64,000 nucleotides of DNA from Allobosea sp. ASV33. GTDB taxonomy: Bacteria > Pseudomonadota > Alphaproteobacteria > Rhizobiales > Beijerinckiaceae. Shown one piece after another: positions 1-64,000 of this stretch (positions are counted from its first letter, which is position 1; each line of letters begins with the position of its first letter). The notes below the pieces were generated by a model. The model had not been told where the DNA came from. It saw nothing but the letters and a program-made list of their open reading frames with translations, and ran no database searches. The stretch spans positions 1 through 64,000 of the forward strand of contig NZ_JAELTI010000017.1 of the NCBI RefSeq assembly GCF_016428755.1, read 5' to 3'. Made by a program: the position numbers and the translations under genes.

Positions 1-371
1 TTGATCCAGGGCAGATCGAAATTCAGCGCCGGGAAAGCGAGCTGCGAGGCGATGAGCAGGCCGACCGCGAAGCCGGCGATGCCCCAGACCATGGCGGCCA
101 CGGTCGCGAACTTGACCGGCCCCAGATTGTAGTTGGGCTTGCCGTCGATCTCCTGCGGCTCGACCGGGACTGTGCCGTCGAAGCAGCGATTGGCGATCAG
201 GACGATCGCGGCGACGGATGCCAGGACGCCGAGCATGGCGTGGAAGGCGTAGCCGGCGTTTTCCGTGAGCGCCGCGATGATGATGAGCGGCAGCACGCAG
301 GCCGCCGCGATCAGCATGCCGATCATTTCGCCGACAGTTGCCTGCCTGACAGGGCTTGCCGTTGCCGTCAC
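1..371 (-). CDS. ccoN: cbb3-type cytochrome c oxidase subunit I, N-terminal part (cut by window start)
   Basis: Catalytic haem-copper subunit of the high-affinity cbb3 terminal oxidase in the inner membrane. The reverse strand reads through about 123 codons to the window edge without a stop. Three hydrophobic segments are visible. The segment around AMVWGIAGFAVG, followed by FDLPWI, is the typical CcoN helix just before the first haem-ligand region. A GTG at 371 is the only usable start after an in-frame stop upstream. An FNR-type box lies about 80 bp upstream, which fits induction at low oxygen by the neighbouring regulator. The catalytic histidines lie outside the window. Confidence 0.85.
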   Translation of the reverse strand, partial: MTATASPVRQATVGEMIGMLIAAACVLPLIIIAALTENAGYAFHAMLGVLASVAAIVLIANRCFDGTVPVEPQEIDGKPNYNLGPVKFATVAAMVWGIAGFAVGLLIASQLAFPALNFDLPWI

Positions 372-447
372 CTTCGAACCCCGCTTCGTCGCCGGCGCAT
401 GAGCGCGCCAATCGCGGAAGGCTTAACGGGCGGGGGCCGGAGGGGCG

Positions 448-461
448 TTGATTCAGGTCAA
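448..461. promoter_or_regulatory. FNR box upstream of ccoN
   Basis: TTGATTCAGGTCAA matches the FNR/FixK consensus TTGAT-N4-ATCAA at 9 of 10 positions. It lies between ccoN (start 371, minus) and the end of the fnr-like gene (500), so it most likely drives ccoN under low oxygen. Confidence 0.75.
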
Positions 462-499
462 TAGCGGCGCCGTGCAGGGTGCGGCGCGGTCGCGCAGGC

Positions 500-1219
500 T
501 CAGGCCGCGACGGCGCTCATGCGCTCGGGGTTCATCACGCGCACGCCGCCGGGGACGATCAGGATCGTCTTGTCCTTGGCGAGGCGGGTGAAGGTGCGGC
601 TCACCGTCTCGATGGTCAGGCCGAGGAAGTCGGCGATGTCTTGCCGCGTCATCGGCAGGGGCACGGTGACCGAAGGCTTGCCGAGCCTGGCCCAGCGCTG
701 CTGCATGCCGAGCAGGAAGCAGATCAGCTTCTCCTCGGCGGTGCGGCGGCCGAGCAGCATCATCTGCTCATGGGCAAGCGTCAGCTCATGCGTCGCGAAC
801 TCGTGCAGGCGCTTCAGCAGATGCGGCTTGGCGTCGACCAGCGCGGTATAGGCGCCGCGCGAAAAGGCGCAGGCCGCGACCTCGCCGATCGCATCGGCCG
901 AAAAGCCGTAGGCATCGCGCATGGCAAGGCCGAGGAAATCGCCCGGGAGCGCGAAGCCGACGACCTGGCGGCGGCCATCGGAGAGAAGCTTGTAGAGCCG
1001 CACCACGCCGGCCGTGACGTTGTAGACCGAATGCGCCTCGCGCCCTTGCGTGAACAGCGTCTCGCCCGAGGCGAAATGCGTGGGATGCGCCAGCGATTCC
1101 AGCAGCGCCAGCTCATCGTCGGAGAGCGACGCGCAGACGCTGACCAGGCGAACCATGCAGCTGCGGCAATTGCCTTCGCCGCGATGTGCGGCGCTACAGG
1201 CCGAGGGGTGACAGTTCAC
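500..1219 (-). CDS. Fnr/FnrN-type oxygen-sensing transcriptional regulator (Crp/Fnr family)
   Basis: A 239-residue Crp/Fnr regulator that probably senses oxygen through a [4Fe-4S] cluster and switches on microaerobic respiration. The N-terminus holds C18-x2-C21-x7-C29 and a further cysteine lies at C117, the four-cysteine pattern of FnrN/FnrL rather than cysteine-free FixK. The cyclic-nucleotide-like beta-barrel covers roughly residues 30-125. The C-terminal helix-turn-helix has the recognition-helix signature ETVSR, which reads TTGAT half-sites. The start is a GTG with GGGAAG upstream. A perfect FNR box 84-97 bp upstream suggests autoregulation, and ccoN downstream also carries a box. Confidence 0.88.
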   Translation of the reverse strand: MNCHPSACSAAHRGEGNCRSCMVRLVSVCASLSDDELALLESLAHPTHFASGETLFTQGREAHSVYNVTAGVVRLYKLLSDGRRQVVGFALPGDFLGLAMRDAYGFSADAIGEVAACAFSRGAYTALVDAKPHLLKRLHEFATHELTLAHEQMMLLGRRTAEEKLICFLLGMQQRWARLGKPSVTVPLPMTRQDIADFLGLTIETVSRTFTRLAKDKTILIVPGGVRVMNPERMSAVAA

Positions 1220-1302
1220 GATCGCATCTTCCCGCTTGTCGACGCGATCATAGCCGAGGCGGACAGGGTCACAAAGCGCGCTTGGCGCCGCAGCCGGCGA
1301 AA

Positions 1303-1316
1303 TTGATCCAGATCAA
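1303..1316. promoter_or_regulatory. Perfect palindromic FNR box in the divergent promoter
   Basis: TTGATCCAGATCAA matches TTGAT-N4-ATCAA at all ten defined positions. It sits between the fnr-like gene (start 1219, minus) and the small plus-strand gene starting at 1373, so it can control both. Confidence 0.85.
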
Positions 1317-1372
1317 TGCGACGGCAGGCCCCACGCAACCACCGTGCGGCCCTGAATTCGGGAGAGGTCACG

Positions 1373-1846
1373 GTGACGGGCGATGATATCTTCGAGGTCG
1401 CGCGCATCGCGCCGGCCGGCGCCGACACGGTCTTCGGCCTCGTCGCCATGCTGTATCCGGAGGTGACGCCGGAGGGCTGGGCCGCATTCGTGCGCGACCA
1501 TTCGCAGGACGGCGCAAGGCCGCGCGGGGTCTTCGCCTTGCGCGACGCGCGGGCCATGCCGCATGCGGTCTTCGCCTTCCGCGTCGCGCAGACGATCGCG
1601 GGCGGCGCGGCGCTGGAAATTTCGGAACTCGCGATGCTCCGGCTGCCGGGCACGCATCTGGTCAACGCGCTGCTGCGCTTCGCCAACCAGCTCGCGGTCG
1701 AGCTCGACCTGCCCCGGATCGCGATCTCGCTGGAGCGCTCCGCCGCCTGGCCGCAGGACCATGACGCGCTCCAGCGCTCAGGCTTCCAGGTCGACCGGAT
1801 GATGGTTCTGGGCCGGGCGCAACTGGCGCCGACAGCCCCCAATTGA
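1373..1846 (+). CDS. Small GNAT-like (acetyltransferase-fold) protein in the Fnr neighbourhood
   Basis: Predicted soluble protein of 157 residues. The pattern of an N-terminal variable part, a hydrophobic strand near ALEISELAML and a C-terminal LQRSGFQ resembles GNAT N-acetyltransferases, but I cannot place the acetyl-CoA loop (Q/RxxGxG/A), so the family is tentative. An upstream ATG at 1316 overlaps the FNR box and lacks a ribosome site. The GTG at 1373 follows GGAGAGG (1361-1367) at proper spacing and is preferred. The perfect FNR box about 57 bp upstream predicts oxygen-dependent expression. Confidence 0.55.
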   Translation: MTGDDIFEVARIAPAGADTVFGLVAMLYPEVTPEGWAAFVRDHSQDGARPRGVFALRDARAMPHAVFAFRVAQTIAGGAALEISELAMLRLPGTHLVNALLRFANQLAVELDLPRIAISLERSAAWPQDHDALQRSGFQVDRMMVLGRAQLAPTAPN

Positions 1847-1874
1847 CCTGCCTCAAACCGAAGGGCAATCCCGC

Positions 1875-2594
1875 TCAGCGGCCGTTGGCCTTCCGCCACG
1901 CCGCGAAATCGACCTTGCTCTGCTCTTCGGTCGGCGGGTAGAGGCCGAGGATCGAGCGGCCCTTCAGCACCTCCTCGGTGACGAAATCCTCGAAGGCGGT
2001 CATCTCGACCGCCTCAGTCGTGACCTCGTCGGCGAGATGGGCGGGGATGACGATGACGCCCTCGGCATCGCCGACCACGACATCGCCGGGCCAGACCGCA
2101 ACATCGCCGCAGCCGATCGGCACGTTGATGTCGATCGCCTGATGCAGGGTCAGGTTCGTCGGAGAGGATGGCCGGTTGTGATAGCTCGGGAACGGCAGCC
2201 CCGCGATCTCGTAGGAGTCGCGGAAGCCGCCATCGGTGACGACGCCGGCGACGCCGCGCTTCATCAGGCGCGAGACGAGGATGCCGCCGGCCGACGCGGC
2301 GCGCGGGTCCTTGCGGCTGTCGATCACCATCACGGCGCCGGGCGGGCAATCCTCGACCGCCTTGCGCTGCGGATGGGCGCGGTCCTGGAAGACGGAGAGC
2401 GGGTTCAGGTCCTCGCGCGCCGGGATGTAGCGGAGGGTGAAGGCCTCGCCGACCATGGTGCCGGCGCTGGGATTGAGCGGGCGGACATCTTGGATGAACT
2501 GGTTGCGCAGGCCCCGCTTGAACAGGGCGGTGCAGAGCGTGGCGACGGAGACCGTGCGCAGCTTCTCGCGGGTTTCCGGCTTGAGACTGGGCAT
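1875..2594 (-). CDS. RraA-like / 4-hydroxy-4-methyl-2-oxoglutarate aldolase family protein
   Basis: A 239-residue RraA-fold protein. Family members are either class II pyruvate aldolases or oxaloacetate decarboxylases, or regulators of RNase E. The core shows the conserved glycine-rich segment SAGGILVSR, then VTDGGFRD, where the arginine and aspartate bind substrate and divalent metal. As the last gene of a catabolic operon with TTT transporter, PdxA-like and DapA-like genes, an aldolase/decarboxylase role releasing a keto acid is more likely than RNA regulation. The start is supported by GGAGGG upstream. The exact substrate cannot be read from sequence. Confidence 0.8.
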   Translation of the reverse strand: MPSLKPETREKLRTVSVATLCTALFKRGLRNQFIQDVRPLNPSAGTMVGEAFTLRYIPAREDLNPLSVFQDRAHPQRKAVEDCPPGAVMVIDSRKDPRAASAGGILVSRLMKRGVAGVVTDGGFRDSYEIAGLPFPSYHNRPSSPTNLTLHQAIDINVPIGCGDVAVWPGDVVVGDAEGVIVIPAHLADEVTTEAVEMTAFEDFVTEEVLKGRSILGLYPPTEEQSKVDFAAWRKANGR

Positions 2595-2727
2595 GCGTTC
2601 ACCCTCCGACGTCCGTGGCTCCCCGCCGGGCGGCAGGCAAGGGAGAGGTTCCCGCGATCCGCCCCGGTTTGTAAAGACGAAGCGATCGGCGAAATACGCA
2701 ACCCGCCCCTGCCCCTCGGGCCGCCGC

Positions 2728-3645
2728 CTATTTGCCCCAGCGCAACGCCAGCGGATCGAGCTCGCGCGCCAGCTCGATCAGGCCCTCGCGGGTCTTCGGG
2801 TGCAGCGGCGTCAAAGGATGGCGCACGGCCTCCGATTTGATCACGCCGCCCTCCTTCATCACCGCCTTGGCCGAGCGCAGGCCGCATTGGCGGTTTTCGT
2901 AGTTGATGATCGGCAGGACGCGGGCATAGAGCGCCGCCGCCTGCTTGCGGTCGCCCGCAGCATGGGCCGCGAGGATCGGCTTGATCAAGTCGGGGATCAT
3001 CGCCGAGGTCATGGTGCCGGTCGCGCCGGCATCGAGATCGGCCATCAGCGTGATCGCCTCCTCGCCGTCGAAGGGGCCGACCACGGCGTCGCCGCCGGCC
3101 TCGATCAGCGCGCGCAGCTTGTTCGCGGTGCCGGGCACCTCGATCTTGAAATAGCGGACAAGCGGGACCTCCTTCGCCAGCCGGATCATGAAGGGCACGG
3201 TCATGGTCACGCCCGAGAGCGGCGCGTCCTGCAGGATGATCGGAATGCCGCAGGCATCGGCCACCGCCTTGAAATGCTCGATCATGCCCTGCTCGTCGGC
3301 CTTGAGCAGCGCGCCGTGATAGGGCGGCATCATCATCAGCATCTTGGCGCCGGCATCGGCGGCGGCCTTGGCGCGCTGGGCGGCGATGCGGGTCGCGAAA
3401 TGCGAGGTCGTGACGATGACCGGCACGCGGCCGGAGACCTGCTCCAGCGAGAGCCGCATCACCTGATCGCGCTCCTCGTCGGTCAGCAGGAACTGCTCCG
3501 AGAAATTCGCGAGGATGCAGATGCCGTCGACGCCCTGATCGACCATCAGGTCCATGACGCGCTTGTTGCCGTCGATATCGAGGTCGCCATTCTCATGGAA
3601 GATGGTCGGCGCGATCGGCAGGATGCCCTTGTAAGGTTCGGTCAT
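2728..3645 (-). CDS. DapA-superfamily aldolase/dehydratase lacking the catalytic tyrosine
   Basis: A 305-residue TIM-barrel enzyme of the dihydrodipicolinate synthase / N-acetylneuraminate lyase superfamily. The Schiff-base lysine is K167 in VRYFKIEV. The usual tyrosine of the YNxP motif is glutamine (Q139 in LQDAP), and the GTTGE proton-relay motif is replaced by ANFSE (46-50). From memory, Gln at that place also occurs in L-2-keto-3-deoxyarabonate dehydratases, so dehydration of a 2-keto-3-deoxy sugar acid is a better guess than lysine biosynthesis. It lies downstream of tctA and upstream of the rraA-like gene on the same strand. Confidence 0.82.
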   Translation of the reverse strand: MTEPYKGILPIAPTIFHENGDLDIDGNKRVMDLMVDQGVDGICILANFSEQFLLTDEERDQVMRLSLEQVSGRVPVIVTTSHFATRIAAQRAKAAADAGAKMLMMMPPYHGALLKADEQGMIEHFKAVADACGIPIILQDAPLSGVTMTVPFMIRLAKEVPLVRYFKIEVPGTANKLRALIEAGGDAVVGPFDGEEAITLMADLDAGATGTMTSAMIPDLIKPILAAHAAGDRKQAAALYARVLPIINYENRQCGLRSAKAVMKEGGVIKSEAVRHPLTPLHPKTREGLIELARELDPLALRWGK

Positions 3646-3699
3646 GGCGTCATCTCGTCGGGGGCGGACAGGGCGGAAAGCGAACGGGCGGTACGGCTG

Positions 3700-5211
3700 T
3701 CAGACAGTGCCGGCGGCCTTGGTGCCGCGCAAGCGGCGGGCGAGCGAGCCAATGACCGGCATGACCAGCAGCGCGAGGCCGATCGCCATCAGCGTCGAGA
3801 CCAGCGGGTTCGACCAGAAGATCGAGAGCGAGCCCTGGCTGAAGATCATCGACTGGCGGAAGGCATCCTCGGCCTTGTCGCCGATGACCATGGCGAGCAC
3901 GAGCGGCGCGATGGGATAGTCGAGCTTCTTGAAGAGATAGCCGACGAGGCCGAAGACCAGCGCGAGCCAGATGTCGAATTCCTTGCTCGCGGCGGTGAAG
4001 GCACCGATGAAGCAGATCACCACGATGATCGGCCCGATGATCGAGAAGGGAATGCGCAGGATCGAGGCGAAGAGCGGCACCGTCGCCAGCACGACCACGA
4101 CCGCGACGACATTGCCGAGATACATCGAGGCGATCAGGCCCCAGACGAAATCCGGCCGGTCGGTGAAGAGCGTCGGGCCGGGATTGAGGCCCCAGATCAT
4201 CAGGCCGCCCATCATCACCGCCGCGGTCGCGGAGCCGGGAATGCCGAGGGCCAGCATCGGCAGCATGGCGGCGGAGCCGGCGGCATGGTCCGCCGTCTCG
4301 GGCGCGATCACGCCCTCGGGCTCGCCCTTGCCGAACTTGGCGGGGTTGCGCGAGGAGCGCTTGGCCATGGCGTAGCTCATGAAGGAGGCGGCCGTCGGCC
4401 CGCCCGGGGTGATGCCCATCCAGATGCCGATCAGCGCCGAGCGCAGCAGGGCGAGCCAATAGCGTGGCAATTTCGCGGCGGTTCGCAGCACATCGCTGAT
4501 ACGCACCTTGGCGGCGACGCCCTCGAATTTCAGCCCCTCCTCCATCGTCAGCAGCAATTCGCCGATGCCGAACAGGCCGATGACCGCGATCAGGAAGCTG
4601 ACGCCGGCCAAGAGCACGTCGAACTCGAAGGTGAGGCGGACATTGCCGGAGACCGAGTCCATGCCGATGGTCGCGAGCGCAAAGCCGATCGCCATCGACA
4701 CGACCGTCTTGAAGGGCGAGGCGCCGCCGAGCCCGATGAAGCTCGCGAATGTCATGAAATAGACGGCGAAATATTCGGGCGAAGAGAAGCGCAAAGCGAA
4801 TTTCGCGACCCAGCCGGAGAGCAGCGTGATCAGGATAACACCGGCCAGCGCGCCGAAGCCGGCCGAGAGGAAGGCGAAGGAGAGCGCCTCGGTCGCCTTG
4901 CCCTGCTTGGCCATGGGGTGACCGTCGAAGGTCGTCGCGACCGACGAGGGCTCGCCGGGGATGTTGAACAGGATCGAGGTGGTGGAGCCGCCGAAGAGCG
5001 CGCCCCAGTAGAGCGAGGTCAGCAGGATGATCGCCGAGACCGGGTCCATCGAGAAGGTCAGCGGCAGGAGCAGCGAGACGCCGTTGGGCGCACCGAGCCC
5101 CGGCAGCACGCCGACGAGCACGCCGAGCAGCACGCCCGCCATCATCAGCAAGAGATGATGCGTGGTGAGCGCGACCGAGAAGCCGTGCATCAGGTTGGCG
5201 ATGTTGTCCAT
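3700..5211 (-). CDS. tctA: Tripartite tricarboxylate transporter, large permease subunit TctA
   Basis: Large membrane subunit (503 residues, the usual size, about 12 transmembrane helices) of a TTT-family uptake system driven by an ion gradient. Family signatures include the early GVLPGLGAPNG loop and the mid-protein GITPGGPTAAS loop, both glycine/proline re-entrant segments typical of TctA, plus LALGIPGSATAAV. It follows tctB with an 18-base gap and works with the periplasmic receptor TctC encoded at 5913-6908. The substrate is probably the carboxylic acid degraded by the neighbouring enzymes. Confidence 0.93.
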   Translation of the reverse strand: MDNIANLMHGFSVALTTHHLLLMMAGVLLGVLVGVLPGLGAPNGVSLLLPLTFSMDPVSAIILLTSLYWGALFGGSTTSILFNIPGEPSSVATTFDGHPMAKQGKATEALSFAFLSAGFGALAGVILITLLSGWVAKFALRFSSPEYFAVYFMTFASFIGLGGASPFKTVVSMAIGFALATIGMDSVSGNVRLTFEFDVLLAGVSFLIAVIGLFGIGELLLTMEEGLKFEGVAAKVRISDVLRTAAKLPRYWLALLRSALIGIWMGITPGGPTAASFMSYAMAKRSSRNPAKFGKGEPEGVIAPETADHAAGSAAMLPMLALGIPGSATAAVMMGGLMIWGLNPGPTLFTDRPDFVWGLIASMYLGNVVAVVVVLATVPLFASILRIPFSIIGPIIVVICFIGAFTAASKEFDIWLALVFGLVGYLFKKLDYPIAPLVLAMVIGDKAEDAFRQSMIFSQGSLSIFWSNPLVSTLMAIGLALLVMPVIGSLARRLRGTKAAGTV

Positions 5212-5229
5212 GCTGATATCCCCGCCGTC

Positions 5230-5718
5230 TCAGAGGCCGATGAGCGGCTCGATCGGGCCCTTGAGCAGGCCGATCTGGAAGAATTTCTCGAGCGCGAAAT
5301 AGAAGAAGGCCGCTGTCAGGAGAGCCGTGACAAGGCTGGGCAGCCAGCCATAGCCGCCCTGGAAGCGCATGGCGAAGACGAGGTAGAGGATGGTCGCGAC
5401 ATACATGCCGAGCGTCACGCTCAGCACGACGAAGGCGACGAGCGGCAGCAGGAAGGACAGCACGCGCTTGCCGCGCTCGGCGTCGAGGAAGGCCTCCGCG
5501 AGCGCAGCCTTGCCGGCGACGCGCTGGCCGACCGTTACGGCAAGCGTGCCGAGGCTCGCCAGCGCGATCAGCGCCCCCGCATAGAAGGGAAAGGCGCCGG
5601 GCTGCGGGCCGGACGTATCCCAGCCGATGCCGAATTCGAGCGAGCCCTTCACGATGACGAGCCCGAAGACGAGCGTCAGGATCGCGGTCCCGATCTCGGC
5701 CCAGAAGCGGGTGATCAT
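5230..5718 (-). CDS. tctB: Tripartite tricarboxylate transporter, small permease subunit TctB
   Basis: Small membrane subunit (162 residues) with four predicted hydrophobic helices, the usual TctB layout. The stretch GPQPGAFPFYAG in the first third is the typical G-x-GxFP motif of TctB. The start is supported by AAGGAGGAAC upstream. It sits between tctC and tctA in the standard C-B-A order. A palindromic intergenic element separates it from tctC. Confidence 0.9.
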   Translation of the reverse strand: MITRFWAEIGTAILTLVFGLVIVKGSLEFGIGWDTSGPQPGAFPFYAGALIALASLGTLAVTVGQRVAGKAALAEAFLDAERGKRVLSFLLPLVAFVVLSVTLGMYVATILYLVFAMRFQGGYGWLPSLVTALLTAAFFYFALEKFFQIGLLKGPIEPLIGL

Positions 5719-5773
5719 GCGGTGGGTTCCTCCTTGCGGGAGCGGCGGGAAGGCACGGCTTTAAGGAGAGGGT

Positions 5774-5870
5774 GGTCATCCCGGCGAAGCGAAGCGCTGA
5801 TCCGGGATCCATGCCTGAGCGGCCCCGATGAAGGTTCCGGCATGGATCCCGGGTCAAGCCCGGGATGACC
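5774..5870. repeat. Imperfect nested palindrome of the GTCATCCCGG...CCGGGATGAC type
   Basis: The outer arms GGTCATCCCGG (5774-5784) and CCGGGATGACC (5860-5870) are exact reverse complements. Inside, GATCCGGGATCCATG pairs with CATGGATCCCGGGTC at 14 of 15 positions. The element lies between tctC and tctB without a gene. Elements with these ends are, as I recall, abundant interspersed repeats in Hyphomicrobiales genomes, and they can act as mRNA hairpins. Confidence 0.8.
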
Positions 5871-5912
5871 GCGCGTTTCCGAGGCTGATCGGAACGTGCG
5901 GATTGCGAGGGC

Positions 5913-6908
5913 TTACTTCGCGACCCAGCCTTCGTTCTCGAAGACCTTCTTGTTCGCCGCCTCGTCCTTGGCGACGAAATCGGCGAGCTCCGCGCCCTTC
6001 ATGAACTTGGCCGTCTGAGCGGTGCGCTGGACGAATTCCTGCCATTCCGGGGTCTTGGAGACCTTCTCCAGCAGACCGGCATAATAGGTCACGGCATCGG
6101 CCGGGACCTCGGCCGGCAGCCAGACGGTGCGCGGCATCTGGAAGGTCTCGAGCGGCAGGCCGGCTTCCTTGCAGGTCGGGATATCGCCCCAGCCCTTGCC
6201 CTCGAAGACCGCATCGCTCTTGGCGAGACGGACCGGCGAGAAGACGCAGAGCGGCTTCACCTGCCCGGCCTTCCACTGGCCGATATTCTCGTTGGGATTG
6301 TTGACGTTGGAGTCGATATGGCCGCCGGCGAGCTGCACGGCCGCGGCGCTGCCGCCCTGGAACGGCACATAGATCCATTTCACGCCGGTGGCATCCTGGA
6401 TCATCGAGGTCAGCGTCTGGTCGGTGTCCTTGGACTGGCTGCCGCCCATCTTGAAGCCCATGGGCTTCGCCTTGACCGCCTCGATATAGCTCTTGGCGTC
6501 GGCGTAGGGGGCATCGCCCTTGACCCAGAGCAGGAACTCGTCGAGCGCCAGTGCGGCGACCGGTGTCAGGTCGGAGACCTTGTAGCCGAGCTTGGCGACG
6601 TAAGGCAGCAGATAGGCGTTGTTGGTGCCGAAGATGACGCGGTTCGGATCGCCCTTGCCACCCTTGCCGTAGACATAGCCTTCGGCGCCGGAGCCGCCGC
6701 CCTTGTTCACCACCACGATCGGCTGCTCGGTGAACTTGTGCTTGGTGATGATCGACTGGATGATCCGGGCGAAATTGTCTGTGCCGCCGCCGGCGCCGGA
6801 GGTCACGACGAACTCGATCGGCTTGGTCGGCTCCCAGGCCTGGGCGGCACCGATGCCGCCAAGCGCGAGCGCCCCAGTGAGCGCAGCCGAAATGGCAATG
6901 GTCTTCAT
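5913..6908 (-). CDS. tctC: Tripartite tricarboxylate transporter periplasmic receptor TctC (Bug family)
   Basis: A 331-residue extracytoplasmic binding protein that captures a carboxylate and delivers it to TctAB. A signal peptide is clear, starting MKTIAISAAL and ending near AAQA (about residue 24). The mature N-terminus EPTKPIEFVV and the GGGTDNFAR loop are Bug-family hallmarks that hold the substrate carboxylate. The ATG at 6908 follows AGGGAGAG at good spacing; a longer reading starting at 7004 is not credible because it would bury the signal peptide. A hairpin lies between this gene and the upstream pdxA-like gene. Confidence 0.92.
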   Translation of the reverse strand: MKTIAISAALTGALALGGIGAAQAWEPTKPIEFVVTSGAGGGTDNFARIIQSIITKHKFTEQPIVVVNKGGGSGAEGYVYGKGGKGDPNRVIFGTNNAYLLPYVAKLGYKVSDLTPVAALALDEFLLWVKGDAPYADAKSYIEAVKAKPMGFKMGGSQSKDTDQTLTSMIQDATGVKWIYVPFQGGSAAAVQLAGGHIDSNVNNPNENIGQWKAGQVKPLCVFSPVRLAKSDAVFEGKGWGDIPTCKEAGLPLETFQMPRTVWLPAEVPADAVTYYAGLLEKVSKTPEWQEFVQRTAQTAKFMKGAELADFVAKDEAANKKVFENEGWVAK

Positions 6909-6978
6909 GGTTTCTCTCCCTAGGGTTTGATCTTGCAAGGCCGCTCTTGCCGGCGGCTTTGTCGAAAACGTTGGGTCG

Positions 6979-7024
6979 GCATCGGGTCGTCCCGAAAAGT
7001 GCATTCCACTTTTCGGCCCGATGC
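6979..7024. terminator. Long intercistronic hairpin between the pdxA-like gene and tctC
   Basis: CCGAAAAGTG (6992-7001) and CACTTTTCGG (7007-7016) pair perfectly around a five-base loop. The outer arms GCATCGGG (6979-6986) and CCCGATGC (7017-7024) also pair. No long U-run follows on the minus transcript, so it may be a processing or stabilising hairpin, or a dispersed palindrome, rather than a strong terminator. Confidence 0.6.
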
Positions 7025-7031
7025 CCGGGTA

Positions 7032-8066
7032 TCAGGCCGCCGCGCGGGCCTTGGCCTTTCCGTCCTGGGCCATCTTGATGGCGAGCGCGAGCGCGGCGCG
7101 GGTCGCGCCGAGATTGGCGATGCCCTTGCCGGCGATCTCATAAGCCGTGCCATGGGCCGGCGTGCAGATCGGGAAGGGGAAACCGCCGATCAGGGTGACG
7201 CCGCGGTCGAAGCCGATCAGCTTCATCGCGATCTGGCCCTGGTCGTGATACATCGTCAGCACGGCGTCGAAATCGCCGTTCCTGGCGCGCAGGAAGACGG
7301 TATCCGACGGGAACGGCCCCTCGACCGTGAAGCCCTTGGCCTTGGCCGCCTTCACCGCCGGCTCGATCGTCTCGATCTCGTCGCGGCCGAAATTGCCGCC
7401 GTCACCGGCATGGGGATTGATGCCGGCGACAGCGATGCGCGGCGGGTTGAAGCCGGCGGCGCGCAGATTGGCATCCGCCAGCGTCAGCGCCCGCAGGATG
7501 CGCTCCTGCGTGATGTTCTCCGCGACCTCGGACAGCGGGATATGCGAGGTGACGCGGGCGTTCCAGAGCGTGTCGAGGATGTTGAACTCGCTCGCCGCGC
7601 CCTCGAAGCCGATGGCGTCGCGCACGAAGCGGATCTCGTCGTCATAGCCGGGATAGGCGAAGCGCATCGCCGCCTTGTTGAAGGGCGTGAAGAACACCGC
7701 ATCGGCCTGGCCTGAGGCTGCGAATTGCAGCGCGCGGCGGAAATTCTCGGTCGCAGCCTTGCCGCCGGCCAGTGTCGCTGTACCGCGCTTGAGGTCGGCG
7801 GGATCGTGGTTGGCGAGATCGACGAAGACGGGCTTGTCACCAAGCGGCAGCGCCTCGCCGTCCTTGACGACCTGAACCTGCGGGTCGGCGCCGCCATCCT
7901 TGATGCCGAGATCAAGCAGACGCTTGTCGCCGAACACAACGTAGCGGGCAGCGCTGCGCAGATCGGCCTCCGACAGGATGCGGGCCGTCAGCTCGGGACT
8001 GATGCCGGAGGGATCGCCCATCGCCACGGCGATCACCGGCAAGGCGTCATTCGTCCGCTCACTCAT
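7032..8066 (-). CDS. PdxA-family NAD-dependent dehydrogenase (PdxA2-like, catabolic)
   Basis: A 344-residue member of the 4-hydroxythreonine-4-phosphate dehydrogenase family. It has the N-terminal GDPSGI motif, the metal-region histidines in TSHIPLSEV and MYHDQGQ, and the C-terminal CTPAHGTAYEIAG. The usual substrate-binding GHTEF is replaced by GYDDE, which argues against vitamin B6 synthesis and for a PdxA2-type catabolic enzyme acting on a tetronate-like acid. The ATG at 8066 has GGAG nine bases upstream and is preferred over a GTG three codons earlier. It is the first gene of the pdxA-tctCBA-dapA-rraA operon, divergent from the SAF-domain gene. Confidence 0.82.
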   Translation of the reverse strand: MSERTNDALPVIAVAMGDPSGISPELTARILSEADLRSAARYVVFGDKRLLDLGIKDGGADPQVQVVKDGEALPLGDKPVFVDLANHDPADLKRGTATLAGGKAATENFRRALQFAASGQADAVFFTPFNKAAMRFAYPGYDDEIRFVRDAIGFEGAASEFNILDTLWNARVTSHIPLSEVAENITQERILRALTLADANLRAAGFNPPRIAVAGINPHAGDGGNFGRDEIETIEPAVKAAKAKGFTVEGPFPSDTVFLRARNGDFDAVLTMYHDQGQIAMKLIGFDRGVTLIGGFPFPICTPAHGTAYEIAGKGIANLGATRAALALAIKMAQDGKAKARAAA

Positions 8067-8135
8067 GGCCGCCACTCCGCTGCCTGTCCGCTCTTCTGGC
8101 TCCGTTGGCTAACACAGGGCGCTCGCTCGCTCAAG

Positions 8136-8153
8136 TATGCTGTATGCAGCATA
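8136..8153. promoter_or_regulatory. Palindromic operator in the divergent promoter (likely GntR/FCD site)
   Basis: TATGCTG (8136-8142) and CAGCATA (8147-8153) are exact inverted repeats around TATG. The site lies 70 bp upstream of the pdxA-like start and 64 bp upstream of the SAF-domain gene, which fits an operator for the GntR regulator encoded at 9676. Confidence 0.6.
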
Positions 8154-8216
8154 TTGAAACCGATGTAGTCATTCGGCAGGCGCAAGCTGCGGAGTTGCCG
8201 CGCCGAAGGAGGGCCG

Positions 8217-9623
8217 ATGAATTTTCATGCGCAATACGCCGGGATCACCCAGCCGGCCGAAACCTGTCTGGTCGGCAGCGGCAGCTTCGGTCGCAGCTAT
8301 CTCGCGCAATCGCGCCGGACGCGGCTGGTCAATGCGCGCATCGCGGTGGACGTGACGGCCGAAGCCGCTGGCAGAGCCTTCGCGGCGGCCGGTTTCGGGC
8401 CTGCCGACATAACACTCTGTGAGACCGTGGCTGAGGCGAAGGCTGCCTGGAATGCCGGCAAATGCGTCGCTGCGGCGAGCCTCGACGTCGTCATGGAGCT
8501 ACCCTTCGCGCTCCTCGTCGAAGCGACCGGCAGCCCGGAAGCCGCAACGCGGCACAGCCTCGCTGCGATCGATGCCAGCCGCCATGTCGCGCTGGTCTCG
8601 AAGGAAGCCGACAGCGTCGTCGGGCCGGGGCTGGCGCGGCTGGCCCGCGACAAGGGCGTCGTGGTGACGCCCGTCGACGGCGACCAACCGAGCCTGCTGA
8701 TCGCCCTGGCGAGCTGGGCCGAGGTGATCGGCCTCGAGATCATCGCCGCCGGCAAGTCGAGCGAATATGATTTTGTCCTCGACGCCGCGACCGGCGACGT
8801 CACCTGCAACGGCGTGACCCGCTCGCTGCCGGCGCTCCGCGAACACTGGCTGCCGGGCGAACGCTCCATCGTCGCCACCGCGGCGGAACGGGCGCGCATC
8901 CTCGGCGAGGCCTTCCCCTTGAGGGCCGTGCCCGATCTCTGCGAGATGACGCTCGTCGCCAATGCGCTCGGCTTCTCGGCCGATGCCGCCGGCTTCCACG
9001 CGCCGCCGGCCCGCGTGCCGGAGCTGGCCGATCTTTTCGCAGAGCTGGCCGAAGGCGGATTGATGGGCGGCACGCGCCGGATCGACGTGTTCCATCATCT
9101 GAGGCTCGCCGAGGAAGCGAGCTTCGCCGGGGGCGTCTTTATCGTCGTACGCTCAGACAATGCCGAGACCTGGGAGATGCTGGCCGGCAAGGGCCATGTC
9201 GTCGGCCGCAGCGGCAAGACGGCGGCGCTCTACCTGCCGCGCCATCTGCTCGGCGTCGAGGTCGCGACCTCGATCCTCGATGCTGCCGGCCTCGGCCGCT
9301 CGGGCTATGGCGACGATTACCAGCCGCGGCAGGACCTCGTCGCGGTGGCGCAGCGCGATCTCGCGGCCGGAACGATCCTGACGATGGGCGGGCACCATCA
9401 CAGCATCGACGGCGTCGGTGCGGAGGTGAGGCCAGCGGCAGCGCTGGCGGACGATCGCCCCGCGCCGTTCTATCTCGTCGCCGACCGGACGCTGGTCCGG
9501 GCCGTCAAGGCTGGCGAGGCGATCCGCCTCGGCGATGTCGCAATCCCGGCGGATTCCGGATTGCTGGCGATGCGCCAGCGGCAGGATGCGCTGTTTGCGG
9601 CCGAGAACGGCACGTCCGTTTGA
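8217..9623 (+). CDS. Homoserine-dehydrogenase-like NAD(P)-binding protein with C-terminal SAF domain
   Basis: A 468-residue protein with two parts. An N-terminal Rossmann fold carries the dinucleotide motif G20-x-G22-x-x-G25 (VGSGSFGRS) followed by a homoserine-dehydrogenase/GFO-like region. The last 100 residues match a SAF (antifreeze-like) domain, ending in VKAGEAIRLGDVAIP, the typical SAF closing motif. Databases often mislabel such proteins as flagellar FlgA, but there is no signal peptide or flagellar context. A cytoplasmic oxidoreductase on a sugar-acid or keto-acid intermediate is inferred from the divergent pdxA/dapA/rraA/TTT operon. AAGGAGGG precedes the ATG. Confidence 0.72.
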   Translation: MNFHAQYAGITQPAETCLVGSGSFGRSYLAQSRRTRLVNARIAVDVTAEAAGRAFAAAGFGPADITLCETVAEAKAAWNAGKCVAAASLDVVMELPFALLVEATGSPEAATRHSLAAIDASRHVALVSKEADSVVGPGLARLARDKGVVVTPVDGDQPSLLIALASWAEVIGLEIIAAGKSSEYDFVLDAATGDVTCNGVTRSLPALREHWLPGERSIVATAAERARILGEAFPLRAVPDLCEMTLVANALGFSADAAGFHAPPARVPELADLFAELAEGGLMGGTRRIDVFHHLRLAEEASFAGGVFIVVRSDNAETWEMLAGKGHVVGRSGKTAALYLPRHLLGVEVATSILDAAGLGRSGYGDDYQPRQDLVAVAQRDLAAGTILTMGGHHHSIDGVGAEVRPAAALADDRPAPFYLVADRTLVRAVKAGEAIRLGDVAIPADSGLLAMRQRQDALFAAENGTSV

Positions 9624-9675
9624 CAGCGCGGAAGCCGCATGCCGTAACGGAGCGGCCGGGAACAGTGGAGCAACG

Positions 9676-10341
9676 ATGAGCGAGACGGCGGCCGACTATA
9701 CCCCGATCATGCGGCGGACCCTCCATGACGAGGTGCTGGAGCGTCTGCGCGACATGATCATCGAGGGGCGGCTCGCTCCCGGCCAGCGCATCAACGAGGG
9801 CCAGGTCGGCGCCCAGCTCGGCGTCTCGCGGACGCCTTTGCGGGAGGCGATCAAGACGCTCGCCAGCGAGGGGCTGGTCGAAATCCTGCCGGCCAAGGGC
9901 GCGATCGTCCGCAAGTTCACGGCGCGCGACCTCGCCGACATCCTCGAAGTCATCAAGAGCCTGGAGCAGCTCGGCGGCCGGATCGCCTGCGCGCAGGCCA
10001 GCGACGCGACCATCGAGGCGATCCACAAGCTGCACAAGGACATGCTCGCGCTCTACGCGACGCGCGACCGGCTCGACTATTTCAAGCTGAACCAGGCGAT
10101 CCACAGCGCGATCGTCGCCGCGTCCGGCAATGCGGTCCTCGCCGAGATGCACACCACCCTGCAGGCGCGGATCAAGCGCCTGCGCTTCGTCGGCAATGAA
10201 GGCCCGGAGAAATGGGCCGGCGCGGTCGCCGAGCACGAGGACATGATCGCGGCCCTGCTCAAGCGCGACGGGGATGCCCTGTCCGAGGCGATCGGCCGTC
10301 ATATGGATACGACGCTGGTCCGGGTGCGCGACGTTCTCTGA
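9676..10341 (+). CDS. GntR-family transcriptional regulator with FCD ligand domain
   Basis: A 221-residue regulator. The winged helix occupies about residues 12-80, with LHDEVLERLRDMIIEG and the recognition segment QLGVSRTPLREAIKTLASEGLVE typical of the FadR/FCD branch. The all-helical FCD domain follows, with metal-ligand-like aspartate and histidine residues (AIHSAI, EHEDMI, RHMD). The ATG at 9676 follows GTGGAG; longer in-frame readings overlap the preceding gene. It lies downstream of the SAF gene and probably represses the divergent operons via the palindrome at 8136 until the pathway substrate binds. Confidence 0.88.
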   Translation: MSETAADYTPIMRRTLHDEVLERLRDMIIEGRLAPGQRINEGQVGAQLGVSRTPLREAIKTLASEGLVEILPAKGAIVRKFTARDLADILEVIKSLEQLGGRIACAQASDATIEAIHKLHKDMLALYATRDRLDYFKLNQAIHSAIVAASGNAVLAEMHTTLQARIKRLRFVGNEGPEKWAGAVAEHEDMIAALLKRDGDALSEAIGRHMDTTLVRVRDVL

Positions 10342-10625
10342 AGGCCTATTCGGAACACCGGCTTCGCTCCGGAAATCATAGACTTTCGGCTAAGCTCCGA
10401 GCAGCCGGCAAACGCCTCTCCGCCCCAACCGAAATCCGTTCCCGCACAGCCGTTTACCCTTCCCTCGGGGCAGGCTGCGAAGCCCCCCGAGACGACTATC
10501 CGCGCCGGTCTTCTTTCAATAAGCTGTAGACAAGGCAGCCCGGGGACTTTCGCCCCAGGAGCTTCCGATACAACGGGGCCGTTCATCGCCTGACGAGGGC
10601 GGATGAGGCGTTCAAGGAGACATCC

Positions 10626-12218
10626 ATGAAGAAAATTCTGTTGGCGACGCTGTCGGCCTCCGCGCTGATGGCGGCGCAGCCGCTGATGGCGAAGACGCTG
10701 GTGTATTGCTCGGAGGGCAGCCCCGAGAATTTCGCGCCGAGCGTCAACACCACCGGCACGTCCTTCGATGCGAACACCCAGATCTACGACACGATCGTGC
10801 AGTTCGAGCGCGGCGGCACCAAGGTCGAGCCGGCGCTCGCGGAGAAATGGGACATCTCGGCGGATGGCCTGACCTACACCTTCCACCTGCGCAAGAACGT
10901 CAAGTGGCAGTCCAACAAGAACTTCAAGCCGACGCGCAACTTCAATGCCGATGACATCATCTTCATGATCGAGCGGCAGTGGAAGGAAGATCACCCGTTC
11001 TTCAAGGTGACCAGCTCGAACCACTCCTATTTCAACGACATGGGCATGCCCAAGTTGCTGAAGTCGGTCGAGAAGGTCGATGACTACACGGTCAAGATCA
11101 CGCTGAACCAGCCGGAAGCGCCGTTCCTCGCCGACCTCGCCATGCAGTATGCCAGCGTGCAGTCGAAGGAATATGCCGATGCCATGCTGAAGGCGGGTAC
11201 GCCCGAGAAGCTCGACCAGGACCCGGTCGGCACCGGCCCGTTCTCCCTGGTGCAGTACCAGAAGGACGCGATCATCCGCTACAAGGCCAATCCCGACTAC
11301 TGGGCCGGCAAGGCCAAGATCGACGACCTGATCTTCGCGATCACGCCGGACGCCTCGGTGCGCTGGGCCAAGCTCCAGAAGGGCGAATGCCATGTCATGC
11401 CCTATCCGAACCCGGCCGATCTCGAAGCGATCAAGAAGGACGCCAATGTCCAGATCCTGGAGCAGCCCGGTCTGAACATCGGCTATCTCGCCTACAACAC
11501 CACCAAGAAGCCCTTCGACGACGTCAAGGTTCGCCGCGCCGTCAACAAGGCGATCAACAAGAAGGCGATCATCGACGCGGTCTATCTCTCCAGCGGCGTC
11601 GCGGCGACCAATCCGATCCCGCCGTCGATGTGGTCCTATAACGAGACCATCAAGGACGACCCCTACGATCCGGAGGCGGCCAAGAAGGAGCTGGCCGCGG
11701 CCGGCTATCCGAACGGCCTCGAGATCGACCTCTGGGCCATGCCGGTGCAGCGCCCCTACAACCCGAACGCCAAGCGCATCGCCGAATTGATGCAGGCGGA
11801 TCTCGCCAAGGTCGGCGTGAAGGCCGAGATCAAGAGCTTCGAATGGGGCGAGTACCGCAAGCGCATGCAGGCGGGCGAGCACCAGACGGGCATGCTCGGC
11901 TGGACCGGTGACAACGGCGATCCGGACAACTTCCTGCACACGCTGCTGGGCTGCGAGTCCGCCAAGACCAACGGCTCGAACGTCGCCAAGTTCTGCTACC
12001 AGCCGTTCGAGGATTTGGTGGTGAAGGCGAAGACCGTCACCAATCAGGCCGAGCGCGAGAAGCTCTACCGGCAGGCGCAGGTGATCTTCAAGGAGCAGTC
12101 GCCCTGGTTCACCATTGCGCATGCGGTGCAGTTGAAGCCCGTCCGCAAGGAGGTGAAGGACTTCAAGCTCTCGCCGTTCGGCCGCCACACCTTCTACGGC
12201 GTCGATATCGGCAAGTGA
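10626..12218 (+). CDS. Dipeptide/oligopeptide ABC transporter substrate-binding protein, first copy
   Basis: Periplasmic solute-binding protein of the DppA/OppA (SBP_bac_5) family, 530 residues. A signal peptide starts MKKILLATLSA and ends near PLMA (about residue 22). Mature CSEGSPENF and the later DGLTYTFHLRKNVKW and DPVGTGPF segments are family landmarks. AAGGAGA precedes the ATG. It is the first gene of an operon with a second binding protein, an M55 peptidase and dppBCDF-type genes. The DppA-like opening YCSEGSP suggests dipeptides as ligand. Confidence 0.92.
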   Translation: MKKILLATLSASALMAAQPLMAKTLVYCSEGSPENFAPSVNTTGTSFDANTQIYDTIVQFERGGTKVEPALAEKWDISADGLTYTFHLRKNVKWQSNKNFKPTRNFNADDIIFMIERQWKEDHPFFKVTSSNHSYFNDMGMPKLLKSVEKVDDYTVKITLNQPEAPFLADLAMQYASVQSKEYADAMLKAGTPEKLDQDPVGTGPFSLVQYQKDAIIRYKANPDYWAGKAKIDDLIFAITPDASVRWAKLQKGECHVMPYPNPADLEAIKKDANVQILEQPGLNIGYLAYNTTKKPFDDVKVRRAVNKAINKKAIIDAVYLSSGVAATNPIPPSMWSYNETIKDDPYDPEAAKKELAAAGYPNGLEIDLWAMPVQRPYNPNAKRIAELMQADLAKVGVKAEIKSFEWGEYRKRMQAGEHQTGMLGWTGDNGDPDNFLHTLLGCESAKTNGSNVAKFCYQPFEDLVVKAKTVTNQAEREKLYRQAQVIFKEQSPWFTIAHAVQLKPVRKEVKDFKLSPFGRHTFYGVDIGK

Positions 12219-12269
12219 GCCGCGCTACCGGCCGCGCCCCGTCCTGGCGCGGCTGATGCATGCCAAACG

Positions 12270-12292
12270 ACGCGGCCCCGCCGGGGCCGCGT
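12270..12292 (+). terminator. GC-rich hairpin between the two binding-protein genes
   Basis: ACGCGGCCCC (12270-12279) and GGGGCCGCGT (12283-12292) pair perfectly around a GCC loop. No U-run follows, so it is more likely a partial terminator or mRNA stabiliser that raises expression of the first binding protein over downstream genes. Confidence 0.65.
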
Positions 12293-12368
12293 TTCGGGAG
12301 GCGGAGACGATGGGGCACGATGCCCCGCGCCCGATCCGTCTCCCCTGCCTCTCCCGAGAGAATCGCCC

Positions 12369-13985
12369 ATGTCCGTTCGCGCCCGCTCCCTTGCCCTCAC
12401 GCTGGGGCTCAGTGCCCTGATGCTGCCCGCCATCGCCAGCGCCCAGGCGCTCGTGGTCTGCTCAGAGGCCAGCCCCGACTATCTGAACCCGCAATTCAGC
12501 GGCCAGAACACCGCCTATGACGTCGCCGCACAGATCTACGAGCGGCTGACCGCGACGGAACGCGGCGGCTCGCAGATCATCCCGAGCCTAGCCGAGTCCT
12601 GGACGACCTCCGACGACGGGCTGACCTATACGTTCAAGCTGCGCAAGGGCGTGAAATGGCACGCCAGCAAGACCTTCACGCCGACGCGGGACTTCAACGC
12701 CGATGACGTGATCTTCTCGTTCGGGCGCATGTTCGACCCGAGCAACCCATTCAACAAGGTCGGCAGCGGCAATTTCGGCTTCTTCGCCGAGATCGTGCAG
12801 CCGAGCTTCAAGTCGATCGAGAAGGTCGACGACTATACGGTCAAGCTGACTCTGACCAAGCCGAACTCGCCACTGCTCTCAGCGCTTTCGGTCGAGCCGA
12901 TGTCGATCCTCTCGGCCGAATACGCGGCTGCGATGCTGAAGGCGGGCACGCCGGAGCAGATCGATTTCGCGCCGATCGGCACCGGGCCGTTCTCGCTCGT
13001 CTCCTACCAGAAGGACGCCGTCATCCGCTTCAAGGCGGTGCCGGACCACTGGACCAAGGCCGTCGGCAACCGCGACCGCATGGCGCTGGTCAGCGACCTG
13101 ATCTTCGTGATCACGCCCGACGCCGCCGTGCGCTTCGCCAAGGTGCGCTCGGGCGAGTGCCAGATCGCGCGCTATCCCAACCCCGGCGACCTGCCGGCGA
13201 TGAGGACCGAACCAGCGATCAACCTCCTGCAGGGCAGCATCGCCGACCAGAGCTTCCTCGCCTTCAACCAGCAGAAGAAGCCCTTCGGCGACAAGCGGGT
13301 GCGCGAGGCCCTGGCCTATGCGACCAATATCCCGGCGATCATCGACGCGGTCTATCAGGGCACCGGCAAGATCGCGGCAGCGGCGGTGCCGCCCTCGCTC
13401 TGGTCGCATGATGCCGATCTCAAGCCGCGTCCCTACGATCCCGAAAAGGCCAAGGCACTCCTCAAGGAAGCCGGGCTGGAAAACGGCTTCGAGACGACGC
13501 TCTGGGCCATTCCGGTGGTGCGCGCCTATATGCCGAACGGCCGGCGCGCGGCCGAGCTGATCCAGGCGGACTGGGCCAAGATCGGCGTCAAGGCGACGAT
13601 CCAGACCTTCGAATGGGGCGAGTATCTCAAGCGCGGCCGCGCCGGCGACCATGAGGTCGGCATGTTCGGCTATACCTGGGATTATCCCGATCCGAGCCAG
13701 ATCCTGCTCTCAGGCTGGACCTGCGAGGGCGTGAAGAGCGGCGCCAACCGCGCCCGCTGGTGCAACCAGGAGGCTTCCGACGCGCTCGCCAAGGCGAGCA
13801 CCATCACCGACCAGGGCGAGCGTGCGAAGCTCTACAAGCGCTTCCAAGAGCTGTTCCACGAGGATGTGGCGGGCCTGCTCTTCGCCAATGCGCAGGCCTT
13901 CACGCCGGTGCGCAAGGAGGTGAAGGACTACAAGATCCACTTCTTCGGTGGGCAGCCCTTCTACGGCGTCTCGATCGCCAAGTAA
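12369..13985 (+). CDS. Dipeptide/oligopeptide ABC transporter substrate-binding protein, second copy
   Basis: Second SBP_bac_5 protein (538 residues), clearly paralogous to the one before it: CSEASPDYLNPQF, DGLTYTFKLRKGVKWH, APIGTGPFSLVSYQKDAVIR and the C-terminal FTPVRKEVKDYK repeat the same landmarks. A signal peptide runs to about residue 26 (ASAQA). Both proteins presumably feed the same DppBCDF translocator with different ligand preference, since only one permease pair follows. It is separated from the first copy by a strong hairpin. Confidence 0.91.
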   Translation: MSVRARSLALTLGLSALMLPAIASAQALVVCSEASPDYLNPQFSGQNTAYDVAAQIYERLTATERGGSQIIPSLAESWTTSDDGLTYTFKLRKGVKWHASKTFTPTRDFNADDVIFSFGRMFDPSNPFNKVGSGNFGFFAEIVQPSFKSIEKVDDYTVKLTLTKPNSPLLSALSVEPMSILSAEYAAAMLKAGTPEQIDFAPIGTGPFSLVSYQKDAVIRFKAVPDHWTKAVGNRDRMALVSDLIFVITPDAAVRFAKVRSGECQIARYPNPGDLPAMRTEPAINLLQGSIADQSFLAFNQQKKPFGDKRVREALAYATNIPAIIDAVYQGTGKIAAAAVPPSLWSHDADLKPRPYDPEKAKALLKEAGLENGFETTLWAIPVVRAYMPNGRRAAELIQADWAKIGVKATIQTFEWGEYLKRGRAGDHEVGMFGYTWDYPDPSQILLSGWTCEGVKSGANRARWCNQEASDALAKASTITDQGERAKLYKRFQELFHEDVAGLLFANAQAFTPVRKEVKDYKIHFFGGQPFYGVSIAK

Positions 13986-14001
13986 TTCCCAGGATGACTT
14001 C

Positions 14002-14027
14002 ACCGCGGCAGCCATCGCTGCCGCGGT
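14002..14027 (+). terminator. Hairpin after the second binding-protein gene
   Basis: ACCGCGGCAG (14002-14011) and CTGCCGCGGT (14018-14027) pair perfectly around a six-base loop. It is placed between the binding protein and the M55 peptidase gene; without a T-run it is probably an attenuating or protective stem. Confidence 0.6.
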
Positions 14028-14081
14028 CTCCTTCTGCGCGGACATTCGGGCCGCGCGGCGCTTCCCCGGAGCTCCCTCGCC

Positions 14082-14906
14082 ATGCGCATCTACATCTCCG
14101 CCGATATCGAAGGCATCGCCGGCGTCGTCACCCGCGACCAGACCCTGGTGGAGGGTTTCGAATACCAGGCGGCCCGCGTCTGGATGACCGACAGCGTCAC
14201 CGCCGCGGCGCGAGCCGCCTATGACAGCGGCGCCAGCGAGGTCGTCATCGCCGACAGCCATGGCCGGGCGCAGAACCTGCTGCTGGAGCGGCTACCCCGC
14301 GAGGTCCAGCTCGTGCGGGCCCATCCGCGACCGCTCTCGATGATGCAGGGCGTCGAGAGCGGCGCCTATGACGGCGCGCTCTTCATCGGCTACCATACCG
14401 GCGCGACCAATCCCGAGGGCGTGCTCGCCCACACCTTCCGCAGCGCCTGCCTGCGAGAGGTCAGGGTCAACGGCATCTCCGTGCCGGAGGCCGGCATCAA
14501 CGCCGCCATTGCAGGGCATTTCGACGTGCCGGTGCTGCTCGTCAGCGGCGACGACGCCACCATCGCCGAGACCAAGGAGTTCCTGCCCGATATCGAGGGC
14601 GTGACGGTGAAATGGGCGCATAGCCGCCAATCCGCGCGCACGTTGATGCCGGAAGCCTCCTATGAGCTGATTGCGGCGGGCGTGAAAAGCGCCATCGCGC
14701 GGCGCGCCTCCATCAAGCCCTACCGGATCGCCGGCCCGATCACGCTCGAGGTCAATTTCCTGTTCCGCCAGCCGGTCGAATATCTCGCCATGCTGAAGGC
14801 CGTGGAACGGACCGATGCGTTTACAATCCGCTATATCGCGGACGACATCCTTGATCTCCAGCGCTTTTTGGTGTTTGCGCTGGGCTACAGCTCGACATTG
14901 CAATAA
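14082..14906 (+). CDS. M55-family D-aminopeptidase (DppA type)
   Basis: A 274-residue zinc aminopeptidase related to Bacillus subtilis DppA, which releases N-terminal D-amino acids from D-Ala-containing peptides. The family's ligands are all present: D8 and E10 in SADIEG, H60 in DSHG, H105 in YHTG and E136 in PEAGINA. The expected catalytic histidine is H117 in LAHTF. There is no signal peptide, so it acts in the cytoplasm on imported peptides. The pairing of an M55 enzyme with a dipeptide transporter mirrors the B. subtilis dpp operon and points to recycling of peptidoglycan-derived D-peptides. Confidence 0.9.
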   Translation: MRIYISADIEGIAGVVTRDQTLVEGFEYQAARVWMTDSVTAAARAAYDSGASEVVIADSHGRAQNLLLERLPREVQLVRAHPRPLSMMQGVESGAYDGALFIGYHTGATNPEGVLAHTFRSACLREVRVNGISVPEAGINAAIAGHFDVPVLLVSGDDATIAETKEFLPDIEGVTVKWAHSRQSARTLMPEASYELIAAGVKSAIARRASIKPYRIAGPITLEVNFLFRQPVEYLAMLKAVERTDAFTIRYIADDILDLQRFLVFALGYSSTLQ

Positions 14907-14968
14907 ATCCAAACGACCCGTCGGCGTGCGACGTTCCCCTCACGCCGGCCAAAAACATTGGCAGAACC

Positions 14969-15979
14969 ATGCTGCGCTTCATCTTCACACGGCTGAGCCT
15001 GGTCGTCCCGACCTTCATCGGCATCACCCTGCTGGCCTTCTTCCTCGTCCGCCTCGTCCCCGGCGACCCGATCGAGACCATGGCCGGCGAACGCGGCATC
15101 GACGCCGCCCGCCACGCCCAGCTCCTGACCGAGTACGGCCTCGACCGGCCGCTGCTGGTCCAGTACGGCAAATATATCGAGCGTGTCGTGCAGGGTGATC
15201 TCGGCAAGTCGATCGTGACCCGCGAGAACGTGTTGACCGAGTTCGGCCAGCTCTTCCCGGCGACGATCGAGCTCGCGATCTGCGCCATCCTGATCGCGCT
15301 GATCGTCGGGCTCCCGGCCGGCATCATCGCGGCGGTGAAGCGAAACTCGATCTTCGACCACGGCGTGATGGGCATCTCGCTCACCGGCTATTCGATGCCG
15401 ATCTTCTGGTGGGGCCTGCTGCTGATCCTGCTGTTCTCGGTGCAGCTCGGCATCACGCCGGTCTCGGGCCGGATCGCGGTGCAGTATTTCATCGAGCCGG
15501 TGACCGGCTTCCTCACCATCGACAGCCTGCTCGCCGGCGATATCGACGCTTTCTGGTCGGCTCTGTCGCATCTCGTCCTGCCGGCGATCGTCCTCGGCAC
15601 CGTGCCGCTCGCGGTCATCGCCCGCATGACCCGCTCGGCGATGCTGGAAGTGCTCGGCGAGGATTATATCCGCACCGCCCGCGCCAAGGGCATGGCCCCG
15701 CTCCGCGTCGTCGCGCTGCACGCACTGCGCAACGCCCTGATCCCGATCGTCACCGTCATCGGCCTGCAGGTCGGCGCGCTCTTCACCGGCGCGATCCTGA
15801 CCGAGACGATCTTCTCCTGGCCCGGCGTCGGCAAATGGCTGATCGAGGCGATCAGCCGGCGCGACTATCCGGTCCTTCAGGGCGGCACGCTGCTGCTCGG
15901 CGTCGTGGTGATGAGCGTCAACCTGATCGTCGACCTGCTCTACGGCCTGATCAACCCGCGCATCAGGCACGCCCGATGA
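14969..15979 (+). CDS. Peptide ABC transporter permease, DppB type
   Basis: Inner-membrane permease of 336 residues with six predicted helices. It begins MLRFIFTRLSLVVPTFIGI, the standard DppB opening, and RLVPGDPIE follows. The EAA loop that docks the ATPases is at DYIRTARAKGMAPLRVV. The C-terminus NLIVDLLYGLINPRIR is typical. It pairs with the permease encoded 40 bases downstream. Confidence 0.93.
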   Translation: MLRFIFTRLSLVVPTFIGITLLAFFLVRLVPGDPIETMAGERGIDAARHAQLLTEYGLDRPLLVQYGKYIERVVQGDLGKSIVTRENVLTEFGQLFPATIELAICAILIALIVGLPAGIIAAVKRNSIFDHGVMGISLTGYSMPIFWWGLLLILLFSVQLGITPVSGRIAVQYFIEPVTGFLTIDSLLAGDIDAFWSALSHLVLPAIVLGTVPLAVIARMTRSAMLEVLGEDYIRTARAKGMAPLRVVALHALRNALIPIVTVIGLQVGALFTGAILTETIFSWPGVGKWLIEAISRRDYPVLQGGTLLLGVVVMSVNLIVDLLYGLINPRIRHAR

Positions 15980-16019
15980 ACCCATCGTTCCCCCTTCGCT
16001 CCCATCGGAGCCTCGCCTC

Positions 16020-16928
16020 ATGAGCACCGAAACCCTCAAAGTCCCGGCTGCTGCGCCCAGCGTGGCGCCGCCGCACCCCATCCGCGAGTTCTGGAATTAC
16101 TTCAGCGCCAATCGCGGCGCCGTCGCCGGCCTCGTCGTCATCGTCCTCGTGCTGCTCTGCGCGCTGTTCGCACCGCTGATCGCGCCGCATGAGCCCAACC
16201 TGACCAACAACGCGGTCTTCCTGAAGCCGCCGTTCTGGCAGGAGGGCGGCTCGCTCTCCTATCCGCTCGGCACCGACGCGATCGGCCGCGACATCCTCTC
16301 GCGCCTGCTCTACGGCGCGCGGCTCTCGCTAGTGATCGGCATCGCGGTCGTAGCGCTGGCCATCGTCGTCGGCATCGTGCTCGGCCTGATCGCCGGCTAT
16401 TTCAAGGGCATCGCCGATATCGCGATCATGCGCCTGATGGACATCCTGATGACGATGCCGAGCCTGCTGCTCGCCATCGTCATCGTCGCGATCCTCGGCC
16501 CCGGCCTGATGAACGCGATGCTGGCCGTCGCCATCGTCGTGCTGCCGCACTATGTCCGCATCACCCGCGCTGCGGTGATCGCCGAGACGTCGAAGGATTA
16601 TGTGATCGCCGCCAAGGTCAGCGGCGCGCAGACGGTCCGGGTGATGTTCTCCGAGATCCTGCCGAACTGCGCCGCGCCCTTGATCGTGCAGGCGACGCTC
16701 GGCGTCTCGACCGCGATCCTCGATGCCGCCGCGCTCGGCTTCCTGGGCTTAGGCGCCCAGCCGCCGACACCGGAATGGGGCACGATGCTCGCCGACGCGC
16801 GCGAATTCGTGCTGCGTGCCTGGTGGGTCGTCACCTTCCCGGGCCTCGCCATCCTCATCACCGTGCTCGCCTTCAACCTTCTCGGTGACGGCCTGCGCGA
16901 TGCGCTCGACCCCAAGCTGAAGCGCTGA
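16020..16928 (+). CDS. Peptide ABC transporter permease, DppC type
   Basis: Second inner-membrane permease, 302 residues. The N-terminal helix is followed by the periplasmic DppC domain with [18 protein letters not shown], the family signature. The ATPase-docking loop is around [18 protein letters not shown]. The C-terminus [15 protein letters not shown] is canonical. It forms a heterodimer with the preceding permease. Only four bases separate its stop from the dppD start. Confidence 0.93.
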
Positions 16929-16932
16929 TCCC

Positions 16933-17955
16933 ATGCCCCTTCTCGAAATCGAAAACCTCAGCGTCGAATTCCCGACCTCCCAGGGAACGCTGCGCGCCGT
17001 CGACCGCATCGACCTCACCCTCGAGGAGGGCGAGGTTCTCGGCGTCGTCGGCGAATCCGGCTCCGGCAAGAGCGTGACCATGCTCGCGCTGATGGGTCTC
17101 GTCGGCTATCCCGGCCGCGTCCGTGCCGACAAGCTGCGCTTCGACGGCCGCGATCTCCTGACCATGTCCGCCCGCGAGCGCCGCCAGCTCACCGGCAAGG
17201 ACGTGGCGATGATCTTCCAGGAGCCGAGCACCAGCCTGAACCCCTGCTTCACCATCGGCTTCCAGCTCGCCGAGACGCTCAGGAAGCACGAGGGCATGGA
17301 CGGCAAGGCGGCGAAGCGCCGCTCGATCGAATTGCTCGAGCAGGTCGGCATTCCCGCCCCGGAGAGCCGCCTGAAGGCCTTCCCGCACCAGATGTCCGGC
17401 GGCATGAACCAGCGCGTGATGATCGCGATGGCCATCGCCTGCAACCCGCGCCTGCTGATCGCCGACGAGCCTACGACGGCGCTCGACGTCACCATCCAAG
17501 CGCAGATCCTCGACCTGCTGATGACCCTGCAGCGCGAGCGCAACATGGCGCTCGTGCTGATCACCCACAACATGGGCGTCGTCGCCGAGACCGCGCAGCG
17601 CATCATGGTGATGTATGCCGGGCAGATCATGGAGGAGCGCAAGGTCGACGCGCTCTTCAAGGACCCGCAGCATCCCTATTCCGCCGCCCTGCTCGCGGCC
17701 CTGCCGGAGCGCAGCGAGCACGCCAGCCGGCTTGCCACCATTCCTGGCATGGTGCCCGGCCTGAACGACCGGCCGAAGGGCTGCCTGTTCTCGCCACGCT
17801 GCGCCTATGCGACCGATCACTCCCGCAACGTCCAGCCTGAACTGCGGAACTGGGCCGACGGGCGCGTGCGCTGTCACTATCCGCTTGGCGATGCGAACCG
17901 GGACGCCGAGCGTGCCCGCGACGAAGCCGGCCAGGCGAAGGAGGCCGTGCGATGA
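16933..17955 (+). CDS. Peptide ABC transporter ATP-binding protein, DppD type
   Basis: Cytoplasmic ATPase of 340 residues. It has Walker [10 protein letters not shown]-loop [11 protein letters not shown], signature MSGGMNQRV, Walker [13 protein letters not shown], and the oligopeptide-ATPase C-terminal extension with CLFSPRC, which in this family carries cysteines. It works as a heterodimer with the next gene's product, whose ATG overlaps its stop codon by four bases. Confidence 0.93.
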
Positions 17956-18932
17956 GCAATCCCGTGATCGAAGCGCGCGAGCTGACCCAGATCTATCCGG
18001 TCAAGCAGGGCTTCTTCCGCGCGCCGGCTCAGTTGCAGGCGGTGAACAAGGTCTCCTTCGCAGTCGAGGCCGGGCGGACGCTGGCCGTCGTCGGCGAGTC
18101 CGGCTGTGGAAAGTCGACCCTGGCGCGCATGGCGACGCTGATCGAGGCGCCGACTTCGGGCGCATTGACGCTGGACGGGCTCGACGCGGTCAACCCGCCG
18201 GCCGACAAGCGCCGGCATCTGCGCCGCACCGTGCAGTTCGTGTTCCAGAACCCCTACGGCTCGCTCAATCCGCGCAAGAAGATCGGGACGATCCTGGAGG
18301 AACCCCTTAAGATCAATACCGATCTCTCCGCCGCCGAGCGTACCGAGAAGGCGCGCGCGATGATGGCCAAGGTCGGCCTGCGTCCCGAGCATTATGCCCG
18401 CTACCCGCATATGTTCTCGGGCGGCCAACGCCAGCGCATCGCGATCGCGCGCGCGCTGATCCTCTCGCCCAAGGTCGTCGTCGCGGACGAGCCGGTCTCG
18501 GCATTGGACATCTCGATCCAGGCACAGGTGCTGAACCTGCTCGCCGATCTCCAGGACGAGCTGAAGCTCGCTTATCTCTTCATCTCGCATGATCTCAGCG
18601 TCGTCCGCCACATCGCCCATGACGTGATGGTGATGTATCTCGGCAATGCGATCGAGCACGGGCCGAAGGAGCGCATCTACGCAAGGCCGCTCCACCCCTA
18701 TACGCAGGCGTTGCTTGCCTCGACGCCGCGCGTCGATGCCGGCAAGCGCGAGCGCATCATCCTGCGCGGCGAATTGCCCTCCCCGCTCAACCCGCCCAAG
18801 GGCTGCGTGTTCTCGACCCGTTGCCCTCATGTCACCGATCGCTGCCGCGTCGAGCGCCCGGAAAAGCGCGAGATCGATGGCCGGATGGTCGCCTGCCACT
18901 ATGCCGAGGACTTTCTCGCCAAGGCTGCGTGA
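17952..18932 (+). CDS. Peptide ABC transporter ATP-binding protein, DppF type
   Basis: Second ATPase, 326 residues. It has Walker [11 protein letters not shown]-loop [11 protein letters not shown], signature [15 protein letters not shown], Walker [12 protein letters not shown] and the C-terminal CVFSTRCPH segment. An ATGA overlap with dppD indicates translational coupling. Last gene of the dipeptide/D-aminopeptidase operon. Confidence 0.93.
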
Positions 18933-19130
18933 CTTCCGCGTGACAAGTACAGCGGACAGGCCGTTGAGTTCGCTCGCTTGCGCGCACCTGCCGGCAAGAA
19001 TCCGGCGGCCCGTTTGTTCAAACACAATGCAATCCGGACAATTCTCGGCTAATATTCGAGATCGGACGGACGGAATCGCGGTCATGAAATCGGGCTGCGC
19101 TTCCGCCCCAAAGCGCCGGGGGGAAGCGCA

Positions 19131-19529
19131 ATGCGCACGGAAGCTGAGGCGATCAACCGCCATATCGGAGATCGGCTGCGCATTCTCCGCAAGAAGCGCG
19201 ACCTGAGCCAGGCCGACCTTGGGGCAGTTCTCGGCGTCTCGTTCCAGCAGATGGGCAATTACGAGAAGGGCAAGGACCGGCTCAGCGCGGGCGCCCTGTT
19301 TATGCTGGCACGATTTCTCGGGACGAGCCCGGCGACCTTCTTCGAAGGCCTCGCGCCCTCCAGCCCGGGAATGGCCGAAGACGGCGTGGACTATGAAGCG
19401 AAGGTCGAGCGCCCCCCTCAATCCGACAAGCTCGATGCGGCATTCGGGCGGATTCGCTCCCAGCGCGACCGGGCCCTGGCGGTCGCTCTCGTCGAGACGA
19501 TCGCACGGCGCGACGAGGGCGCGGCCTGA
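19131..19529 (+). CDS. XRE-family helix-turn-helix regulator
   Basis: A 132-residue single-domain DNA-binding protein. Residues about 11-67 form a lambda-Cro-type HTH: IGDRLRILRKKRDLSQADLG followed by VSFQQMGNYEKGKDRLS. The alphaproteobacterial SinR/PraR-like group has the same size and a similar acidic linker to a short helical tail (RIRSQRDRALAVALVE). GGGGGGAAG precedes the ATG. The intergenic region upstream (18933-19130) carries a relatively AT-rich stretch around 19020-19060 that could hold its promoter. The targets are unknown; the adjacent dpp operon is not obviously linked. Confidence 0.82.
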   Translation: MRTEAEAINRHIGDRLRILRKKRDLSQADLGAVLGVSFQQMGNYEKGKDRLSAGALFMLARFLGTSPATFFEGLAPSSPGMAEDGVDYEAKVERPPQSDKLDAAFGRIRSQRDRALAVALVETIARRDEGAA

Positions 19530-19531
19530 AT

Positions 19532-19783
19532 TCAGGCGGAAACGTCGATTTCGCGCCTGACGGCGACGGCAATATCCGGCCAATCGGTCGTGAAGGCGCT
19601 GACGCCATCGGCGAAGGCCTTCCGGATCGCGGGCTCGTCATGCGCGTCGTAATAGCCGAGCGTCACAGCCTCGCGACGGCAGATCTCCCCATCGCCGTCC
19701 TGCGCCTGATTGATACGCAGCGCGATCTCCCGCACACCGGCCGCGCTCGCCTCGCGGCATAGCGCCGGCAGATCGCGTGCAGG
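19532..19783 (-). pseudogene. C-terminal fragment of a glycerophosphodiester phosphodiesterase-like protein
   Basis: The minus frame encodes about 84 residues that read like the end of a GDPD TIM barrel: ALCREASAAGVREIALRIN, GYYDAHDEPAIRKAFADGV and the near-terminal TTDWPDIA (compare the usual ITDRPD). The catalytic N-terminal part (HRG, ExDV motifs) is missing, and upstream the frame runs into antisense of a permease fragment. Treated as a truncated remnant; the family assignment rests on the C-terminal motifs only. Confidence 0.55.
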
Positions 19784-19998
19784 CGGCGCCTTCATCGGCA
19801 CCATGCTCGGCTTCATCGCGGCGCATTTCCGCGGCCTCGCCGAGGAAGCGATCATGATGCTCGCCGATGTGCAGGCCTCGCTGCCGTTCATAATGATCGC
19901 GCTGGCGCTGATCGCCCCGTTCGGCGGCGGCTTCTTCCTCTTCGTCGCGATCATGGGCTTCTATGGCTGGGAGGTGTTCGCGCGATTGACGCGCGGCG
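19782..19998 (+). pseudogene. Internal fragment of an ABC transporter permease (DppC-like)
   Basis: The plus frame from about 19782 to 19998 encodes around 70 residues typical of the middle of a DppC-type permease: GTMLGFIAAHFRGLAEEAI, two hydrophobic helices, and FYGWEVFARLTRG, the expected ATPase-docking approach. The N-terminus with the GTDxxGRD signature and the C-terminus are missing. It abuts the GDPD remnant at about 19783 and the 3' end of the araC-type gene at 19999, so both sides are breakpoints. Confidence 0.65.
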
Positions 19999-20754
19999 TC
20001 ACGACAGATCGACCCGGCCGAGGACACGCCGGGCGGCCGTCCGCAGTGCACGTTGGTCGGCATAGCCGACCGCCTTGACGATCTGCTGCGGCAAAGCGCC
20101 GTCGCTTGCCATCGTCATGGCCCTGAGCACCCGCAGCCGCGTGCGCCAATCGCCGAAGCTCAGGCCGGTCTCCGCCCGGAAGCCGCGCGTGAGGGTGCGC
20201 CGGCTCGCGCCGGCTCGCTCGGCCCAGCCGTCGAGATCGACGTCCAGGGAAGGATCCTTGAGCAGCGCATCGCAGATCCGCCGCAGACGCGGATCGCGCG
20301 GCAAAGGCAGGGTCAGCGCCGTCTCGGGCGCCCGCGCGATCTCGTCGAGGATCAGCGCGGCGAGATGTCCGCCGCGCCCGGCTTCGTCGTAGAGCATGGG
20401 TTCGGCCGACAGGGCTTCGAGCGCGGAAGCCAGGAGGCTCGAGACCTCCAGCACACGGCATCCCGTGGGGAGCACACCGACAGCCTCCGGCGCGATATAG
20501 GCCGAGCACATGGAGACCGCGCCATGCATCCTGACCTCGTGCGAGAGACGCGGCGGAATCCAGAGGGCATGCCGGGCCGGCAACACCCAGGTTCCATCCT
20601 CCGCCCGCACCAGCGTCAGGCCGGCCGTTGCATAGAGCAACTGCGCGCGCGGATGGCTGTGCCAGCCCGTGCTCGCACCGGTCTCGTAGCGTTTCGGCAT
20701 GACGGCGACGGCGCGCGGCACCGTCTGATAGGCCTCGCTTTCGCTGCGCATCAT
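19999..20754 (-). CDS. AraC-family transcriptional regulator
   Basis: A 251-residue regulator with an N-terminal cupin sensing domain (WHSHPRAQLLYATAG, then LPARHALWIPPRLSHEV) and a C-terminal double helix-turn-helix. The first HTH is good (ERAGASRRTLTRGFRAETG). The second is degenerate: GYADQRALRTAARRVLG lacks the usual aromatic S-x-F pattern, and the protein ends soon after, next to the pseudogene scar, so the tail may have been altered by rearrangement. It diverges from the MFS gene and probably controls it. Confidence 0.8.
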   Translation of the reverse strand: MMRSESEAYQTVPRAVAVMPKRYETGASTGWHSHPRAQLLYATAGLTLVRAEDGTWVLPARHALWIPPRLSHEVRMHGAVSMCSAYIAPEAVGVLPTGCRVLEVSSLLASALEALSAEPMLYDEAGRGGHLAALILDEIARAPETALTLPLPRDPRLRRICDALLKDPSLDVDLDGWAERAGASRRTLTRGFRAETGLSFGDWRTRLRVLRAMTMASDGALPQQIVKAVGYADQRALRTAARRVLGRVDLS

Positions 20755-20846
20755 CGCCCCCCCCTTTGGCCCGATTGCGTCGAATAACGGCCCGACAGGC
20801 TTAACGGGTCAAGCTAGGATCACGCATTATCGCTGCGAGATCGCCC

Positions 20847-22046
20847 ATGAGCCCCGAGACGCTGTCCAAGCGCACCCTTCTCTTCGTCAATGCCGCCCAC
20901 GCGCTCGATCACTTCGTGCTGCTGATCTACCCGACGGCGGTGCTCGCCATCGCGGCGCAGAGCAGCCTCAGCTATGCCGAGCTGATCGGCCTCGCCACCG
21001 GCGCCTTCGTCGCCTTCGGCCTGTGCTCCCTGCCGATGGGCTGGCTCTCGGACCGGTTCGGCCGGCGCAACATGCTCGCCGTGTTCTTCATCGGCTATGG
21101 CTTGTCCTGCCTCGGCGTCGCCAGCGCCGACCGGCCCGCAGCCTTCGCCGGTTGGCTGCTCGTGCTCGGCGTAGCGTCGGCGATCTATCACCCGGTCGGC
21201 TCGACCATGCTGGTCAGCCATGCCCGCCAGCTCGGCCGCGACCTCGGCGTCAACGCCGTTTGGGGCAATCTCGGTGCGGCGGCGGCCGCCGGTGTGACGG
21301 CGCTGATCGCCGCAAGCCTCGGCTGGCGCTTCGCCTTCGTCATTCCCGGCCTCGTCTGCCTCGTGCTGGGCCTCGCCTTCGTCGCGCTCGTGCCCGGCGA
21401 CGGCAACCCGTCCGCGCATCGTTCCGGCAAGGCCGAGTTGATCCCGGTCAGCCGGCCGATGGCGCTGCTCGCCGTCTTCGCCGTCGCGGTCATCGCCGGG
21501 GGCATGACCTTCAATATCACCACGATCGCGCTACCGAAGGTCATCGACGAACGGCTGGGTCTCGACCTGCCGCTGGCGCTGACCGGCTCGCTGGCGACGC
21601 TCGTCTTCGTCTTCGGCGCCGCCACGCAATGGCTGATGGGCCGGCTGGTGGATCGGTTCACGCTGCCCGCCCTGTTCGTCGGGCTCGCCCTGTTCCAGCC
21701 GATCGGGCTGGCGTTGGCAGCAACGACGACCGGCGTGCCGCTGCTGCTCGGCCTCGTCCTCACCATGGCTGCGATCTACGGGCAGGTCGTCGTCAACGAC
21801 GCGATGGTCGCCCGCTACGTGCCGGCGCAGCACCGCGCCAAGGCGTTCAGCGTACGCTATTTCCTCGGCTTCACGGTCAGCGGCTTCGTCGTGCCGATGC
21901 TGGCCGTCTTGCATGCGCAGGGCGGGTTCGGGCTGGTGCTGGCAGGGGCCGCGATGTTCGGCCTGATCGTCTGGTGCGCCGCGCTGGCGTTCTTCTTCCT
22001 GGCGCAAGGCGCACCCGCCGCGCGCACCGTTGCGGCCGAGCAATAG
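20847..22046 (+). CDS. MFS transporter (fosmidomycin-resistance/Fsr-like)
   Basis: Inner-membrane transporter of 399 residues with twelve predicted helices. The loop 2-3 signature is GWLSDRFGRRN, with a second copy of the pattern at GRLVDRF. The opening NAAHALDHFVLLIYPTAVLAI resembles the Fsr/CynX-type drug-efflux group. The substrate cannot be assigned. It diverges from an AraC regulator 92 bases away, a common arrangement for inducible efflux. Confidence 0.82.
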   Translation: MSPETLSKRTLLFVNAAHALDHFVLLIYPTAVLAIAAQSSLSYAELIGLATGAFVAFGLCSLPMGWLSDRFGRRNMLAVFFIGYGLSCLGVASADRPAAFAGWLLVLGVASAIYHPVGSTMLVSHARQLGRDLGVNAVWGNLGAAAAAGVTALIAASLGWRFAFVIPGLVCLVLGLAFVALVPGDGNPSAHRSGKAELIPVSRPMALLAVFAVAVIAGGMTFNITTIALPKVIDERLGLDLPLALTGSLATLVFVFGAATQWLMGRLVDRFTLPALFVGLALFQPIGLALAATTTGVPLLLGLVLTMAAIYGQVVVNDAMVARYVPAQHRAKAFSVRYFLGFTVSGFVVPMLAVLHAQGGFGLVLAGAAMFGLIVWCAALAFFFLAQGAPAARTVAAEQ

Positions 22047-22142
22047 GCTTCCGGCAGCACAAGCTGTCGGCTGGCGTTCAGACAGGGTCGAGGCCATAGG
22101 CCCCCGCCATGCATGGAGGGGCTCAATCGCGCCTGATCATGC

Positions 22143-22183
22143 GTTTCTGACATCTCACAAAGCTATTGTCAGATGTCAGAAAC
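22143..22183. promoter_or_regulatory. 13-bp perfect inverted repeat overlapping the gntR start
   Basis: GTTTCTGACATCT (22143-22155) and AGATGTCAGAAAC (22171-22183) are perfect reverse complements separated by 15 bases. The downstream arm contains the proposed ATG at 22173. A TGTCAG direct repeat (22167-22172 and 22175-22180) lies in its downstream half. This is probably the autoregulatory operator for the GntR protein and its operon. Confidence 0.7.
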
Positions 22184-22979
22184 TGAGCCAGCATGGCTCA
22201 TGCTTGATCAGTCGCCCTTCTCCCTTCCCAAGCCGCCAACGGCGGAGAGGGATATCACTTTCGCGAGCCGGCGCCTGCGGCAGGCGCTTATCCGCTGCGA
22301 GCTCGTTCCCGGCACCTATGTCCATGAAGGCGACCTGGCGCAGCGCTTCGGGCTGGGGCGCGCCGCCGTCCGCGTCGCGCTGACCGAACTGGCGACCGCC
22401 GGTTTCATCGAACGCCATGCTCGGCAGGGCTGGCGCGTGGTGGCGGTCGATGGCGCGCTGGCCAGCGCGATCGTCGAGGCACGGCTGCGGATCGAACCTG
22501 CTCTGGTCGAGAAGCAGCTCGATGAGCGCAGTGTCACCCTGCTCGGCAGCCTGCGCGGCGCGATCGACGCCGTCATCGGGCGGGACGATCCTTCCGCCCG
22601 GACCATGGCGCAGCAGCTCTGTCGGCAGGCGCTCGACCTCCTGGCTCAACAAGCCGGCGGTTTCATCGCGATCTGGCTGCGCGATCTCTGGGATCACACC
22701 GAGCGCCTGACGCGCGCGCTTGAACTCGCCGGCGTCACGCCGCCTCCGATCGATCCGCGTCCATTGCTCGACGCCCTGCTGCGCGGTGATCGCGATGCTG
22801 CGCTGTTGGCGCTCCAGGCAGAGCAGAAGCGCTTCACTGACGCGATCGCGCACGGCTTCCTCGCCGCCGCACGCCTGCTTCCGCAGAACGAACCCGTTTC
22901 CGTGCGCAGCCGCCGGCCGCGCCAGAGCACGAACGACCGCAAGCCGTCCCCCACCCTGTCCGAGGAGAAATCGCGATGA
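22173..22979 (+). CDS. GntR-family transcriptional regulator heading a peptide-uptake operon
   Basis: A 268-residue regulator. A winged helix at about residues 30-95 (RRLRQALIRCELVPGTYVHEG, then RFGLGRAAVRVALTELATAGFIE) is followed by a helical FCD-like ligand domain and a basic, serine-rich tail. The ATG at 22173 lies inside a palindrome and has no clear ribosome site; the next ATG at 22200 would remove nine residues without touching the domain. Its stop overlaps the start of the binding-protein gene (ATGA), so it is translated with the transporter. Confidence 0.82.
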   Translation: MSETEPAWLMLDQSPFSLPKPPTAERDITFASRRLRQALIRCELVPGTYVHEGDLAQRFGLGRAAVRVALTELATAGFIERHARQGWRVVAVDGALASAIVEARLRIEPALVEKQLDERSVTLLGSLRGAIDAVIGRDDPSARTMAQQLCRQALDLLAQQAGGFIAIWLRDLWDHTERLTRALELAGVTPPPIDPRPLLDALLRGDRDAALLALQAEQKRFTDAIAHGFLAAARLLPQNEPVSVRSRRPRQSTNDRKPSPTLSEEKSR

Positions 22980-24481
22980 GCCGTGTTTCGAAAGCCGCAG
23001 CCGCCTTCCTCGTCGCCACCGCGCTCGGCCTCGCGGCCGGGCCGGCGCTGGCCGCCAAGGACCGTTTCGTCGTCGACCTCGTCAACGAGCCCTCTTCGCT
23101 CGATCCGCAGGTGCAGTGGAACCCGGACAGCTACTACGTCTATCGCAACATCTTCGACAATCTCGTTACCCGCGACGACAAGGGCGAGATCATCCCGCAG
23201 GTCGCAACTGCCTGGAAGCAGGTCTCGGACACCGAGATCGAGTTCGATCTGCGCAGCGACATCGCCTTCCATGACGGCTCGAAGCTGACGGCTGACGACG
23301 TCGTCTACAGCGTCAAGCGCATCACCGACCCGAAATTCGCCAGCCCCCAGCTCGGCCAGTTCGACAAGATCACCGATGCGATCGCGCTCTCGCCGACCAA
23401 GGTGAAGCTCGTCACCGCCGGCCCCTATCCGGCGCTGCTGGCGCAGCTCGTCAAGCTCTCGATCGTGCCCAAGGCCGTGGTCGAGGCCGTCGGCAAGGAC
23501 GCGTTCAACCTGAAGCCCGTCGGCAGCGGCCCCTACAAGTTCGAGTCCTGGCAGCGCGGCGTGAACGTCCAGCTCTCCCGCAACGATGCCTATTGGGGGA
23601 CCAAGGCGCCGTTCCCGACGGTGATCTTCCGCGCGGTTCCCGACGCGGCGACCCGTCTCGCCAATCTGCAGGCCGGCGCCAGCGACCTCGTCGTCACGCT
23701 CGATGCCGACCAGGCCGGCCAGCTCAAATCCGCGCCGAAGGCCCAGGCCCTGATCGGCCTGACCGAGCGCGTCGCCTATGTCCGGCTGAACACGACCAAG
23801 CCGCCCTTCGACAATCCCAAGCTCCGCCTCGCGGCGGCCTATGCGATCGACAAGCAGGCGATGATCGACGGCCTGCTTGGCGGCTACGACAAGCCGGTCC
23901 CCGAACTGCTGACGCCGGCGATCTTCGGCTGGGTCGACGGCATCAAGGCGCCGGAACACGATCTCGCCAAGGCCAAGGCGCTGATCGCCGAGGCCGGCCC
24001 TGCCGCGAAGGCGGAGATCGACCTCTCGACCGCGCCGGTCTTCGACCAGCGCATCGTTCAGGCGATCCAGCAGATGCTCACCGAGGCCGGCTTCAACGTG
24101 AAGATCGCAATGTCGGACATGGCGACCTATCTCAAGCGCGCCCAGGCCGGGCCGGAGACGACCTCTCTGCTCAGCTTCGGCCGCTGGTCCTGCGCCTGCC
24201 AGGATGCCGACGGCGTGCTCTTCCCGCTGCTGCACAAGAGCAGCGGCTGGTCGGCCTATCGCAATCCGAAGATGGACGCCCTGCTCGAAGAAGCCCGCGC
24301 GACGCTCGACAACGGCAAGCGCCTCGCCGCCTACAAGCAGGTGCACGAGATCGTCGCCACTGATGTCCCCGTCGTGCCGCTCTATCAGGCCGTGGTGATC
24401 TACGGCGCGGCGAAGAACCTGACCTTCCAGCCGACGCCGAACGAGAGCATGTTCTTGAACCGGATGAGCTGGAAGGACTGA
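22976..24481 (+). CDS. Peptide-type ABC transporter substrate-binding protein
   Basis: SBP_bac_5 family, 501 residues, with a signal peptide to about residue 27 (GPALA). NEPSSLDPQVQWN and the later SGPYKFESWQRGVNVQL are landmarks of the family. It is more distant from the two binding proteins at 10626-13985 and belongs to the branch with ligands ranging from peptides to glycosides and opines. It is coupled to gntR by a four-base overlap and followed at six bases by a permease. Confidence 0.9.
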   Translation: MSRVSKAAAAFLVATALGLAAGPALAAKDRFVVDLVNEPSSLDPQVQWNPDSYYVYRNIFDNLVTRDDKGEIIPQVATAWKQVSDTEIEFDLRSDIAFHDGSKLTADDVVYSVKRITDPKFASPQLGQFDKITDAIALSPTKVKLVTAGPYPALLAQLVKLSIVPKAVVEAVGKDAFNLKPVGSGPYKFESWQRGVNVQLSRNDAYWGTKAPFPTVIFRAVPDAATRLANLQAGASDLVVTLDADQAGQLKSAPKAQALIGLTERVAYVRLNTTKPPFDNPKLRLAAAYAIDKQAMIDGLLGGYDKPVPELLTPAIFGWVDGIKAPEHDLAKAKALIAEAGPAAKAEIDLSTAPVFDQRIVQAIQQMLTEAGFNVKIAMSDMATYLKRAQAGPETTSLLSFGRWSCACQDADGVLFPLLHKSSGWSAYRNPKMDALLEEARATLDNGKRLAAYKQVHEIVATDVPVVPLYQAVVIYGAAKNLTFQPTPNESMFLNRMSWKD

Positions 24482-24487
24482 GCGGCG

Positions 24488-25414
24488 GTGCCGGGTTTCC
24501 TGCTTCGCCGGCTGGGCCAGGCGCTCGTCACCATCCTCGGGGTGGTGACGCTGATCTTCTTCGTCCAGCGCCTGACGGGGGACCCGACCTATCTGCTCGT
24601 GCCGGAGACGGCGACGCAGGCCGATATCGCGGCCCTGCGCCATCAGCTCGGCTTCGACCGGCCGCTCCCGGTGCAATATCTCGACTTCCTCGGCGAGCTC
24701 GCCCGCTTCGATCTCGGCCAGTCGGTGGTGCAGCGCGTGCCGGTGACCACGATCATCGCCTCGCGCCTGCCCTATACGCTGATGCTGGCGGCCGGCGCGC
24801 TCATCGTCGCCTGCGGTATCGGCGTGCCGATCGGCATCCTGCTCGCGATCTTCCGCAACTCGCCCGCGGCCAAGGCGGCCGCCGGCTTCGTCCTCGCCGC
24901 CCAGAGCATGCCGACCTTCTGGAGCGGCATCCTGATGATCCTGGTGTTCTCGGTGCTGCTCGGCTGGCTGCCGCCCTCCTCCACCGGCGATCTCTCGAAT
25001 CTCGTCATGCCGTCCTTTGCGCTCGGCCTTTTGAGCATGGCGACCTTCGCGCGGATCACCCGCTCGGCCCTGCTCGACGAACTCTCGAAGGACTATGTCC
25101 GCACCGCCCGCTCGCGCGGCGTCCGCAGCGGGCGATTGCTGATCCGCCATCTCGCGCGCAACGCCTCGATCCCGGTCATTACGGTCGCGGCGCTCGAAAT
25201 CTCGAACCTGCTGGCCGGCGCCGTCATCGTCGAGACGGTCTTCGCCTGGCCCGGCCTCGGGCAGGTGACGGTGCAGGCGATCCTGGCGCGCGACTTCATG
25301 ATCGTGCAGGGCGTGGTGCTGCTCGGCGCCTTCGTCACCGTGCTGCTCAACCTGCTGTCGGACCTGCTCTACAGCCTGGTCGATCCGCGCATCGTGCTGG
25401 AGGGCGCGCGATGA
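24488..25414 (+). CDS. Peptide-type ABC transporter permease, DppB type
   Basis: Inner-membrane permease, 308 residues, six helices. It opens with FLLRRLGQALVTILGV, contains QLGFDRPLPVQYLDFLG, the docking loop DYVRTARSRGVRSGRLL, and the closing NLLSDLLYSLVDPRIV. The start is a GTG immediately after the previous stop. It overlaps the next permease by four bases. Confidence 0.92.
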   Translation: MPGFLLRRLGQALVTILGVVTLIFFVQRLTGDPTYLLVPETATQADIAALRHQLGFDRPLPVQYLDFLGELARFDLGQSVVQRVPVTTIIASRLPYTLMLAAGALIVACGIGVPIGILLAIFRNSPAAKAAAGFVLAAQSMPTFWSGILMILVFSVLLGWLPPSSTGDLSNLVMPSFALGLLSMATFARITRSALLDELSKDYVRTARSRGVRSGRLLIRHLARNASIPVITVAALEISNLLAGAVIVETVFAWPGLGQVTVQAILARDFMIVQGVVLLGAFVTVLLNLLSDLLYSLVDPRIVLEGAR

Positions 25415-26268
25415 GCGTCGCCGCGGCGAACCCTGTGCCGCGCCGCAAGAGCCGCGGCCTGTGGCGCTGGTGGCCGGTCGGCATCATCGCGCTTGTCGTT
25501 CTCGTCGCGATCTTCGCGCCCTGGCTCGCGCCCTATGATCCCAACCAGCAGAACCTGCTCGGCCGGTTGAAACCGCCCGGCACGGTCTCGCGCAGCTTCC
25601 ATTATTGGCTCGGCAGCGACGAGCTCGGCCGCGACCTGCTCAGCCGCGTCATCCATGGCGCCCGCATCTCGCTAATCGTCGCCTTCGCCTCGGTCATACT
25701 CTCCGGCGTGGTCGGGACGACGCTCGGCATGATCGCCGGCTATCGCCGCGGCTGGGTCGAGATCGCGGTGATGCGCATCGTCGACGTCTTCCTGTCGATC
25801 CCGGCGATCCTGCTCGCGATCATCACCGTCGCAGTGCTCGGCCCCGGCATCGTCAACGTCATCATGGTGCTCGCGCTGACCCGTTGGCCGCGCTACGCCC
25901 GCATCGCCTACAGCCAGACGCTTTCCGTCGCGAACATGCCCTATGTCCGCCTTTCGGCCTTGATGGGGGCTGGCGCGCCGCGCGTGCTCTTCCGCCATGT
26001 CCTGCCCAATATCGTCGGCGCCGTCAGCGTCGTCGCGACGCTCGAATTCGGCCTGATGATCCTGTTCGAGGCGGGCTTGTCCTTCCTCGGCCTCGGCGTC
26101 CAGCCGCCGACCGCGAGCTGGGGCGCGATGCTCTCGACCGGCCGGAACTATGTCGCGACCGCCTGGTGGGTCGCGACGCTGCCGGGCGCCTGCCTGTTCG
26201 TGCTGGTGCTCGCCGTCAATCTCACCGGCGACGCCGTGCGCGACCGCCTCGACCCCCGCCATCGCTGA
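25411..26268 (+). CDS. Peptide-type ABC transporter permease, DppC type
   Basis: Inner-membrane permease, 285 residues. It has the DppC signature GSDELGRDLLSRVIHGAR, a docking loop around MPYVRLSALMGAGAPRVL and the canonical C-terminus NLTGDAVRDRLDPR. Its partner is the preceding DppB-type permease. The operon continues with enzymes before returning to the ATPases at 29516-31473, so enzyme and transporter genes are interleaved. Confidence 0.92.
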   Translation: MSVAAANPVPRRKSRGLWRWWPVGIIALVVLVAIFAPWLAPYDPNQQNLLGRLKPPGTVSRSFHYWLGSDELGRDLLSRVIHGARISLIVAFASVILSGVVGTTLGMIAGYRRGWVEIAVMRIVDVFLSIPAILLAIITVAVLGPGIVNVIMVLALTRWPRYARIAYSQTLSVANMPYVRLSALMGAGAPRVLFRHVLPNIVGAVSVVATLEFGLMILFEAGLSFLGLGVQPPTASWGAMLSTGRNYVATAWWVATLPGACLFVLVLAVNLTGDAVRDRLDPRHR

Positions 26269-26279
26269 AGGAAAAGCCC

Positions 26280-27065
26280 ATGTTCGAGGACATCAAGGGG
26301 AAGCGCGCCGTCGTGACAGGCGCCTGCGGGGTCATCGGTCGCTGGATCGCCGAGGTGCTGCACGAGGCCGGCGCCACGCTCTGTCTCACCGATGCGCGCG
26401 CCGGCGACCTGGAGACGCAGGCGAAGGCGATGGACCTCTCCGGCGACAGCTTCGTCATGCCGGCAGACCTGACCGACGAGGCTTCGATCGTGGCGCTCGC
26501 AACGGAGATCGGCAAGCGCTGGGGCGCGGCGGATATCCTCGTCAACAATGCCGGCATCTATCCGAGCGCCTTCCTGCTGGACACGCCGACCGCCGAGTTC
26601 GACCGCATCCTCGGGATCAATCTGCGTGCGCCGTTCATCCTGACCCGCGAGCTCGCGACCCAGATGGTGCGCAAGGGCGTGAAGGGCTCGATCATCAACA
26701 TCTCGTCGGGCGCCTCGCGCAAGATGCGCCGCACGGCCTGCGTCTACTCGATGTCGAAGACCGCGCTCGACCGGCTCACCAAGGGTTTCGGCGTCGAGCT
26801 TGCCGAATACGGCATCCGCTCAAACGCGCTGGAGCCCGGTTTCGCCGCCGGCAGCACGGTCAGCGCGCTGACCGATGCGCATGTCCAGAACACCGTCGCA
26901 CAGATCCCGCTCGGCCGGGCGTCCTCGCGCGCGGATGTCGGCAACGCCCTGCTCTATCTCGCCAGCGACGCCTCGGCCTATGTCACCGGCGCGACCCTCA
27001 CGGTCGATGGCGGCAACTCGATCGGCTCGCTTGCCGTCCATCAAGACAAGAAGCAGGCGCTGTGA
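26280..27065 (+). CDS. SDR-family NAD(P)-dependent oxidoreductase
   Basis: Classical short-chain dehydrogenase/reductase, 261 residues. It has nucleotide motif TGACGVIG (about 14-21), NNAG, the catalytic serine in ISSGAS, YxxxK as YSMSK, and a C-terminal GATLTVDGG. The cofactor motif has Cys-Gly instead of the common xxxGxG spacing residues but keeps the glycines. AAGGAA precedes the ATG. Its substrate is unknown; it is embedded between permease and deacylase genes in a peptide-uptake operon, so it likely acts on a moiety of the imported compound. Confidence 0.87.
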   Translation: MFEDIKGKRAVVTGACGVIGRWIAEVLHEAGATLCLTDARAGDLETQAKAMDLSGDSFVMPADLTDEASIVALATEIGKRWGAADILVNNAGIYPSAFLLDTPTAEFDRILGINLRAPFILTRELATQMVRKGVKGSIINISSGASRKMRRTACVYSMSKTALDRLTKGFGVELAEYGIRSNALEPGFAAGSTVSALTDAHVQNTVAQIPLGRASSRADVGNALLYLASDASAYVTGATLTVDGGNSIGSLAVHQDKKQAL

Positions 27066-27078
27066 GGAGGCTAAGCCC

Positions 27079-27975
27079 ATGACCGCCCCGAACGCTAGCC
27101 GCCCCGCCTATGAGTGGCCCGAAGGCAAGAGCAGCGCCTTCTGCTTCACCATCGATGTCGATGCGGAGAGCCCCTATCAATGGAGCCTACCGGAAAGCGC
27201 GCCGGTCGCGCTCGGCCAGATCGAGCAGCGCCTGTTCGGCCCGCGCGTCGGCATCTGGCGCCTGCTCGACCTGCTCGATCGCTACGGCATCAAGGCGACG
27301 CTGTTCGTGCCGGGGCTCGTCGCGAAGAACCATCCGGAACTGCTGCCGGCCTTCGTCGAGCGCGGCTACGAGATCGGCCTGCACGGCTATTTCCACGAGC
27401 TCGCGACCGAGGCCGGGCCGGAGGAGTTCGCCCGGGCGATGGATGAATCGCTCGCACTGTTCAAGAGCCAGGCGGGCGTCGTGCCCAAGGGCTTCCGCTC
27501 GCCGGCCTGGGAGATGACACCCTTCATGCTGGAGGAGGTGAAGCGGCGCGGGCTCTACGATTCCTCGCTGATGGGCTTCGACCATCCCTATACGATCGAC
27601 GGGGTGACGCAGGTCCCGGTGCTCTGGGCCGTCGACGACGCCGTCTATTTCCGCTTCACCGGCAGCGCGCAGGACCGCGGCCCGCCCTCGGCCCAGAACG
27701 GCATTCTCGACGCCTGGCTCGACGAGTGGGAGGTGCTGCATCGCGAAGGGCGGATGATGATGCTGACCGTCCATGACTGGATTTCCGGCCGAGCCGGGCG
27801 CGTCCGCATGCTGGAGAAGCTGCTCGACGTGGTGACGGCCTCGCCCGGCGTCTGGATCGCGACCGTCGGCGAACTCGCGGCGCATCACGCCGCGAGCGTC
27901 AATGCGCAGCGCTTCAGCGTGCCCCTGCGCCTGCCGCAGCCGAGCGCGCCGCTGCGCTTCCGGGCCAAAGCCTGA
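27079..27975 (+). CDS. Polysaccharide-deacetylase-fold (NodB homology) hydrolase
   Basis: A 298-residue NodB-fold metal hydrolase. The metal site is visible: D26/D28 in TIDVDAE and the H-x3-H pair H102/H106 in LHGYFHE. FRSPAWEM and the C-terminal LTVHDWISGR complete the pattern. This branch includes PuuE allantoinases and cyclic-imide hydrolases as well as HpPgdA-like enzymes, so C-N bond hydrolysis on a small molecule is as likely as glycan deacetylation. There is no signal peptide, so it is cytoplasmic. Its TGA overlaps the GGT start by one base. Confidence 0.83.
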   Translation: MTAPNASRPAYEWPEGKSSAFCFTIDVDAESPYQWSLPESAPVALGQIEQRLFGPRVGIWRLLDLLDRYGIKATLFVPGLVAKNHPELLPAFVERGYEIGLHGYFHELATEAGPEEFARAMDESLALFKSQAGVVPKGFRSPAWEMTPFMLEEVKRRGLYDSSLMGFDHPYTIDGVTQVPVLWAVDDAVYFRFTGSAQDRGPPSAQNGILDAWLDEWEVLHREGRMMMLTVHDWISGRAGRVRMLEKLLDVVTASPGVWIATVGELAAHHAASVNAQRFSVPLRLPQPSAPLRFRAKA

Positions 27976-29519
27976 TGCAGACCTTCAGCATCCGCCGCCC
28001 AGCCGTCCGCTCGCCGCACGGGCTCGTCGCCGCGCAGAACCGCCATGCCGCGGAGGCCGGCGCCGCCGTGCTGGCGCGCGGCGGCAACGCGATGGATGCG
28101 GCGATCGTCACCTCACTGGTGCTGAGCATCGTCGAGCCCTGGCTTTCCGGCGTGGGCGGCGGCGGCTTCCTTGTTCATGCCGATGGCAAGACCGGCGCGC
28201 TCGACACGCTCGACTTCAACGTGCGCGCGCCGCGCGGGCTTGATCCCGCGGATTATCCATTGACCGATGCGGGCTCGGGCAATTGGTTTGCCTGGCCTGC
28301 CGTGGTCGGAGACAGGAATGTCGCCGGCTACAGTGCGATCTGCGTGCCCGGCGCCATCGCCGGCTTCGCCGCCGCGCTGGAGCGCTACGGCACGATCTCG
28401 TGGAGCGAGGCGCTGCAACCGGCGATCGAGCATGCCGAGCGCGGGCTGGAGATCGACTGGTACGCGGCGCTCTGCATCGCGGTCGAGGTCGCGGGACTTT
28501 CGCGCGATCCGGCGATCTCCGCATTGTTGCTCGACAACGGGCAGCCGCCCAAGGCCGGGGCCGATACACGCCGTTTCAAGCCGATGACGGCCAAGGCTGA
28601 GCTGTTGAAACGGCTGGCAAAGGCGGGAGCCTGCGATTTCTACGAGGGCGAAGCGGCACGCCTGATCGCTGGTGATCTCGAAGCGGGCGGCTCGGCGATC
28701 CGCGCCGACGATCTCGCGGGCTATCAGGCGGTGTGGTCGCCGGCCCTGACGGGGCGCTATCGCGATCTCGACATCGCCGCCATTCCCGCTCTCAGCGGCG
28801 GCCCGACCTTCTTCGACGCGGCGCGACGCGTGGAAGCGCGCGGCCTTGGTCGGGGCAGTTCCGAGGCCGATGCGGCTCTGACCTATGCGACGGCGATCCG
28901 CGAGGCCTATGCGGTGAGGCTCAACAGCATGGGCCATGCCGCGACGCCGCAAGCGGGCTGCACCTCGCATGTCAGCGTCGTCGATCGCGACGGCAACATG
29001 GTCTCGCTGACCAACACGCTACTTTCGCGCTTCGGCGCGCGGGTGGCTCTGCCGCAAGCCGGCATCATCATGAATAACGGCATGATGTGGTTCGATCCGC
29101 GCCCCGGCCAGCCTAACAGCATCGCGGCCGGCGCCAAGCCGCTCGCGAACATGTGCCCGCTGGTGCTGAGCCGCGATGGCAAGCCCTGGCTCGCTATCGG
29201 CGCCGCCGGCGGCCGCACGATCTTCCCGACGCTCTTGCAGATGATCTCCGGCGTCGCCGATTTCGGCCTCTCGCTGGAGGACGTCTTCCACCGGCCACGC
29301 ATCGACGCCTCGACCCCACGCATCAAGGTCGACGCCAGGGCGGAGCCGGATGTGGCCGCGCGGATCGCCAGCGCCTTCCCGGTCGAGATCGTCGAGGACA
29401 CGCTCTACCCCGTGAACTTCTCCGTGCCTTCAGCCGTGATGCGGGCGGAGGATGGCGGCTTCCTCGGCATGGCGCATCCGACCAGCCCCTGGGCCGCGGT
29501 CGCGGCAGCGTCCGCATGA
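27975..29519 (+). CDS. Gamma-glutamyltransferase-family hydrolase (cytoplasmic)
   Basis: A 514-residue Ntn-type GGT homologue. The self-cleavage nucleophile is the threonine T330 in CTSHVSVVD (classical TTH). The GVGGGGFLVH segment and the later GIIMNNGMMWFDPRPGQPNS are family motifs that build the glutamate pocket. No signal peptide is present, unlike the periplasmic E. coli enzyme, so it would hydrolyse gamma-glutamyl bonds or similar amides on imported substrates. Cephalosporin acylases belong to the same family. It overlaps both neighbours (NodB and dppD), showing tight coupling. Confidence 0.88.
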   Translation: MQTFSIRRPAVRSPHGLVAAQNRHAAEAGAAVLARGGNAMDAAIVTSLVLSIVEPWLSGVGGGGFLVHADGKTGALDTLDFNVRAPRGLDPADYPLTDAGSGNWFAWPAVVGDRNVAGYSAICVPGAIAGFAAALERYGTISWSEALQPAIEHAERGLEIDWYAALCIAVEVAGLSRDPAISALLLDNGQPPKAGADTRRFKPMTAKAELLKRLAKAGACDFYEGEAARLIAGDLEAGGSAIRADDLAGYQAVWSPALTGRYRDLDIAAIPALSGGPTFFDAARRVEARGLGRGSSEADAALTYATAIREAYAVRLNSMGHAATPQAGCTSHVSVVDRDGNMVSLTNTLLSRFGARVALPQAGIIMNNGMMWFDPRPGQPNSIAAGAKPLANMCPLVLSRDGKPWLAIGAAGGRTIFPTLLQMISGVADFGLSLEDVFHRPRIDASTPRIKVDARAEPDVAARIASAFPVEIVEDTLYPVNFSVPSAVMRAEDGGFLGMAHPTSPWAAVAAASA

Positions 29520-30496
29520 GCGAGCGCGCCAACCCGATGCTTGCCATCGAGGGCCTCACGATCGAGATCGACGGCAACCGCATCGTCGATGGCGTCTCGC
29601 TCGGCGTCGAGACCGGCCGCATCCTGGCGATCGTCGGCGAATCCGGCTGCGGCAAGAGCCTGACGGCGCTGTCAGTGCTCGGCCTGCTGCCGGGCGCCGC
29701 GCGGGTTGCCGGAGGCTCGATCCGGCTCGGCGGGCGCGAACTGACGGGGCTTTCCGAAGCGGAGCTGTCGCAAGTCCGTGGCAACGACGCGGCGATCATC
29801 TTCCAGGAGCCGGTGGCTTCGCTGAACCCGCTGATGCGCGTCGGCGAGCAGGTCGAGGAGGCGCTGCTGCTGCATCGCGGCCTGTCGCATGCCGAAGCGC
29901 GCGAGGAAGCCATCGCGATCATGGCGCGCGTCGGCATCCCCGATCCCGCGCGGCGCGCCCGACAGTATCCGTTCGAGCTCTCCGGCGGCATGTGCCAGCG
30001 CATCATGATCGCCTCGGCCCTGATCTGCCGGCCCTCGCTGCTGATCGCGGACGAGCCGACGACGGCGCTCGACGTCACCATCCAGGCGCAGATCCTCGAG
30101 CTGATGCGCCGTTTGCGCGACGAGGTCGGCAGCGCGGTTGTGCTGATCACCCATGACATGGGGGTGGTCGCCGATCTCGCCGATGATGTCTGCGTGATGT
30201 ATGGCGGCCGGATCGTCGAGAGCGGCCCGGTCGATGCCATCTTCGCTGAGCCGAGCCACCCCTATACCCGCCTGCTGCTGGGCACGATCCCGAAGCTCGA
30301 CGGCGCACGCAAGACGGTGCTGCGCACGATCGAGGGCATGGTGCCGCCGGCAGGGGCCTGGCCCGAAGGCTGCCGCTTCCGCACGCGCTGCCCGCTCGTC
30401 GATGAGGCCTGCGAGCAGGTTCCGCCTGCCGTCGTTGTCGGAGCCGAACACCGAGCCGCCTGCTGGCATGTCGACCGGCTGGAGGCGATGGCATGA
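29516..30496 (+). CDS. Peptide-type ABC transporter ATP-binding protein, DppD type
   Basis: Cytoplasmic ATPase, 326 residues, with Walker [10 protein letters not shown]-loop IFQEPVASLNP, signature LSGGMCQRI, Walker [13 protein letters not shown] and the oligopeptide C-terminal extension CRFRTRCP. The ATG at 29516 overlaps the GGT stop (ATGA), so an N-terminal extension reaching back into GGT is rejected. Partner of the next ATPase. Confidence 0.93.
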   Translation: MSERANPMLAIEGLTIEIDGNRIVDGVSLGVETGRILAIVGESGCGKSLTALSVLGLLPGAARVAGGSIRLGGRELTGLSEAELSQVRGNDAAIIFQEPVASLNPLMRVGEQVEEALLLHRGLSHAEAREEAIAIMARVGIPDPARRARQYPFELSGGMCQRIMIASALICRPSLLIADEPTTALDVTIQAQILELMRRLRDEVGSAVVLITHDMGVVADLADDVCVMYGGRIVESGPVDAIFAEPSHPYTRLLLGTIPKLDGARKTVLRTIEGMVPPAGAWPEGCRFRTRCPLVDEACEQVPPAVVVGAEHRAACWHVDRLEAMA

Positions 30497-31473
30497 GCGC
30501 GCCCCTGCTGGAAATCCGCGATCTGAAGGTGCATTTCCCGCTGCGCGGCGGCATCGGCGCGCCGGGCGGCGTGGTCAAGGCGGTCGACGGCATCTCGCTC
30601 GACCTTCAACCCGGAAAGACGCTGGCACTCGTCGGCGAATCCGGTTGCGGCAAGTCGACCACCGCCTATGCCGTGGTTGGGCTGGAGCGGGCGACGGCCG
30701 GCACGATCCGCTTCGACGGGCGAGATATCACCGCGCTCAAGGGACGCGAGCGCGCGGCGCTGGCGCAGGATATCCAGATCGTCTTCCAGGACCCGTCCTC
30801 GGCGCTCGATCCCAAGATGACGATCGCGGACAGCATCAGCGAGCCGCTCGCCATCGCAGGGCGCAGCCGCACTGAGCGCAAGGCCCGCGTCGCCGAACTC
30901 TTGGATCGCGTCGGCCTGCCAGCGGCGCTGGCGGAACGCCTGCCGAGCGCGCTTTCGGGCGGGCAGCGCCAGCGTGTCGTCATCGCGCGGGCGCTCGCCT
31001 TGTCACCACGCCTGCTCGTGCTCGACGAGCCGGTTTCGGCGCTCGACGTCTCGATCCGCTCGCAGGTGCTGAACCTGCTGCTCGAATTGCAGCGCGATCT
31101 CGGCCTGTCCTATCTCTTCATCTCGCATGACCTCTCGGTCGTCCGGCATATCGCCGACGAAGCGATGGTGCTCTATCTCGGCACCGTCGCCGAGCAAGGC
31201 CCGGTCGATGCGATCTTCGAACGGCCGCAGCATCCCTATACGAAGGCGCTGCTCTCCGCGATCCCGCTGCCGGACCCGCGCGCCCAGCGCCGTCGCGAGA
31301 AGATCATCCTGAGCGGCGATCTGCCCAGCCCGCTCTCGCCACCGGTCGGCTGTCCGTTCGTGACGCGCTGCCCGGAGCGGATCGCTGTATGCGCCGAGGA
31401 GCGCTTCCCGCTCGCCGCTGGCGACACGGGAACCGAGGCGGCCTGCGTCCATGTCGGGCGGCGAGCCGGCTAG
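30493..31473 (+). CDS. Peptide-type ABC transporter ATP-binding protein, DppF type
   Basis: Second ATPase, 326 residues, with Walker [11 protein letters not shown]-loop VFQDPSSALDP, signature LSGGQRQRV, Walker [13 protein letters not shown] and C-terminal CPFVTRCPE. It overlaps dppD by four bases and ends the operon. Its stop overlaps by four bases the 3' end of the convergent AGE-family gene, leaving no room for a separate terminator. Confidence 0.93.
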   Translation: MSAPLLEIRDLKVHFPLRGGIGAPGGVVKAVDGISLDLQPGKTLALVGESGCGKSTTAYAVVGLERATAGTIRFDGRDITALKGRERAALAQDIQIVFQDPSSALDPKMTIADSISEPLAIAGRSRTERKARVAELLDRVGLPAALAERLPSALSGGQRQRVVIARALALSPRLLVLDEPVSALDVSIRSQVLNLLLELQRDLGLSYLFISHDLSVVRHIADEAMVLYLGTVAEQGPVDAIFERPQHPYTKALLSAIPLPDPRAQRRREKIILSGDLPSPLSPPVGCPFVTRCPERIAVCAEERFPLAAGDTGTEAACVHVGRRAG

Positions 31474-32633
31474 CCGCGGACGCGCTCCCATTCCGCCAGC
31501 GCAAGCAGGAGATGGTACAGCACCCGCACCGGGATCACGGTTTGGGTGGGCGTTCCATCTTTCGCGAGCTGGTTGAACCAGAGGCCCGTTTCGGGCGCGA
31601 CGAACCAGCGGAACAGGCTGGCGAGATGCCTGTCGAGGCGCTCGGCCGCATCGGCATCGTCCAGAAACTCGATCCGGGCGAGGAAGGCCTTGATCGCCTC
31701 GGTCTGCGGCCAGAGCAGCTTGGTCGAGGCCGTGACGGTGCCGGTGCGGTCGAAAACGTCGAAGGCGGCGAGCGGGTCGGTTGAGCCATCATCGACGCCG
31801 TGCCGGATGGCGAAGCCGTAGAGCGTCTCCGCCAGATCGCGCGCCTGGGTATCGCCTGTCAGGCGCCAGTAATGCAGCAGCAGCCAGGTCCATTCGAAAT
31901 GATGGCCAGGCTCGCAGACCCTCCCGGCCGCACCAGCAGCCGGCTTCCAGTCGTCGGTGAAATACTCGCCGAGCGTGCCGGTCTCCGTATCGACCATGTG
32001 CTCGCGCGCCAGCCGGACGATCGCGCCGGCATGGTCGAGCCAGCGCTTATCTCCTGTCGCCTCCGCCAGCGCGTGGAAGGCCTCGAGCAAATGCATATGC
32101 GGATTCTGACGCCGGGGCAGCGTGTCCAGCGTATCCTCGGCGAAGCCGCCCAGCGGATGCGCCATCTCGCTTTCGATGAAGCCGATCACCTCGTCGGCGA
32201 TGGCGAGCGCCGCCTCATCCTGCGTCGCGCGATAGTACCAGGCCATGGCGAAGAGGACGAAGGCGAGGTCATAGAGGTCGGTGCGAGCATCCACCGGCGT
32301 GCCGTCCTCGCGGACGGAATGCAGGAAGCGCCCTCGCCCCCCCTCGCGGCAGGCATCGCGCAGGAAGGCGAAGCCGTGGTGGGCGGCAGCGAGCGCCCCG
32401 CTTTCCGGATCGAGCAGATGGGCATGGCTAAAGACATAGGTCAGCCGGGCCGTGACGAGCGTCGTCCGGAGCGATCCGGGATCGCGCAGGGGATCGGCCG
32501 GATCTAACATCTCGACGAAGCCGGCACGGCCGGGCCGGACAGCGCGGTCGATCCAGGCCGGAATGAGGGTTTCCCTGAGCCACGCCTTCGAAGGCAGATC
32601 GCTGGTGCTCTTAGGAGCCTCTTCACGCTTCAT
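31470..32633 (-). CDS. AGE-family (N-acylglucosamine 2-epimerase / aldose-ketose isomerase) protein
   Basis: A 387-residue (alpha/alpha)6-barrel enzyme. The catalytic-region motifs are RQNPHMHLLEAFHAL and EPGHHFEWTWLL, where the histidines act as acid/base in epimerases, mannose isomerases and sulfoquinovose isomerase YihS. The last motif is near IPVRVLYHLLLALAEWE. The substrate is not determinable: free or phosphorylated aldoses are possible. The ATG at 32633 has GAGGA at ten bases. It is monocistronic and convergent with the peptide-uptake operon. Confidence 0.85.
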   Translation of the reverse strand: MKREEAPKSTSDLPSKAWLRETLIPAWIDRAVRPGRAGFVEMLDPADPLRDPGSLRTTLVTARLTYVFSHAHLLDPESGALAAAHHGFAFLRDACREGGRGRFLHSVREDGTPVDARTDLYDLAFVLFAMAWYYRATQDEAALAIADEVIGFIESEMAHPLGGFAEDTLDTLPRRQNPHMHLLEAFHALAEATGDKRWLDHAGAIVRLAREHMVDTETGTLGEYFTDDWKPAAGAAGRVCEPGHHFEWTWLLLHYWRLTGDTQARDLAETLYGFAIRHGVDDGSTDPLAAFDVFDRTGTVTASTKLLWPQTEAIKAFLARIEFLDDADAAERLDRHLASLFRWFVAPETGLWFNQLAKDGTPTQTVIPVRVLYHLLLALAEWERVRG

Positions 32634-32760
32634 CGGGGGGATATCCTCAGTGAGGAAAGAACGGGCGATGGCAGAGCTTCCCGCCGCGCCATCATGACTT
32701 CCAGCCGATAGCCATAGCCGAGGTGCGCGTCCACATCGCCCAGCGCAGAGCGCTAGAGCG

Positions 32761-33222
32761 CTAGAGCGCGCCGCGGCCGACGACTTCGCGCATGGCGATA
32801 TAGCTGTGGTATTCCGCGACGTTCGGATCGTCGTGAAAGACCTCGCGGGTGAAGGCGGCATAGGCGGCCATGCTCTCGACCTGCAGATGCAGCACGAAAT
32901 CGGCATCGCCCGTGACATAGGACGCGTGCTTGACCTCGGGCCGCGCCTGGAGCTTCCGGGCGAAATCGCCATAGGTGCGCGAGCCCTGGATGATCGAGAC
33001 GGTGACATGCACCGTCACCGGCACGCCCATGATCTCCGGACTGACGACCGAGACATCGGCCGTGATGACCTTTTCGGCCCGCAGGCGCCTCAATCGCCGC
33101 AGGACCGCGCTCTGGGACAGGCCCACGCGCTCCGCCAGCACGCGCGCCGGCGTCTGATTGTCGGCCTGCATCTCTCTCAGCAAAGCGTAATCGAACTTGT
33201 CGAGGTCGACTGTTTTAGCCAT
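32761..33222 (-). CDS. Lrp/AsnC-family transcriptional regulator
   Basis: A 153-residue regulator with an N-terminal HTH (LREMQADNQTPARVLAERVG, then QSAVLRRLRRLRAEKVI) and a C-terminal RAM effector domain (VTVSIIQGS, SYVTGDADFVLHLQVES). The ATG at 33222 follows GAAGG at the right spacing; an ATG four codons upstream is less likely. It diverges from the PLP-enzyme gene at 33350 and probably regulates it and the EamA exporter in response to an amino acid, the usual Lrp arrangement. Confidence 0.9.
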   Translation of the reverse strand: MAKTVDLDKFDYALLREMQADNQTPARVLAERVGLSQSAVLRRLRRLRAEKVITADVSVVSPEIMGVPVTVHVTVSIIQGSRTYGDFARKLQARPEVKHASYVTGDADFVLHLQVESMAAYAAFTREVFHDDPNVAEYHSYIAMREVVGRGAL

Positions 33223-33349
33223 CGAAACCTTCATGATCGGCGAAATTCGTCACTCGATAGCAAAAATAGGCGACTATCGCCAAGCGCTCGGCGGCATGAT
33301 CTGCTGGAGATGCCGACCCTGTCGGCGGCGACGAAACGGGAAACGGGTC

Positions 33350-34507
33350 ATGACTGCGACGAAGTGGACCAAGAGAAGCCTTGCCGCGCAGGCCATGGGC
33401 AAGATCGACCCCACCACCAAGGGCGTCGTGCCGCCGATCCATATCTCGACGACCTATATCCGCGACGAGGATAACGGCTACTCGACCGGCTTCATCTATG
33501 GCCGGCCGGATAACGAGACGGTGCATGAAGCACAAGCCGTGCTCGCCATGCTCGAGGAGGCCAAGGCCGGTGCGCTGCTGTTCGGCTCGGGCATGGCGGC
33601 GGCGACCGCCGTGTTCCAGGCGCTCTCGCCCGGCGACCATGTCGTCGCCTCCAAGGTGATGTACTGGGCGCTGCGCGCCTGGCTGCTCAACGAGGCGACG
33701 CGCTGGGGCATCAAGGTCGATTTCGTCGAGACCGACGATCTCGCCGCGCTGAAGGCGGCGGTGAAGCCCGGCGAAACCAAGCTCGTCTGGATCGAGACGC
33801 CGTCGAACCCGCTCTGGACCATCACCGATATCGCCGGGGCGGCCGAGATCGCGCACAAGGCCGGTGCGAAGCTCGCGGTCGACTCGACCTGCGCTTCGCC
33901 GGTCCATACCCGCCCGCTGACGCTTGGCGCCGATATTGTGATGCATGCGGCAACGAAGGTGCTGAACGGCCATTCCGACGTGGTCGCCGGTGCGCTCTGC
34001 GCCCGGGAGGACGACGAATTCTGGAACCGGGTCAAGACGGTGCGGAAGGGCCAGGGCGGCATCCTCGGCCCGTTCGAGGCCTACCTGCTGATGCGCGGCA
34101 TGCGCACGCTCCATGTCCGGCAGGAGCGGCAGGCCGCGTCCGCGATGGCGCTGGCGCAGCGGCTCTCGGCCCATCCGCTGGTGGCGCGCGTGCTCTATCC
34201 CGGCCTGCCGCAGCATCCCGGCCACGACATCGCGGCCCGGCAGATGGAGAACGGCTTCGGCTTCATGCTCTCGGTCCAGGTCACCGGCGGCGAGGCGGCG
34301 GCGGTCGCCACGGCGGCCCATGTCGAACTGTACAAGCGCGCGACCTCGCTCGGCGGCGTCGAGAGCCTGATCGAGCACCGCGCCTCGATCGAGGGCGCCG
34401 GCTCGCCCTGCCCGACCGACCTGCTGCGCCTCTCGACCGGCATCGAGGACATCGGCGATCTCTATGCCGATCTCGACCAGGCGCTGAAAGCCGGTCACCG
34501 CTCGTAA
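33350..34507 (+). CDS. Cys/Met-metabolism PLP enzyme (cystathionine gamma-synthase/lyase family)
   Basis: A 385-residue fold-type I PLP enzyme. The Schiff-base lysine is K203 in HAATKVLNGHSDVV. GFIYGRPDNETV carries the tyrosine/arginine that bind the phosphate of the neighbouring subunit, and SGMAA forms the phosphate cup. LGGVESLIEHRAS is the substrate-carboxylate region. The family includes cystathionine synthase, lyases and methionine gamma-lyase; the reaction cannot be settled from sequence. The Lrp regulator upstream and amino-acid-type exporter downstream suggest sulfur amino-acid catabolism. Confidence 0.87.
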   Translation: MTATKWTKRSLAAQAMGKIDPTTKGVVPPIHISTTYIRDEDNGYSTGFIYGRPDNETVHEAQAVLAMLEEAKAGALLFGSGMAAATAVFQALSPGDHVVASKVMYWALRAWLLNEATRWGIKVDFVETDDLAALKAAVKPGETKLVWIETPSNPLWTITDIAGAAEIAHKAGAKLAVDSTCASPVHTRPLTLGADIVMHAATKVLNGHSDVVAGALCAREDDEFWNRVKTVRKGQGGILGPFEAYLLMRGMRTLHVRQERQAASAMALAQRLSAHPLVARVLYPGLPQHPGHDIAARQMENGFGFMLSVQVTGGEAAAVATAAHVELYKRATSLGGVESLIEHRASIEGAGSPCPTDLLRLSTGIEDIGDLYADLDQALKAGHRS

Positions 34508-34518
34508 GGCGCCGAGCC

Positions 34519-35427
34519 ATGACCGCGACACGCGCCGCCTCCGCGCCGGCCAGTCAGACGGTCGGCAAGGCCCTGCTGCTGGTGACGGCCTTCGGCTGGG
34601 GCCTCAACTGGACGGTCCTGAAATTCGTCCTGCAAGATTGGCCGCCGCTCTTCGCGCGGGGGACGGCGGGTCTGCTCGGCGCGCTCTGCCTCGCCTTGCT
34701 GGCCAAGGCGCGCGGCGACAGTCTCGCCGTGCCACGGGAAGCCCGCGGGCCTCTCGTGATTGCGGCGGCGATCAACGTCTTCGCCTGGATGGGCTTCACC
34801 GCGCTCGCGCTGAACTGGCTCAAGGTTTCGGAGGGGGCCTTGATCGCCTATTCGATGCCGATCTGGGCGATGATGCTTGCCTGGCCCCTGCTCGGTGCGC
34901 GCCCGACCCGGCGCAGCCTTGTCGCGCTGGGCCTGAGCATCACGGGCATGGTCGTTTTGATGGGCGGCCCCGCCTTCACGATGGCCAAGCTGCCCGGCGT
35001 GCTGTTCGCCTTCGCGGCGGCCGTGCTGTTCGCGCTCGGCACGGTCAAGGCGCGGAAGCCCCTCGCCATGCCTGGCCCCGCCGTCGCCGCCTGGCAGGTC
35101 GCCCTCGGCTGCCTGCCCATGGTGATACTGGGCCTTGCGCTGGAACACCCGCATATCACGGCCTTGTCGCCGCGAGGGGCCTTGGGCTTGGCCTATATGG
35201 CCGTCGGCCCGATGGCGCTGTGCTACCTGACCTGGTTCGGCGCGCTGAAGCGACTGCCGACCGCCGTCGCGGCGACCAGCATGCTGATCGTGCCGGTCGT
35301 GGGCACGCTGACGGCGGTGCCCTTGCTGGGAGAGACGCTCGGGGTCCGGGAATTGCTCGCGATCGTGCTGACCATCGGCGGTGTCGCCCTGGCTCTGCGA
35401 CGCGATCCCATGCGCCGCGAAGACTGA
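34519..35427 (+). CDS. EamA/DMT-family transporter
   Basis: Inner-membrane protein of 302 residues with ten predicted helices, arranged as two EamA repeats. Repeat 1 starts at TAFGWGLNWTVLKFVL and repeat 2 near KLPGVLFAFAAAVLFALGTV. Members export amino acids or metabolites. It is 11 bases after the PLP-enzyme gene, so co-transcription is expected and export of a sulfur amino acid or by-product is a reasonable guess. Confidence 0.87.
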   Translation: MTATRAASAPASQTVGKALLLVTAFGWGLNWTVLKFVLQDWPPLFARGTAGLLGALCLALLAKARGDSLAVPREARGPLVIAAAINVFAWMGFTALALNWLKVSEGALIAYSMPIWAMMLAWPLLGARPTRRSLVALGLSITGMVVLMGGPAFTMAKLPGVLFAFAAAVLFALGTVKARKPLAMPGPAVAAWQVALGCLPMVILGLALEHPHITALSPRGALGLAYMAVGPMALCYLTWFGALKRLPTAVAATSMLIVPVVGTLTAVPLLGETLGVRELLAIVLTIGGVALALRRDPMRRED

Positions 35428-35476
35428 TCGGCGGAGGCTAGACAGCCAATTCTTGCCGGCGCCAGCATTGTTTCAA

Positions 35477-35506
35477 ATGATTATAAACTACGCGATAATA
35501 ATTGAC
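35477..35506. promoter_or_regulatory. AT-rich promoter/possible iron-regulator site upstream of the Fe(III) transporter
   Basis: A short AT-rich island (AATGATTATAAAC ... GATAATAATTGACA) stands out in GC-rich surroundings about 70-95 bp before the binding-protein ATG. ATTAT and ATAAT arms form a loose inverted repeat. An Irr, RirA or Fur-type iron regulator could bind here, but no consensus box is a clean match. Confidence 0.35.
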
Positions 35507-35573
35507 AGCTTTGACGCGTGGGCATCTAACCGCGGCCTCATCTTGTGAACTGCGCTGGCAGGAGAAGGTCGCC

Positions 35574-36581
35574 ATGACGTCATACTCGTCCCTTGCATTG
35601 CGGATCGGCGTGCTCGCCGTCACGCTCGCCATGGCGGGCGCGGTTCGGGCCCAGGACGGGATCACCGTCTACAACGCCCAGCATGCCAGCCTGACGCAGG
35701 CCTGGGCCGACGGCTTCACCAAGGAGACCGGCATCAAGGTGACGATCCGCAAGGGTTCGGATACCGAACTCGCCAACCAGATCGTCCAGGAAGGCGCGTC
35801 CTCCCCCGCCGACGTCTTCGTCACCGAGAACTCGCCGGCCATGGTGCTGGTCGAGAAGGCCGGGCTGTTCGCGACGCTGCCCAAGGACGTGCTCGATCAG
35901 GTTCCCTCCCAGTTCCGCCCGGCGAGCGGCAAGTGGATGGGCGTCGCCGCGCGCAGCACCGTCTTCGCCTATGACAAGCGCAAGCTGAAGGAGGCCGACC
36001 TGCCGAAGTCGATGCTCGACCTTGCCGACGCCAAGTGGAAGGGCCGCTGGGCCGCCTCGCCCTCCGGCGCCGATTTCCAGGCGATCGTCGGGGCGCTGCT
36101 GGTCCTCAAGGGCGAACCCGCGACCGCCGATTGGCTCAAGGCGATGAAGGCGAATTCCAGCGCCTATCGCGGCAACAGCGTCGCCATGAAGGCGGTCAAT
36201 GCCGGCGAGGTCGAGGGCGCGGTGATCTACCACTATTACTATTTCGGCGACCAGGCGAAGACGGGCGAGAACAGCGGCAATGTCGGGCTGCACTATTTCC
36301 GCCATCAGGATCCCGGCGCGTTCCTCAGCACTTCCGGCGCGGGCGTGCTGGAATCCAGCAAGCACAAGAAGGAGGCCGAGGCCTTCGTGAAGTGGATGAG
36401 CGGCAAGCACGGCCAGGCCGTGCTGCGCGAGGGCGATTCCTTCGAATACGCCATCGGCAACGGGGAAGCCTCGAACCCGAAGCTGGAGCCGATCGCCAAG
36501 CTCGACGCACCGAAGGTCGAGCCCTCGCAGCTCGACAGCAAGAAGGTCACCGAGCTGATGACGGCCGCCGGCCTTCTCTGA
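35574..36581 (+). CDS. Fe(III) ABC transporter periplasmic iron-binding protein (FbpA/FutA type)
   Basis: A 335-residue periplasmic protein with a signal peptide to about residue 26 (AVRA). The iron-binding signature is present: a histidine in YNAQH near the mature N-terminus and the tyrosine cluster YHYYYFGD (Y219-Y223), which coordinates ferric iron. CAGGAGAAGG precedes the ATG at 35574. It is first of a three-gene iron uptake operon. Confidence 0.9.
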
Positions 36582-36636
36582 GCCGGTTGCGCCGGCTCGG
36601 TATGCGTGCGAGAGGCCCTCGCACGCATTGTCTCCC

Positions 36637-38217
36637 ATGACCGTATCGCTGTCCCTCGATGCGCCGGCCCTGCCGGCCTTGCCCCTCAGGCGGCAGCGCA
36701 ATCTCGCTGGCCGGGCGATGCTGCTGCTCGCGAGCGGCGTGGCTCTCTGCGCCCTGCTGCCGCTCGGCTTCATCCTCTGGATCGCGATCGAGACCGGTTG
36801 GCAGACGGCGCTCGCGCTGATCTGGCGACCACGCGTCGGCGAATTGCTCGCCAATACGCTGCTGCTCGAACTCTGCACGCTACCGCCGGCGATCGGGTTC
36901 GCGCTTGCGCTCGCCTGGCTGACCGAGCGCAGCGACATGCCCGGCGCCAAGTTCCTGTCCTGGCTTGCCGTCGCGCCGCTCGCAGTGCCGGCCTTCGTCC
37001 AATCCTATGCCTGGGTCAGCCTGTTCCCGCGCTTCCACGGGCTGCCGGCGGCAGCGCTGGTCTCTGTCCTCGCCTATCTCCCGTTCCTTTACCTGCCGGT
37101 CGCCGCGCAGATGCGCCGGCTGGACCCCGAGCTCGAGCATGCGGCGGCTTCGCTGGGGCAATCCCCGAGGCGGATTTTCCTGCGGGTCGTGCTGCCGCAA
37201 TTGCGGCTCGCGATCTGCGGCGGCAGCCTGCTGGTCGGCCTGCACCTGCTCGCGGAATACGGGCTCTACGCCATGATCCGCTTCGACACCTTCACCACCG
37301 CGATCATCGACCAGTTCCAGTCGAGCTATAACGGCCCGGCCGCGAACATGCTGGCCGGGGTGCTGGTGCTGAGCTGCTTCGGCGTGATCGGCCTCGAATG
37401 GCTGTTGCGCGGCGGCGCACGCTATGCCCGGATCGGCTCGGGCGCACCACGCCCGGCCCCGCGCCGGAGGCTCGGCGCATGGCGCTGGCCTGCCGTGACG
37501 TTGCCGATCGCGCTTGCCCTGCTCGGGCTCGGCGTGCCCGCGCTGACCCTGTCGCGCTGGCTCATGGCCGATGGCGACACCATCTGGCGGCAGGGCGCGC
37601 TGGTGGCATCGCTGGCGACGACGCTCGGCTATGCCGCGGCCGGCGCTCTCGCGGCTGTCGCGGCGGCCCTGCCGATGGCCTGGCTGTCGGTGCGCGCGCC
37701 CAACCGGGCAACGCGCTTCCTCGAAAGCTGCCACAGCTATCCCGGTGCCCTGCCCGGCGTCGTAGTGGCGCTGGCGCTCGTCACGGTGACGGTACGCATC
37801 GCCCTGCCGCTCTACCAGACGGTGGCGACGGTGATCCTGGCCTATGTCCTGATGTTCCTGCCGCGCGCGCTGGTGGGCCTGCGCGCCGGCATCGCGCAGG
37901 TTCCGGTCGAGCTGGAGCGCGCGTCCGCCTCGCTCGGCCGCAACCCGGCCCGGACCTTGCTGGCCGTGACGCTGCCGCTCGCAGCGCCCGGCGTCGCGGC
38001 GGCTATGGCCCTGGTCGCGATGGGCGTGGCGACGGAGCTGACCGCGACGCTCCTGCTCGCGCCCAACGGCACGCAGACATTGGCCACGGAATTCTGGGCG
38101 CTGACCAGCGAACTCGACTATGCGAAGGCGGCGCCCTATGCCGTGCTGATGATCCTTCTCTCGCTGCCGATGACCGCGCTGCTGCACGCCCAGGCACGCC
38201 GATCCCTCAACGCATGA
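36637..38217 (+). CDS. Fe(III) ABC transporter permease, fused double-domain (FbpB type)
   Basis: A 526-residue inner-membrane permease made of two homologous BPD-transporter halves, as in FbpB/SfuB. Two ATPase-docking loops are visible: [19 protein letters not shown] in the N-terminal half and [19 protein letters not shown] in the C-terminal half. About twelve helices are predicted. The ATG at 36637 is chosen over a TTG three codons earlier. It overlaps the ATPase gene by four bases. Confidence 0.9.
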
Positions 38218-39257
38218 CCCAGCTCGTCATCTCCGATGTCTCGAAGCGCTACGGCGCCACCACGGCGCTGGATCGCGTCTCGCTGACGGTCGAGCCCGGC
38301 AGCCGCGTCGCGATCGTCGGCCCGTCGGGCTCCGGCAAGACCACCTTGCTGCGCGTCATCGCCGGCTTCGAGGCGCCCGATGCCGGGACCGTCGTGCTGG
38401 ACGGACAGGTTCTGGCCGATGGGCCGGCGATCGCCCCCGCCCATCTGCGCCGGATCGGCTCGGTCACCCAGGACGGGGCGCTGTTTCCGCATCTCGACGT
38501 CGCCGGCAATCTCGGCTTCGGCCTCGACGGGAGCGAACCGGACCGCGCACAGCGCTTGCGCGAACTGATGGAGCTGGTCGAGCTCGATCCGGCCATGCTG
38601 ACGCGCAAGCCGCACGAGCTCTCGGGCGGACAGCAGCAGCGCGTCGCGCTGGCGCGTGCGCTGGCCCGCAAGCCCGCCCTGATGCTGCTCGACGAGCCGT
38701 TCTCCGCGCTCGACACGGGCCTGCGCGAGAGCGTCCGGCAGGCTGTGGCGCGTGTCCTGACCCGGGCCGGGATCACGACCATCCTGGTCACGCACGACCA
38801 GGGCGAGGCCCTGTCCTTTGCCGACCAGCTCGCGGTGATGCGCGAGGGAAAGCTGGTGCAGACCGGCAGCCCCTACGAGCTCTACTGGCGGCCGGCCGAT
38901 ATCGAGACGGCGCTGTTCCTCGGCAATGCCGTGCTGTTCGACGCCAGGATCGAGACGGTGGGCGTCTCCTGCGTGCTGGGCCGGCTCGCGGCCGAAACGG
39001 GCGGCCGAAGCGGCAGCGGCACGATCATGCTCCGGCCCGAGCAATTCCGCCTCTCGCCGGTCGGGCCGGGGCTGGAAGCCGGCATCGAGGATATCGACTT
39101 TCGCGGCGCGCAATGCGTCGTGACCTTGCTGGCGACGCAGGGCGGTGCGGAAACCCGCTTCACCGCGCAGGTTCCGAGCGTCGAGCAGCCGCAGATCGGC
39201 GACGTGGTTTTCGTCTCGGTGAAGGGGCCGGCCTTCCTGCTGCCGAGCGCCGGCTAA
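38214..39257 (+). CDS. Fe(III) ABC transporter ATP-binding protein (FbpC type)
   Basis: A 347-residue ATPase of the iron/spermidine group, with Walker [10 protein letters not shown], signature [15 protein letters not shown], Walker [13 protein letters not shown] and the H-loop THDQGEAL. The Q-loop reads [14 protein letters not shown]-terminal TOBE-like regulatory region follows residue 240 ([11 protein letters not shown]). Last gene of the iron operon. Confidence 0.92.
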
Positions 39258-39460
39258 GCAGGAAGGGCCGCCTGCCGTGAAGATCACGCGGCGCTGCTTG
39301 CCTTCGGCTGATAGGTCATCGTCCTGACGACGCCCTGCGCAGTGCGTTTCTCGTCAGCGGGCACATCGGCGTATTCTTGATCTCCCCGATTATTCATATT
39401 CCCGGAATGATGCCTTTGATTTAACAATCACACGAAATAAAATTCTTGGGCGGGGAAACG

Positions 39461-39883
39461 ATGCTCAATCAGAATGTCGCGCGAGGCGCCTTCCTCGCTG
39501 CTGTGGCGCTGTTCTTCGCCTCCAACGCAATGCGTTATCCGATCGGCGACTTGGCTCATGCAGGCCCGGGCCTGTTTCCGCTCCTGATCTGCGTGCCGCT
39601 GCTGATCATCGCCGGAGCGATCATCTGGCAGGCGCGTCTCACCGCGCCGGTGCCCCTGCAATTCAACCCGAAGAACATCGTCCTGATCATGGCGAGCCTC
39701 GTCGGCTTCGTGCTCGCTTCGGAATACCTGAACGCGATTGCCGGGATCATCGTCCTGGTCTTCATCGCGGGCTTTGCCGGGACGAGCTATTCCTGGGTCC
39801 GCAACATCAAGATCGCACTCGGGCTCATCGTGGTGGCCTACGTCTTTCAGCGCTTTCTCGGCCTGAACCTGAGGCTGATCTGA
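39461..39883 (+). CDS. tctB: Tripartite tricarboxylate transporter, small subunit TctB (orphan pair)
   Basis: A 140-residue membrane protein with four hydrophobic segments and the TctB motif HAGPGLFPLLI. The ATG at 39461 follows GGGGAAACG; a TTG five codons upstream is less likely. It overlaps tctA by one base (TGATG). No TctC receptor gene lies next to this pair, so a receptor encoded elsewhere must serve it. Upstream, 39258-39460 holds no gene but includes ATTCCCGGAAT (39398-39408) in an AT-rich promoter-like stretch. Confidence 0.88.
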   Translation: MLNQNVARGAFLAAVALFFASNAMRYPIGDLAHAGPGLFPLLICVPLLIIAGAIIWQARLTAPVPLQFNPKNIVLIMASLVGFVLASEYLNAIAGIIVLVFIAGFAGTSYSWVRNIKIALGLIVVAYVFQRFLGLNLRLI

Positions 39884-41397
39884 TGGAAGTCCTCCAGAAC
39901 CTCGCCTTTGGCTTCAGCCACGCCCTCACGCCCGAAAACCTGCTCTACTGCGCCATCGGCTGCGTCGTCGGCACGCTGGTCGGCCTGCTGCCGGGCCTGG
40001 GTCCGCTGGCGACGATCAGCCTTCTCCTGCCGCTGACCTATTCGATCCCAACCGGCGGCGCATTGATCATGCTCGCCGGCATCTACTACGGCGCGCAATA
40101 CGGCGACAGCGTCAGCGCGATCACCATGAAGATCCCGCATGCCTCGAGCATCGTCGCCTGCATCGACGGCTACCAGATGACGCTGAAGGGAAAGACCGGC
40201 CTCGCGCTCTTCACCGCCGGCGTCTCCAGCTTCATCGGCGGCACGGTTGCGATCGTGGTCCTGGCCTCGCTGGCACCGCTGCTGGGCAGCATCGCCCTGA
40301 AATTCGGCCCGACCGATTACTGCGCCCTGATGCTCTTCGGCTTCGTCTGCGTCAGCTTCGTCACCACCGGCAGCCTGCTCAACGGCCTGGCGATGTGCCT
40401 GCTCGGCGTGCTGCTCGGGCAGGTCGGTACCGACCTCGAAACCGGCATGGAGCGCTTCACCATGGGCCTGCCGTCGCTGATCGACGGGGTCAGCCTGGTG
40501 AGCCTGGCGCTCGGCTGCTTCGGTATCGCCGAGATCACCAAGAATCTCGACGCGAAAGAGGAACGCACGCCGTTCAACGGCAAGATCAAGCTGATGCCGA
40601 CCTGGCCGGAGTTCAAGCGCATCATCCCGAGCGCGCTGCGGGGTAGCGTCGTCGGTTCCATCCTCGGCATCCTGCCGGGCGGTGGGCCCGTGATCGCGCA
40701 ATTCGCCGCCTATGGCCTCGACAAGAAGATTAGCAAATACAGGGACGAAATCGGCCAGGGCGCGATCGAGGGCGTCGCCGGCCAGGCCGCAGCCGACGAA
40801 GCGGCGGCGCGGACCAGCTTCATTCCGCTGATGAGCATCGGCATCCCCGAGAACGCCGTCATGGCGCTGATGATGGCGGCCTTCATCATCAAGGGCATCC
40901 AGCCCGGCCCGAACATGATCGCCAAGCACCCGGACCTGTTCTGGGGGCTGGTCGCGAGCATGTGGGTCGGCAACTGCTTCCTGCTCCTGCTCAACGTGCC
41001 GCTGGTCCGGTTCTGGCTCTCGGTCTTCAAGATCCCCTACAACGTGCTGTTCCCGTCGATCCTGTTCTTCTGCTGCGTCGGCACCTTCAGCATCAACAAC
41101 AGCCTGCACGATATCTACACGACGGCGGCTTTCGGCCTGATCGGCTACGTCATGATGCGGCTCGCCTTCGACCCGGCACCGCTGATGCTCGGCTTCATCC
41201 TGGGACCGATGCTCGAAGAGTATTTCAGGCGCTCGATGCTGCTGAGCCGCGGCAGCTTCCTGACTTTCTTCGAGCACCCGATCAGTGCGGTGCTGCTGTC
41301 GCTGCTGATGCTGTTCATCGGCTGGCAGATCTTCACGACGCTGAGAGGCCGAAAAGTCCCGAGCGAGGGCGAGCAGGTGCCGGCTGCGAGCCCATAA
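39883..41397 (+). CDS. tctA: Tripartite tricarboxylate transporter, large subunit TctA (orphan pair)
   Basis: A 504-residue permease with the TctA loops GLLPGLGPLATISLLLP (N-terminal half) and GILPGGGPVIAQFAAY (centre), plus MSIGIPENAVMALMM. It is clearly divergent from the first tctA at 3700-5211. It is coupled to tctB. The next gene, 175 bases downstream, starts a sulfide-dehydrogenase operon, so co-regulation with sulfur genes is possible but unproven. Confidence 0.92.
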   Translation: MEVLQNLAFGFSHALTPENLLYCAIGCVVGTLVGLLPGLGPLATISLLLPLTYSIPTGGALIMLAGIYYGAQYGDSVSAITMKIPHASSIVACIDGYQMTLKGKTGLALFTAGVSSFIGGTVAIVVLASLAPLLGSIALKFGPTDYCALMLFGFVCVSFVTTGSLLNGLAMCLLGVLLGQVGTDLETGMERFTMGLPSLIDGVSLVSLALGCFGIAEITKNLDAKEERTPFNGKIKLMPTWPEFKRIIPSALRGSVVGSILGILPGGGPVIAQFAAYGLDKKISKYRDEIGQGAIEGVAGQAAADEAAARTSFIPLMSIGIPENAVMALMMAAFIIKGIQPGPNMIAKHPDLFWGLVASMWVGNCFLLLLNVPLVRFWLSVFKIPYNVLFPSILFFCCVGTFSINNSLHDIYTTAAFGLIGYVMMRLAFDPAPLMLGFILGPMLEEYFRRSMLLSRGSFLTFFEHPISAVLLSLLMLFIGWQIFTTLRGRKVPSEGEQVPAASP

Positions 41398-41572
41398 CGG
41401 GATTTTCAGCAGGGATGCCGCATTGAAACCGTTCCAATTGCGTCACAAGCCGACATTGGGGACCATCCGGAAAGCCGAAACTTCGCGTTGACGCGATCGT
41501 GAGGCAGCCTTGATCGGAATTTGTCCAATGACCGTCTAGCTCCCGCGTGGCGCTTCTGAAACTCTGCGACCG

Positions 41573-41959
41573 ATGTCGAAGCAGACCGCCCCCGACTGCA
41601 ACGGTGCGCATGCCGCAGGCACGTATGGCCGGCCGGGCGCATGCCATGGCTTGCGCGTCCCTGCCCTGGCATGCGTAACGCTGATGCTCGGCTGGATGCC
41701 GGCTAAGGCGGCCGGGAACGAGGTGCTCGGGCGCCATCTCTCTGCTGAATGCACAGCCTGCCATCAGCTTTCGGGACAGAGCGTCGGCGGCATTCCCCCC
41801 ATTATCGGCTGGCCGGAAGACCAGTTCGCTGCCGTTCTGGCCTCCTATGGCCGCAAGGAGCGCGGCGGCCAGGTTATGCAGGCCATCACTGCGAAACTCA
41901 GCCCTGACGACATGACGGCGCTCGCCGCCTATTTCGGCGCAGTTTCGCCGAAGCCATGA
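41573..41959 (+). CDS. fccA: Flavocytochrome c sulfide dehydrogenase, cytochrome subunit (FccA/SoxE-like)
   Basis: A 128-residue monohaem c-type cytochrome with C60-T-A-C63-H64 and an N-terminal hydrophobic export signal ending near AKAA. Electrons from sulfide oxidation by the adjacent FccB flavoprotein pass through its haem to the respiratory chain in the periplasm. The exact start is uncertain: the ATG at 41573 lacks a ribosome site, and a TTG at the codon before RVPALACVTL would give a cleaner signal peptide. It lies 17 bases before the FccB start. Confidence 0.8.
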   Translation: MSKQTAPDCNGAHAAGTYGRPGACHGLRVPALACVTLMLGWMPAKAAGNEVLGRHLSAECTACHQLSGQSVGGIPPIIGWPEDQFAAVLASYGRKERGGQVMQAITAKLSPDDMTALAAYFGAVSPKP

Positions 41960-41976
41960 CTGTGCGGAGGCCGCGG

Positions 41977-43254
41977 ATGACACCGACACGTCGTGATCTG
42001 GTTGCTGCCTCGGGGGCCGTTCTAGCCGCCGCGACATTGGGCATGCCTGCGGTCCTCGGCCAAGCAAAAGCCCGCGTGGTCGTGGTCGGCGGCGGGCCGG
42101 GCGGTGCGACCGCCGCCAAATACATCGCCCGCGACGGCGGCGGCAGGATCGCCGTAACCCTCGTCGAGGAACACGAGGTGTATCAAAGCTGCTTTCACTC
42201 CAACCTCTATATCGGCGGCTTCAAGAGCTATGAGCAGCTCCTGCATCGCTACGATGCGCTGACAGCCGCCTACGGCATCACGCTGGCGCGCCAGCGCGCC
42301 GCGCGGATCGAGCGCGACCGAAAGAACGTGGTGCTCGCCGACGGCACGCGCCTTCCGTACGACCGCCTCGTCCTCTCGCCCGGCATCGACCTGAAATACG
42401 ATTCCGTTCCCGGGTGGTCGCAGGATGCCGAGGAAATCATGCCGCATGGCTGGAAGCCGGGCCGGCAGACGCTGCTGATCCGCGAGAAGCTCGATGCCGT
42501 GCCTGATGGCGGAACGATCGTGATGATCGCCCCGCCAAATCCCTATCGCTGCCCGCCGGGCCCCTACGAGCGCGCGTCGATGTTCGCCCATGTCCTCAAG
42601 TCGACGGGCCGCACGAAGGCGCGGGTCGTGATCCTCGATCCAAAGGACAGCTTCTCCAAGCAGGGCGTCTTCATGCCGGATTGGGAGAAGCGCTATGGCA
42701 CGATGATCGAATGGCTCGGTCCGCGGGTGCATGACGGCATCAAATCGGTCGACCCGGCGAAGGGCACTGTCGTCACAGGTTTCGAGACCTACGAGAACTG
42801 CGCCTTCGTCAACGTCATCCCGGCACAGATGGCGGGAGCGGTTGCGCGCGAGGCAGGGCTGGCACCTGCCGGCGGCTACTGCGCCATCGACCCGGCCACG
42901 ATGAAATCGACGGTCGATCCGGCCGTCTTCGTGCTCGGCGATGCCTGCATCGCCGGCGACATGCCTAAATCCGCCTTCTCGGCGAATAACCAGGCCAAGG
43001 TCGCGGCGATGGTCGCGTGCTCCGAACTGGCGGGCGAGCCCGCTTTTCCTGCGCGCTATTTCAACACCTGCTGGAGCCTCGTCGCACCCGACGACGCGAT
43101 CAAAGTGGGCGGTCGCTACGAGCCCAGGGACGGGCGCATCGCCGCAACCGAGACCTTCATCTCGCAGCCGGGCGAAAGCGACGAGGTCCGCCGCCAGACA
43201 CAGGCCGAGAACCTCGCCTGGTACGAGGCGATCAGCGCCGACATCTTCACTTGA
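41977..43254 (+). CDS. fccB: Flavocytochrome c sulfide dehydrogenase, flavoprotein subunit (FccB/SoxF-like)
   Basis: A 425-residue FAD protein that oxidises sulfide to sulfur. A Tat signal (TRRDLVAAS) exports it. The dinucleotide motif is GGGPGG. All three functional cysteines of the family are conserved: C72 in YQSCFHSN (covalent FAD), and C192 in YRCPPGPYERAS with C365 in FNTCWSL (the redox disulfide). VLGDACIAG is the second FAD motif. The ATG at 41977 follows GCGGAGG and is preferred over one at 41956. Confidence 0.9.
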   Translation: MTPTRRDLVAASGAVLAAATLGMPAVLGQAKARVVVVGGGPGGATAAKYIARDGGGRIAVTLVEEHEVYQSCFHSNLYIGGFKSYEQLLHRYDALTAAYGITLARQRAARIERDRKNVVLADGTRLPYDRLVLSPGIDLKYDSVPGWSQDAEEIMPHGWKPGRQTLLIREKLDAVPDGGTIVMIAPPNPYRCPPGPYERASMFAHVLKSTGRTKARVVILDPKDSFSKQGVFMPDWEKRYGTMIEWLGPRVHDGIKSVDPAKGTVVTGFETYENCAFVNVIPAQMAGAVAREAGLAPAGGYCAIDPATMKSTVDPAVFVLGDACIAGDMPKSAFSANNQAKVAAMVACSELAGEPAFPARYFNTCWSLVAPDDAIKVGGRYEPRDGRIAATETFISQPGESDEVRRQTQAENLAWYEAISADIFT

Positions 43255-43331
43255 AAGCCCCGCCATCGCGGCACGCAGCGCAGGGATGCCCGGCCGAGAT
43301 TTTCTCATTATTGGCATTGGAGACGAGACGG

Positions 43332-43727
43332 ATGATGAAGACGATCGCGGCAACCGCCGCCCTGCTTGCTGCGACATGGCTCGGCGCGACATCGGCCAGC
43401 GCCCAGGATGCCGCCGCGGGCGAGAAGTCCTTCGCGAAATGCCGGGCCTGCCATCAGGTCGGCGAAACCGCGAAGAACGTGATCGGGCCGGCCCTGAACG
43501 GGCTTTTCGGGCGCCAGTCCGGCACTGTCGAGGGCTATAGCTATTCGCCGGCCAACAAGAATGCCGGCATCACCTGGGACAATGCCAGCTTCGCCGATTA
43601 CATCAAGGACCCGAAGGCGAAGATGCCGGGCACGAAGATGGTCTTCGCCGGCATCAAGAACGACAAGGAAATCGCCGATCTGGCCGCCTATCTCAAGCAG
43701 TTCGGCGCGGACGGCAAGAAGCTCTAG
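43332..43727 (+). CDS. Class I cytochrome c, periplasmic electron carrier
   Basis: A 131-residue c-type cytochrome with a signal peptide to about residue 24 (SASA) and haem motif C37-R-A-C40-H41. The sixth ligand is probably in AKMPGTKM, as in mitochondrial-type cytochrome c2/c550. It likely carries electrons from FccAB or SoxXA to a terminal oxidase. It ends six bases before the convergent soxA gene, with no terminator evident between them. Confidence 0.88.
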   Translation: MMKTIAATAALLAATWLGATSASAQDAAAGEKSFAKCRACHQVGETAKNVIGPALNGLFGRQSGTVEGYSYSPANKNAGITWDNASFADYIKDPKAKMPGTKMVFAGIKNDKEIADLAAYLKQFGADGKKL

Positions 43728-43733
43728 CCGGGC

Positions 43734-44489
43734 TTAGCGCCTCATGGCGGGCGTCTCGACCGGCAGTCCCTCGGCCCTGCCCGCGAGATAGAGTTCGAGC
43801 GCGAGATATTCGGGCGAGCCGTAGTCGAATTGCGTCGCCCGGACACCCAGCGAGCAGGCCCGCAGCCGGCGGTGCAGCGAGCCGACCGTATTCCATTCCA
43901 GGCGGTAGGCGGGGTAACCCGTGCCGGCGCCGTGACTGATCGTGTCGCCGCGCAGCTTCTGCCCGACCAGCCCGTCATGGCACTGCTTGCAGGAGAGATT
44001 GAGCTGCCCCTGCCGGCGCTCGAAGAAGGCTTGGCCGGCCTCGTAGAAGGGGCGCGCGGGCCCATCGGTCCGCACGCTCATCGGCAGGCCGCGCGAGAGC
44101 GAAGCGACATAGGCCGTGAGCGACAGGAGTTCTGCACTCTCGTAACCGAAAGCGGGCTGCCGCTGACGTTCAACCCGGCACTGCTCGATCCGGCTCTCGA
44201 GATTAAGCAGCTTGCCGCTCGGCCGGTCGACCTGCGGATAGTGCGTCGCAGCGCCGCGCAGGCTCGCCGCCGGATCGGCATGGCAGCCGAGGCAGGCCTG
44301 CCCGGTCGCAGGCTTCTCGGCGAAAAGCTCTTTGCCCTGGTCGACCCAGAACCAGGCCGGATTGCGGTTCGGATCACCCTGCCGGCGCCGCAGTTCCGGT
44401 GACAGGAAGGTGCTGCCGGACGCGATCTCGTCAGCGCTTGCGGGGGCCAGAACGCTCAGCAAGGCGAGAAGGAGGGCGGGAACACGCAA
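43734..44489 (-). CDS. soxA: SoxA, dihaem cytochrome subunit of the SoxAX sulfur-compound ligase
   Basis: A 251-residue c-type cytochrome. SoxAX joins a sulfur substrate to the SoxY cysteine in the periplasm. Two haem motifs are visible, C66-x2-C69-H70 and C167-x2-C170-H171, and the active-site persulfide cysteine is C212 in RACSLGVRA. A signal peptide ends near PASA. The only start in frame after an upstream stop is TTG at 44489. It lies nine bases after soxZ and is the last gene of the iorAB-soxXYZA operon. Confidence 0.9.
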   Translation of the reverse strand: MRVPALLLALLSVLAPASADEIASGSTFLSPELRRRQGDPNRNPAWFWVDQGKELFAEKPATGQACLGCHADPAASLRGAATHYPQVDRPSGKLLNLESRIEQCRVERQRQPAFGYESAELLSLTAYVASLSRGLPMSVRTDGPARPFYEAGQAFFERRQGQLNLSCKQCHDGLVGQKLRGDTISHGAGTGYPAYRLEWNTVGSLHRRLRACSLGVRATQFDYGSPEYLALELYLAGRAEGLPVETPAMRR

Positions 44490-44498
44490 GGCGTTCGC

Positions 44499-44819
44499 TC
44501 AGGCCACCGTCAGGCGCGCCGAGCGCGTATAGGTCGCGCCGCCATCCTCGCGCCATTCGAAAACGATGTCGCCGGTCTCGACCGCGCGTGTCCTGAACGA
44601 GATGAAAGGATTGGCGGCGACCCCGGTATGCATGTCGAAGCGAATGATTTCCGCCCCGGCATAGGTCGCGGTCATGCGGTTCAGGATCTTGCGCGGCACG
44701 ATGCCGCCCTTGCCGTCGGACTGGCCGCCCCGATCCATCGGATGGCGCATCAGCACCTTGATCTCGACGATATCGCCGGCCTTGGCCTGTGGCGGCACGG
44801 TAATGCGGGCGTTGAACAT
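44499..44819 (-). CDS. soxZ: SoxZ, sulfur carrier complex subunit
   Basis: A 106-residue protein with the immunoglobulin-like SoxZ fold: PPQAKAGDIVEIKVLMRHPM at the start and TGDIVFEWREDGG near the end. It lacks a signal peptide, as usual, and is exported as a complex with Tat-dependent SoxY. Its ribosome site GGAGG lies within the end of soxY, coupling the two. Confidence 0.92.
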   Translation of the reverse strand: MFNARITVPPQAKAGDIVEIKVLMRHPMDRGGQSDGKGGIVPRKILNRMTATYAGAEIIRFDMHTGVAANPFISFRTRAVETGDIVFEWREDGGATYTRSARLTVA

Positions 44820-44822
44820 CGC

Positions 44823-45275
44823 TCAGCCTCCGTCGATACAGGCACTCAGCGTCACCACCACCGGCGCCTTGGCGATCGCGTAGCGCCCGTCGCTATGGGC
44901 GACGACGGCGGCCACCGTTTGCGACTGGGCGAGGCGCAAGGTCGTCGCGACCTCCGCCAAGCCAGCGCGCGGCGACAGATGGATGCGCGCCATGTCGGGG
45001 AACGGGTTCCGGTCGGCGATCAGATGGATCCAGCGCACATGCTCGGCCTCGGTCATCGGGCTGTCGACGGCGATGCGGACATCGACGGAATTGCCGTTCT
45101 CGACCAGTGCGGGAATGTCGAGCGTAACGCCGGTTTCGGCCGGGGCCGCCCCATCCGTGACGCGCCGCACGAGTTCATCGAGCGTCTCGTTCTCCGCGGC
45201 GCCGGCCGACGCAGGATAGGCGGTCAGCGCCAGGCCTGCCGCCGCCAGAGCCACCAGATCCCGGCGGCTGGGCAT
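44823..45275 (-). CDS. soxY: SoxY, sulfur carrier protein with atypical C-terminal arm
   Basis: A 150-residue periplasmic protein that carries sulfur intermediates on a C-terminal cysteine. A Tat signal is present (PSRRDLVALAAAG). The only cysteine is C146, and the protein ends SACIDGG instead of the textbook GGCGG arm, so the carrier cysteine sits four residues rather than two from the end. The core (LDIPALVENGNSV) is standard. Its start codon lies directly after the soxX stop. Confidence 0.9.
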   Translation of the reverse strand: MPSRRDLVALAAAGLALTAYPASAGAAENETLDELVRRVTDGAAPAETGVTLDIPALVENGNSVDVRIAVDSPMTEAEHVRWIHLIADRNPFPDMARIHLSPRAGLAEVATTLRLAQSQTVAAVVAHSDGRYAIAKAPVVVTLSACIDGG

Positions 45276-45276
45276 T

Positions 45277-45756
45277 TCATTCCGTCTTGAGTGAGGCAAG
45301 ATAGGAAACGACATCCTCGATCTCCTGTGCCGAGAGCGCAGGCTGGCCGCGATAGGCCGGCGCCACATCTCGCATGTTCTCGATGCGGAAATAGGGCGGC
45401 ATCACCGTTTGCGGATCCAGACGCGACATGTCGACCAACCGCAGACGGATCTGACCCGCTTCGAGCCTTGCTCCCACGCCCTTGAGCGACGGCCCGATCG
45501 AGCCCTGAAAGGGCTCCGACGGATCGTCGCCCTGGTGGCAGATCAGGCAATTGCCGCGCTCGCGATCCCTGACGAGCGCTGCGCCACGCGACGCATCGCC
45601 GATCTTCCCGCCGAGCGCCTCCGGAATGGCGTCGGCGACGATGCGATACGGCTCCAGCGCCAGCGCCGGCGAAGCAGCCATCAGAAGCGCCAGCCCGGCG
45701 GCGCCGGCAACCCTCCAGGGCGAATGGAGGGATGGTGACGACCGAGCCGAGATCAC
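45277..45756 (-). CDS. soxX: SoxX, monohaem cytochrome subunit of SoxAX
   Basis: A 159-residue c-type cytochrome with a signal peptide to about residue 34 (ALAL), haem motif C70-L-I-C73-H74 followed by QGDDPSEPFQG, and a probable methionine ligand in TVMPPYF. It starts with GTG whose last two bases overlap the TGA stop of the upstream molybdoenzyme gene (GTGA), which indicates translational coupling of the two. Confidence 0.88.
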   Translation of the reverse strand: MISARSSPSLHSPWRVAGAAGLALLMAASPALALEPYRIVADAIPEALGGKIGDASRGAALVRDRERGNCLICHQGDDPSEPFQGSIGPSLKGVGARLEAGQIRLRLVDMSRLDPQTVMPPYFRIENMRDVAPAYRGQPALSAQEIEDVVSYLASLKTE

Positions 45757-47936
45757 GCCTTCTTCAGATCGCTATTCTTCAGCGGCAGCGAGCGGATGCG
45801 CTTGCCCGTCGCCGCGAAGATCGCGTTCAGCACCGCGGGCGCCGCCACCGCGATGGTCGGTTCGCCGACGCCGCCCCAGAAGCCGCCGGACGGCACGATC
45901 ACCGTCTCGACCTTCGGCATCGCCTCGAGGCGCATCACCTCGTAGGTGTCGAAGTTCTCCTGCTCGACGCGACCGCCCTTGATCGTGATCTCGCCATAGA
46001 GCGCAGCCGAGAGGCCGTAGACGAAAGAGCCTTCGACCTGTCGCTCGATCTGCGCGGGATTGACGGCGTGGCCGGGATCCGTCGCAGCGACGATGCGGTG
46101 AATGGTGAGCTTACCATCGGCGCTGACGGAGACCTCGGCCACCGCCGCGACGTAGGAACCGAAGCCCATGGTCTGGCAGATGCCGCGGAAGACGCCGTCC
46201 GGAAGGGGCTTGCCCCAGCCGGCCCGCTCCGCCGCCGCATTGAGCACGGCGAGGTGCTTGGGGTGGCTCTTCATCAGCGAGCGGCGGAATTCGAGCGGAT
46301 CCTTGCCCGTCTCATGCGCGATCTCGTCGATGAAGCTCTCCAGATAGACCGTGTTCTGGTTGAGATTGACCCCGCGCCAGAAGCCCGGCGGCACATGCGG
46401 GTTGCGCATGGCATGGTCGATCAGCAGGTTCGGGAACGAATAGCCGATCGAGGCTTCGGGGCCGGGAGCGTTCAGGCCCTGGAAGACGGCCGGGTCACGC
46501 CCGTTCTGGATGGTCTGCGGGAAGATGCCCGCGACGATCGACTGGCCGGAGATGCGCATGTGCAGCCCGGTGACATTGCCGTCCTTGTCGAGCGCCGCCT
46601 TCATCTTGCATTGGGTAATCGGGTGGAAGCGCCCGTGCAGCATGTCCTCCTCGCGCGACCAGATCAGCTTCACCGGCGTGCCGGGGATCTGCTTGGCGAT
46701 CGCGACGACCTGCCGGACCCAGTCATGCACCGCACCGCGCCGGCCGAAGCCGCCGCCGAGGTCGATCTTGTAGGCCTCGCATTTTGCCAGCGGCAGGCCC
46801 GAGGCCTCCGCCGTGGCGGCTAGCGCCGCCTCGCCGTTCTGCGTCGGCGTCCAGACCTCGCATTTCTCCGGGGTGTAGAGCGCCGTCGCGTTCATCACCT
46901 CCATGCAGGCGTGGTTCTGGAACGGGTAGCTGTAGGTCGCCTCATAGACACGCGCCGCGCCGGCCAATGCCGCCTTGGCGTCGCCGTTCTGGTTGCCGAC
47001 CACGGCCTCGGGCGCATCGAGCCCTTCCTTCAGCCAGGCCGCGATGCTTTCGCTGGAAACCTGCGCATGCGGCCCCTCGTCCCATTCGATCGGCAGGGCG
47101 TCGAGAGCGGTCTTGGCCTGCCACCAGGTCTCGGCCACCACCGTAACGGCGCTGTCGCCGACCGACAGGACATGCTTGACGCCCGGCATGCCCTTGACCT
47201 TGGCGGCATCGAAGCTCTTCACCTTGCCGCCGAAGACGGGGCAGTCCTTGATCGCGGCATTGAGCATCCCCGGCAGCTTGAAATCCATGCCGTAGATCTT
47301 CTTGCCGTTGGTCTTGTCGGCCGTGTCGAGCCGCGGCAGCGCCTTGCCGGCGATCGTCCAGTCCTTCGGGTCCTTGAGCGGGACGTCCTTCGGCGCGTCC
47401 AGCTTCGCGGCCGCCGCCGCGACCTCGCCATAGCGGACGGAGCGCCCCGAGGTCTTGTGCGTGATCACGCTCTTCTCGGCGCTGCATTCGGCGGCCGGCA
47501 CCTTCCATTCGTTCGCCGCCGCCTGGATCAGCATCATGCGCGCCGCCGCGCCGCCCTTGCGGACATAATCATGCGACTCGCGGATGCCGCGGCTGCCGCC
47601 GGTCGAGAAATTGCCCCAGACCCGGTTGCGGGCGACGTTCTGGCCCGGCGTCGGGTACTCCGTCGTGACCTTCGCCCAGTCGCAGTTCAGCTCCTCGGCG
47701 ACGAGCTGGGCGAGGCCGGTCAAGGTGCCCTGCCCCATTTCCGAGCGGGCGATACGGATCACCACCTTGTCGTCGGGATGGACGACGACCCAGGCGTTGA
47801 TCTCGGGAACACCGGCCTGCTGCGCCAGAGCCGGGATCGAGAAGCCGAAGCTGAAGACGCCGGCGGCCGCGGCGGAGCCGGCAAGGATATGGCGGCGCGA
47901 GGGACGGAAGTCGCGAGATTGCGTCGAGATGGTCAT
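45753..47936 (-). CDS. Xanthine-oxidase-family molybdopterin-binding subunit (IorB/isoquinoline 1-oxidoreductase beta-like), Tat-exported
   Basis: A 727-residue molybdenum hydroxylase large subunit. A Tat signal (PSRRHILAGSAAAAG, ending about residue 40) places it in the periplasm. Family motifs include GGGFGRRG in the molybdopterin-cytosine-dinucleotide region, WSREEDMLHGRFHP and the active-site glutamate in WGGVGEPTIAV. The branch is used on aldehydes or N-heterocycles and donates electrons to c-type cytochromes. The ATG at 47936 follows GGGGGG. It is cotranscribed with soxXYZA downstream, which is unusual. Confidence 0.85.
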   Translation of the reverse strand: MTISTQSRDFRPSRRHILAGSAAAAGVFSFGFSIPALAQQAGVPEINAWVVVHPDDKVVIRIARSEMGQGTLTGLAQLVAEELNCDWAKVTTEYPTPGQNVARNRVWGNFSTGGSRGIRESHDYVRKGGAAARMMLIQAAANEWKVPAAECSAEKSVITHKTSGRSVRYGEVAAAAAKLDAPKDVPLKDPKDWTIAGKALPRLDTADKTNGKKIYGMDFKLPGMLNAAIKDCPVFGGKVKSFDAAKVKGMPGVKHVLSVGDSAVTVVAETWWQAKTALDALPIEWDEGPHAQVSSESIAAWLKEGLDAPEAVVGNQNGDAKAALAGAARVYEATYSYPFQNHACMEVMNATALYTPEKCEVWTPTQNGEAALAATAEASGLPLAKCEAYKIDLGGGFGRRGAVHDWVRQVVAIAKQIPGTPVKLIWSREEDMLHGRFHPITQCKMKAALDKDGNVTGLHMRISGQSIVAGIFPQTIQNGRDPAVFQGLNAPGPEASIGYSFPNLLIDHAMRNPHVPPGFWRGVNLNQNTVYLESFIDEIAHETGKDPLEFRRSLMKSHPKHLAVLNAAAERAGWGKPLPDGVFRGICQTMGFGSYVAAVAEVSVSADGKLTIHRIVAATDPGHAVNPAQIERQVEGSFVYGLSAALYGEITIKGGRVEQENFDTYEVMRLEAMPKVETVIVPSGGFWGGVGEPTIAVAAPAVLNAIFAATGKRIRSLPLKNSDLKKA

Positions 47937-47949
47937 GATCGATCCCCCC

Positions 47950-48417
47950 TCAACCGCGGCCGAGCTGGCCGCCGGCGGCGACATCGAGGATCGCGGCCTT
48001 GACGCGGACATAGGTGCCGCAGCGGCAGATATTGGTCATCTCGCTGGCGATATCGGCCTCGGTCGGCTTCGGATTGGCCTGCAGCAGCGCCGCCGCGGTC
48101 ATGATCATGCCGCTCTGGCAGAAGCCGCATTGCGGCACGTCATGCTTGATCCAGGCCTGCTGGATCGGATGCGTGCCGTCCGGCGAAAGCCCCTCGATGG
48201 TGACGATCTTCTGGTCTTCCGTCACGGCGCTGACGGGCAAGACGCAGGAGCGCGTGGCGACGCCGTCGATATGAACCGTGCACGCTCCGCACTGAGCGAC
48301 GCCGCAGCCGTATTTCGTGCCCGTAAGGCCGATCTGTTCGCGAATGACCCAGAGCAGAGGCGTGTCGCCGTCGACCGTGACGTCGAGCGCCCGGCCGTTC
48401 ACATTCAGCTTCGTCAC
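47950..48417 (-). CDS. (2Fe-2S) small subunit of xanthine-oxidase-family molybdoenzyme (IorA-like)
   Basis: A 155-residue iron-sulfur subunit with two clusters. The plant-ferredoxin-type site is YGCGVAQCGAC followed by a later cysteine (RSCVLP), and the second is CGFCQSG with CRCGTY. No signal peptide is present, so it is probably exported bound to the Tat-signal-bearing large subunit. First gene of the iorAB-soxXYZA operon; 13 bases separate its stop from the large-subunit start. Confidence 0.9.
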   Translation of the reverse strand: MTKLNVNGRALDVTVDGDTPLLWVIREQIGLTGTKYGCGVAQCGACTVHIDGVATRSCVLPVSAVTEDQKIVTIEGLSPDGTHPIQQAWIKHDVPQCGFCQSGMIMTAAALLQANPKPTEADIASEMTNICRCGTYVRVKAAILDVAAGGQLGRG

Positions 48418-48964
48418 CGTAAACCCTCCCGGTTCGGTTCAATCAGGACGGCGAGAGAGCCCACGCGCCTCGCCGGAAGCTCCGGCGCACCCGCATGGCG
48501 AACCGGACCAGTTTGAATTGGAACGGATTGAAACTCAGAAGCTGGATGGAGCCAACGGCCTTCGTCGGCCGATCACGTTTCATGATCAGCCGCTGAAACC
48601 TGAAACATGCCTGCGGAGCCGTCGATTCAGACAAATTTCCCTGCTTTTGGCCTGCAACGCGGCACTGGAAAGCGTCTAATCGGCAACGAGCGATTCACGC
48701 ATATGTGACCCGTCGCTCTACGGGAGTGCCAGCGCCAGGAGCGCCGGGCGCTGGTCCGTGTGCAGTGCGCCAAGAGCTGGAATTGGCGGAGCACCCGGGA
48801 GCAGGCATTCATTCGCGAACCCGGCTCACTCTTCCAGTGCACGGGTTCGATTGCAAATTCTCTGCAGGGCGCGCTAAGCGCGCGGCAAACGCGGCACGCA
48901 CCTCGCAAGGGCGGGGAGAAGCCGCCCTTGCCGTGGTCGTTTTCGTCCGCTCCTCGCGGGGAGG
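48418..48964. other. Gene-free stretch between the iorA promoter and the ABC operon terminator
   Basis: No convincing coding region in 547 bases. The part next to 48417 must hold the promoter of the iorAB-soxXYZA operon; two TTGAAA-like words near 48527 and an imperfect GGCCTTCGTCGGCC stem (48558-48571) are visible but not convincing. The far end carries a hairpin at 48906-48930 that belongs to the convergent side. Confidence 0.6.
48906..48930 (-). terminator. Hairpin downstream of the amino-acid-type ABC operon
   Basis: CAAGGGCGG (48906-48914) and CCGCCCTTG (48922-48930) pair perfectly around a seven-base loop, 35-60 bases after the stop of the binding-protein gene. The U-run is weak. Confidence 0.6.
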
Positions 48965-49786
48965 TTAGGAAGACTTCGCCGCGAGCTCTTCCGGCACGAG
49001 CTTCACGCCGTGATAGCGCTGGTAGATGTCGACCAGCTTGCCGTTCTTGAGATTGGCGGTCACCCACTCGTCCAGCTTGGCCTTGAGCTTGGGTTCGTTC
49101 TTGCGCAGCGCAACGCCGAGCGGAAAGCCCTTCATGACGAATTTGGTGTCGAGGTCGAGCTGGGGGTTGTCCTTGCGCAGCTGGTTCAACAGCGGCAGCG
49201 AGGTCGCATAGATCTTGAGCTGCCCGGAGGTGATCGCCGTCGTCGACGTCGGATCGTCCTCGAAGCGCGTGATCGTGACGTCCTTCACATTGGCGGTGCC
49301 GCGGGTGAGCTCCTGGTCATTGACGGTGCCGCGCGTCACCGAGATGCCGCCCTTGCCGCCGAGATCGGAATAGGAAGAGACCTGCATCGCCTTGGGCGCC
49401 GCGACGACGCATTGCAGTTCGGCATAGGCGGTCGAGAAGTCGATCACCTTCTTGCGTTCGTCCGTGATCGAAAGCGCGGAGATGACCACGTCGGCCTTCT
49501 TCGCCATCAGGTACTGCACGCGGTTGGGCGTCGAGACCTGCACGATCTCGAGTTCGACGCCGAGATCCTTCGCCAGCAGTTGAGCGGTTTCAACGTCCGA
49601 ACCGGTCGGCTTGAAGGCTGCATCCATCATGCCGTGCGGCGGATTGCCGAGATCGATGGCGACGAGGATCTTCTTGCGGGCCATGATCTCGTCGAGCGTG
49701 TCGGCGGAGGCCGAGATAGCCGACAGGCCGACAAGTCCGAGGCCAATCAGGCTGGATAGGAAAGTAAGAGTCGAGCGGCGGTTCAT
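48965..49786 (-). CDS. Polar amino-acid-type ABC transporter substrate-binding protein
   Basis: A 273-residue periplasmic protein of the SBP_bac_3 family with a signal peptide to about residue 28 (ISASA). KKILVAIDLGNPPHGMMDA is the typical opening; GSDVETAQLLAKDLGVELEIV and TPNRVQYLMAKKADVVIS are hallmarks. Binding proteins of this family capture amino acids but also opines or sugar-amine conjugates. The ATG at 49786 follows GAGGAAACG. Last gene of the operon that begins with the PfkB kinase. Confidence 0.9.
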   Translation of the reverse strand: MNRRSTLTFLSSLIGLGLVGLSAISASADTLDEIMARKKILVAIDLGNPPHGMMDAAFKPTGSDVETAQLLAKDLGVELEIVQVSTPNRVQYLMAKKADVVISALSITDERKKVIDFSTAYAELQCVVAAPKAMQVSSYSDLGGKGGISVTRGTVNDQELTRGTANVKDVTITRFEDDPTSTTAITSGQLKIYATSLPLLNQLRKDNPQLDLDTKFVMKGFPLGVALRKNEPKLKAKLDEWVTANLKNGKLVDIYQRYHGVKLVPEELAAKSS

Positions 49787-49857
49787 GTGTCGTTTCCTCA
49801 CGTGAGATGGATTTTGTTCTCATGCGGTCGTCGTCGCGCGACCTTGGGCAGCGGCCG

Positions 49858-50586
49858 TTAGAGGCCGACGCCGACAAAGCTTTTGAGTTCCGGAGTGTTG
49901 GGATTGCGCAAAATGTCGCGCGAGCCGGTTTCGTGGATCAGGCCTTCATGCATGAAGATGACACGATCCGCGATCCTCGCCGCGAAGGCCATTTCGTGGG
50001 TCACCAGCAGCATGGTCATGCCCTGGCGGGCGAGTTCCTCGATAACCTTCAGGACCTCCTCCGTCAGTTGCGGATCGAGCGCGGAGGTGACTTCGTCGAA
50101 CAGCATGACCTGCGGGCGCATAGCCAGCGAGCGAGCAATCGCGACGCGCTGCTGTTGACCGCCTGAGAGCTGTTCGGGATAGGCATCGATCTTTTCGGAG
50201 AGCCCGACTTGGGCGAGAACCTCCTGCGCCAAAGCGCGGGCGCTCGCCTTGTCCGCCTTCTTCACCCAGCGCGGTGCGAGCGTGATGTTCTGCTCGACGG
50301 TCAGATGCGGAAAGAGATTGTAGCTCTGGAAGACGATACCGACATCCTGCCGGAGCTTGCGCAGCTCGATCTTGGGATCGCTGACCCGGTGGCCGCAGAC
50401 GATGATTTCGCCCTTGTCCACGGTCTCCAGCCGGTCGACGCAGCGCAGCGCGGTACTCTTGCCCGAGCCGGAGCGGCCGATCAGGGCGACGACCTCGCCC
50501 TTCTGGACTTCGAAGCTCAGGCCCTTGAGCACCGGCACGGCACCGAAGCTCTTGTGAACGTCGCGAAAGCTAACGATGGGCGACAT
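49858..50586 (-). CDS. Polar amino-acid-type ABC transporter ATP-binding protein
   Basis: A 242-residue ATPase of the HisP/GlnQ group, with Walker A GRSGSGKST, Q-loop VFQSYNLFPHLTV, signature [15 protein letters not shown], Walker B VMLFDEVTSALD (with Val in place of the usual Pro) and H-loop THEMAFA. The ATG at 50586 lies 17 bases inside the end of the upstream permease gene, so the two are coupled. Confidence 0.92.
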   Translation of the reverse strand: MSPIVSFRDVHKSFGAVPVLKGLSFEVQKGEVVALIGRSGSGKSTALRCVDRLETVDKGEIIVCGHRVSDPKIELRKLRQDVGIVFQSYNLFPHLTVEQNITLAPRWVKKADKASARALAQEVLAQVGLSEKIDAYPEQLSGGQQQRVAIARSLAMRPQVMLFDEVTSALDPQLTEEVLKVIEELARQGMTMLLVTHEMAFAARIADRVIFMHEGLIHETGSRDILRNPNTPELKSFVGVGL

Positions 50587-51232
50587 TGAGTTTTCTCTCA
50601 AGACGGCGGCTGAGCCACGAAAGCGGGTAGCACAACAGGAAATAGAGGCCGGCGATGATCAGGTAGATCCGGAAGGGCTGGAAGGTTGCGTTGTTGATGA
50701 GCTTGCCGATGTAGGTCATCTCGGCCATGCCGATCACGGAAGCGACCGAGGTGTTCTTGACGATCTGCACCATGAACCCGACGGTCGGCGGCACGGCGAT
50801 GCGCAGTGCCTGGGGCAGGATCACCAGCAACATGCGCTCCCATCGTGCCAGTGCGAGGCAATCGGCCGCCTCCCACTGCGTGCGTGGGACGGATTGCAGG
50901 CATCCGCGCCAGATTTCGCCGAGATAGGCCGCGGAGAACAGCGTCATGGCGATGCAGGCTGCCGCGAGCGGCGGCATGTCGAAGCCAAAGACGGGCAGGC
51001 CGAAATACAGCACGAACATCAGGACGAGCAGCGGCGTGCCCTGGATCAGGTTCACGTAGACAGCCGCCAGCCCCCGGATGATCAAGCTGTCGGAGATGCG
51101 CGAGAGAGCGACGGCGAAGCCGACGAGGCCGCCGGCGAGGAAGCCGACCGCCGACAGAAACACCGTCCACTTCAACCCGGCCAGCAGGGCCGCCCAATGC
51201 GCTGGCGAAATCCCGAGGAGGGAGGGGATCAT
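50570..51232 (-). CDS. Polar amino-acid-type ABC transporter permease
   Basis: A 220-residue inner-membrane permease with about five helices. LIQGTPLLVLMFVLYFGLP is the HisM/GlnP family signature, and the docking loop runs from AYLGEIWRGCLQSVP to WEAADCLALARWERM. It overlaps the preceding permease by four bases and forms a heterodimer with it. Confidence 0.92.
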   Translation of the reverse strand: MIPSLLGISPAHWAALLAGLKWTVFLSAVGFLAGGLVGFAVALSRISDSLIIRGLAAVYVNLIQGTPLLVLMFVLYFGLPVFGFDMPPLAAACIAMTLFSAAYLGEIWRGCLQSVPRTQWEAADCLALARWERMLLVILPQALRIAVPPTVGFMVQIVKNTSVASVIGMAEMTYIGKLINNATFQPFRIYLIIAGLYFLLCYPLSWLSRRLERKLNVAHR

Positions 51233-51912
51233 AGCGTCGTCCCCAGCTTACGGCGCCGCACGAAGGCGAACTGGCCGACCGCCCAGAACAATCCCCGCAT
51301 GCCGAAGGACAGCAGCAGGTACAACGCCGCGATCACCAGGAAGACCTCGAACGGACGGAAGGTGTCCGACTGGATGCGGCTCGCGGCGGCGGTCATTTCC
51401 TCCGCCGATATCTGCGAAGCGATGCTCGTTCCGAGCATCAGCAGCACATACTGGCTGGCCAGCGCCGGATAGACCTTCTCGATCGCGGTCGGCAGCACGA
51501 TCGCCGCCACCACCTGCCAACGCGACAGCGCGAGGCAATCTCCGGCCTCGATCTGGCCCTTGTGAATCGACTCGATGCCAGCGCGGATGATCTCGCTGGA
51601 ATAGGCGCCGATATTGATGGTGAGGCCGATCACGGCGGATGTCGTCGCAGAGAATTTCAGGCCCAGCGACGCAAGGCCGAAATAAACGACGAAGAGCTGG
51701 ACGAGCAGCGGCGTGTTGCGGATCAGTTCGACATACAAGCCGACGAGCCCGCGCAGGATGCGCGAGCGGCTGGTGCTGGCGACCGCGCAGGCGATGCCGA
51801 GCAGAAAGCCCGCTACCGTCGCCATCAGCGACAGCTGGATGGTGAGCCAGAGCCCATCCGCCAGCATCGGCCAATAGTCCCACAGAAAGGAGAAATCGAA
51901 GCTATAGTCCAT
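51229..51912 (-). CDS. Polar amino-acid-type ABC transporter permease
   Basis: A 227-residue permease, paralogous to the next one. LIRNTPLLVQLFVVYFGLAS and YSSEIIRAGIESIHKGQIEAGDC are the family signatures. The ATG at 51912 begins MDYSFDFSFLWDYWP, a usual start for this group, and readings extending to 52056 are rejected. It follows the SDR gene by 47 bases. Confidence 0.92.
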   Translation of the reverse strand: MDYSFDFSFLWDYWPMLADGLWLTIQLSLMATVAGFLLGIACAVASTSRSRILRGLVGLYVELIRNTPLLVQLFVVYFGLASLGLKFSATTSAVIGLTINIGAYSSEIIRAGIESIHKGQIEAGDCLALSRWQVVAAIVLPTAIEKVYPALASQYVLLMLGTSIASQISAEEMTAAASRIQSDTFRPFEVFLVIAALYLLLSFGMRGLFWAVGQFAFVRRRKLGTTL

Positions 51913-51959
51913 TCGGGGCTTTGCCCTCTGTCTTGGTGTTTCCTCCCGCAGAGACGTCG

Positions 51960-52724
51960 TCAGGCCATGAATTGCCCACCGTTCACTTCGAGAACCTGGC
52001 CGGTGACGTAGCCGCTGAGCGTGTCCGAGGCGAAGAACAGGTAGGCGCCCGTGCAATCCTCGGGCGTTCCGATCACGCCCATCGGAATGGTCTTGCGCAT
52101 CCCTTCGAGAATCTCGGGCGTGGAGTAGCGCTCGTGGAACGGGGTCGCGATCACACCGGGCGAGACGCCATTGACGCGGATATGCGCCCCGGCCAGCTCC
52201 TTGGCGAGATTGCGCGTCGCGTTGAGAACGAAGGCCTTGGCGCTTGCGTAGAGCAACGCGCCAGGGCCGCCGCCATTACGGGCCGCGACGGAACTCGTGT
52301 TGATGATGCTGCCCTTGCCGGCCTTGCGCATATGGCGCGCCGCCGCCTGCGAGGCGAACACCACCGAGCGGACATTGAGATCTAGCACGCGGTCATAGAT
52401 CTCGTCGTCCAGCTCGTCGAGCGGCGCGCGCTTCACCAGGGCACCGGCATTGTTGACGAGGACGTCGAGCCCGCCGAGCCCGGCCGCCGCTTCGTCGACG
52501 ATCCGGATCGCGTCCTGCGATTTCGAGACATCGCCGCCGACCAGGATCGCCTTGCCCCCGGCGTGGGCGATCTCGGCCACAAGAGCCTCGGCAGGTTCCT
52601 TGCTCGCATTGTAGTGCACGGCCACGACAGCGCCGTTGGCCGCATAGGCCTTCGCGACGGCGGCGCCGATGCCGGTGCTCGATCCCGTCACCAGGATGCG
52701 CTTGCCCTTCAGGTCTTCGATCAT
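51960..52724 (-). CDS. SDR-family oxidoreductase in the kinase/aldolase operon
   Basis: A 254-residue classical SDR with cofactor motif TGSSTGIG (14-21), NNAG, catalytic serine in NTSSVAAR, YASAK and the C-terminal TGQVLEVNGG. AAGGAGA precedes the ATG. It is placed third in the operon after a PfkB kinase and a LacD-type aldolase, so it most likely oxidises or reduces the sugar or sugar-derived aldehyde of that pathway; sugar 1-dehydrogenases and aldehyde reductases of this family are both possible. Confidence 0.85.
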   Translation of the reverse strand: MIEDLKGKRILVTGSSTGIGAAVAKAYAANGAVVAVHYNASKEPAEALVAEIAHAGGKAILVGGDVSKSQDAIRIVDEAAAGLGGLDVLVNNAGALVKRAPLDELDDEIYDRVLDLNVRSVVFASQAAARHMRKAGKGSIINTSSVAARNGGGPGALLYASAKAFVLNATRNLAKELAGAHIRVNGVSPGVIATPFHERYSTPEILEGMRKTIPMGVIGTPEDCTGAYLFFASDTLSGYVTGQVLEVNGGQFMA

Positions 52725-52744
52725 GCTTGTCTCCTTCCCGCGCA

Positions 52745-53800
52745 TCAGGCGAAGGCGGGGTAGCGGCTGGGGAATGTCTGGCCGGCGTCGTCCAGGGCCG
52801 GGCCCGCGGCAAACACGGGAGACGCCGTCCACGGCCGCGCCATCGCATCGGTCATGCGGTTGATCTCCGCGAGATAGCCCGCACCCTCCGAGGCCAGCGC
52901 CGCTTCCATGGCAGCGACGTCCGGATAATGCTCCTGGAAGGCCTTCCACCAGATGGCGCGGCCGGCGAGGAAGCCGCTGGCACCGGCCTTGAAGGCATAG
53001 TGCAGGACGCGCCGGAACTCTTCCATGCCGGCGCCGGCGGAGAGCATCACCCAGGGCTTGTCGATCAGCTTGCCCATCTCGTCGAACCAGGCCTGCGCCT
53101 CGGCGACCTCGGGACCCGTCCCCGAGGGATCAGGCAAATGGTTCGCAGCCAGCGGGCTTTCGAGCTTGTAGATATCCACGCCATACTCAGGCGAGGCGAA
53201 GTCACGCACGCTCTGCAGCACGAGTTCGGGGCGCTTGTCCTTGTGCTCGATGTAATCGGTGGTGTGGTCGCTGGCACCGGCGAAGGGGAAGACGAGAAGC
53301 TCGAGCAGGAAGGCGAGGTCGTAGGCCTTGCAGGCGGCACCGACCTCGCGCACCAGCCGGTGCTGGTGCTCGCGGACGTCGGCCGAGCAGTCCGGCCGGT
53401 ACCAGAGCAGCAGCTTCACGCCTTCGGCGCCCGCGCGCTTGATCTTGTCGACGCCCCAATCCTTCATCGCGTAGGTCTTGCGGCCGCCGGCGCTTTCCTC
53501 GAAGGCGAAGTTCTCCAGGGTCAGCAGCAGGCCGGGATGGGCCGGCAGGGCATCGAAGGCGAGGCTGTAGCCGTAATCCGGATCGATCAGCACGGCCGTG
53601 CTCTGCGGCGCCAGCGCTTGGACGAGCGCCCGCTTGACAGCGCCGACGCGGTCATAGGTCGCGGAGCCGGCGCCGAGCTTCTGGTCGATCGCCTTGATGA
53701 TTGGCGGCCGCTGATCGGCCGCCATCATCTTGAAGCGGCCTTGCGCATCGGAAAGGCGGCGGAGTGCGCGGAATTTGCCCGCCGAGAGAGAGCTGGTCAT
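52745..53800 (-). CDS. Class I LacD-type (tagatose-bisphosphate-like) aldolase
   Basis: A 351-residue TIM-barrel aldolase, slightly longer than LacD. The Schiff-base lysine is probably K212 in DIYKLESP, with MMAADQRPP near the start, GVKLLLWYRPD in the middle and KAGASGFLAGRAIWWKAF near the end, all typical of LacD and of sulfofructosephosphate aldolase YihT. It would split a phosphorylated ketose into dihydroxyacetone phosphate and an aldehyde. Its ATG overlaps the kinase stop (ATGA), indicating consecutive steps. Confidence 0.82.
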   Translation of the reverse strand: MTSSLSAGKFRALRRLSDAQGRFKMMAADQRPPIIKAIDQKLGAGSATYDRVGAVKRALVQALAPQSTAVLIDPDYGYSLAFDALPAHPGLLLTLENFAFEESAGGRKTYAMKDWGVDKIKRAGAEGVKLLLWYRPDCSADVREHQHRLVREVGAACKAYDLAFLLELLVFPFAGASDHTTDYIEHKDKRPELVLQSVRDFASPEYGVDIYKLESPLAANHLPDPSGTGPEVAEAQAWFDEMGKLIDKPWVMLSAGAGMEEFRRVLHYAFKAGASGFLAGRAIWWKAFQEHYPDVAAMEAALASEGAGYLAEINRMTDAMARPWTASPVFAAGPALDDAGQTFPSRYPAFA

Positions 53801-54735
53801 ACGAAATCCTTGGTGGGTGAGAGCGCGGCAGGCGGCCGCGCGAGAAACGCATCGACTTCTTCGGCCGTCGGGATGGTGGAACCGCCGCCCCAGCGCGTGC
53901 ATTTCACGGCGGCGACGACATTGGCGAAGCGCATGGCGTCCCGCGCCGGCAGGCCACGCGCTACGGCAAGCGCGAAGGCCCCGTGGAAGACGTCGCCGGC
54001 GGCGAGGGTATCGACCGCGCGGATCGAAACGGCCGGCTCGTGGTGAAAGCCGGAGCCATCGACCCAGAAAGCGCCCTGGTCGCCCATCGTCACACCGACG
54101 AGCTCATGGGCTCCGCCATCGTGGACGCGCCGCAACCGCTCCTCGACACTTCCCGCTTCGCCGGCAAACTGCACCAGCGCAGGCTCGGAGAAGACGACGT
54201 GCGACGCCATCGGAACGAGCGCACCAAGCGCGGCCGGGTCCGAGGTCAGGTCCGCGTCGAGCACCGTCGGTTTGCCAAGGGCACGGGCCCGGGCGAGCAC
54301 CGCACGAGAAGCCACCGGCCAACGCACATCCGCCAGGACGGCGTCGAACGCGGCGATATCGTCGAGCGGAAGCCAGGAGGCATCCGTGTCCAGATTTGGA
54401 TCGGCAAAAACGAGGAGCATGCGCTCTCCGTCGCCCGTGACGCCGACTGCAGAAATGCCCGACCGTGCCTCCTCGACCCGCCGGACCCGCGACACATCGA
54501 CCTTGCTGCGCTGGAGATCGGCGACGATGCGGTCTCCCTGCATGTCGTTGCCGATGCGCGCCCAAAGAGCGGCATCGCCACCCTGGCGCGCAATCGTAAT
54601 CGCTGCGTTGGTTGCCGGTCCCCCGGCCGCCGAAGCAAAATCGGAGGCGAATATCTTCGTGGGCCGGGTCGGGAAAGCCGGCAGCGCGAATATCTCGTCG
54701 TAGACGGCGACGCCGACGCAAAGAACCGCGGTCAT
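53797..54735 (-). CDS. PfkB-family sugar kinase, YihV (sulfofructose kinase)-like
   Basis: A 312-residue ribokinase-fold kinase. The substrate-side motif is AAGGPATNAA (36-45). The catalytic base is D248 in DTLAAGDVFHG; the canonical GAGD is AAGD here. Segments VLADVRW, VVFSEPALVQF and AAVKCTRWGG resemble E. coli YihV closely, and in an ungapped comparison from memory K27 and R138 are shared while the YihV asparagine 109 is not. It heads the seven-gene operon and is coupled to the aldolase, so a ketose-like sugar derivative is phosphorylated and then cleaved. Confidence 0.8.
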   Translation of the reverse strand: MTAVLCVGVAVYDEIFALPAFPTRPTKIFASDFASAAGGPATNAAITIARQGGDAALWARIGNDMQGDRIVADLQRSKVDVSRVRRVEEARSGISAVGVTGDGERMLLVFADPNLDTDASWLPLDDIAAFDAVLADVRWPVASRAVLARARALGKPTVLDADLTSDPAALGALVPMASHVVFSEPALVQFAGEAGSVEERLRRVHDGGAHELVGVTMGDQGAFWVDGSGFHHEPAVSIRAVDTLAAGDVFHGAFALAVARGLPARDAMRFANVVAAVKCTRWGGGSTIPTAEEVDAFLARPPAALSPTKDFV

Positions 54736-54857
54736 GCAGGGCGCCCCTGGAGACGATTATCTCCGAAGCGTCGAGGCGCGCCGACGCACGCCGCCGAAGC
54801 GAGCTCGCTCATCATTCCACCGCTCAGGTCGTTTCCAAATTCGGATCATCATTCCGT

Positions 54858-54893
54858 ATTCCGGAATTTGATGCGATCTAGCTATTCCGGAAT
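54858..54893. promoter_or_regulatory. Twin ATTCCGGAAT palindromes, likely IclR operators
   Basis: Two identical 10-bp palindromes occur at 54858-54867 and 54884-54893, both preceded by T, with centres 26 bp apart, plus an extra ATTCCG half-site at 54851. They lie in the 258-bp gap between the kinase operon (start 54735, minus) and iclR (54994, plus), as expected for an IclR regulator controlling both. Confidence 0.75.
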
Positions 54894-54993
54894 GCGGATG
54901 TCAATTCCAATTTTCATATGACGAGCGAATGGATATGGTGCCGCCGCATCACGGGCAGCACCGAGAGACGGATTGAGTGGGGGACAGCACCGT

Positions 54994-55854
54994 ATGGCGG
55001 GAAAAGTCGCAGACAAAGAACGGATTCCCGGCGGCACAGAGTCGGCCGAAAGTCCGGATCAGCGCGGCTCGCTCAAATCGATGCAGAAGTTGATGGCGGT
55101 GCTCGATTGCTTCTCGCGATATGACCGTTCGCTGAGTCTCGCCGAGATCTCCGAGCGCTGCAAAATGCCGAAAACGACGGTGCACCGGCTCGTCACCAGC
55201 CTGCGCGAGGCCAAGCTGCTGGAGCAAGACAAGGGGCGGGATCGCTACCGGATGGGCATTCGCCTGTTCGAGCTGGGCAGCATTGTATTGGCCAATCTCG
55301 ACCTTCATCGCGAAGCCCGCGATCTGGTGGAGCGCCTTGGGGACATCAGCGGCGAGTCGGCCCATCTGTGCATCTTCGACGGCACCAACATGGTGATCAT
55401 CGAACACCGCGAGCCTGGGGGGAACAGCGTCAACTGGACGACGACCCTTTCGCTTTCGCCCTCGTACTGCACCGGAGTGGGCAAGGCCGCGCTGGCCTTC
55501 CAGGAGCCGGCGACGATCGAGCGGGTGATCGGACAGGGCCTGCTCCCCTACACCTCCACGACGATCACCGACCCCGACGCGCTGCGTGCCGACCTCGCCG
55601 AGACGCGCAAGCGCGGGTACTCGATCGACGAAGGGGAGCATCAGGCCACCGTGCGCTGCGTCGCGGCGCCGATCCGGAATACGTCGGGCCGCGTTTTCGC
55701 GGCCGTCAGCGTGACCGGACCGATGGACCGCGTCACGCGCGAACGCGTCCCCGCGCTCGCCGAGCTCGTGATGGCGACGGCCAATCAACTCTCGCGGCAG
55801 CTCGGCTACGAGCCGCCCGGACAGGCAACGGACAAGGCGAGGAAGGCGAAGTGA
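54994..55854 (+). CDS. IclR-family transcriptional regulator
   Basis: A 286-residue regulator. The winged HTH is at about residues 28-85 (KLMAVLDCFSRYDRSLSLAEIS, then KTTVHRLVTSLREAKLLE). The C-terminal GAF-like IclR effector domain contains SYCTGVGKAALAF and the characteristic GYSIDEGEHQATVRCVAAPIR with a conserved cysteine. The ATG at 54994 is preferred over a TTG seven codons earlier. It diverges from the kinase/aldolase/ABC operon and overlaps the dapA-like gene at its end. Confidence 0.92.
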   Translation: MAGKVADKERIPGGTESAESPDQRGSLKSMQKLMAVLDCFSRYDRSLSLAEISERCKMPKTTVHRLVTSLREAKLLEQDKGRDRYRMGIRLFELGSIVLANLDLHREARDLVERLGDISGESAHLCIFDGTNMVIIEHREPGGNSVNWTTTLSLSPSYCTGVGKAALAFQEPATIERVIGQGLLPYTSTTITDPDALRADLAETRKRGYSIDEGEHQATVRCVAAPIRNTSGRVFAAVSVTGPMDRVTRERVPALAELVMATANQLSRQLGYEPPGQATDKARKAK

Positions 55855-56753
55855 CGGGCCCGATGGAGCTGGGAGGGGTCATCGTTCCCCTGACGACGCC
55901 GTTCGCCGCCGATGAGACCATCGATTACGGGGCTTTTTCCCGACAGATCGAATGGATGCTGGCCGAAGGCGTCGATGGCGTGGTCGTCGGCGGCAGCACC
56001 GGCGAGGGGTTCACCCTCGACGAGGAAGAGGTCTTCGCGCTATCGCAGCGTGCCTTGGAGGTGGTCGCCGGTCGGGTGCCGGTCATGACCAGCATCATGG
56101 CCGATAGCAGTCGGGCCGCCGTGGCGCGCGCGCGCCAACTCTCCGAACTGCCGTTGACCGGGCTCCAGGTCGCGCCACCGCATTATATCTTCGCTCCCGA
56201 TGACGACGGGCTGGTCGAGTTCTACCGTCGGGTCGCCGGCGCTGCGGACTTCCCGATCGTCATCTACAATGTCATTTCCTGGGCCAATGTCCGGCCGGAG
56301 CTCGCCGTGCGGATCATGGACGACGTTCCGCAGGTCCGTGCCGTCAAGCAGAGCGACAAGGACCTCGGCGCCTTCGCCGATCTCACCCTCGCCGTCGGAG
56401 GAGAGCGTGTCTTCGGCGCGATCGATGGCTCTCTGATGAGTTGCTACGATCTCGGCGCTGCGGGATCGATTGCCGCGATCGCAAGCGCGGCTCCCGGCCC
56501 AAACGTATCCCTCTGGAAAACCTTGCGTGACCATCGCCGTGAGCAGGCCAAGGAGCTCAATCGTGAGCTGTGCAATCTCTGGCGCTCTCTCGCTGCTCCG
56601 AATCTACCGGCGCGCGTGAAAGCTGCCCAGACGTTGCAGGGCGTGAGCTCTGGGCTGCCGCGCTCGCCGATGTCCGCCGCCTCGGTCGACTGCGAGATGG
56701 GGATCGGCGAGGCGCTCAAGCGATTGGAGGCCTGCAACAGGCAAAGCTTGTGA
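55851..56753 (+). CDS. DapA-superfamily aldolase/dehydratase (intact catalytic residues)
   Basis: A TIM-barrel enzyme of 300 residues. It has GGSTGEG (47-53) for carboxylate binding, catalytic tyrosine Y139 in IVIYNV and Schiff-base lysine K166 in RAVKQSDKD. Unlike the copy at 2728, it has the full catalytic set, so a lyase or dehydratase on a 2-keto acid is likely. The GTG at 55851 overlaps the iclR stop (GTGA) and follows GAGGAAGG; an ATG at 55863 is an alternative. It probably serves the same pathway as the divergent kinase/aldolase operon. Confidence 0.85.
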   Translation: MTGPMELGGVIVPLTTPFAADETIDYGAFSRQIEWMLAEGVDGVVVGGSTGEGFTLDEEEVFALSQRALEVVAGRVPVMTSIMADSSRAAVARARQLSELPLTGLQVAPPHYIFAPDDDGLVEFYRRVAGAADFPIVIYNVISWANVRPELAVRIMDDVPQVRAVKQSDKDLGAFADLTLAVGGERVFGAIDGSLMSCYDLGAAGSIAAIASAAPGPNVSLWKTLRDHRREQAKELNRELCNLWRSLAAPNLPARVKAAQTLQGVSSGLPRSPMSAASVDCEMGIGEALKRLEACNRQSL

Positions 56754-56874
56754 ACCAAGGTCGACATTCAGTGCGTGAAAGCCGCAACTGCTGCCGCACG
56801 AATGGCGGCCAGTCGCCCGGCCTGGCGATCGTCCGCTCGGTCTCCAACGCGCGGCGGCAGGGCAGGACGATTTC

Positions 56875-57141
56875 ATGAAGGTTATCGTCGCGGCGACGCA
56901 TTGCTACCCGGGATGCCGGGTCCGGATCGAGGAACGCGGCCAAAATCCGTCCGCACTCGTCGAATTCAGCGACGGCACCATCGTGCTGGGGGAACTTGAT
57001 ACTACCGACGGAGTGACCCTCCTGACGGTGCCCAGTTACCGTACGGCGCGCGGCACGCGGATCGAGATCAAGACCTGGCGTCTCGAACCCGGCAGCGGAG
57101 CTGGGTGCTGGCGCATCAAGGCGCGCGTGACGACGGGGTGA
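56875..57141 (+). CDS. Small hypothetical protein (88 residues)
   Basis: Not recognised. The frame starts with an ATG preceded by AGGA and encodes a compact, mostly beta-like protein with three cysteines (two in THCYPGC) and alternating charged and hydrophobic residues (SDGTIVLGELDTTDG). Codon use looks like its neighbours, with G or C at most third positions. It could be a small domain related to the iclR-dapA unit 121 bases upstream, or a spurious frame. Confidence 0.4.
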   Translation: MKVIVAATHCYPGCRVRIEERGQNPSALVEFSDGTIVLGELDTTDGVTLLTVPSYRTARGTRIEIKTWRLEPGSGAGCWRIKARVTTG

Positions 57142-57203
57142 GCGGCTTGCCATATGACGCGGGAACGGGGCCCGGTCCGCTCGCTCCAGAGAGGTCTCAT
57201 TGC

Positions 57204-57641
57204 TCAGGTGGTGCGGATCTCGAGGACGGTACCGGCATGAACCCGCGTGTCGAAATAGCAGAAGCCGCCGCCGTCAACGCGCTTGCCGCGCGCAATGATG
57301 CCGAGGCCCGCGTCGAGGCCGGCCTGGACGCCTGCATCGATGTCGGGCACCTCGAAACCGAGATGATAGATGCTCTCCCCATGCTCGAGGAGGAATCGAC
57401 GCTGCGGACTATCGAGCTCGCCGGGCATGCAGAGCTGGAGCTGCACGTTGTCGAGATCGGCGCAGCGATACTTCATCGCGGCTGACGCCGCAGGGTTAGG
57501 CACCTCGAACTCGGCATAAGGGCCCTTCTTTGGATAGTCGTAGAAAGGGCCGAAGCCGAGACGGCTGTAATAGGCCTCGGCGCGTTCGAGATCATGCACC
57601 ACGACGCAGATATGATGGAGTTTGCGGAACAGAGCTGACAT
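57204..57641 (-). CDS. VOC-family (glyoxalase/methylmalonyl-CoA epimerase-like) enzyme
   Basis: A 145-residue vicinal-oxygen-chelate protein with two beta-alpha-beta-beta-beta modules. Metal ligands can be placed as His in KLHHICVVV, Gln in VQLQL, His in IYHLGFEV and Glu at the end in VLEIRT, the pattern of methylmalonyl-CoA epimerase and related enzymes. The ATG at 57641 is preferred over a long upstream extension. It is the last gene of the ABC operon starting at 61418, 46 bases after gntR. Confidence 0.8.
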   Translation of the reverse strand: MSALFRKLHHICVVVHDLERAEAYYSRLGFGPFYDYPKKGPYAEFEVPNPAASAAMKYRCADLDNVQLQLCMPGELDSPQRRFLLEHGESIYHLGFEVPDIDAGVQAGLDAGLGIIARGKRVDGGGFCYFDTRVHAGTVLEIRTT

Positions 57642-57687
57642 GGCGACCTGCTGAGACCTGCGGACTCGAAGGGAATGGGACGGGTGT

Positions 57688-58326
57688 TCAGAGATGGAGG
57701 GCGGGCTCGACGATGGCGCGTGTCGCCTCGACATGCTGCCGGGCCGCCCGCTCGGCGCCGTCCTCGTCGCGCGCCGTCAGCGCCGCGAGGATGAGCTGGT
57801 GCTGCTCGTTCGACTGTCGCATCTCATGCTCGGCGAACAGCACCGGTACCCGCAGCATCCAGTACTGGAACTGCGTGCGCTCGTGGAACTGGGCGAGCAG
57901 CGGGTTGGCCGCGGTGTCGACGATGCTCTGATGGAAGATGCCATTGAGGCGGTTGAGCTCGTGCCGGGTCAGGCTGTCGGCGGGCTGCATCTGCTCTATC
58001 AACGCCGCCAGTCTGGCAAGCTCGGCCTTGGTGATGCGGCGGGCGGCCAGGCGCGCGGTCGCGCCCTCGACGGCGGCCCGGCTTTCGAAGATCGCGCCGA
58101 TCTGCGAGCGGACGACCTGCTCCACGACCCAGCCGCGCTTGCGCGTGAGATAGCCTTCGCCCTGCATCAGCAGCAGGGCCTCCCGCACCGGGGTTCGCCC
58201 GGCGCCGAGCCGTTCGCACAGCTCGTCCTCGACGATGCGTTCCCCGGGAGAGAGTTCACCGCCCAGGATCATGCTGCGCAGCCTTGTGCGCACATCGGTC
58301 GAAATGGCGGTCTCGGTCGGCCTCAT
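57688..58326 (-). CDS. GntR-family transcriptional regulator with FCD domain
   Basis: A 212-residue regulator. The winged helix is at residues 10-70 (RLRSMILGGELSPGERIVEDEL, then GRTPVREALLLMQGEGYL) and the FCD ligand domain contains the expected helices with NRLNGIFHQSIVD and HEMRQSNEQHQLIL. Its ATG overlaps the stop of the upstream ATPase gene by four bases. It probably represses its own operon through the AT-rich site near 61464. Confidence 0.9.
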   Translation of the reverse strand: MRPTETAISTDVRTRLRSMILGGELSPGERIVEDELCERLGAGRTPVREALLLMQGEGYLTRKRGWVVEQVVRSQIGAIFESRAAVEGATARLAARRITKAELARLAALIEQMQPADSLTRHELNRLNGIFHQSIVDTAANPLLAQFHERTQFQYWMLRVPVLFAEHEMRQSNEQHQLILAALTARDEDGAERAARQHVEATRAIVEPALHL

Positions 58327-59147
58327 GATCGTGCATCCTGCTGCGCGGGCGACTGGGGTGGCGCGGCCTGTCCATCTTTCAGAAGCCGGGCCAGGAACTG
58401 ACGCGCCCGGTCGCTGCGCGGACTGGTGAAGAACGCTGCAGGCGCGCTGTCCTCGACGACGGCACCACCTTCCATGAAGATCACCCGGTCGGCGACGTCG
58501 CGGGCGATCGCCATGTCATGGGTGGCGATCATCATCGTCTGGCCGTCCTCCGCCAGCGCGCGGATCGTGGCGACCACCTCCTGTACGAGCTCTGGATCCA
58601 ACGCGGAGGTCGGCTCGTCGAGCAGCAGGACGCGCGGTTCCATCGCGAGCGCCCGGGCGATCGCGACGCGCTGCTGTTGGCCACCCGAGAGCTGGGCGGG
58701 GTAGGCATCCTTGCGCGCGGTCAGGCCGACCTTCGCGAGCAAGGCTTCCGCCCGGATCCGGGCCTCTGCCTTGGGCAGGCCGAGGACGATCCGGGGACCG
58801 CTCATGACATTTTCGAGCGCCGTCATGTGCCGGAACAGATTGAAATGCTGGAAGACCATGCCGATCTGCCGGCGCTGCAATGAGACCTGCGCATCGGCCA
58901 GTTCATGCAGGGCGGTCTCGGTCTCGCGATAACCGATCAATTCGCCGTAGGCATAGACGCGGCCCGCCGAGATGCCTTCGAGGCGGTTGATGCAGCGCAG
59001 AAGGGTCGATTTTCCGGCGCCGGAGGGACCAAGCAACGCGACAACCTGGCCGCGCGGCACGTCGAAGCTCACGTTCTCGAACGCGACCACCGGCCCCCAG
59101 GACTTGCCGACGCCATGAAGCGAGACAGCGGGAAGGTTGTCGGTCAT
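58323..59147 (-). CDS. Amino-acid-type ABC transporter ATP-binding protein
   Basis: A 274-residue ATPase, a little longer than usual because of a proline-rich tail, with Walker A GPSGAGKST, Q-loop VFQHFNLFRHMTA, signature [15 protein letters not shown], Walker B VLLLDEPTSALD and H-loop THDMAIA. It overlaps the permease gene upstream and gntR downstream by four bases each. Confidence 0.92.
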   Translation of the reverse strand: MTDNLPAVSLHGVGKSWGPVVAFENVSFDVPRGQVVALLGPSGAGKSTLLRCINRLEGISAGRVYAYGELIGYRETETALHELADAQVSLQRRQIGMVFQHFNLFRHMTALENVMSGPRIVLGLPKAEARIRAEALLAKVGLTARKDAYPAQLSGGQQQRVAIARALAMEPRVLLLDEPTSALDPELVQEVVATIRALAEDGQTMMIATHDMAIARDVADRVIFMEGGAVVEDSAPAAFFTSPRSDRARQFLARLLKDGQAAPPQSPAQQDARS

Positions 59148-60004
59148 CTCGGCGGAAACCTCTTCTCGAGCCCGGTCTGGATGACCGTCGCCAGCGCGGT
59201 GAGCGCGAGATACCAGATCGCGGCGACCGTCAGCAGCTCGACGACGCGGAAATTCGAGGAGTAGATGTCGGTCACGACGCGCAGCATCTCGGGATAGCCG
59301 ATCGTCGAGGCGAGCGAGGTCGATTTCAGCAGCATGATGTATTGGTTGCCGCAGGCCGGTACGATGATGCGCCCCGCTTGCGGCGCGACGACATGAGTGA
59401 AGACCTGCCTCTGAGTCATGCCGAGCGCGGTCGCGGCCGATCGCTGGCCGTTGTCGATCGCCATGATACCCGCGCGCATGATCTCGCTCATGTAAGCGCC
59501 TTCGGCGAGGGACAGGCCCGCCAGTGCGGCGAGGAACGGCGTCACCACGACCGTGGTCGGCGTTTCGAACAACGGCCCCGGCAGAAACGGCAGGGAGATC
59601 GTGATCGTCGGGAACATCGTCGGCACGGCGTTGAACCAGAAGACGAGCTGGATCAGCATCGGCGTGCCGCGGAAGAGGTAGACATAGACCGCGGAGAGGC
59701 CGGACAGAATGGGATTGCCGGACAGGCGCATCAACGCCGAGATCAGCCCGATGACGCTGGAGATTCCAAGCGCCAGCGTACCGAGGATCAGCGCGTTCAA
59801 CGCCCCGGCCACGATCGCCGGATGGAACAGATACTCGCCGATGATCGTGAGATCGAGAATGCGCGAGCGGATGCCGCCCCAGACGATCGCGGCGACGAAC
59901 GCCACCACGATCCCCCCGACCACCCAGCCGCCCCAGCGACGCTGAGCCACGATCGGCAGCGCCGCAGCGGCGAGGACTGGAGCTGCTGGCCCGGCAACGC
60001 TCAT
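59144..60004 (-). CDS. Amino-acid-type ABC transporter permease
   Basis: A 286-residue inner-membrane permease with the HisM/GlnP signature YLFRGTPMLIQLVFWFNA and docking loop GAYMSEIMRAGIMAIDNGQ. The N-terminal 70 residues add an extra hydrophobic helix. It is the only permease gene in this operon, so a homodimer is expected. Confidence 0.9.
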   Translation of the reverse strand: MSVAGPAAPVLAAAALPIVAQRRWGGWVVGGIVVAFVAAIVWGGIRSRILDLTIIGEYLFHPAIVAGALNALILGTLALGISSVIGLISALMRLSGNPILSGLSAVYVYLFRGTPMLIQLVFWFNAVPTMFPTITISLPFLPGPLFETPTTVVVTPFLAALAGLSLAEGAYMSEIMRAGIMAIDNGQRSAATALGMTQRQVFTHVVAPQAGRIIVPACGNQYIMLLKSTSLASTIGYPEMLRVVTDIYSSNFRVVELLTVAAIWYLALTALATVIQTGLEKRFPPR

Positions 60005-60013
60005 CGTCGCTCC

Positions 60014-60880
60014 TCAGCGCTTGCTGGCGGGCAGGTTGATGGTGATCTTGTCGAGCAGGCCGCCTTCGAGGCCCCACTTCGTCATGATCTTCCGATAGCT
60101 GCCATCGGCCAGCATCTCGTCGAGCGCCACCTTGACGGCATCCCGCAGGCCCGCCTCCTTTTTGCTGAATCCCCAGGAGGTGATGTAGGGCGTCATGATG
60201 TAGTTGCCGCCCACGATGCCGTACTTGCCCGGAAACTGGCTGCCGAGATAGGCCAGCGCCGGCAGGTCGCCGAGATAGGCATCGACACGCTTGAGATCGA
60301 GCTGCATGCGCGCGTCCGGGGCGGACGGCAATTGTTCGGCCCGGATCGCCGGCTTGCCCGCGGCGGTGCAGGCTGCGGATGCCGCCTCGACCTTCTCCAT
60401 GATCACGCGCGAGCCGAGCAGCGTCGCGACGGACTTGCCGCAGAAATCGTCGATCGTCTTGTATTGCGAGGCCGTGGCCGCGAGCGCCAGCATCGCGCCA
60501 CCCGAGCGCATGTAATTGACGAAATCGAGCGTTTTCTCGCGCTCTTCCGTATCGGAGATGCCGCCGGAGGCGACGGCGAAGCGATTGGCCTCGATCCCGG
60601 GGATGAGCGCGGAATACTCGGCCTGGACATATTCGAGCTTGAGCTTCAGCCGCTTGGCGACCTCTTCAAGCAGATCGGCCGAGGCGCCGGTCACCATCTG
60701 CTTGCCGGGCTCGCGGAATTCGACCGGCGGAAAGGTTTGCTGCGATCCGACGGTCAGAACGCCCTTGGCTTTGACCGCCGCCGGCACGAGCGCCTCCGCC
60801 GTCTGCGCGGAGGCATTCCCACTGCCCAAGGAGAGGGCGACGGAAAGAACAAGCATCGAAATTCCTGCAACTGCCTTCAT
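60014..60880 (-). CDS. Amino-acid-type ABC transporter substrate-binding protein
   Basis: A 288-residue SBP_bac_3 protein with a signal peptide to about residue 25 (GNASA). VKAKGVLTVGSQQTFPPVEF is the family opening, and IEANRFAVASGGISDTEEREKTLDFVNYM the hinge-side motif. Two cysteines (in DDFCGKS and SAACTAAG) may form a disulfide. AAGGAGGGGG precedes the ATG. It is the second gene of its operon after the cyclotransferase-like gene. Confidence 0.9.
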   Translation of the reverse strand: MKAVAGISMLVLSVALSLGSGNASAQTAEALVPAAVKAKGVLTVGSQQTFPPVEFREPGKQMVTGASADLLEEVAKRLKLKLEYVQAEYSALIPGIEANRFAVASGGISDTEEREKTLDFVNYMRSGGAMLALAATASQYKTIDDFCGKSVATLLGSRVIMEKVEAASAACTAAGKPAIRAEQLPSAPDARMQLDLKRVDAYLGDLPALAYLGSQFPGKYGIVGGNYIMTPYITSWGFSKKEAGLRDAVKVALDEMLADGSYRKIMTKWGLEGGLLDKITINLPASKR

Positions 60881-60917
60881 GGCCCCCTCCTTGTTATGAA
60901 TGCTCGATAGCGAATCT

Positions 60918-61418
60918 TCAGCGTGAATCGGCGCCTTTGCCGGGAATGGCAGACGGATTCGGCCGGTCGGCGCGCGGGCAGGGCGCCGCGGCCTCGTAGG
61001 TCGCCAGAACCTTGTCGATATAGTCCTGCGGGAAGCCGAAATGCTTCATGCCGGTGGGGATATGGTGCCAGTAGAAGTTCGGCGGGCGCATCGCGACGCC
61101 CGGACGGATCAGGCGATAGGTCCAGCAATCGTACATCTTCCCATCGTCGCCGTAGACGGTGACGCAGCAGCGTTCGAAATCGTCGTAATCCTCGGTGAAG
61201 CGCTCGGGCGAGAGCTCGAAGACCACGCCGAGGCACTTGTTGCCGGCGGCTTCTGCCGTGTTGAGGAAATGGCACCAGCCGCGATCGGCCCGGTCGGCCG
61301 CCGCATGGAAGCGGATGGCATGATTGGCGGCATAACCCTTGGCGACGACCTTCGCATCGGGTTCGTACCGCTTCATCTCCACCGGATCGAGCCAGGTGCA
61401 ATAGGCGAAATAGTACAT
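60918..61418 (-). CDS. Gamma-glutamylcyclotransferase-like (GGCT fold) protein
   Basis: A 166-residue protein whose opening YYFAYCTWLDPVEMKRYEPDAKVV and GVVFELSPERF follow the GGCT pattern (YFAYGSNM..., VYELTPE...). In canonical enzymes GGCT converts gamma-glutamyl amino acids to 5-oxoproline with a catalytic glutamate in the second half, here possibly the E in YDDFERCC. The conserved YGSN loop is changed to YCTW, so activity or substrate may differ. The ATG at 61418 follows GGAGG. First gene of an amino-acid-type ABC operon. Confidence 0.72.
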   Translation of the reverse strand: MYYFAYCTWLDPVEMKRYEPDAKVVAKGYAANHAIRFHAAADRADRGWCHFLNTAEAAGNKCLGVVFELSPERFTEDYDDFERCCVTVYGDDGKMYDCWTYRLIRPGVAMRPPNFYWHHIPTGMKHFGFPQDYIDKVLATYEAAAPCPRADRPNPSAIPGKGADSR

Positions 61419-61424
61419 CGACAA

Positions 61425-61964
61425 CCTCCATAAGCGGCGGAAGCGGCCGCTCTCGGCCTCTTCATATATTTTTTCGTATATTAAGAAAAATGCGCCGTCA
61501 ACTGCCGAGCGCGGAGACGTTGCACTTCGCTGAAATGCGATGAGATGCGTTGCGCGGGCGCCCGCACGCCGACTGAATCGTCAGGGACTTATGTGTGATC
61601 GCGACCGGATTGGGAGCGATCCCGATGCTCGCGGCGATCTCCCGCCGGGAGAACCCGATCGCATGGCGCCGCGGGCACTCCCGACCTGCGATCGATCGGG
61701 CAAGCAGCCTTCAAGGCGCTCGGTGCGGACCCACCAAGAATACGAGGCACTTACCGGAAAAGACTGAGATACAATCTGCGAAGGAGCGAGGTTTTGATGG
61801 GCAGGCGTTCGGCCCCAAACCGGGCGCTACTCGGATATGTGGGATAGGCTTCGCGGCCCCGCAGCTTCGGCGCGCCGATAAATGCGGCATGGATCGCCGT
61901 CTCCCACAAAATTGGTCCGTAAGCATCTATTGACACAGGCTGCCCGTGGGCAGATGCAGCGCCC
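61425..61964. other. Gene-free stretch between divergent operons
   Basis: About 540 bases without a recognisable gene. Short frames on both strands (for example 61595-61933 plus and 61751-61966 minus) show no family resemblance or start signals. The left end holds the AT-rich promoter region of the cyclotransferase/ABC operon; the right end must hold the promoter of the histidine kinase gene. Confidence 0.6.
61464..61482. promoter_or_regulatory. AT-rich inverted repeat, promoter/operator of the GGCT-ABC-gntR operon
   Basis: ATATA (61464-61468) and TATAT (61477-61481) flank a T-run in an otherwise GC-rich region, 46-63 bases upstream of the first gene's ATG. It probably includes the -10 region and a site for the operon's own GntR regulator. 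Confidence 0.45.
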
Positions 61965-64000
61965 ATGATGACACGTCAATCGCGCAACGTTTCCCTGACG
62001 CCCGAGCTCGAGGCCTTCATATCCGAACGGCTCGGTTCTGGAGACTATGCCAATGCGAGCGAAGTCGTTCGCGCGGCCTTGAGGGCCCTGCGCGATCAGC
62101 CGCGCACCTGGACGGCACAGGAGCGCTCGGCATGGCCGGTGGCCGGCGGAGAATGCGGCGCATTGATCCGCAATCGGGACTGGGCGACGACCAGCCTCGG
62201 CGCAGTCGACACCTGGCCCGTCGAAATGCGCGCGACGATCGCCAATATCGTGAACTCCCCTGTGGCCAAGGTGCTGATGTGGGGACCCGACCACATCATG
62301 CTCTACAACGATGCCTACAGGGCCATCGCCGGCGAGCGGCATCCGGCTGCCTTGGGCAGCCCGGTCGCGACCGCCTTTCCGGATGTCTGGGATTGGAATC
62401 GACCGATTCTCGAAGCCGGTCTGCGTGGCGAGACCATCTCCTATCGCGACCAGCCCATCGCATTTGAGCGGCCCGACGGGCCGACGACGCTTTATCTCGA
62501 TCTGTTCTACACCCCGGTCTACGAGGCGGGCGGCCATGTCGGCGGCGTCATGTGCACGATCGTCGACAACAGCGCGCGGGTCGAAGCGGAACGTCGCGTC
62601 GCCGTCAGCGAGACCGAACTGCTCAGGGTCACCGACGCCCTGCCGATGCTGGTCTCCTATGTCGACCGGGAGCATGTCTACCGCTTCGCCAATATCGCCT
62701 ATGAGACCTGGTTCGGCGTTGCTCCCGCAAGCATGATCGGCCGCCCCGTCAGGGATGTCATCGGCGATGCGGCCTATCAGGACCGCCGCGCCGATATCGA
62801 CCGAGGCCTCGCCGGCGAGCGCTTCACCGCCGAAACGACCATGCCGCATCGCGACGGCATCGCGCGCCGACTCGAGGTTCGCTATGTGCCGCGCACGGAG
62901 CCGGACGGGTCGATTCCCGGTGTCTATATCCTGGGCATCGATGTGCAGGAGCGCGCTATGCGCGAGACTGCGCTGGCCCGCAGCAACAGCCGGTTTCGCA
63001 CTGCGATGGACGCCGTGCATGGGGTGTTGTGGACCAACAGCCCCGACGGCCGGATGGAAGGCGAGCAGCCGGGCTGGGCCGCCCTGACCGGGCAAACCCA
63101 CGACGAGTACCAGGGTTTCGGCTGGGCCGATGCCGTCCACCCCGATGATAAATCCGCATCGGTCGAGACCTGGAACGCGGCGGTCGCGTCAAAGAGCATG
63201 TTCGTCCACGAGCATCGCGTGCGCCATTGCAACGGCAGCTGGCGCACCTTCGCGATCCGGGCCTTGCCGGTGCTCGACCCGGACGGGGAGATCGTCGAAT
63301 GGGTCGGCGTGCACACCGACATCACGCATCAGCGCGCCGCCGAAGCCGCCCTTCGCGCACAGGCCGAGGACCTTGCCCGGCAGGTCCGGCATCGCGAGCG
63401 GGCCGAGGCGCAACTGCGGCAGCTCAACGATACACTCGAGGCTCGCGTCATCGCCGAAATCGACGAGCGGCGCCTGGCCGAAGCCAAGCTCGCGCAAGCT
63501 CAGAAGATGGAGACGGTGGGCAAGCTGACGGGCGGCGTCGCGCACGACTTCAACAATCTGCTTCAGGTCGTGGCGGGCAATCTGCAGCTTCTGGCCAAGG
63601 ACATCGCCGGCAACGAGCGCGCCGAGCGACGCGTCACCAACGCGATGGCTGGCGTCTCCCGCGGGTCGAAGCTCGCCTCGCAGCTTCTCGCCTTCGGCCG
63701 CCGCCAGGCGCTCGAACCCAAGGTCGTCAATGTCAGCCGCTTCGTTCGCGGCATGGACGATATGCTGCGCCGCGCGCTCGGCGAGGCGATCGAGATCGAG
63801 ACGGTGGTCGGCGGCGGCTTGTGGAACACGTTCATCGACCCCGCCCAGATCGAGAACGCCTTGCTCAATCTCGCGATCAATGCCCGTGACGCGATGGAGG
63901 GCCAGGGCAAGCTCACCATCGAACTCTCCAACACCATGCTGGACGATGCCTATGTCCGCGCCCATGACGAGGTCACGGCAGGGCAATATGTCATGCTCGC
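61965..64000 (+). CDS. Multi-PAS sensor histidine kinase with N-terminal ParD-like ribbon-helix-helix domain (3' end cut)
   Basis: One frame stays open from the ATG ATG at 61965 to the window end (678 codons). Residues 3-45 match a ParD-type antitoxin DNA-binding domain (RNVSLTPELEAFI, then YANASEVVRAALRAL). Next come about three PAS-like modules (roughly 65-200, 215-330, 345-460), a coiled coil (460-515) and a HisKA domain with phospho-acceptor H527 in GGVAHDFNNLL. The ATP-binding domain begins with the N-box NALLNLAINARDAME. A receiver domain may follow beyond the window. The frame was checked by direct codon reading through the junction and to H527. Confidence 0.82.
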   Translation, partial: MMTRQSRNVSLTPELEAFISERLGSGDYANASEVVRAALRALRDQPRTWTAQERSAWPVAGGECGALIRNRDWATTSLGAVDTWPVEMRATIANIVNSPVAKVLMWGPDHIMLYNDAYRAIAGERHPAALGSPVATAFPDVWDWNRPILEAGLRGETISYRDQPIAFERPDGPTTLYLDLFYTPVYEAGGHVGGVMCTIVDNSARVEAERRVAVSETELLRVTDALPMLVSYVDREHVYRFANIAYETWFGVAPASMIGRPVRDVIGDAAYQDRRADIDRGLAGERFTAETTMPHRDGIARRLEVRYVPRTEPDGSIPGVYILGIDVQERAMRETALARSNSRFRTAMDAVHGVLWTNSPDGRMEGEQPGWAALTGQTHDEYQGFGWADAVHPDDKSASVETWNAAVASKSMFVHEHRVRHCNGSWRTFAIRALPVLDPDGEIVEWVGVHTDITHQRAAEAALRAQAEDLARQVRHRERAEAQLRQLNDTLEARVIAEIDERRLAEAKLAQAQKMETVGKLTGGVAHDFNNLLQVVAGNLQLLAKDIAGNERAERRVTNAMAGVSRGSKLASQLLAFGRRQALEPKVVNVSRFVRGMDDMLRRALGEAIEIETVVGGGLWNTFIDPAQIENALLNLAINARDAMEGQGKLTIELSNTMLDDAYVRAHDEVTAGQYVML

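Follow-up and report, generated by a model that had tools for sequence, protein, structure and literature searches.

An operon conserved across Alphaproteobacteria and some Betaproteobacteria joins a xanthine-oxidase-family molybdenum enzyme to SoxXYZA with a variant SoxY carrier arm

The locus raises the question of what a xanthine-oxidase-family molybdenum enzyme does in one operon with soxXYZA, whose homologs serve the Sox thiosulfate system (soxXYZABCD). In the window (the whole stretch of 64,000 nucleotides that was analyzed), iorA, iorB, soxX, soxY, soxZ, and soxA form a single compact operon on the minus strand, and the genes, order, strand, coordinates, and tight spacing given in the original prediction were all recovered from the sequence. 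A gap of 13 bases separates iorA from iorB, which has its ATG at 47936 (the query for our IorB searches was read from 47942 and is two codons longer). The iorB and soxX genes overlap by 4 bases (GTGA, 45753-45756), and the gaps from soxX to soxY, soxY to soxZ, and soxZ to soxA are 1, 3, and 9 bases. The start codon of soxA is TTG.

iorA-like, 47950..48417, minus strand: small [2Fe-2S] subunit (Pfam Fer2_2 99.1 bits, Fer2 32.5 bits)
iorB-like, 45753..47936, minus strand: xanthine-oxidase-family molybdenum subunit (MoCoBD_1 124.2 and MoCoBD_2 114.5 bits, over cut-off)
soxX, 45277..45756, minus strand: monohaem cytochrome c (TIGR04485 76.7 bits, cut-off 61)
soxY variant, 44823..45275, minus strand: carrier protein with the C-terminal arm SACIDGG, not GGCGG (Pfam SoxY 94.9 bits)
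soxZ, 44499..44819, minus strand: SoxY partner (TIGR04490 78.3 bits, cut-off 76)
soxA, 43734..44489, minus strand: dihaem cytochrome c (TIGR04484 207.9 bits, cut-off 110; best relative in the PDB 1h31_A)

A plus-strand trio (41573-43727), absent from the original prediction, converges on this operon.

Small monohaem cytochrome c, 41573..41959, plus strand: possible haem partner of FccB (Pfam Cytochrom_C 24.8 bits)
fccB (soxF-like), 41956..43254, plus strand: flavocytochrome-c sulfide dehydrogenase flavoprotein (FCSD_central 144.6 bits, FCSD-flav_bind 74.8 bits)
Cytochrome c550, CycA-like, 43344..43727, plus strand: possible electron carrier (NF043008 182.1 bits, under the cut-off of 240); a CycA-like cytochrome gene adjoins fccB in several relatives

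IorAB has the hallmarks of the xanthine oxidase family, IorAB/aldehyde dehydrogenase type: molybdenum-binding domains and fold, a [2Fe-2S] subunit with eight cysteines, and the GxGE glutamate. All eight cysteines of IorA, which is the 2Fe-2S partner here as in IorAB-type enzymes, were invariant across 136 aligned sequences from iorB/soxY loci. IorB carries a twin-arginine leader (SRRHILAG, identified by eye) and keeps a GVGE motif; E694 of GxGE (729-residue numbering), which we take to be the active-site glutamate, was invariant in an alignment of 37 sequences. The AlphaFold2 model of IorB (pLDDT 84.1) confirms a predicted fold of the xanthine oxidase family, members of which typically hydroxylate carbon, and is silent on the substrate. 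Its nearest solved structure was 8gy3_C (Z 42.8, 671 residues, rmsd 2.4), from the membrane-bound aldehyde dehydrogenase of Gluconobacter oxydans, with which IorB shares the fold over near-full length and the GxGE motif (387.8 bits, 28% identity). Unlike 8gy3 and IorAB-type enzymes, the enzyme here has SoxXYZA and often FccAB as operon partners. IorB was also the best-conserved part of the module, with a median identity to the window of 69%, compared with 49%, 43%, 42%, and 46% for SoxX, SoxY, SoxZ, and SoxA and 43% for FccB. In an IorB tree that left out contig-end rows, short rows, and most Bosea and Bradyrhizobium near-copies, a clade of 107 rows included 94 linked rows.

The Sox proteins of the module are homologous to those of the thiosulfate system and retain their reactive cysteines, with a difference in SoxY. 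Across 136 sequences, the haem Cys-Cys-His and Met119 of SoxX were invariant, and SoxA had both haem motifs and Cys212, presumably the reactive ligand, in every case. SoxX, SoxZ, and SoxA of the window exceeded their NCBIfam cut-offs and SoxY did not, scoring 93.9 bits against the model for 'true' SoxY (cut-off 125). Its best model was TIGR04487, the 'SoxY-related AACIE arm protein', with which it shares the position of the arm cysteine; the window protein was also below that cut-off (153.2 bits, cut-off 172), its arm reads SACIDGG, and the family name gives no function. SoxY proteins of relatives pass TIGR04487 (for example, 222.1 bits at locus L185), and the arm cysteine was invariant in 147 of 147 sequences.

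The type of SoxY carrier arm is tied to the partner gene. After identical reads were merged and those without a stop codon or shorter than 60 residues were excluded (269 reduced to 210), the arm was xAC in 145 of 146 SoxY reads next to iorB and GGCGG in 22 of 22 next to soxB. The single exception, L222, was judged a spurious match, and no soxB was found near the 145 iorB-linked xAC genes. Many xAC loci were found with an xAC-type SoxY model; taken by itself, the IorB-anchored scan (best 80 of 584 candidates) gave an xAC arm in 66 of 66, 57 of these SoxY being new, and loci anchored on SoxB gave GGCGG in 17 of 17 distinct cases. Where both SoxY proteins of a genome could be read, the module retained its own type (five of five). 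The original claim that a different molybdenum family occupies this operon held, and the enzyme is linked to a SoxY with a co-changed carrier arm. We also found 34 xAC SoxY without iorB nearby, 29 of them seen only in loci of up to 5.5 kb. Four others were also read from longer sequence, 10 to 19.5 kb, that lacked iorB (G256, G486, G522, and G488), with IorB on another contig in the last three; L298, which accounts for the remaining case, is only distantly related to the other SoxY. For eight SoxY with the GGCGG arm, the available sequence showed no soxB within 6.5 kb.

Neither SoxB nor SoxC exceeded its cut-off in the window genome, which is 99.99% complete in 401 contigs, so that a small assembly gap is possible. 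The best SoxB match scored 133.7 bits against a cut-off of 550 and is a 5'-nucleotidase-like protein; the best SoxC match scored 177.5 bits against 420 and was also under the SorA and SorT cut-offs. The absence of both from the window, as first noted, therefore extends genome-wide, and a complete soxB-soxCD set elsewhere, which would have counted against the original prediction, was not found. Unlike the thiosulfate system, then, this genome combines the SoxXA haem and reactive-cysteine residues and a xanthine-oxidase-family enzyme in the operon with no GGCGG arm and no SoxB or SoxC above cut-off. Among 83 genomes of the family that exceed the TIGR04487 cut-off, 64 had SoxB below its own cut-off, as did 13 of 30 tabulated module genomes of the window genus. 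Many relatives do carry soxB, at a place in the genome other than the module. The module is thus independent of SoxB, occurring with or without it.

Gene order was conserved in other genomes, as the original prediction required: among fetched six-gene loci, 134 of 135 had the same order on one strand (some places were fetched twice). These counts indicate that the grouping is not due to chance. The module is found in Alphaproteobacteria, including Bosea, Bradyrhizobium, Methylobacterium, Microvirga, and others, and in some Betaproteobacteria, and it is kept in three genomes of 1.7-2.1 Mb. For a scan of named genomes, SoxY was tried as the anchor, its alignment proved too poorly conserved, and IorB was used instead, with loci ranked by likeness to L147, a locus from an alphaproteobacterial metagenome-assembled genome, rather than to the window. 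Among the best 80 of 584 confirmed IorB candidates, soxY lay within 6.5 kb of iorB in 66 and not in 14 (the automated count also takes L222, judged spurious above, as a match). Seven of these 14 stop within 2.5 kb of iorB, and seven extend at least 4 kb past it without sox genes. Clustering of neighbors at 97 loci (9 kb) found nothing broadly conserved except the core and a small cytochrome gene between iorB and fccB. A link of the module with tctA, which is present in the window, seemed attractive and was dropped, because across 12 kb only one of 133 module loci had a tctA match; L153, which also has one, fell outside the filter.

The flavoprotein gene is a frequent and variable partner. FccB of the window matched 5n1t_A with 349.3 bits and has the FCSD domains and, in common with FccAB/SoxF flavocytochrome c sulfide dehydrogenases, the conserved cysteines. 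Cys199 and Cys372, which we take from the alignment offset to 5n1t_A to be the known redox pair, were present in 88 of 88 sequences. It differs from FccAB/SoxF in its setting: the gene converges on the iorAB-sox operon in the window and lies inside it in many other genera, and in other genera a small cytochrome gene stands between iorB and fccB. For 58 of 145 loci, a 9-kb neighborhood contained no fccB match; among the 122 loci that extend 4.5 kb or more on either side, 44 had none. In the window genus, fccB adjoined the module in 10 of the 13 SoxB-less genomes and in 1 of the 17 that have SoxB (Fisher p = 9e-5; the table left out G084, of the same genus, which has fccB within the operon and no SoxB), and all five soxB loci fetched from this genus had their own fccB.

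In the open literature, to which our search was confined, we found one description of such a cluster, and earlier ones may exist in subscription journals. In the portions of PMC3797975 considered, Starkeya novella has a second sox cluster (Snov_1975-1982, soxX2Y2Z2A2F2) with a two-gene xanthine-oxidase-family molybdenum enzyme to which no function was assigned; that paper cites a molybdoproteome study (Kappler and Nouwens 2013). As described there, the content is the same (soxXYZA, a soxF-like flavocytochrome, and the molybdenum enzyme, without soxB or soxCD), a likeness drawn from the description rather than from sequence. Transcripts were very low on glucose, methanol, and thiosulfate; SoxAX and SoxYZ of this cluster were undetected under every condition tested, and a single subunit of the flavocytochrome was seen at a low level. 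Its authors suggest that the cluster lacks functional significance there or acts under other conditions (PMC3797975). The broad conservation, the link to the SoxY arm, and the independence from SoxB do not appear in the text of that single-species study that we examined. Similarly, in SAR324, as far as the relevant sections of PMC4782131 go, a flavocytochrome c is flanked by SoxY and SoxZ with no other sox subunits recovered, and a novel mechanism was proposed. This resemblance, an fcc gene next to soxYZ, likewise comes from text, and the SAR324 isoquinoline 1-oxidoreductase was reported separately, not within the cluster. Some Bosea have complete sox sets with soxB, according to the passages used of the Bosea sp. 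WAO paper (PMC5894208).

The recurrence of the fixed gene order suggests an oxidation pathway not described before, probably one for organic sulfur compounds. More specifically, we tentatively favor, at somewhat less than even odds, a self-contained periplasmic module, iorAB-(fccAB)-soxXYZA, distinct from thiosulfate Sox, in which IorAB oxidizes a load bound to SoxY, most likely an organic thiol. SoxXA would load the modified arm of SoxY by coupling some reduced sulfur compound to its C-terminal cysteine, and IorAB, as a Tat-exported [2Fe-2S]/molybdenum hydroxylase, would oxidize the load on that arm. If the load is an organic thiol, hydroxylation of the carbon bound to the sulfur would set free an aldehyde or acid, with the sulfur remaining as persulfide or sulfide; FccAB would oxidize this sulfur, with c-type cytochromes receiving the electrons. 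SoxB and SoxCD would be unneeded because, in this proposal, there is no sulfonate to cut off. The sequences establish the conserved operon, its independence from SoxB, the coupling of arm type to IorB, and the retained cofactor and reactive residues; we infer the contact between IorAB and SoxYZ, the organic sulfur substrate, the C-S cleavage, and the role of FccAB. The full version, in which thiols are tethered to the special SoxYZ as mixed disulfides and hydroxylated on the carrier with cutting of the C-S bond, is doubtful as a whole.

Several loci count against this proposal and leave room for a plainer explanation, which we consider rather unlikely: IorAB may be a periplasmic oxidase of aldehydes or heterocycles, with no sulfur oxidized, SoxXA and small cytochromes accepting electrons or the SoxYZ cysteine trapping aldehyde as a hemithioacetal. 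Genome G462, a single contig with a listed completeness of 100%, contains iorAB-soxXA but nothing that matches SoxY; five loci consist of iorAB-soxYZ with soxXA not found nearby (two of them end shortly after soxZ), and close IorB relatives (62-69% identical) in Methylosinus, Sinorhizobium, and Agrobacterium plasmids adjoin other c-type cytochromes without sox genes. Our proposal is further weakened by L153, which lacks soxX, by the seven extended loci without sox genes among the best 80 of 584, and by the frequent lack of fccB nearby. The solved aldehyde dehydrogenase as nearest relative also favors a plain oxidase, as does NCBIfam TIGR04557, which covers SoxYZ-like carriers named for quinoprotein dehydrogenases. 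However, such an oxidase leaves unexplained the SoxA Cys212 and SoxY arm cysteine kept in all aligned sequences, the frequent sulfide dehydrogenase gene in the operon, and the iorAB-soxYZ loci without soxXA.

It is unlikely that IorAB instead substitutes for SoxCD on SoxY-bound inorganic sulfane sulfur, making the module a shortened route of thiosulfate or sulfide oxidation. The reactive residues kept in SoxXA, SoxYZ, and FccB, the position of the molybdenum enzyme where the missing enzymes would be, and the low SoxB and SoxC scores are consistent with this, but the xanthine oxidase family consists usually of carbon hydroxylases, and we know of no route of sulfate release without SoxB. Two further points argue against it: many genomes retain the module although they also have a soxB cluster, and expression on thiosulfate was reported to be very low in S. 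novella (PMC3797975, as consulted). That the module is a relic or isoenzyme set without its own function, as has been suggested for S. novella, where the cluster was very weakly expressed (PMC3797975, in the part used), is highly improbable given the conserved order, the invariant cofactor and reactive cysteine residues, and retention in the three small genomes.

For oxidation of a carrier-bound organic thiol, the very weak expression on thiosulfate in the S. novella data used (PMC3797975) is as expected if the substrate is not thiosulfate, and it favors organic sulfur no more than any other substrate not tried. If that reading is true, the module would be a molybdenum hydroxylase acting on a protein-bound substrate, with the swinging arm adapted, and its predicted coupling with a carrier protein is testable. 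The substrate could matter for how soil and plant-associated bacteria turn over sulfur, since Bosea, Bradyrhizobium, Methylobacterium, Microvirga, and others have the module. Where a genome has only the iorAB module, a genome survey that takes soxXYZA as a sign of thiosulfate oxidation may go wrong; the two cases can be distinguished by the type of SoxY arm and by whether iorB or soxB is the neighboring gene.

A Bradyrhizobium soxA Tn5 mutant that forms more nodules (PMC7324677, in part) was considered as a phenotype of the module and provisionally set aside: that soxA is 867 bp, a length that no start codon listed for 23 Bradyrhizobium module soxA genes would give, and the mutated gene is probably a soxA other than the module's.

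The window operon is a member of a widespread, conserved module, iorAB-(fccAB)-soxXYZA, which pairs a xanthine-oxidase-family molybdenum enzyme (IorA, the [2Fe-2S] subunit, and IorB, the molybdenum subunit) with Sox proteins. The one-strand run of six genes described in the original prediction was confirmed by coordinates and domain searches; from iorA to soxA the genes are separated by 1 to 13 bases, except that iorB and soxX overlap by 4 bases. Domain searches also identified the genes that converge on the operon:

47950-48417, minus strand, iorA
45753-47936, minus strand, iorB
45277-45756, minus strand, soxX
44823-45275, minus strand, soxY
44499-44819, minus strand, soxZ
43734-44489, minus strand, soxA
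41573-43727, plus strand, small cytochrome c gene, fccB (soxF, the flavocytochrome-c sulfide dehydrogenase flavoprotein) and cytochrome c550-like gene

Relatives conserve this gene order, as the original prediction had proposed to check. Of 135 fetched loci holding all six genes (over 6 kb), 134 keep them in this order and on a single strand, and in the sole exception, L156, soxX comes last; some places enter this count twice because they carry two locus numbers. When named genomes were scanned with IorB as the anchor, soxY lay within 6.5 kb of iorB in 66 of the best 80 of 584 confirmed candidates and not in 14, seven of which stop within 2.5 kb of iorB. A SoxY match at one of the 14, L222 (30% identical), was judged spurious; counting it would make 67 with soxY and 13 without. 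Carriers include Bosea, Bradyrhizobium (including BTAi1), Microvirga, Methylobacterium, Stella, Belnapia, Siccirubricoccus and Mesorhizobium, as well as the betaproteobacteria Methylibium rhizosphaerae and Noviherbaspirillum aerium, in a list in which several MAG titles look unreliable. Outside the class, three genomes of 1.7-2.1 Mb also have the module, each together with a separate soxB. Five environmental MAG contigs with iorAB (L228, L254, L257, L261 and L282), four of them with soxYZ, are titled Bordetella parapertussis, probably wrongly.

The absence of SoxB and SoxC, claimed for the window, extends to its whole genome (401 contigs, 99.99% complete), where no protein exceeded either cut-off. 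The best SoxB match (133.7 bits against a cut-off of 550) looks like a 5'-nucleotidase, and the best SoxC match (177.5 against 420) is a sulfite-oxidase-family protein that is also under the SorA and SorT cut-offs. One SoxY was found in this genome by a search with TIGR04487, the NCBIfam model "SoxY-related AACIE arm protein", which in relatives also catches ordinary SoxY. SoxB exceeded its cut-off in 81 of 397 genomes of the window's family, in 19 of the 83 that exceeded the TIGR04487 cut-off, and in 14 of 25 further genomes, which were hand-picked and mostly carry the module or a variant. Thirty same-genus genomes with the module were tabulated (the window's included, one other, G084, left out), 17 with SoxB and 13 without it. 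Since SoxB is both present and absent among module genomes, the module neither requires nor excludes it. SoxC was over its cut-off in one (G202) of 20 genomes that lack SoxB.

The position of fccB suggests that the module draws on FccAB regardless of where in the genome its genes lie: within the window's genus fccB sits at the module in most genomes without SoxB and seldom in those with SoxB. It was found at the module in 10 of 13 SoxB-less genomes versus 1 of 17 with SoxB (Fisher p = 9e-5, for related genomes that are not independent), and all five soxB loci fetched from this genus include fccB, flanked by the same pair of cytochrome genes. Many other genera have fccB within the operon itself, placed after iorB and before soxX and often preceded by a small cytochrome gene. 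Against this use of FccAB, a count over all genera showed no fccB within 9 kb at 58 of 145 loci, nor at 44 of the 122 that reach at least 4.5 kb to either side.

The type of the SoxY C-terminal carrier arm follows the partner enzyme. A total of 210 distinct SoxY sequences were read. In 146 of them iorB lies no more than 6.5 kb away and soxB is not nearby, and 145 of these carry an xAC-type arm (SACIDGG in the window), the remaining one being the spurious L222 match; many loci were retrieved with the AACIE model, which favours xAC arms. The xAC type was also found in all 66 loci retrieved by IorB alone from the best 80 of 584 candidates, 57 of them absent from the earlier loci, and in six of six more IorB-anchored loci. 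By contrast, the arm is GGCGG in 22 of 22 soxB-linked SoxY and in all 17 distinct loci retrieved with SoxB. In the five genomes where both SoxY were read (G207, G301, G375, G074 and G036), each cluster had its own arm type. The arm cysteine is invariant (147 of 147 aligned), and the second residue past it is acidic in 141 of the 145 xAC proteins. NCBI uses its AACIE name for the variant next to these genes on a Methylobacterium plasmid; in Roseomonas marmotae the annotation simply reads SoxY.

The molybdenum enzyme is the best-conserved portion of the module. Median identity to the window, taken from the best local match per locus across 81-116 loci, is 69% for IorB and 66% for IorA, compared with 49% for SoxX, 43% for SoxY, 42% for SoxZ, 46% for SoxA and 43% for FccB. 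In a quick tree of 116 IorB sequences, one clade of 107 combines 94 with adjacent sox genes and 13 without, four of which form one basal clade while the others are scattered. Sox linkage changes 10 times on this tree, versus 18.8 in shuffles; the origin of the link is unsure because the tree program flagged long branches near the root.

Some loci weigh against the thiol reading given below, since IorAB and the module Sox proteins are not tied together in every case. One genome, G462 (one contig, listed as 100% complete), has iorAB-soxXA without soxYZ (L144, 8283-12416) and no SoxY match anywhere. No soxXA was found near iorAB-soxYZ in five loci (L225, L254, L257, L261 and L275), two of which end shortly past soxZ, and L153 has iorAB-soxYZA without soxX. 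Seven named loci from the best 80 of 584, with at least 4 kb beyond iorB, have no sox genes. IorB relatives (62-69%) adjoin other cytochromes on plasmids of Methylosinus trichosporium OB3b, Sinorhizobium meliloti and Agrobacterium tumefaciens, two of which carry XdhC and a nucleotidyltransferase beside the relative. Conversely, G256 (L079, 5316-6747) has an xAC-type soxY with soxZ and soxA, and neither soxX nor iorB in 16.5 kb. The close relative without sox genes on OB3b plasmid pOB3b1 (L180, 4131-12643) has a multiheme cytochrome c, arylsulfatase, XdhC and nucleotidyltransferase as annotated neighbours.

Such a cluster has one earlier mention, for another species and with no function assigned, and our searches of open-access literature yielded no functional description of the module. 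The Starkeya novella report (PMC3797975) describes a second cluster, soxX2Y2Z2A2F2, without SoxB or SoxCD and in the same operon as a xanthine-oxidase-family enzyme. According to that report, the cluster was transcribed at very low levels on glucose, methanol and thiosulfate, proteomes did not reveal its SoxAX and SoxYZ, and one subunit of its SoxF-like flavocytochrome appeared at low level, except on glucose; the authors proposed that the cluster either has no functional significance or acts under other conditions. In SAR324, SoxY and SoxZ were reported on either side of a flavocytochrome c, and the authors of that study suggested a novel mechanism (PMC4782131).

Alignments indicate that IorA, SoxX, SoxA, SoxY and FccB retain their cofactor and reactive residues. 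The conservation of the SoxA and SoxY cysteines speaks for a sulfur compound being loaded covalently. An AlphaFold2 model of IorB (pLDDT 84.1) is nearest to 8gy3_C, the large subunit of the Gluconobacter membrane-bound aldehyde dehydrogenase (Z 42.8, rmsd 2.4, 671 residues). A plainer explanation, that IorAB is a cytochrome-linked aldehyde or heterocycle oxidase, seems to us somewhat less probable than the thiol reading that follows. The original prediction of a putative hydroxylation of an organosulfur or heterocyclic compound, or of the bound adduct, with SoxXA/YZ carrying the sulfur, is plausible. Carriage of an organic thiol fits best, given that SoxB and SoxCD are missing, that a molybdenum hydroxylase is present, that a sulfide dehydrogenase is often encoded with it and that the S. 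novella cluster is weakly expressed on thiosulfate. Beyond the conservation of genes and residues, we infer each step: the thiol would be carried on SoxY, the molybdenum hydroxylase may hydroxylate the thiol carbon on the carrier, and the sulfide or persulfide released would pass to FccAB.

Further genes were noticed elsewhere in the window and at one related locus. The tctB- and tctA-like genes of a tripartite tricarboxylate transporter (39446-41397) adjoin the sulfide dehydrogenase genes, whereas the gene for a TctC receptor is far upstream (5913-7004). This link is probably accidental, since of 133 module loci tested only 1 had a tctA match. At L261 (7403-13018), iorAB-soxYZ is followed by genes whose products were named by eye, a TctC-like binding protein and a TauD-like dioxygenase. 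Some 12 kb away from the sulfide dehydrogenase genes of the window is a gamma-glutamyltranspeptidase gene (27975-29519; Pfam, 312.7 bits), which may hint at a connection with glutathione.
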